A stretch of DNA of 15,271 nt from Burkholderiales bacterium. Its GTDB lineage: Bacteria > Pseudomonadota > Gammaproteobacteria > Burkholderiales > SG8-39. Numbering within the stretch: the first letter of the stretch is position 1; every line of letters begins with the position of its first letter. Positions 1 to 15,271 of this stretch are shown one piece after another. The stretch lies in NCBI GenBank assembly GCA_029266935.1, contig JAQSVY010000004.1, positions 1 to 15,271 on the forward strand, in the 5' to 3' direction. Below the pieces are notes generated by a model. It saw nothing but the letters and a program-made list of their open reading frames with translations, was not told where the DNA came from and did not search any database. The translations under genes and the position numbers were made by a program.

Positions 1-1050
1 GCCATCCCGATGTTCCTGCTGACGCCGCTCTCGGGCGTGGCGGCGGATCGCTGGGACCGGCGCCGCCTGATGCAGGCGAGCCAGGCGCTCGCCTCGGCGG
101 TGTCGCTCGCCTTCGGGGCGGTGCTCGCCCTCGGCGCGGTGAGCACCTGGATGCTCTTCGCGTTCACCATGCTGATGGGCGCATCGAACGTGCTCGACCG
201 CCCGGCGCGCATGACCACCGCGTTCGAGCTCGTGCCGCGCGAAGTCGCGATGAAGGCCGTAGCGCTGAACACGATCGGCTTCTCGATGACGCGCATCTTC
301 GGCCCGGCCATGGCGGGCTACCTGATCGCCGCTTTCGGCGCCGCGGGCAGCTTCTTCGTGCAGGGGGTCCTCTATGGCGCATCGGCCCTCGTGGTCGTAG
401 CGGTCGTGTTTCCGAGAAAGACCATCAAACCGAGTGGTTCCACGGCGCTCTCCGAGATGCTGGAAGGCCTGCGCTTCGCCGCGCGCGACCGGCTCACCCG
501 TCTGCTGGTGATGCTGGGGGCGCTGCCGTTTTTCCTCCTGGTGCCGGTCTGGGGAACGCTGTTCCCGATCTACGCGAAGGACGTCTTCGCCGCCGGCCCG
601 GAGGGCCTGGGGCTGCTCCTCACCGCGGTCGGCGCCGGCGGCACGCTCGGCGGGTTCGCCGCTCATGCGCTCGGGCGCGTCGAGCGCCAGGGGCTGGTGC
701 AGGCAGCGTGGGTCCTGGTCATGTGCGCCGCGATCGCCGGCGTGGCGGCGAGCCCGTCGCTCGCGCTCGCGACCGTGTTTGCCGCCCTCGGCGGCGCCGC
801 GGAGATGGCGCACATGGCGAGCAACATGGCAATGCTGCAGATGTCGGCGCCGCCAGCCATGCGCGGGCGCATCTCCAGTCTGATGATGCTCAACCCGGCG
901 CTCATCTCCGTGGGCGCGCTCGTCGCCGGGCCGCTCTCGGACCTGCTCGGCGCGCGGGGCGCCTCGCTCTCCCTCGCCGCCAGCGCGGCGGCGGCGATCG
1001 TCTTGCTGTATTTTCTCTCCCCGCAACTCCGGGAAATGAGGCTGAAATGA
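1..1050 (+). CDS. MFS transporter, exporter-like (5' end missing)
   Basis: This is the C-terminal part (349 codons) of a major facilitator superfamily permease; the reading frame is open from base 1, so the start lies outside the window. The first visible residues carry the MFS loop 2-3 signature (GVAADRWDRRR), so roughly TM1 and TM2, about 50-70 residues, are missing. About ten hydrophobic helices follow, split by a cytoplasmic loop (around FPRKTIKPSG and EMLEGLRFAARDR) typical of the link between the two six-helix halves. The overall look (LDRPARMTTAFELVPRE, then RGRISSLMMLNPALISVGALVAGPLSDLLG) matches the MFS_3/EntS-like group, which mostly exports siderophores, drugs or other small molecules. 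The stop overlaps the aldolase start (ATGA), so the two are co-translated. Substrate unknown; the family is fairly sure, the export direction is inferred. Confidence 0.88.
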   Translation, partial: AIPMFLLTPLSGVAADRWDRRRLMQASQALASAVSLAFGAVLALGAVSTWMLFAFTMLMGASNVLDRPARMTTAFELVPREVAMKAVALNTIGFSMTRIFGPAMAGYLIAAFGAAGSFFVQGVLYGASALVVVAVVFPRKTIKPSGSTALSEMLEGLRFAARDRLTRLLVMLGALPFFLLVPVWGTLFPIYAKDVFAAGPEGLGLLLTAVGAGGTLGGFAAHALGRVERQGLVQAAWVLVMCAAIAGVAASPSLALATVFAALGGAAEMAHMASNMAMLQMSAPPAMRGRISSLMMLNPALISVGALVAGPLSDLLGARGASLSLAASAAAAIVLLYFLSPQLREMRLK

Positions 1051-1775
1051 GAAAGCTCGCCGCCAGCCGCGGCCTGATCGAGGACCTGGTCGCCGCGAGC
1101 CGCGTGCTCGCCATGCACGAGGTTCTCGACGCCTATGGGCACGTCAGCGCGCGCAGCGACCGGCGTCCGGAACGCTTCATCATGTCCCGCTCGCTTGCGC
1201 CGGCGCTCGTGACGGCCGCCGATCTCATGGAGCTCGATGCCGACAGCGAGCCCCTGAGGGACAAGCGCAAGGGCTTCCTCGAGCGCTACATCCACGGCGA
1301 GATCTACCGGGCGCGCCCGGAGGTCATGGCAGTGGTGCACAGCCATTCTGCCTCGGTCATCCCCTTCGGGGTTTCTCGCACCAGGCTGCGCCCGGTCTAC
1401 CACATGGGCTCGTTCCTCTGGTCGGGTGCCCCAGTCTTCGAAATCCGCAAGGAGCGCGAGGCGAACGACCTGCTGATTCGCGACCGGCCGCTCGGCAAGG
1501 CGCTCGCGGGCTCGCTCGGCGCCTGCACGTGCGTGCTCATGCGCGGCCACGGCATGACCGTCGTCGGGAACAGTGTCCCCGAAGCAGTGTTCCGGGCGAT
1601 CTACACCGAGATGAATGCGCGGCTGCAGCTTCAGGCGATGCGGCTCGAGGGCCCGATCGAGTTCCTGAGCGACGAGGAGGGGCGCCGCTCCACCGCCGCC
1701 AACCGGGGCACGCTCGAGCGGCCGTGGGAGCTGTGGAAGAAGCAGGCCCTCAGCCGGGATCGGAAGGATCGATGA
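1047..1775 (+). CDS. class II aldolase/adducin family protein
   Basis: A 242-residue protein of the class II aldolase/adducin fold, a soluble family that uses a divalent metal for retro-aldol cleavage, epimerisation or decarboxylation. Metal ligands are visible: H98 and H100 in VVHSHS and H168 in RGHG, the His-x-His plus distal His pattern. IHGEIYRARPEV just before the HxH pair, and GAPVFEIR in the middle, are typical of the subgroup found in aromatic and sugar-acid catabolic clusters. The ATG at 1047 is chosen because it overlaps the MFS stop, has a GAGG Shine-Dalgarno 5 nt upstream, and gives a normal family N-terminus; the frame is open further upstream but only as a shadow of the transporter gene. 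The 3' end overlaps the convergent small membrane-protein gene by 26 bp. The substrate cannot be assigned. Confidence 0.9.
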   Translation: MRKLAASRGLIEDLVAASRVLAMHEVLDAYGHVSARSDRRPERFIMSRSLAPALVTAADLMELDADSEPLRDKRKGFLERYIHGEIYRARPEVMAVVHSHSASVIPFGVSRTRLRPVYHMGSFLWSGAPVFEIRKEREANDLLIRDRPLGKALAGSLGACTCVLMRGHGMTVVGNSVPEAVFRAIYTEMNARLQLQAMRLEGPIEFLSDEEGRRSTAANRGTLERPWELWKKQALSRDRKDR

Positions 1776-1968
1776 TGCGCAGCGCGGTAGCGACCGCTGC
1801 CAGCGCGAAGGGAAAGTGCACGAGCAGCCAGACCTGGATCGGCCCGTCCTGTACAGCGGCGCTGCCGAGGTAGAGCGCGATCACCAGGAGCGTCGCCGCG
1901 AGGCGCGGCCCGGCGCGCTTGCGCTGCACGCTCTCGTCGGGGATGAAGCTGGGAAGCGGGGGTGCCAT
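1750..1968 (-). CDS. small two-helix membrane protein, hypothetical
   Basis: A 72-residue protein of no recognised family. It has a short polar N-terminus (about residues 1-23, including the basic QRKRAGPR), a hydrophobic segment at about 24-38 (LAATLLVIALYLGSA), a short loop (VQDGP), and a second hydrophobic segment at about 44-65 (IQVWLLVHFPFALAAVATALRI). This predicts a two-helix hairpin in the inner membrane. It runs opposite to the aldolase gene and overlaps its 3' end by 26 bp. No clear Shine-Dalgarno precedes the ATG at 1968. The case for a real gene is that the hydrophobic and polar residues segregate cleanly, which random high-GC shadow frames here do not show; those give Arg/Ala/Pro-rich strings. 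The minus-strand terminator just upstream implies its own promoter. Moderately sure. Confidence 0.6.
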   Translation of the reverse strand: MAPPLPSFIPDESVQRKRAGPRLAATLLVIALYLGSAAVQDGPIQVWLLVHFPFALAAVATALRIIDPSDPG

Positions 1969-2017
1969 GTGCGAAGCATGGCGCGCCCGTGCCGCTCAGG
2001 ATATTGGACGGATGGGC

Positions 2018-2046
2018 AAAAAGCGGCTTAGCCGGACGACTAAGCC
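2018..2046 (-). terminator. Rho-independent terminator overlapping a stop codon
   Basis: On the minus strand GGCTTAG (2046-2040) and CTAAGCC (2031-2025) form a perfect 7-bp stem with an 8-nt loop, followed after GC by five Ts (2022-2018). The TAG stop of the 122-residue gene (2042-2040) lies inside the 5' arm, so the hairpin begins within the coding sequence. It should separate that gene from the small membrane-protein gene downstream. Confidence 0.7.
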
Positions 2047-2408
2047 CTGCGGAAGTGGAACCGGCCGCTGCGCTCCTCCAGGCCCTCGAGCGGCCCGGAG
2101 TAGGAGAAATTCCCCCCCGGCAGCACTGACCCGGCCTGGAAGACCTGCAAACGAAGCTCGAAACGCGAATGCACGGTCGAAGCGAGCCGCACCAGCCAGG
2201 TCAGCGTGCAGCCGGGGTAGACGCTCTCCAGCTCCCACCGGGCTGGCTCAACGGAGACTTGCCGCGGCACCTGAGGATTGCGGCCCTCCCTGTCCCACAG
2301 CCGAAGGCGGACTTCCGGTTCGGGAACGTCGGTCCACACGTCGATCTCGACCGCGGCGGCACCGCCGTCGTCATCCACTATGGCAAGCGATACAAGCTTG
2401 TCGAGCAT
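2040..2408 (-). CDS. hypothetical protein, 122 aa
   Basis: A 122-residue protein of no recognised family. It has no signal peptide or membrane helix. Alternating polar and hydrophobic stretches (AAVEIDVWTDVPEPEVRLRLWDREG; SRFELRLQVFQAG) suggest a small beta-rich soluble fold. The acidic N-terminal part (IVDDDGG) and C-terminal RSGRFHFRRA are unlike the surrounding shadow frames. The ATG at 2408 is the only reasonable start; the bases before it (GGGGTTAAGGC) give at best a weak Shine-Dalgarno. The gene diverges from the response-regulator gene across a 111-bp gap and ends in a hairpin terminator that includes its own TAG stop, which independently supports it as a real transcription unit. Function unknown. 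Its position next to a two-component system may be chance. Confidence 0.6.
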   Translation of the reverse strand: MLDKLVSLAIVDDDGGAAAVEIDVWTDVPEPEVRLRLWDREGRNPQVPRQVSVEPARWELESVYPGCTLTWLVRLASTVHSRFELRLQVFQAGSVLPGGNFSYSGPLEGLEERSGRFHFRRA

Positions 2409-2519
2409 GCCTTAACCCCGCCCGGAGTATGCGGGCTCAACGCCGCGTGAGACAAATGGCCGTTCGGCTAACCCACCGGTCCAATTCGCCGCCCCGGGGA
2501 AACGCGCTATCGTAGCGGC
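2409..2519. promoter_or_regulatory. divergent intergenic promoter region
   Basis: This 111-bp gap separates two divergent genes and must hold promoters for both. Toward the response regulator, TATCGT at 2508-2513 is a plausible -10 and TTCGCC at 2485-2490 a poor -35 at 17-bp spacing. If used, transcription would start at or next to the GTG at 2520. CCCGC (2417-2421) and GCGGG (near 2431-2436) could form a small hairpin. No clear operator repeat is seen. Confidence 0.35.
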
Positions 2520-3158
2520 GTGCGGATCCTGATCATCGACGACCACGCGCTGTTCCGGCAGGGGCTGCGCTTCCTGCTGCGCGACCTCGACGCCGACCTG
2601 GAGATCATGGAGGCCGCCGACTGCGCGCAGGCGTGCACGCTCGCGGGCGAGTCTTTCAACGTGGTCCTGCTCGACCTGCACATGCCCGGCGTCGCCGGGC
2701 TCGACGCGCTCGACGCCGTGCGCCAGGCGTTCGAATCAAGCCGCATCGTGGTCCTGTCCGGCGAGGAGGATCCGCGCCAGGTGCGCCGGGCCATCGACGC
2801 CGGCGCCGCCGGCTTCATCCCGAAGTCCTCCACGCCCGAAGTGCTGGTCAGCGCTCTGCGCCTGGTGCTCGCCGACGGCATCTATCTGCCCGCGGTAGCG
2901 CTGAAAGGCCTTGGCGGCGGGGAGCCGGACGCCGCGCTCAGCAGCGACCGTCTGGGCGATGCGCTGTCGGAACGCCAAGTCGAGGTGCTGCGCAAGGCGG
3001 TGCAGGGCAAGGCGAACAAGGTCATCGCGCGCGAGCTCGGCATCTCCGAGGGCACCGTCAAGGCGCACCTCTCGGCCGCGTTCCGCGCCCTCGGCGTCCA
3101 CAACCGTACGGAGGCCGTCTATGCTGCGGCCCGCTCCGGGCTACAACTCAAGCCTTAG
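2520..3158 (+). CDS. NarL/FixJ-family DNA-binding response regulator
   Basis: A 212-residue cytoplasmic transcription factor with the classic two-domain layout. The receiver domain covers about residues 1-120: acidic pair D7/D8 in IIDDH, phosphoacceptor D52 in LLDLHMPG, S80 in VVLSG, and conserved K102 in PKSS. A LuxR-type helix-turn-helix follows at about 146-205 (LSERQVEVLRKAVQGKANKVIARELGISEGTVKAHLSAAFRALG), with the usual recognition helix. Phosphorylation by the adjoining hybrid kinase is the natural expectation. The start is a GTG that begins exactly at the usual family N-terminus (MRILIIDDH). No Shine-Dalgarno precedes it, and a possible -10 lies only a few bases upstream, so the message may be leaderless. 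Its 3' end overlaps the kinase start by 38 bp. Target genes are unknown; the enzyme genes downstream are the obvious candidates. Confidence 0.95.
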   Translation: MRILIIDDHALFRQGLRFLLRDLDADLEIMEAADCAQACTLAGESFNVVLLDLHMPGVAGLDALDAVRQAFESSRIVVLSGEEDPRQVRRAIDAGAAGFIPKSSTPEVLVSALRLVLADGIYLPAVALKGLGGGEPDAALSSDRLGDALSERQVEVLRKAVQGKANKVIARELGISEGTVKAHLSAAFRALGVHNRTEAVYAAARSGLQLKP

Positions 3159-4932
3159 CGCCCTCTTCGCCCCGCCGCAGCACGCCGGCGAGGACGATGA
3201 GCGCCTGGCACGCCTGAAGCGGCTGCAGTTCGAGTCGCTCGCCAACCACGCGAAGCGGCTGCCCTGGATGGTGCCGCTTGCCTGCGGCTTCGTCGGCTTC
3301 ACGGTGTGGGATGCCGTGCCGGCGCCGCTGATCCTCGGATGGATCGCCCTGATCGCCGCGATCCTGTCCGTGCGCTGGGAATTCTCGCGCCGCAGCCTCG
3401 CGCACGCCGAGCTCGACGTGGACGCGGCGCTGCGGACGATGGCGGTGTTCAGCTTTTTCAACGGCCTGGTCATGGGCGGCGGCGCGGCCCTGTTCTTCGC
3501 CGACCTCTCCCTCGAACAGAAGGCGATCGTCACCATGATCGTGGTGTCGATCTGCGCCGCCGCCGTCTCGGCCAACGCCGGCTACTCGCGCTCGTTCTAT
3601 GCCTGGGCGTTGCCCACCTTCGCCGCGCTCGCCGCCGCCTGGGCGTCGCAGGGGGACGTGGCGGGCGCCTGGGTCGGGTTCCTGCTGCTGCTGTTTCCGT
3701 TCCTGCAGGGCGTGTTCATCAGCGAGAACGAGCGCGTGATGCGCGAGTCCTTCGAGATCCGCTATCACAACGAAAGGCTGATCCGCGAGCTGGAGGTGCA
3801 GCGCCAGGCGGTGGGGCGCGAGCGCGACCGCGCGGAGGAAGCGAACCGCGCCAAGTCGCGCTTTCTCGCCTCGGCCAGCCACGACCTGCGCCAGCCGCTG
3901 CACACGCTGTCCCTCTACAGCGCGGCGTTGCGCGTGCGCAAGACCGACCAGCGCACGCAGGAGATGGCGCGCGAGATCGGCAACGCCATCGCCTCGCTCG
4001 GCACGCTGCTCGACGCGCTGCTCGACATCTCCAAGCTCGATGCCGGCGCGGTGCGGCCGGAGACGAGCCGTTTCGGCCTCGACGCGCTGCTCTCGCGCAT
4101 GGCGGCGGATTTTCGGCCGATCGCGCAGGCCAAGGGTCTGGCGCTCGTCCTGGACGCGCACGTGCCGCTCACGGTGGAGACCGACCCGGTCCTGTTCGAG
4201 CGGGTGCTGGGCAACCTTATCGACAACGCCATCAAGTACACGGCGAGCGGATCGGTCCGCGTCGCGGCACAGACCGTATCCGACAAGGTCGTGCTGAGCA
4301 TCACCGACACCGGGCCGGGGATACCGCGCGTCGAGCACGAGCGCGTCTTCGAGGAGTTCTACCAGCTTGCCAACCCCGAGCGCGACCGCAGCCGCGGCAT
4401 CGGCCTGGGCCTCGCCATCGTGCGCCGCCTCACCGAGCTGCTGCGCATACGCCTCGAGCTCGAGTCCGACCTCGGACGCGGCACTACGTTCCGGCTGACG
4501 CTGCCGCTCATCCGGGACCGGCGCCTCGCCGCCCGAGAGCCCGCAGCGCCTTACGAGGCGGCGCTGCCCGAGGGACTGATCGCGCTGGTCGTCGACGACG
4601 AGCGCTCGGTGCGCGAAGGGATGCGCACGCTGCTCGAGGAATGGGGATGCAAGGTGCTGCTCGCCTCGGGCATCGATGAGGCGCTCGCGGCGCTTCGGGC
4701 GGCAAAACCCGATCTCATCATCGCGGATCACCGGTTGCGCGGCAGCGAGACCGGGATCGCGCTTCTGCAGCGGGCGCGCGAGGCGGCCGGCGAAATTCCG
4801 TCCCTGCTCATCACCGGGGACACGGCGCCCGAGGTGCTCGCGCACGCGCAGCGGGCGGGCCTGATGCTGCTGCACAAGCCGGTGCAGGAACAGGCGTTGC
4901 GAAGCGCAATCGCGGAGGCGGTGGCGACCTAA
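3121..4932 (+). CDS. hybrid sensor histidine kinase with C-terminal receiver
   Basis: A 603-residue inner-membrane sensor kinase. About six hydrophobic helices fill residues 45-210, with no sizeable periplasmic domain, so the signal is probably sensed in or near the membrane. A charged helix (about 218-250, NERLIRELEVQRQAVGRERDRAEEANRAKS) looks like the coiled-coil linker. The kinase core follows: H-box SHDLRQPLHTLSL with H254; N-box NLIDNAIKY with N365/N369; G1 DTGPGI with D396; G2 GIGLGLAIV at 426-434. A receiver domain occupies about 482-603 (VVDDERSVREG; phosphoacceptor D536 in IIADHRLRG; K in LLHKPV). The frame is open from 2911, but the part before 3121 is a shadow of the regulator gene; ATG 3121 overlaps that gene by 38 bp and implies translational coupling. 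The phosphate path is probably H254 to D536 and/or to the NarL-type regulator. Ligand unknown. Confidence 0.93.
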   Translation: MLRPAPGYNSSLSALFAPPQHAGEDDERLARLKRLQFESLANHAKRLPWMVPLACGFVGFTVWDAVPAPLILGWIALIAAILSVRWEFSRRSLAHAELDVDAALRTMAVFSFFNGLVMGGGAALFFADLSLEQKAIVTMIVVSICAAAVSANAGYSRSFYAWALPTFAALAAAWASQGDVAGAWVGFLLLLFPFLQGVFISENERVMRESFEIRYHNERLIRELEVQRQAVGRERDRAEEANRAKSRFLASASHDLRQPLHTLSLYSAALRVRKTDQRTQEMAREIGNAIASLGTLLDALLDISKLDAGAVRPETSRFGLDALLSRMAADFRPIAQAKGLALVLDAHVPLTVETDPVLFERVLGNLIDNAIKYTASGSVRVAAQTVSDKVVLSITDTGPGIPRVEHERVFEEFYQLANPERDRSRGIGLGLAIVRRLTELLRIRLELESDLGRGTTFRLTLPLIRDRRLAAREPAAPYEAALPEGLIALVVDDERSVREGMRTLLEEWGCKVLLASGIDEALAALRAAKPDLIIADHRLRGSETGIALLQRAREAAGEIPSLLITGDTAPEVLAHAQRAGLMLLHKPVQEQALRSAIAEAVAT

Positions 4933-4956
4933 GTGCGCTGACGTTTGGGGGCAGCA

Positions 4957-7900
4957 ATGGCGCGCACGGAATGGCTGTCGGAAGGGGCGGAGAAGCTCGC
5001 GTTCGAGCTGCTCGGCCAGGAGGGCTTGCATTGCCACGTCGCCATCGTCGGCAGCGGCTACGGCGGCGCCGTCGCGGCAGCCCGGCTCGCCGGCGCGAGG
5101 GAAGCCGCAGACGCCGGGGACTCGAAGGTCTGGGTGCTCGAGCGCGGCCGCGAGTTCCTGCCCGGCTCGTTCCCCGAGCGCTTCGCCGACCTGCCCGGCG
5201 AGGTGAGATTCAGCGCCGGCGAGCGCCCTCCAACGCGCGGCATGGCCGAAGGACTGTACGACCTGCGCGTGGGCGAGGACGTCAGCGCCTTGCTCGGCAA
5301 CGGCCTAGGGGGAGGATCCCTCATCAATGCCGGTGTGCTGGCGCGGCCGCGGGCGGAAGTGTTCCACTCCGGGAAATGGCCGGCCGGCCTCACCCGCGAC
5401 GCGCTGGAAGATCACTTCGACCGGGCGGAGTCGATGCTCGGCGGCCGGCCGCTGCCCGGCGCAAAGAGGCTCGACAAGCTCGATTCCCTGGGCTCCCTTG
5501 CCCTGGGCGGTGCGCCGGAGCGGGCCACGATCGCCGTCACTTTCGAGGACAAGAGCCTGAGCCGCGGCGGCGTAGAGCAAGTCAAGTGCGTAGATTGCGG
5601 CGACTGCTTCACGGGATGCAATCACTGGGCGAAGAACACGCTCGCCATGAACTACCTGCCGTTCGCCGCGGCGCGAGGCGCCCGGCTGTTCAACGGCGTG
5701 ACCGTGCTCTCGTTGAGCGGCTGCGACGGCGCCTGGGAGCTCGAGCTCGAGTTCACCGATCCGAAGCTGCGCGCGCGCTTCGGCAGGCAGATGCCGGCGC
5801 TGCGCGCGGCGCGCGTCGTCCTTGCGGCGGGCGCCTACGGCTCCACGGGGATTCTGCTGCGCTCGGAGCGCAGAGGATTCCGGCAGATTTCCGGCGAGCT
5901 CGGGAAGCGCTTCTCCGCCAACGGCGACATGATCTCCGCCGGCTATCGCATGCCGCACCGGGTCAATGCGAGCGCGCACGAATCGCTGGCGCCGGAACCG
6001 GACTTGCGCAGGATCGGCCCGACCATCACCGGCATGGTGGACCTGCGCGACGGCACGACGCCGCTCGTGGTCGAGGAACTCGCCATCCCGGCGGCGCTGC
6101 GCCGGCCGCTGGAGGAGATCGTCACGACCTTCGCCGCCCTGCATGACCTCGCGCGCGTGGACTGGTCCAGGCACGGCGCCGGCGCAGGCGCGGTCGATCC
6201 GGCGGCAGTCGATCCAGAGGCCATCGGCCGGACGGCGATCTACGCCACCATCGGCGAGGATGATGCGGAAGGGGTGCTCGCGCTTCCGGAGCACGAGGAC
6301 GCGCTCGCGTGCGACGACGGGCTGTCGGTGAAGTGGCCCGGGGTGGGCAAGCAGCCGGTGTTCCGCAAGGCGATCGAGCTCCTCGAGAAGGCGCACAAGG
6401 CGAGCAAGGCCATCCTCCTACCGAATCCCCTCTGGCGCCCGCTCCCGCAGCGCATCGGCGGCGTGCTGGAGGGGGACCTCGGGGGATCGGTGTTCACCGT
6501 GCATCCGCTCGGCGGCTGCGCGATGGCGGACGACGCGGGCCGAGGCGTGGTCAACGAATACGGCCAGGTGTTCCGGGCGGGAGAGGGCACCGGCGTGCAC
6601 GAGACGCTGGCGGTGCTCGACGGCGCCATCGTTCCGAGTGCGCTTGGCACCAATCCTTGCCTCACCATCGCGGCGCTCGCTGAGCGCGCCGCGCCGGAGC
6701 TCGCGCGGCATTGGGGCATGACCCTGCACGAGGACGACGTTGCGCTGCCGCCGCGTGCGCGGCCGCCGCAGCCGCCGAAGAGGGAATGGCGCGTGCCGGG
6801 CGCCACCGGCCTGCGGCTCGCCGAGCGGCTCGATGGGCAGGTCCGGCTCGGGTACGCGCGTGTCGGGGCGATCGACTACCCCGGGCTGTTCGACGCCGAG
6901 CTCGAGCTCGAGTACGAGCCGATTGGCGACATGGAGGCCTTCCTGCGCCAGCCGGCAAAGGTGATGCCGGTGCGCCGGGCGCAGCTGCGCCTGAAGGGCG
7001 ACGTCGACGCCGGCGGCGCCACCACGAGCTGGAGCGGAACCATCCCGCTCATCGACGGTCGGCTCGTCTTTCTCGAGCGCGAAGATTCCCATTGGCTTTG
7101 GCGCATCCTGCGCGCCGGCTGGGCGTGGGCATTCAATCGCGGCGTGCGCGACGTTGCCGACATGCTGCGGGGCCTCGTTTCTCCCAGGCGGCTGCTGCGC
7201 CGCCTCGCCCGCCCGGGCTCTCTCTTGCGCTTTCCCGCGACGGCATGGCAGGCCATCGCCGGCTTCTTCGCCGTCGCCTCGCAGGCGGGTGAAGCGCGGC
7301 GCATGCGCTACCGGTTCGCGGTCGCCGACGACGTGATCGTGAAGGTGGGCGACGAGCAGGTGCGGCTGCTCCGCCAGGGAGACCTGCTGCTCGGCGAGAA
7401 ACGGCTAGCGTACACCGCGGGAATCTTCGCCGATGGCGAGAGCTGGCCAAGCCCCCTGGACCAGATGACGAAGCTGCCGTTGCTCCTGAAGCGCGCCGGC
7501 GCCGCGCATGCGGTGCGCCTCGGCGTGCTGCAGGTGAACCTGCCGTTCTTCGTGCAGCATCACGCGACGCAGCTCCAGATCTCCGCCCAGGACAACCAGC
7601 CGCGCGCGATCGCCGACCTGCTTTCGTTCCTTCTCTTCCTCGCGCGGGTCATCGGCAAGATCCACATCTGGAGCTTCCGCGCGCCCGACTATCCGGATCC
7701 GTACCCAGTCTACGAATTCGCGGCCAAGGACCGCGACGAGGCCAAGGCCGCCGCGCGCGAGGCGGGCGTGCGCGTCGCCGACCGCCTCGAGCACCGCCTG
7801 CCCGGCGAAGTGCGCGGGCTATGCCGCAGCGTGCATCCCCTCGCGGTGCGGGCGGGCGACGCTCAACTGACCCGCTATCGCTCCGAATCGCGGCGACCGG

Positions 7901-10662
7901 ACCCGGGAAAAGGACCGGTGCTGCTCATCCACGGCCTGGGCGCCAGCGGCAATACGTTCACGCTGCCCACGGTGGACGAGAACCTGGTGCAGCACCTCGC
8001 GCGCCGCGGCTTCGATCCGTGGGTGCTCGACCTGCGCACCAGCATCGGTCTCGCGAGCTCCAAGCGCGACTGGAGATTCGAGGACGTCGCGCGCGAGGAC
8101 ATTCCTGTGGCGCTGCGCCGTATCGGCGACGAGACCGGGCAGCCGGTCAACGTGGTGGCGCACTGCATCGGCGCCGCGATGTTCTGCATGTCTGCGCTGG
8201 AAGGGCACCTGCGCGATCTCGGCGTGCGCGCCGCCGTGCTCTCGCAGGTCGGGCCCCTGCTCGAGCTGCCCGCCACCAACCGCTTCCGCGGCTACGTCGC
8301 CAGCTACCTCAAGCACTACCTGGACATCGGCGAGCTCGACACCACCGGGTCGCTGAGCGGCTTCAACCGCTTCCTCGACCGCCTGCTCGCGGGATACCCG
8401 TATCCGTCCAGCGAGTGGCTGGAGCACCGCCCGCTGCTCGGCCGGGTGGAGCACGAGGCCTATTGCATTCGCGCCTACGGGATCTATGGTCGCCTGTTCG
8501 AGCACCGCAACCTCAATCACGAGACGCTCGAGGTGCTCGGCGACTACCTCGGGCACATCCGCTACCGCACCTACCAGCAGACCATCTTCTACGCGACGAT
8601 GCGCAGGCTCACCGACGAAGCCGGGCGCAACGTCTACGTGACTTCGGCGAACGTCGCGCAGCGCATGGACTTCCCGGTGTGCTTCCTGCACGGCGAGCTG
8701 AACGAGGTGTTCCATGTGCGCACGAGCCGCCGCTCGTTCGACCTGCTCGCCTCCGTGTTCTGGCCGAGCGACCTGAAGACGATCTGGGAGACCGATCCCG
8801 CGGCGCGCTATGGGCATGAAAACTATGCGAAGGGGGAGCGGCTGCGCCTGGTGGCCGTCGAAGGATACGGCCACCAGGACTGCATGATCGGCAAGCGCGC
8901 GCATGTGGACGTGTACCCGGAGATCTCGGGGTTCCTCTCCCAGGCGTTCGACACGCCTTCGCCGCCGGTTGCGCCCCAGTTCGTGGTCAGGCCGCCGCGC
9001 ATGGGGCCGATGGTGGGGTGGGTGCGCGAGGAGCCCGAAGGGCAGCGACGCGTGCGGCTGCTGTTCGTCCCGAACGACTCCCGCTCCGAACCATGCTATG
9101 CGATGAGCATCGTGCTCGCTGGCGCCAAGGCGGTCGCCGCCAGCTTCCACCCGCTGCGGCGGCTGCCGGCGGAATCCGAGAAGGCGCAGGGCGCGTGGCC
9201 CGCGACACAGGCGATCGACATCGAGCTGCCGCCACGAGCCGCGCACTACACGGTGGTCGTCGTGACCGTCCATCGCGAGCACTACGAGCCCGAGCCCCTG
9301 CGCGAGGCCGGTGAGCCACCAGTCGACGATCCTTTCGGCGAGGACCTCGACCGTTTTCCCACGCTGCCGCAAGGGCTGGCGTTTCCCCTCGACCCGCGCC
9401 ACGTCGCGGCCATGCCGTTCGCCGAGGCGGTCCTCGAGACCTGCAAGGACCTCGATCTGCGCCGCGTGCCGCTGCCGACTGGCCATTGCACATCCGACCG
9501 GCGCTACGCGACCGCGACGAGCGCGGCGATACTCTCGGAAAGGACGCTCAAGGCAGCGGCGTCCGCGAGCGAGTCGCTGTGCTTCGCGCTTGGCAGCTGC
9601 CGCTATCCGGCGAACGTCACCGATCGCGAGGCGGCAGACGCGAGCTTCGGACGGCTGCGGGAGCGCCTGGAGAGGCGCGACCTCGGGCCGGTGCCACAAT
9701 TGCTGATCCTCGCCGGCGACGCCATCTACGCCGACGCGACCTACGGCATCTTCGACCCGACTCTCGGCGTCGAGCGTTACGACCAGCGCTATCTCGAGGC
9801 GTGGACCGCGCCGCATGCGCGCGAGGTGCTGCGGCGGTTGCCGCTCATGCCGATGCTCGACGATCACGAGCTGGAGGAGAACTACGACGGGGTGCGTCCG
9901 CCGCTGCGCCGCAGCGAGGCCGTGGAGGCGGGGCTGGAAGCTTTCGAGTCCTTCCAGCTGCGCCTGACGCCCGCTTTCCCGGACCCCGCCCAGCCGTGGC
10001 CCGACTCTCGCCGCTACTTCTATCGCGCGCGCGCCAGCCGGTTCGGCTTCTTCATCATGGACACGCGCACGGAGCGGCAGCGTGGACGCGGTACCGGCAG
10101 CCTCGACGCCGCCATCGTCAGTCGCGAGCAGATGGACGACGTGAAGCAATGGCTGAGCGGCTTTTCGGCAACGCCGGACGAGCCGAAGTTCATCGTTTCG
10201 CCGAGCGTCGTGGCGCCCTGGTCGCGTGAGACCCGCGGCGCTCTCGCGTACTCGCTGCGCTCGGACGCCTGGGACGGCTTCCCGGCCTCGCTTTACGAGC
10301 TGCTCGGCTTCATCGCGCGCGAGCGCATCCGCAACGTGGTATTCCTGTCCGGCGACTTCCACTGCTCGCTGTTCTGCGAGATGCAGCTCCAGCTCGGCAC
10401 CCAGGATGCCGTGCCGGCGTATTCCGTCGTCTCCTCGGGACTCTATTCGCCCTATCCGTTCGCCAATACGGCGATGGCGCACCTGGAGTCCGAGTTCCAC
10501 GGCGCCTTCGGTCATCGGTTCGGCACGGCGGGCATGGGCGAGCTGCGGGTGCGCTACCAGGCGCACGACGCCGGCGCGGCGGACAGCTTCGCCATCGTGG
10601 ACGTCGATCGCGCCGCAATGAAGGTGGAGTTCCGCGCCCGGTGCTTCCCTGTCACGTTCTGA
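4957..10662 (+). CDS. trimodular GMC oxidoreductase / alpha-beta hydrolase / PhoD-like phosphatase
   Basis: A 1901-residue protein in one uninterrupted frame. ATG 4957 is chosen because a G-run (4946-4950) sits at Shine-Dalgarno distance; a TTG 12 bp earlier is possible. Module 1, about 1-590, is a cholesterol-oxidase-type GMC flavoenzyme: FAD loop GSGYGG (32-37), GNGLGGGSLINAG, a Cys set C211/C214/C217/C221, active-site H516 in HPLGGC, and N566 in GTNPCLTI. About 600-960 is unassigned. Module 2, about 985-1320, is an alpha/beta hydrolase resembling acid lipases: oxyanion HGLGASG (992-998), nucleophile elbow VAHCIGA with C1070 where Ser is usual, HGELNEVF (N1249/E1250), and GYGHQDCMIGK with H1306. 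Module 3, about 1335-1901, is PhoD-like: a beta-rich lead-in, then C1548, GDAIYAD (D1588, Y1591), LDDHE (1634-1638) and SGDFHCS (D1800, H1802). No signal peptide or certain membrane helix is seen, so it is probably cytoplasmic. Likely role (inference): de-esterification or dephosphorylation plus oxidation of a sterol- or terpenoid-like alcohol. Confidence 0.9.
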   Translation: MARTEWLSEGAEKLAFELLGQEGLHCHVAIVGSGYGGAVAAARLAGAREAADAGDSKVWVLERGREFLPGSFPERFADLPGEVRFSAGERPPTRGMAEGLYDLRVGEDVSALLGNGLGGGSLINAGVLARPRAEVFHSGKWPAGLTRDALEDHFDRAESMLGGRPLPGAKRLDKLDSLGSLALGGAPERATIAVTFEDKSLSRGGVEQVKCVDCGDCFTGCNHWAKNTLAMNYLPFAAARGARLFNGVTVLSLSGCDGAWELELEFTDPKLRARFGRQMPALRAARVVLAAGAYGSTGILLRSERRGFRQISGELGKRFSANGDMISAGYRMPHRVNASAHESLAPEPDLRRIGPTITGMVDLRDGTTPLVVEELAIPAALRRPLEEIVTTFAALHDLARVDWSRHGAGAGAVDPAAVDPEAIGRTAIYATIGEDDAEGVLALPEHEDALACDDGLSVKWPGVGKQPVFRKAIELLEKAHKASKAILLPNPLWRPLPQRIGGVLEGDLGGSVFTVHPLGGCAMADDAGRGVVNEYGQVFRAGEGTGVHETLAVLDGAIVPSALGTNPCLTIAALAERAAPELARHWGMTLHEDDVALPPRARPPQPPKREWRVPGATGLRLAERLDGQVRLGYARVGAIDYPGLFDAELELEYEPIGDMEAFLRQPAKVMPVRRAQLRLKGDVDAGGATTSWSGTIPLIDGRLVFLEREDSHWLWRILRAGWAWAFNRGVRDVADMLRGLVSPRRLLRRLARPGSLLRFPATAWQAIAGFFAVASQAGEARRMRYRFAVADDVIVKVGDEQVRLLRQGDLLLGEKRLAYTAGIFADGESWPSPLDQMTKLPLLLKRAGAAHAVRLGVLQVNLPFFVQHHATQLQISAQDNQPRAIADLLSFLLFLARVIGKIHIWSFRAPDYPDPYPVYEFAAKDRDEAKAAAREAGVRVADRLEHRLPGEVRGLCRSVHPLAVRAGDAQLTRYRSESRRPDPGKGPVLLIHGLGASGNTFTLPTVDENLVQHLARRGFDPWVLDLRTSIGLASSKRDWRFEDVAREDIPVALRRIGDETGQPVNVVAHCIGAAMFCMSALEGHLRDLGVRAAVLSQVGPLLELPATNRFRGYVASYLKHYLDIGELDTTGSLSGFNRFLDRLLAGYPYPSSEWLEHRPLLGRVEHEAYCIRAYGIYGRLFEHRNLNHETLEVLGDYLGHIRYRTYQQTIFYATMRRLTDEAGRNVYVTSANVAQRMDFPVCFLHGELNEVFHVRTSRRSFDLLASVFWPSDLKTIWETDPAARYGHENYAKGERLRLVAVEGYGHQDCMIGKRAHVDVYPEISGFLSQAFDTPSPPVAPQFVVRPPRMGPMVGWVREEPEGQRRVRLLFVPNDSRSEPCYAMSIVLAGAKAVAASFHPLRRLPAESEKAQGAWPATQAIDIELPPRAAHYTVVVVTVHREHYEPEPLREAGEPPVDDPFGEDLDRFPTLPQGLAFPLDPRHVAAMPFAEAVLETCKDLDLRRVPLPTGHCTSDRRYATATSAAILSERTLKAAASASESLCFALGSCRYPANVTDREAADASFGRLRERLERRDLGPVPQLLILAGDAIYADATYGIFDPTLGVERYDQRYLEAWTAPHAREVLRRLPLMPMLDDHELEENYDGVRPPLRRSEAVEAGLEAFESFQLRLTPAFPDPAQPWPDSRRYFYRARASRFGFFIMDTRTERQRGRGTGSLDAAIVSREQMDDVKQWLSGFSATPDEPKFIVSPSVVAPWSRETRGALAYSLRSDAWDGFPASLYELLGFIARERIRNVVFLSGDFHCSLFCEMQLQLGTQDAVPAYSVVSSGLYSPYPFANTAMAHLESEFHGAFGHRFGTAGMGELRVRYQAHDAGAADSFAIVDVDRAAMKVEFRARCFPVTF

Positions 10663-10669
10663 AGGCGCT

Positions 10670-12049
10670 GTGCCGGTGCGACTGATGCGGCGCGTGCGGA
10701 ACTTCGGGCGCAATGTCGCCTTCGTGCCCGACGCGCACTATCGCCCAGGCAGCGTTGCCGAAGTTCTGGAGTGCCTGCGCCGCCACGGCGGCGCGAAGGT
10801 CCGCTGCATCGGCGCCGGTCACTCGTGGAGCCGCATCCTCGCCACCGACGGCGTGCTTCTCGACCTTGGGGCGCTCGACGGTGTCGCGATCGAGTCGGGC
10901 TCGCTGGCGCGGGTCGGCGCCGGGTGCACGTTGAAGCGGCTGCTGAATGTGCTTGGACGCGATGGGCTCACGCTGCCTTCGCTCGGCGCCATCACGAAGC
11001 AGACGATCGCGGGCGCCGTTTCCACCGGGACGCACGGCTCGGGTTCGCACAGCCTGTCGCACTTCGTGGAGGAGTTGCGCGTGGCGCATGCCGCGGGCGG
11101 CGAGGAGATCATCGCCGGCGGGGCGGGTCTCGCCGCGGCGCGCTGCGGCCTCGGCGCCCTGGGCGTCATTCTCGACTTGGCGGTCCGGGTCGTACCGCGC
11201 TACCGCGTAGAGGAGCGCTTCGAGAACATCGAGCGCCTCGGCGACGTGCTAAGGGACAAGGCGGCGTGGCCGCTGCAGCAGTTCGCGCTGGTGCCGTGGA
11301 GCTGGCGCTACCTGGTGTGGCGCCGCCGCCGCACGCTGGCACGCGGCAGCCGGATCGGCGCCTGGCTTGCGCGCCTGTACCTCGCGGTCTTCAACGACGT
11401 TCTGCTGCACTGGCTGCTGAAGCACGTGCTCCTGCGGCTGAGCGATGCGCGTATGCGGGCGTTCTACGGCATGCTCGGCCGCTGGATGCGCTGGAGTCCG
11501 CCGCGGATCGACGATAGCGTGCGGGTCCTCACGCTGCGCCACGATCTCTTTCGTCACGTCGAGATGGAGCTCTTCGTGCCCGGGTCGCGCATAGAGGAGG
11601 CCGCTGGTGCCCTGCGCGAGATCGTCGAGCTCGCTGGCGGCACGCGCAAGCAGTGCTCCGATGCGCTGCGGCGATCGCTCGCGGCGGCCGGCCTGGAGGA
11701 GGAGGTCGCCGACCTGCGCGGAACCTGGACGCAGCATTACCCGCTGTTCTTCCGCCGCGTCCTGGCCGACGACGCGCTCGTCTCCATGGCCGCCGACGGC
11801 GAGCGCGCCGGCGATGACTGGTACTCGATCAGCTTCTTCACTTACCGCCAAGTCGAGGTGCGCTTCGCCCGCTTCGCCAGGACCGTGGCCAGGTGCATCC
11901 TGCTGCTCTATCGCGGGCGCCTGCACTGGGGGAAGTACTTTCCCGTGACGATGGCCGAGGCTGCGCTGAGCTATCCCCGCTTCGACGAGTTCAAGCGCAT
12001 CGCAGAGGCCTACGATCCGGCGCGCGCGTTCTGGAGCGAGAACCTCTGA
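10670..12049 (+). CDS. FAD-binding oxidase, aldonolactone-oxidase-like (VAO family)
   Basis: A 459-residue flavoprotein of the vanillyl-alcohol-oxidase fold, closest in look to L-gulono-/D-arabinono-1,4-lactone oxidases and alditol oxidases. The FAD (PCMH) domain fills about residues 10-190: VRCIGAGHSW with H51, the position that carries covalent FAD in these families, then GCTLKRLLNVLGRDGLTLPSLGAI and TIAGAVSTGTHGSG. The C-terminal ALO-type domain ends in RLHWGKYF and the closing FKRIAEAYDPARAFWSENL, both characteristic. The middle (about 225-275) is unusually basic and hydrophobic (RRRRTLARGSRIGAWLARLYLAVFNDVLLHWLLKHVLL) and may touch the membrane. A GAAGG Shine-Dalgarno sits 4 nt before GTG 10670, only 7 bp after the giant enzyme's stop, so they share an operon; ATG 10685 is an alternative start. 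Its 3' end overlaps the convergent MFS gene by 40 bp. The substrate is unknown. Confidence 0.9.
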   Translation: MPVRLMRRVRNFGRNVAFVPDAHYRPGSVAEVLECLRRHGGAKVRCIGAGHSWSRILATDGVLLDLGALDGVAIESGSLARVGAGCTLKRLLNVLGRDGLTLPSLGAITKQTIAGAVSTGTHGSGSHSLSHFVEELRVAHAAGGEEIIAGGAGLAAARCGLGALGVILDLAVRVVPRYRVEERFENIERLGDVLRDKAAWPLQQFALVPWSWRYLVWRRRRTLARGSRIGAWLARLYLAVFNDVLLHWLLKHVLLRLSDARMRAFYGMLGRWMRWSPPRIDDSVRVLTLRHDLFRHVEMELFVPGSRIEEAAGALREIVELAGGTRKQCSDALRRSLAAAGLEEEVADLRGTWTQHYPLFFRRVLADDALVSMAADGERAGDDWYSISFFTYRQVEVRFARFARTVARCILLLYRGRLHWGKYFPVTMAEAALSYPRFDEFKRIAEAYDPARAFWSENL

Positions 12050-13257
12050 CCGCGGGGCAGGCGGCAGAGAAGCCAGAAGACGATCGACAGGTTGAGCAGG
12101 TTCCAGCCGATTCCGTTCAGGAAGGCGGCGCGGTAGGAGCCAGTAAGGTCGAAGATGGCGCCCGACATCCAGCCGCCGAGCGCCATGCCGAAGAGCGTCG
12201 CCATCAGCACCACGCCGGTACGCGTCGCCGCCTCGGCGGGCCGGAAGTGCTCGCGCACGATGAGCGCGTAGGCGGGGACGATGCCGCCCTGGAACAGGCC
12301 GAAGAGCGCCGACACGACGTAGAGCGAGACCAGGCCGTCGAAGGGCAGGAAAAGCAGCAGCGCGATTCCCTGCAGCGTAGAGCCCAGGAGCAGCGTGCGC
12401 AGGCCGCCGATGCGGTCGGAGATCCAGCCGGAAACGAGGCGACTGACGATGCCGAAGCCGAGCATGAGCGAGAGCATTTCCGCGCCGCGCGCCGCGCCGT
12501 AGCCGAGGTCGCCGCAGTAGGCGACGATGTGGACCTGCGGCATGGACATCGCCACGCAGCAGGCGACCCCAGCGACGGCGAGCAGCACCATGAGCCCGTT
12601 CGGCGAAAGCCCGAGGGGCCTGTCGCTCTTCACGTCGAAGCGGGATCCTGACGGGGATGCGTCTAGCGCGGGCGGGCGCCGGCGCAGGGCGAAAGCGCTG
12701 GCCGTCACCGTGAGGGCGCAGAAGATGCCGACGCCGATGTACGTATTGCGCCAGCCGGACGTGTCGAAGAAGTACTGCAGCACCGGCGGCCAGACCGTGC
12801 CGGCGAGGTAGTTCCCGCTCGCGCAGATGGCAACGGCGATTCCCCGGTGCCGCGTGAACCAGAGCGCGGTGTCCGCGACCAGGGGCGCGAAGGTCGCGGA
12901 GCAGCCGAGAAGTCCGATCAGGATGCCGTGCGCCAGCGTGAACTGCAGCAGCGTGGTCGCGCTTCCAGCCGCGACGAATCCGAGGCCCAGCCCCGCGCCG
13001 CCGATGAGCAGCGGCACGAATACCCCGAAGCGGTCGGACAGGCGGCCCATCACGATGCCGCCGATGCCGAAGCCGATCATGGTCAGCGTGTAGGGCAGGG
13101 AGGCATCGCCGCGCGCAGCGCCGAACTCCGCCTGCACGGGCGCGAGCGCCACCGCCATGGCGTACATCCCGACGCCGCCGATCGTCATGAGCAGCAGCGA
13201 CGCGCCGAGGCGCAAGCAGGCGTAGAGGGATTCGGGCTCGCTGCGCCGGTCGGACAT
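12010..13257 (-). CDS. MFS transporter, oxalate/formate-antiporter or MCT-like
   Basis: A 415-residue major facilitator with about twelve membrane helices. The loop 2-3 motif reads GRLSDRFG and its second-half repeat reads SGWISDRIG. The long N-terminal pattern (LLMTIGGVGMYAMAVALAPVQAEFG, then LPYTLTMIGFGIGGIVMG, later FAPLVADTALWFTRHRGIAVAICASGNYLAGTVWPP) matches the OFA/monocarboxylate-type MFS group, which usually moves organic acids. The frame can be extended to a TTG at 13290, but ATG 13257 (MSDRRSEPES) gives the normal short cytoplasmic N-terminus. No Shine-Dalgarno lies directly before it, and a -10-like TACTAT ends 8 nt upstream, so the message may be nearly leaderless. It is divergent from the CMD-family gene over 47 bp, which suggests co-regulation with that pair, and convergent with the FAD oxidase. 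The substrate is inferred only as a carboxylate. Confidence 0.9.
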   Translation of the reverse strand: MSDRRSEPESLYACLRLGASLLLMTIGGVGMYAMAVALAPVQAEFGAARGDASLPYTLTMIGFGIGGIVMGRLSDRFGVFVPLLIGGAGLGLGFVAAGSATTLLQFTLAHGILIGLLGCSATFAPLVADTALWFTRHRGIAVAICASGNYLAGTVWPPVLQYFFDTSGWRNTYIGVGIFCALTVTASAFALRRRPPALDASPSGSRFDVKSDRPLGLSPNGLMVLLAVAGVACCVAMSMPQVHIVAYCGDLGYGAARGAEMLSLMLGFGIVSRLVSGWISDRIGGLRTLLLGSTLQGIALLLFLPFDGLVSLYVVSALFGLFQGGIVPAYALIVREHFRPAEAATRTGVVLMATLFGMALGGWMSGAIFDLTGSYRAAFLNGIGWNLLNLSIVFWLLCRLPRGQRFSLQNARAGS

Positions 13258-13304
13258 GGTGGCTGATAGTATCGTCCGCTCCCCTCTCAAGACAGGAGCG
13301 TTTC
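13258..13304. promoter_or_regulatory. short divergent promoter with symmetric -10-like element
   Basis: Only 47 bp separate the divergent starts. GATAGTATC (13265-13273) reads TAGTAT on the plus strand (13267-13272) and TACTAT on the minus strand (13271-13266), each matching four of six bases of the -10 consensus. It could serve both directions, though no good -35 is seen for either. A strong AGGAG (13294-13298) lies 6 nt before the plus-strand ATG. Confidence 0.35.
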
Positions 13305-13634
13305 ATGGCGGCGAAATCCCCCCCTTCCACCATCGGCCAGGTGCGTGACGTATTCCCGAAGCTGGGCGAGCTCACCGACAAGGTGCTGTTCGGCGACGTG
13401 TGGGAGCGCAAGGGCCTGTCCAAGCGCGACCGCAGCCTCGCCACCGTCACGGCGCTCGCGGTGATCGGCCAGTCCGAGCAGTTGCGCGGCCACCTCTGGC
13501 GGGCGCTCGACAACGGCGTCACCAGGGAGGAGATCATCGAGCTCATGACGCATCTCGCCTTCTATTGCGGCTGGGCCAACGCCGGCAGCGCGGCGCTGGT
13601 CGCGAAGCGCGTATTCGAGGAGCGCGGCATATGA
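13305..13634 (+). CDS. carboxymuconolactone decarboxylase (CMD) family protein
   Basis: A 109-residue all-helical protein of the CMD/AhpD superfamily. Family marks are visible: LSKRDRSLATVTALAVIGQSEQLRGHLWRALDNGVTREEIIELMTHLAFYCGWANAGSAAL, with E58 and H63 in the EQLRGH stretch. The AhpD peroxidase CxxC pair is absent, so this belongs to the decarboxylase/lactonase-like branch (PcaC relatives) rather than to the alkylhydroperoxidases. Such proteins often act in aromatic or dicarboxylic-acid catabolism, and many have no known reaction. ATG 13305 follows an AGGAG at ideal spacing. The stop overlaps the next gene's start (ATGA at 13631-13634), which implies translational coupling with the dehydrogenase. 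The family is secure, the reaction is not. Confidence 0.92.
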   Translation: MAAKSPPSTIGQVRDVFPKLGELTDKVLFGDVWERKGLSKRDRSLATVTALAVIGQSEQLRGHLWRALDNGVTREEIIELMTHLAFYCGWANAGSAALVAKRVFEERGI

Positions 13635-14524
13635 GAATAGGCTTCATCGGCCTCGGCGCCATGGGCGGACCGATGGCGGCGAACCTGCAGCGCGCCGGCC
13701 ATGAGCTCATCGTGAATGATTTGCGGAAGGTGGAAGGATTCCCCCGGTGGGCGCAAAGCGCGGCAGAGGCGGCAGCGGGCTGCGAGGTCCTCTTCACCTC
13801 GCTTCCCGGACCCGCAGAGGTCGAAGCAACCGCCGGGTCGGTGTACGGGGTGATTTCCCGCGGGGCGGCCTGGTTCGACCTGAGCACCAATTCGCCGGAG
13901 GTCGTGCGCAGGATCCACGCCGAGGTGGCGAAGAGCGACGTCCACTTCCTCGATGCGCCGGTCAGCGGCGGACCCAAGGGAGCGCAGTCCGGAAAGCTCG
14001 CCATCTGGGTCGGTGGCAACGCGGATGCCTACAAGAAGCATGAATCATTACTGCGACAGATTGGGGATCAGCCCCTCTACGTTGGGCCCATCGGCGCCGG
14101 CAGCGTGGCCAAGCTCGCGCACAATTGCGCCAGCTTCTCGGTGCAGGCGGTGCTTGCCGAGATCTTCACCCTGGGCGTGAAGGCCGGCGTGGAGCCGGTG
14201 GCGCTGCTCAAGGCGCTGCGCCAGGGCGCGACGGGGCGAAAGCGCACCTTCGACCGCCTGCCGGAGCATTTCCTGCCCGGCAAGTACGACCCGGCCGACT
14301 TCACCGTGCGTCTCGCGCACAAGGACGTGACGCTGGCGCTGCAGATGGCGCGCGACTTCGGCGTGCCGATGCGCATCGGCGAGATCGCCCTCGGGGAGCT
14401 CGTGGCGTGCATCGAGCGCGGCTGGGGCGAGCGCGACTGTCGCGTAGCGATGACGCTACAGGAGGAGCGCGCCGGCGTCAGCGTCCGGATGCCGGCAGAG
14501 AAATTGCAGGGCATCCTCGACTGA
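13631..14524 (+). CDS. NAD(P)-dependent beta-hydroxyacid dehydrogenase (HIBADH family)
   Basis: A 297-residue cytosolic dehydrogenase of the 3-hydroxyisobutyrate / tartronate-semialdehyde reductase family. The Rossmann motif GLGAMG sits at residues 7-12, at the very N-terminus. The substrate-binding motif DAPVSGG starts at D108, and the catalytic motif GxxGxGxxxKxxxN is present as GPIGAGSVAKLAHN with K161 and N165. The C-terminal helical part contains HKDVTLALQMARDFGVPM, also typical. The length is normal for the family. The frame is open upstream inside the CMD gene, but ATG 13631 at the ATGA overlap is the only start that fits the family. D31 after the second strand (NDLRK) suggests an NAD preference, but the neighbouring R and K make this uncertain. 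The hydroxyacid substrate is unknown; the CMD-family partner and the nearby carboxylate-type MFS gene suggest organic-acid catabolism. Confidence 0.93.
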   Translation: MRIGFIGLGAMGGPMAANLQRAGHELIVNDLRKVEGFPRWAQSAAEAAAGCEVLFTSLPGPAEVEATAGSVYGVISRGAAWFDLSTNSPEVVRRIHAEVAKSDVHFLDAPVSGGPKGAQSGKLAIWVGGNADAYKKHESLLRQIGDQPLYVGPIGAGSVAKLAHNCASFSVQAVLAEIFTLGVKAGVEPVALLKALRQGATGRKRTFDRLPEHFLPGKYDPADFTVRLAHKDVTLALQMARDFGVPMRIGEIALGELVACIERGWGERDCRVAMTLQEERAGVSVRMPAEKLQGILD

Positions 14525-14565
14525 ATGAGGAGCAGGCCTCCGGCGGCTCGCCCCAGCCGGAGTTC

Positions 14566-14655
14566 ATGTCGACCCACCCGGCCCCGGAGAACCGCGCCGC
14601 GCGCATCAGGGAAGAAATTGCTAAACTAGCGGCTGGCAACTTTGAAAGGAGGTGA
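14566..14655 (+). CDS. possible 29-codon upstream ORF, doubtful
   Basis: ATG 14566 opens a 29-residue frame whose product is charged and helix-prone (PENRAARIREEIAKLAAGNFERR). A GGAG precedes the ATG by only 3 nt, which is too close to be good. Its TGA stop (14653-14655) falls inside the Shine-Dalgarno region of the next micro-ORF, a layout that would allow translational coupling. If transcription starts near 14634 this frame would not be translated. It may be chance. Confidence 0.2.
   Translation: MSTHPAPENRAARIREEIAKLAAGNFERR
14619..14627 (+). promoter_or_regulatory. possible extended -10 promoter of the micro-ORF
   Basis: TGCTAAACT has the TG of an extended -10 followed by TAAACT, four of six bases of the consensus. 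Transcription would begin near 14634 and give a leader of about 26 nt before the GTG at 14660. No convincing -35 lies upstream, which extended -10 promoters can tolerate. The resulting transcript up to the terminator would be about 160 nt. Confidence 0.3.
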
Positions 14656-14658
14656 TCC
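14645..14658 (+). promoter_or_regulatory. extreme Shine-Dalgarno sequence
   Basis: AAAGGAGGTGATCC is a perfect 14-nt complement of the canonical bacterial 16S rRNA 3' end (GGATCACCUCCUUU). AGGAGG ends 7 nt before the GTG at 14660, which is ideal spacing. No other gene in the window has more than about 5 nt of such pairing. Confidence 0.85.
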
Positions 14659-14659
14659 G

Positions 14660-14740
14660 GTGAGAAGCTACCTAGGTGAAGCCGGCAGGCGAATTTCCAT
14701 CAACGGATCGATTCGTATGATGGGGATGGCCAGCAGCTAA
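14660..14740 (+). CDS. 26-residue micro-protein, unknown
   Basis: GTG 14660 opens a 26-codon frame ending in TAA: MRSYLGEAGRR, then ISINGSIRMMGMASS. The peptide is basic, with a Tyr-Leu-Gly start and a Met/Ser-rich tail (ATG ATG GGG ATG); it has no membrane segment. I do not recognise the family. Support for translation comes from the exceptionally strong Shine-Dalgarno at perfect distance and from the strong terminator 18 bp after the stop, which makes this a self-contained short transcription unit. Alternatives are a leader peptide for attenuation of the nitronate monooxygenase gene, or a small regulatory RNA whose Shine-Dalgarno-like stretch binds ribosomes. Bases around the start can pair with 14701-14709, so initiation may be controlled by structure. 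Confidence 0.5.
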   Translation: MRSYLGEAGRRISINGSIRMMGMASS

Positions 14741-14757
14741 CGCCGGCTCGCCTCAAC

Positions 14758-14799
14758 AAACGCCCCGAGCGCGCAAGCCCTCGGGGCGTTTTCATTTTC
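14758..14799 (+). terminator. strong Rho-independent terminator
   Basis: AAACGCCCCGAG (14758-14769) and CTCGGGGCGTTT (14780-14791) form a perfect 12-bp stem around a 10-nt loop, followed by a T-rich tail (TTTCATTTT counting stem Ts). It ends the micro-ORF transcript and probably the upstream dehydrogenase operon. The A-run at the 5' side would let it work in the other direction as well. It also insulates the nitronate monooxygenase gene unless read-through is regulated. Confidence 0.9.
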
Positions 14800-14818
14800 T
14801 GCTCCCCGAGGGCGTCCA

Positions 14819-14848
14819 TTTGGCAGGGATTTCTTTGGCATAGATCAA
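14819..14848 (+). promoter_or_regulatory. TTTGGCA repeats and half FNR-type site upstream of nitronate monooxygenase
   Basis: TTTGGCA occurs at 14819-14825 and again at 14834-14840, 15 bp apart. The second copy is part of TTGGC-ATAG-ATCAA (14835-14848), which resembles the FNR/ANR box TTGAT-N4-ATCAA with a perfect right half and a 3/5 left half. It lies about 55 bp before the ATG, a usual place for an activator site. A clear -10 could not be identified. Confidence 0.3.
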
Positions 14849-14902
14849 GGCCGGCGGCCGCGGTGCCTGCACAGTGTCTGCTTTCTCGAAGGAACCGCAG
14901 GC

Positions 14903-15271
14903 ATGGCTATGGCACTCAGGATTGGGAGCAGGGAAGCGCTCGGGGTGGTACAGGGTGGCATGGGCGTCGGGGTGTCCGCGCACCGCCTGGCCGGCGCGGT
15001 TGCCGGCGAGAACTGCGTCGGCACCATCTCCAGCGTCGACCTGCGCCGGCTCCACCCGGACCTGCTGCGCGCCACGGCGCGCGGTCGCGACAAGGCGGCG
15101 ATCGAGCAGGCCAACCTCACGGCGCTCGAGCGCGAGATCGGCGCCGCGCGCGAGCTCTCCGGCGGGCGGGGGCTCATCGCCGTCAACGTCATGCGCGCCG
15201 TATCGCAGTACGCGGCCTACGTGCGCACGGCGTGCGCGAGCGGTGCCGACGCCATCGTCGCCGGCGCGGGG
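14903..15271 (+). CDS. nitronate monooxygenase family protein (3' end missing)
   Basis: The first 123 residues of an FMN-dependent TIM-barrel enzyme of the nitronate monooxygenase / 2-nitropropane dioxygenase family; the gene runs out of the window in frame. The N-terminal signature is clear: ALGVVQGGMGVGVSAHRLAGAVA, followed by GTISSVDLRRLHPDL and GLIAVNVMRAVSQYAAYVRTACASGADAIVAGAG. These match the first strand (substrate and FMN contact) and the INV-type second strand. ATG 14903 has AAGGA 9 nt upstream; ATG 14909 is an alternative. Known members oxidise alkyl nitronates such as propionate-3-nitronate, protecting the cell from nitro toxins, but relatives include enoyl-ACP reductases, so the reaction is only likely. 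It is separated from the micro-ORF by a terminator and has its own promoter region. Confidence 0.9.
   Translation, partial: MAMALRIGSREALGVVQGGMGVGVSAHRLAGAVAGENCVGTISSVDLRRLHPDLLRATARGRDKAAIEQANLTALEREIGAARELSGGRGLIAVNVMRAVSQYAAYVRTACASGADAIVAGAG

Follow-up and report, generated by a model that had tools for sequence, protein, structure and literature searches.

A 1901-residue bacterial multienzyme with GMC flavoenzyme, acid-lipase-like and PhoD-type modules and a predicted cysteine-asparagine-histidine triad

Several parts of the protein described here have well-characterized relatives, and we cite the papers on them for the parts of their text that were available. A 2019 paper on an artificial cysteine lipase asked whether natural cysteine lipases exist (PMC6642262). 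In the FAD-glucose dehydrogenase of Burkholderia cepacia, a 3Fe-4S cluster bound by Cys212, Cys218 and Cys222 accepts electrons from FAD (PMC6719666). Finally, PhoD of Bacillus subtilis binds Fe3+ via Cys and Tyr along with two Ca2+, and the phospholipase D of S. chromofuscus is said to share its Cys ligand (PMC4223295).

On the 15,271-nt stretch of DNA analysed here (the whole of which we call the window), a single chain joins a GMC flavoenzyme, an unnamed module of ~340 residues, an alpha/beta hydrolase and a PhoD-type phosphoesterase (Table 1). A first-pass annotation of the letters had recognized the three enzymes; to these we add the fourth, unnamed module, the Cys-Asn-His triad, a cysteine cluster and a linked sensor kinase. 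Among the matches listed in our literature search, which covered titles and the beginnings of abstracts, there was no description of this architecture, of the GMC cysteine cluster or of the triad. We propose, giving the model roughly even credence, that the protein works in the cytoplasm as a two-component-linked multienzyme acting on a phosphorylated and/or acylated hydrophobic alcohol, a model in which we infer the activities, the substrate, the order of steps and the regulation.

Table 1. Positions of the multienzyme gene, its modules and key residues, and the adjoining genes in the window
Feature	Position	Strand	Basis
LuxR-type response regulator, 212 aa	2520..3158	+	Pfam
Hybrid sensor histidine kinase, 603 aa	3121..4932	+	Pfam; in-frame ATG 3121 is the chosen start; directly upstream of the multienzyme
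Shine-Dalgarno-like GGGGG	4947..4951	+	just 5' of ATG 4957, read directly
Multienzyme gene, 1901 aa	4957..10662	+	ATG 4957 to TGA 10662, no inner stop
GMC flavoenzyme module	4957..6756	+	residues ~1-600; PF00732 and PF05199; cholesterol oxidase 2.2e-16
Cysteine cluster C211-x2-C214-x2-C217-x3-C221, predicted iron-sulfur site	5587..5619	+	conservation; ligand spacing from the available part of PMC6719666
His516, catalytic His of the GMC His/Asn pair	6502..6504	+	239/239; aligned with cholesterol oxidase HPLGGC
Asn566, catalytic Asn of the GMC His/Asn pair	6652..6654	+	239/239; aligned with cholesterol oxidase
Unnamed middle module	6757..7776	+	residues ~601-940; no Pfam family; separate gene in L137 and L159
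Alpha/beta hydrolase module, acid-lipase-like	7777..8991	+	residues ~941-1345; gastric lipase 2e-11; Pfam
Cys1070, predicted nucleophile, elbow A-H-C-I-G	8164..8166	+	Cys in 240/240
Asn1249, canonical catalytic-acid place after strand beta7	8701..8703	+	Asn in 239/240; hhalign on Asp of ordinary hydrolases
His1306, predicted catalytic base, GYGHxD	8872..8874	+	His in 240/240; hhalign
PhoD-type phosphoesterase module	9547..10659	+	residues ~1531-1901; PF09423 E 3.4e-19; PhoD structure 2yeq E 7.2e-11
Cys1548, likely Fe3+ thiolate ligand with Asp1588, Tyr1591 and His1802	9598..9600	+	Cys in 148/148; residue match by motif
FAD_binding_4 and ALO (sugar-lactone-oxidase-like) gene	10670-12049	+	Pfam; starts 7 nt past the multienzyme stop

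Fused, split and short forms of the multienzyme

The claim that three enzyme modules occupy one intact frame proved correct: the frame is open throughout, and a Pfam search places GMC_oxred_N at residues 110-303, GMC_oxred_C at 514-575, Abhydrolase_1 at 987-1106 and PhoD at 1580-1838, all above their cut-offs, whereas for residues 600-962 and for 1401-1540 Pfam has nothing at E <= 10. Translation might also begin at an in-frame TTG at 4945. In a simple hydropathy scan the only hydrophobic stretch lies at residues 884-902 and the N-terminus has none, which fits the absence of a signal peptide remarked on in the first-pass annotation.

The source assembly is incomplete (2.19 Mb in 375 contigs, 56.5% complete), and the window is one of its contigs. 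An assembly join or a chimera can be ruled out because the all-in-one frame recurs across many records. A genome scan returned 307 loci, the best 80 of which, from alpha-, beta- and gammaproteobacteria, were retained; these 80 contain clusters of near relatives and are not independent, and 43 of them carry GMC, hydrolase and PhoD in a single frame. Homologues are not always encoded separately, then, and the fusion is real. In 32 of the 80 loci (L062 being counted here as split, not fused) PhoD is a separate next gene on the same strand, often overlapping the GMC-middle-hydrolase gene, and in the remaining five (L023, L030, L050, L080, L081) the contig ends before PhoD. Note that one record found twice (L162 and L017) is counted once, and that our 43-row alignment set of fused loci excludes L004 and L062.

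A protein database search, in which only the 7989 candidates with most shared words were scored, found 771 relatives at E <= 1e-3, with identity down to 33% among the matches listed. By hand count from the listing, 119 of the best 120 measure 1787-2029 aa and bear PhoD and GMC labels, so that the domain architecture does recur, and 110 of the 120 bear a hydrolase label. The 1901-residue multienzyme is a member of an existing protein family and not an artefact. Its distribution is scattered: at E <= 1e-30 we find matches in 11 genomes out of 200 from the order and in 11 out of 398 from the phylum. Both counts include the window's own genome, some matches cover GMC only, and the order sample may share genomes with the 80 loci.

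Other relatives are simpler. A shorter form of ~1150 aa comprises GMC, middle and hydrolase modules only, and in L137 and L159 hydrolase, middle and GMC are separate neighbouring genes. We did not find PhoD beside the short GMC-middle-hydrolase forms, and only one of the six (L165) has a kinase of the kind described below, at a distance of ~1.9 kb. The core reaction therefore needs neither PhoD nor kinase; similarly, since PhoD is a separate gene in so many loci, covalent joining must be dispensable. One short form (L163:2318-5792, +) has two GMC stretches in tandem, followed by middle and hydrolase modules. Directly behind another lies the gene for a different metallophosphoesterase with an SDIHLG motif (L134:4576-5439, -), which we take to be LpxH-like; the layout looks as if a phosphoesterase of another family stood in for PhoD. 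A motif search did not find SDIHLG in the five other short-form loci.

We also considered a defence system and rejected it: PADLOC has no match for the enzyme and gives only domain-level matches for its neighbours (kinase 9e-8 and 2.6e-5, regulator 1.8e-5 and weaker).

The predicted triad of the hydrolase module

The first-pass annotation had called the hydrolase acid-lipase-like, and the best solved relatives of its profile bear this out: gastric lipase (1hlg, at the E-value in Table 1) is followed by lysosomal acid lipase (6v7n, 1.1e-8) and, more weakly, by Bacillus lipase A (4e-5 and weaker), the PHB depolymerase PhaZ7 (3.4e-4) and PHA synthase (0.003). It had also held that all three enzymes keep most of their active-site motifs. 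This is true of the GMC and PhoD modules but not of the hydrolase, where Cys stands in place of Ser and Asn in place of Asp.

How consistent is this replacement? We aligned 240 proteins, namely the window's own and the 239 best listed from two protein searches. Half of them were found via words in the first 500 residues (the GMC part), a search that exerts no selection for Cys. Across this set neither the Cys nor the His ever varies, and the Asn gives way only once, to Ser. The 80 loci come from a two-pattern scan in which one pattern includes the Cys elbow, and taken alone they would therefore overstate Cys; in 45 rows of fused loci Cys and His again never vary, and the third residue is Asn except in two rows, which have Ser. 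Aligning the family profile by hhalign with six hydrolases of the same assembly (five with a Ser and one with an Asp nucleophile, being those of eight tried that passed a motif filter) matches their Asp with Asn1249 and their nucleophile with Cys1070. Some alpha/beta enzymes have the acid at an alternative place, the end of strand beta6, as the available part of one paper describes (PMC7034887). Here, judging by the sequence, that place seems to be occupied by Gln1097, which is invariant (240/240).

The same residues extend to the simpler forms. Cys and His are present in the six short fused forms, whose sequences we read directly (L134, L135, L136, L163, L164, L165), and in three stand-alone copies (L137, L159, L181); Asn is at the acid place in five of the former (L134, L135, L136, L163, L164) and in all three of the latter. 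Beyond the family, a sample of 299 genomes contains 18 places that match the family profile at E <= 1e-8. Seven of these belong to the family: L166-L170 plus L181 and L183, which are two halves of one gene (L181 read). The elbow was read in all of the 11 nearest non-member places but L174: nine (L179 among them) have Ser, five of these with Asp as the acid, and L180 has Cys and an apparent Asp and is PHA-synthase-like as read. This distribution points to Cys and Asn as a derived pair that sets the entire family apart.

The predicted triad thus reads Cys-Asn-His, as in papain, and not Ser-Asp-His. One reading of such a domain is that it is an acyltransferase or a PHA-synthase-like polymerase, moving acyl groups rather than hydrolysing them. 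In the available part of one paper, PHA synthases are described as having an alpha/beta fold and a Cys at the elbow (PMC5509742), one of them is a weak match to our profile, and the PHA-synthase-like L180 is among the weak matches of the genome sample. However, PHA synthase keeps Asp (PMC5509742, available part) where Asn stands in the family, the match to acid lipases is far stronger, and PhaC_N has no Pfam match in either the 1901-residue protein or its hydrolase module. We consider this reading unlikely, if worth keeping in mind, and regard the hydrolase module instead as a candidate natural cysteine lipase. The family as a whole would then be a concrete and strictly conserved candidate of this kind, one in which Asn accompanies Cys as it does in papain.

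The linked sensor kinase

Just upstream of the multienzyme gene, and in the same direction, lie genes for a LuxR-type regulator and a hybrid sensor kinase, which overlap each other; the gap between kinase and multienzyme is 24 nt. Relatives of the kinase occur anywhere in the retained flanks in 66 of the 80 loci, and relatives of the regulator in 48. The kinase is directly beside the multienzyme gene in 64 of 76 assessable loci, leaving aside four loci with at most ~100 nt upstream (L004, L023, L027, L037) and counting as adjacent L003, whose flank has only part of the kinase. In 60 cases it is directly upstream on the same strand (54, plus six assigned by re-reading coordinates), in three it is convergent behind the gene and in one it is downstream on the same strand. 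Kinases 1.3 or 2.5 kb off (L053 and L074) were not counted as adjacent. Of the 14 loci that lack the kinase, four have no upstream DNA. In six, all alphaproteobacterial (L014, L017, L024, L033, L064, L076), a cyclase/AAA gene of ~1360 aa takes the kinase's place; Pfam, applied to two of these, recognizes guanylate cyclase and AAA_16 in L017 and the AAA part only in L033. L032, L039, L065 and L077 have neither gene beside the multienzyme despite enough flank.

The linkage is also apparent in a tree of 93 kinases, where the fusion-linked label requires 3 changes as opposed to 22.9 when shuffled, and none of 500 shuffles was as low; the tree is a quick one with long branches and mixed sources. 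It comprises 92 of 96 extracted kinases (three short rows and L102, a copy of the window's, being left out) and the window's own, with L104 and L107 set to adjacent and L074 labelled adjacent though 2.5 kb off. Two kinases of other genomes, L103 and L122, fall within linked branches with no fusion adjoining, L103 being at a contig end. Besides the window's own, five of the 200 genomes sampled from the order carry the long form (G032, G055, G097, G118, G175), with the PhoD part seen in all but G097, and each of the five has the kinase beside it.

Elsewhere in the linked branches, a kinase and regulator (L133:5721-10539, +) are followed by a 786-aa gene that by eye is outer-membrane-receptor-like, and by no fusion; this genome (G191) carries the modules as separate genes at another location. 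The ALO-like flavoenzyme gene downstream of the window's multienzyme was considered as a conserved partner and rejected, having no homologue at E <= 1e-8 in 80 other loci.

Might the multienzyme make or destroy a lipid-like signal, with the membrane kinase next to it as the sensor? Autoinducer synthases adjoin their sensors, and both the adjacency and the tree agree with such a role, as do the six loci with a cyclase/AAA gene in the kinase's position: a signalling gene is kept there while its type changes. Yet the same gene order would be expected from ordinary regulation of a catabolic enzyme, and kinases of this kind are widespread without the enzyme (at E <= 1e-50 they occur in 65 of 200 genomes). 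We find the signal role rather unlikely. The most far-reaching combination would have the hydrolase module found a natural cysteine-lipase family (papain-type Cys-His-Asn on an acid-lipase fold), working alongside the iron-sulfur GMC dehydrogenase and the phosphoesterase of its own chain to make or remove a lipid signal for the linked kinase; this we regard as a long shot. The model favoured here is the unmasking and oxidation of a hydrophobic alcohol, with the two-component pair as its regulator.

Proposed unmasking and oxidation, and comparison with known systems

The GMC module retains the FAD-binding GxGxxG (G32, G34 and G36 in 238/238) along with its His/Asn pair. Within its cysteine cluster, C211, C217 and C221 are present in 239/239 proteins and C214 in 226/239, and the aligned stretch of cholesterol oxidase has no such cluster. 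Since the C-x5-C-x3-C spacing is identical to that of the 3Fe-4S ligands of FAD-glucose dehydrogenase (PMC6719666, available part), the module is probably a dehydrogenase, and we predict one of the iron-sulfur type. The stand-alone GMC relatives L091 and L092 also carry the cluster, which is therefore a trait of this GMC branch and not of the fusion.

These observations bear on whether the pathway is one of sterol catabolism, in which a steryl ester or phosphate would be cleaved and the sterol then oxidized by the cholesterol-oxidase-like domain. Only family resemblance favours the sterol substrate entertained in the first-pass annotation: among solved structures cholesterol oxidase comes nearest to the GMC module, and gastric/lysosomal acid lipase, which hydrolyses cholesteryl esters, to the hydrolase module, and the His/Asn pair is kept. 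Against this, the module scores 152.4 bits on the NCBIfam cholesterol oxidase model, far below the cut-off of 850, and has a cysteine cluster where cholesterol oxidase has none. The position paired with the catalytic Glu of cholesterol oxidase (near FAEIAPMPA) is E374, by eye, as the program alignment is shifted there, and among 239 proteins it is E in 145, D in 93 and A in one. E387 was dropped as a counterpart after alignment, E374 fitting the local motif better, again by eye only. Finally, a Pfam scan of the 10 window proteins recognized no steroid-pathway gene. Sterol catabolism is, in our view, very doubtful.

The PhoD module scores 69.6 bits against a PF09423 cut-off of 27, and C1548, D1588, Y1591 and H1802 are each present in at least 147 of 148 proteins; from the motif, we take C1548 to be the likely counterpart of PhoD Cys-180. 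The middle module is less readily placed. Searching 43 relatives against Pfam gave only five one-member matches, the best at E 0.008, and its profile matches four PLL-lectin chains among solved structures (E 0.0014-0.029 over ~30-64 positions) and ATP sulfurylase at 0.58.

How might these parts work together? Suppose that a hydrophobic alcohol arrives masked by phosphate and/or acyl groups and is held, probably, by the middle module. The PhoD module, of the Fe3+/Ca2+ type, would hydrolyse the phosphoester. The thiolate of Cys1070, with His1306 oriented by Asn1249 as in papain, would attack the acyl group, and the acyl-enzyme thioester would then be released to water or another acceptor. The freed alcohol would be dehydrogenated at FAD by the GMC module through His516 and Asn566, and electrons would pass to the cysteine-bound iron-sulfur cluster and on to an acceptor, not directly to O2. 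The geometry of both triad and cluster is predicted from sequence. When the multienzyme is made would be controlled by the hybrid sensor kinase and the LuxR-type regulator.

The release-then-oxidise coupling raised in the first-pass annotation is plausible because the modules stay together, be it in one frame, with PhoD split off, or as separate genes side by side. That PhoD, acyl-cleaving and alcohol-oxidizing modules so regularly keep company suggests unmasking followed by oxidation under membrane-sensor control, in an order that we infer. A join that serves joint expression only, with the modules working on unrelated substrates, would suit the loci with a separate PhoD gene but sits poorly with the adjacency of the modules, separate or fused, across alpha-, beta- and gammaproteobacterial records, and we think it quite improbable. 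The linked modules and the kinase offer a way toward finding the substrate. With that known, proteins that now go by 'cholesterol oxidase', 'choline dehydrogenase-like flavoprotein' or 'alpha/beta fold hydrolase' would become a defined enzyme.

Comparison with known systems, again as described in the available parts of the papers, brings out what is shared and what is not. Cholesterol oxidase (e.g. PDB 4u2l) has the GMC family, the FAD motif and the His/Asn pair in common with our GMC module, but it is a single enzyme without the cysteine cluster in the aligned stretch, whereas the module has the cluster and is part of a multienzyme. FAD-glucose dehydrogenase shares the His/Asn pair as well as the cluster spacing (PMC6719666); its structure 6a2u is a weak match (2.6e-6, the best stretch covering only residues 24-52), and it forms a complex with small (hitchhiker) and cytochrome subunits (PMC6719666), neither of which Pfam finds among the 10 window ORFs. 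PhoD of Bacillus subtilis and the module here share PF09423 and, by motif, a Cys/Tyr-type iron site (PMC4223295); the PhoD family is called extra-cytoplasmic (PMC4223295), while here, by the hydropathy scan, it is a C-terminal domain without an export signal. Gastric and lysosomal acid lipases (1hlg, 6v7n) resemble the hydrolase module in the sequence of the core fold, but lysosomal acid lipase has Ser-His-Asp (PMC7397744) where the module has a predicted Cys-His-Asn. The PHA synthase PhaC (PMC5509742) shares the alpha/beta fold and a Cys nucleophile, differing in its Cys-His-Asp and GxCxG box from the A-H-C-I-G and Asn found here. The artificial cysteine lipase CALB QW4 (PMC6642262), like the module as we read it, combines a lipase-type fold with a Cys nucleophile; it was made in the laboratory and retains Asp, whereas the family described here carries Asn.
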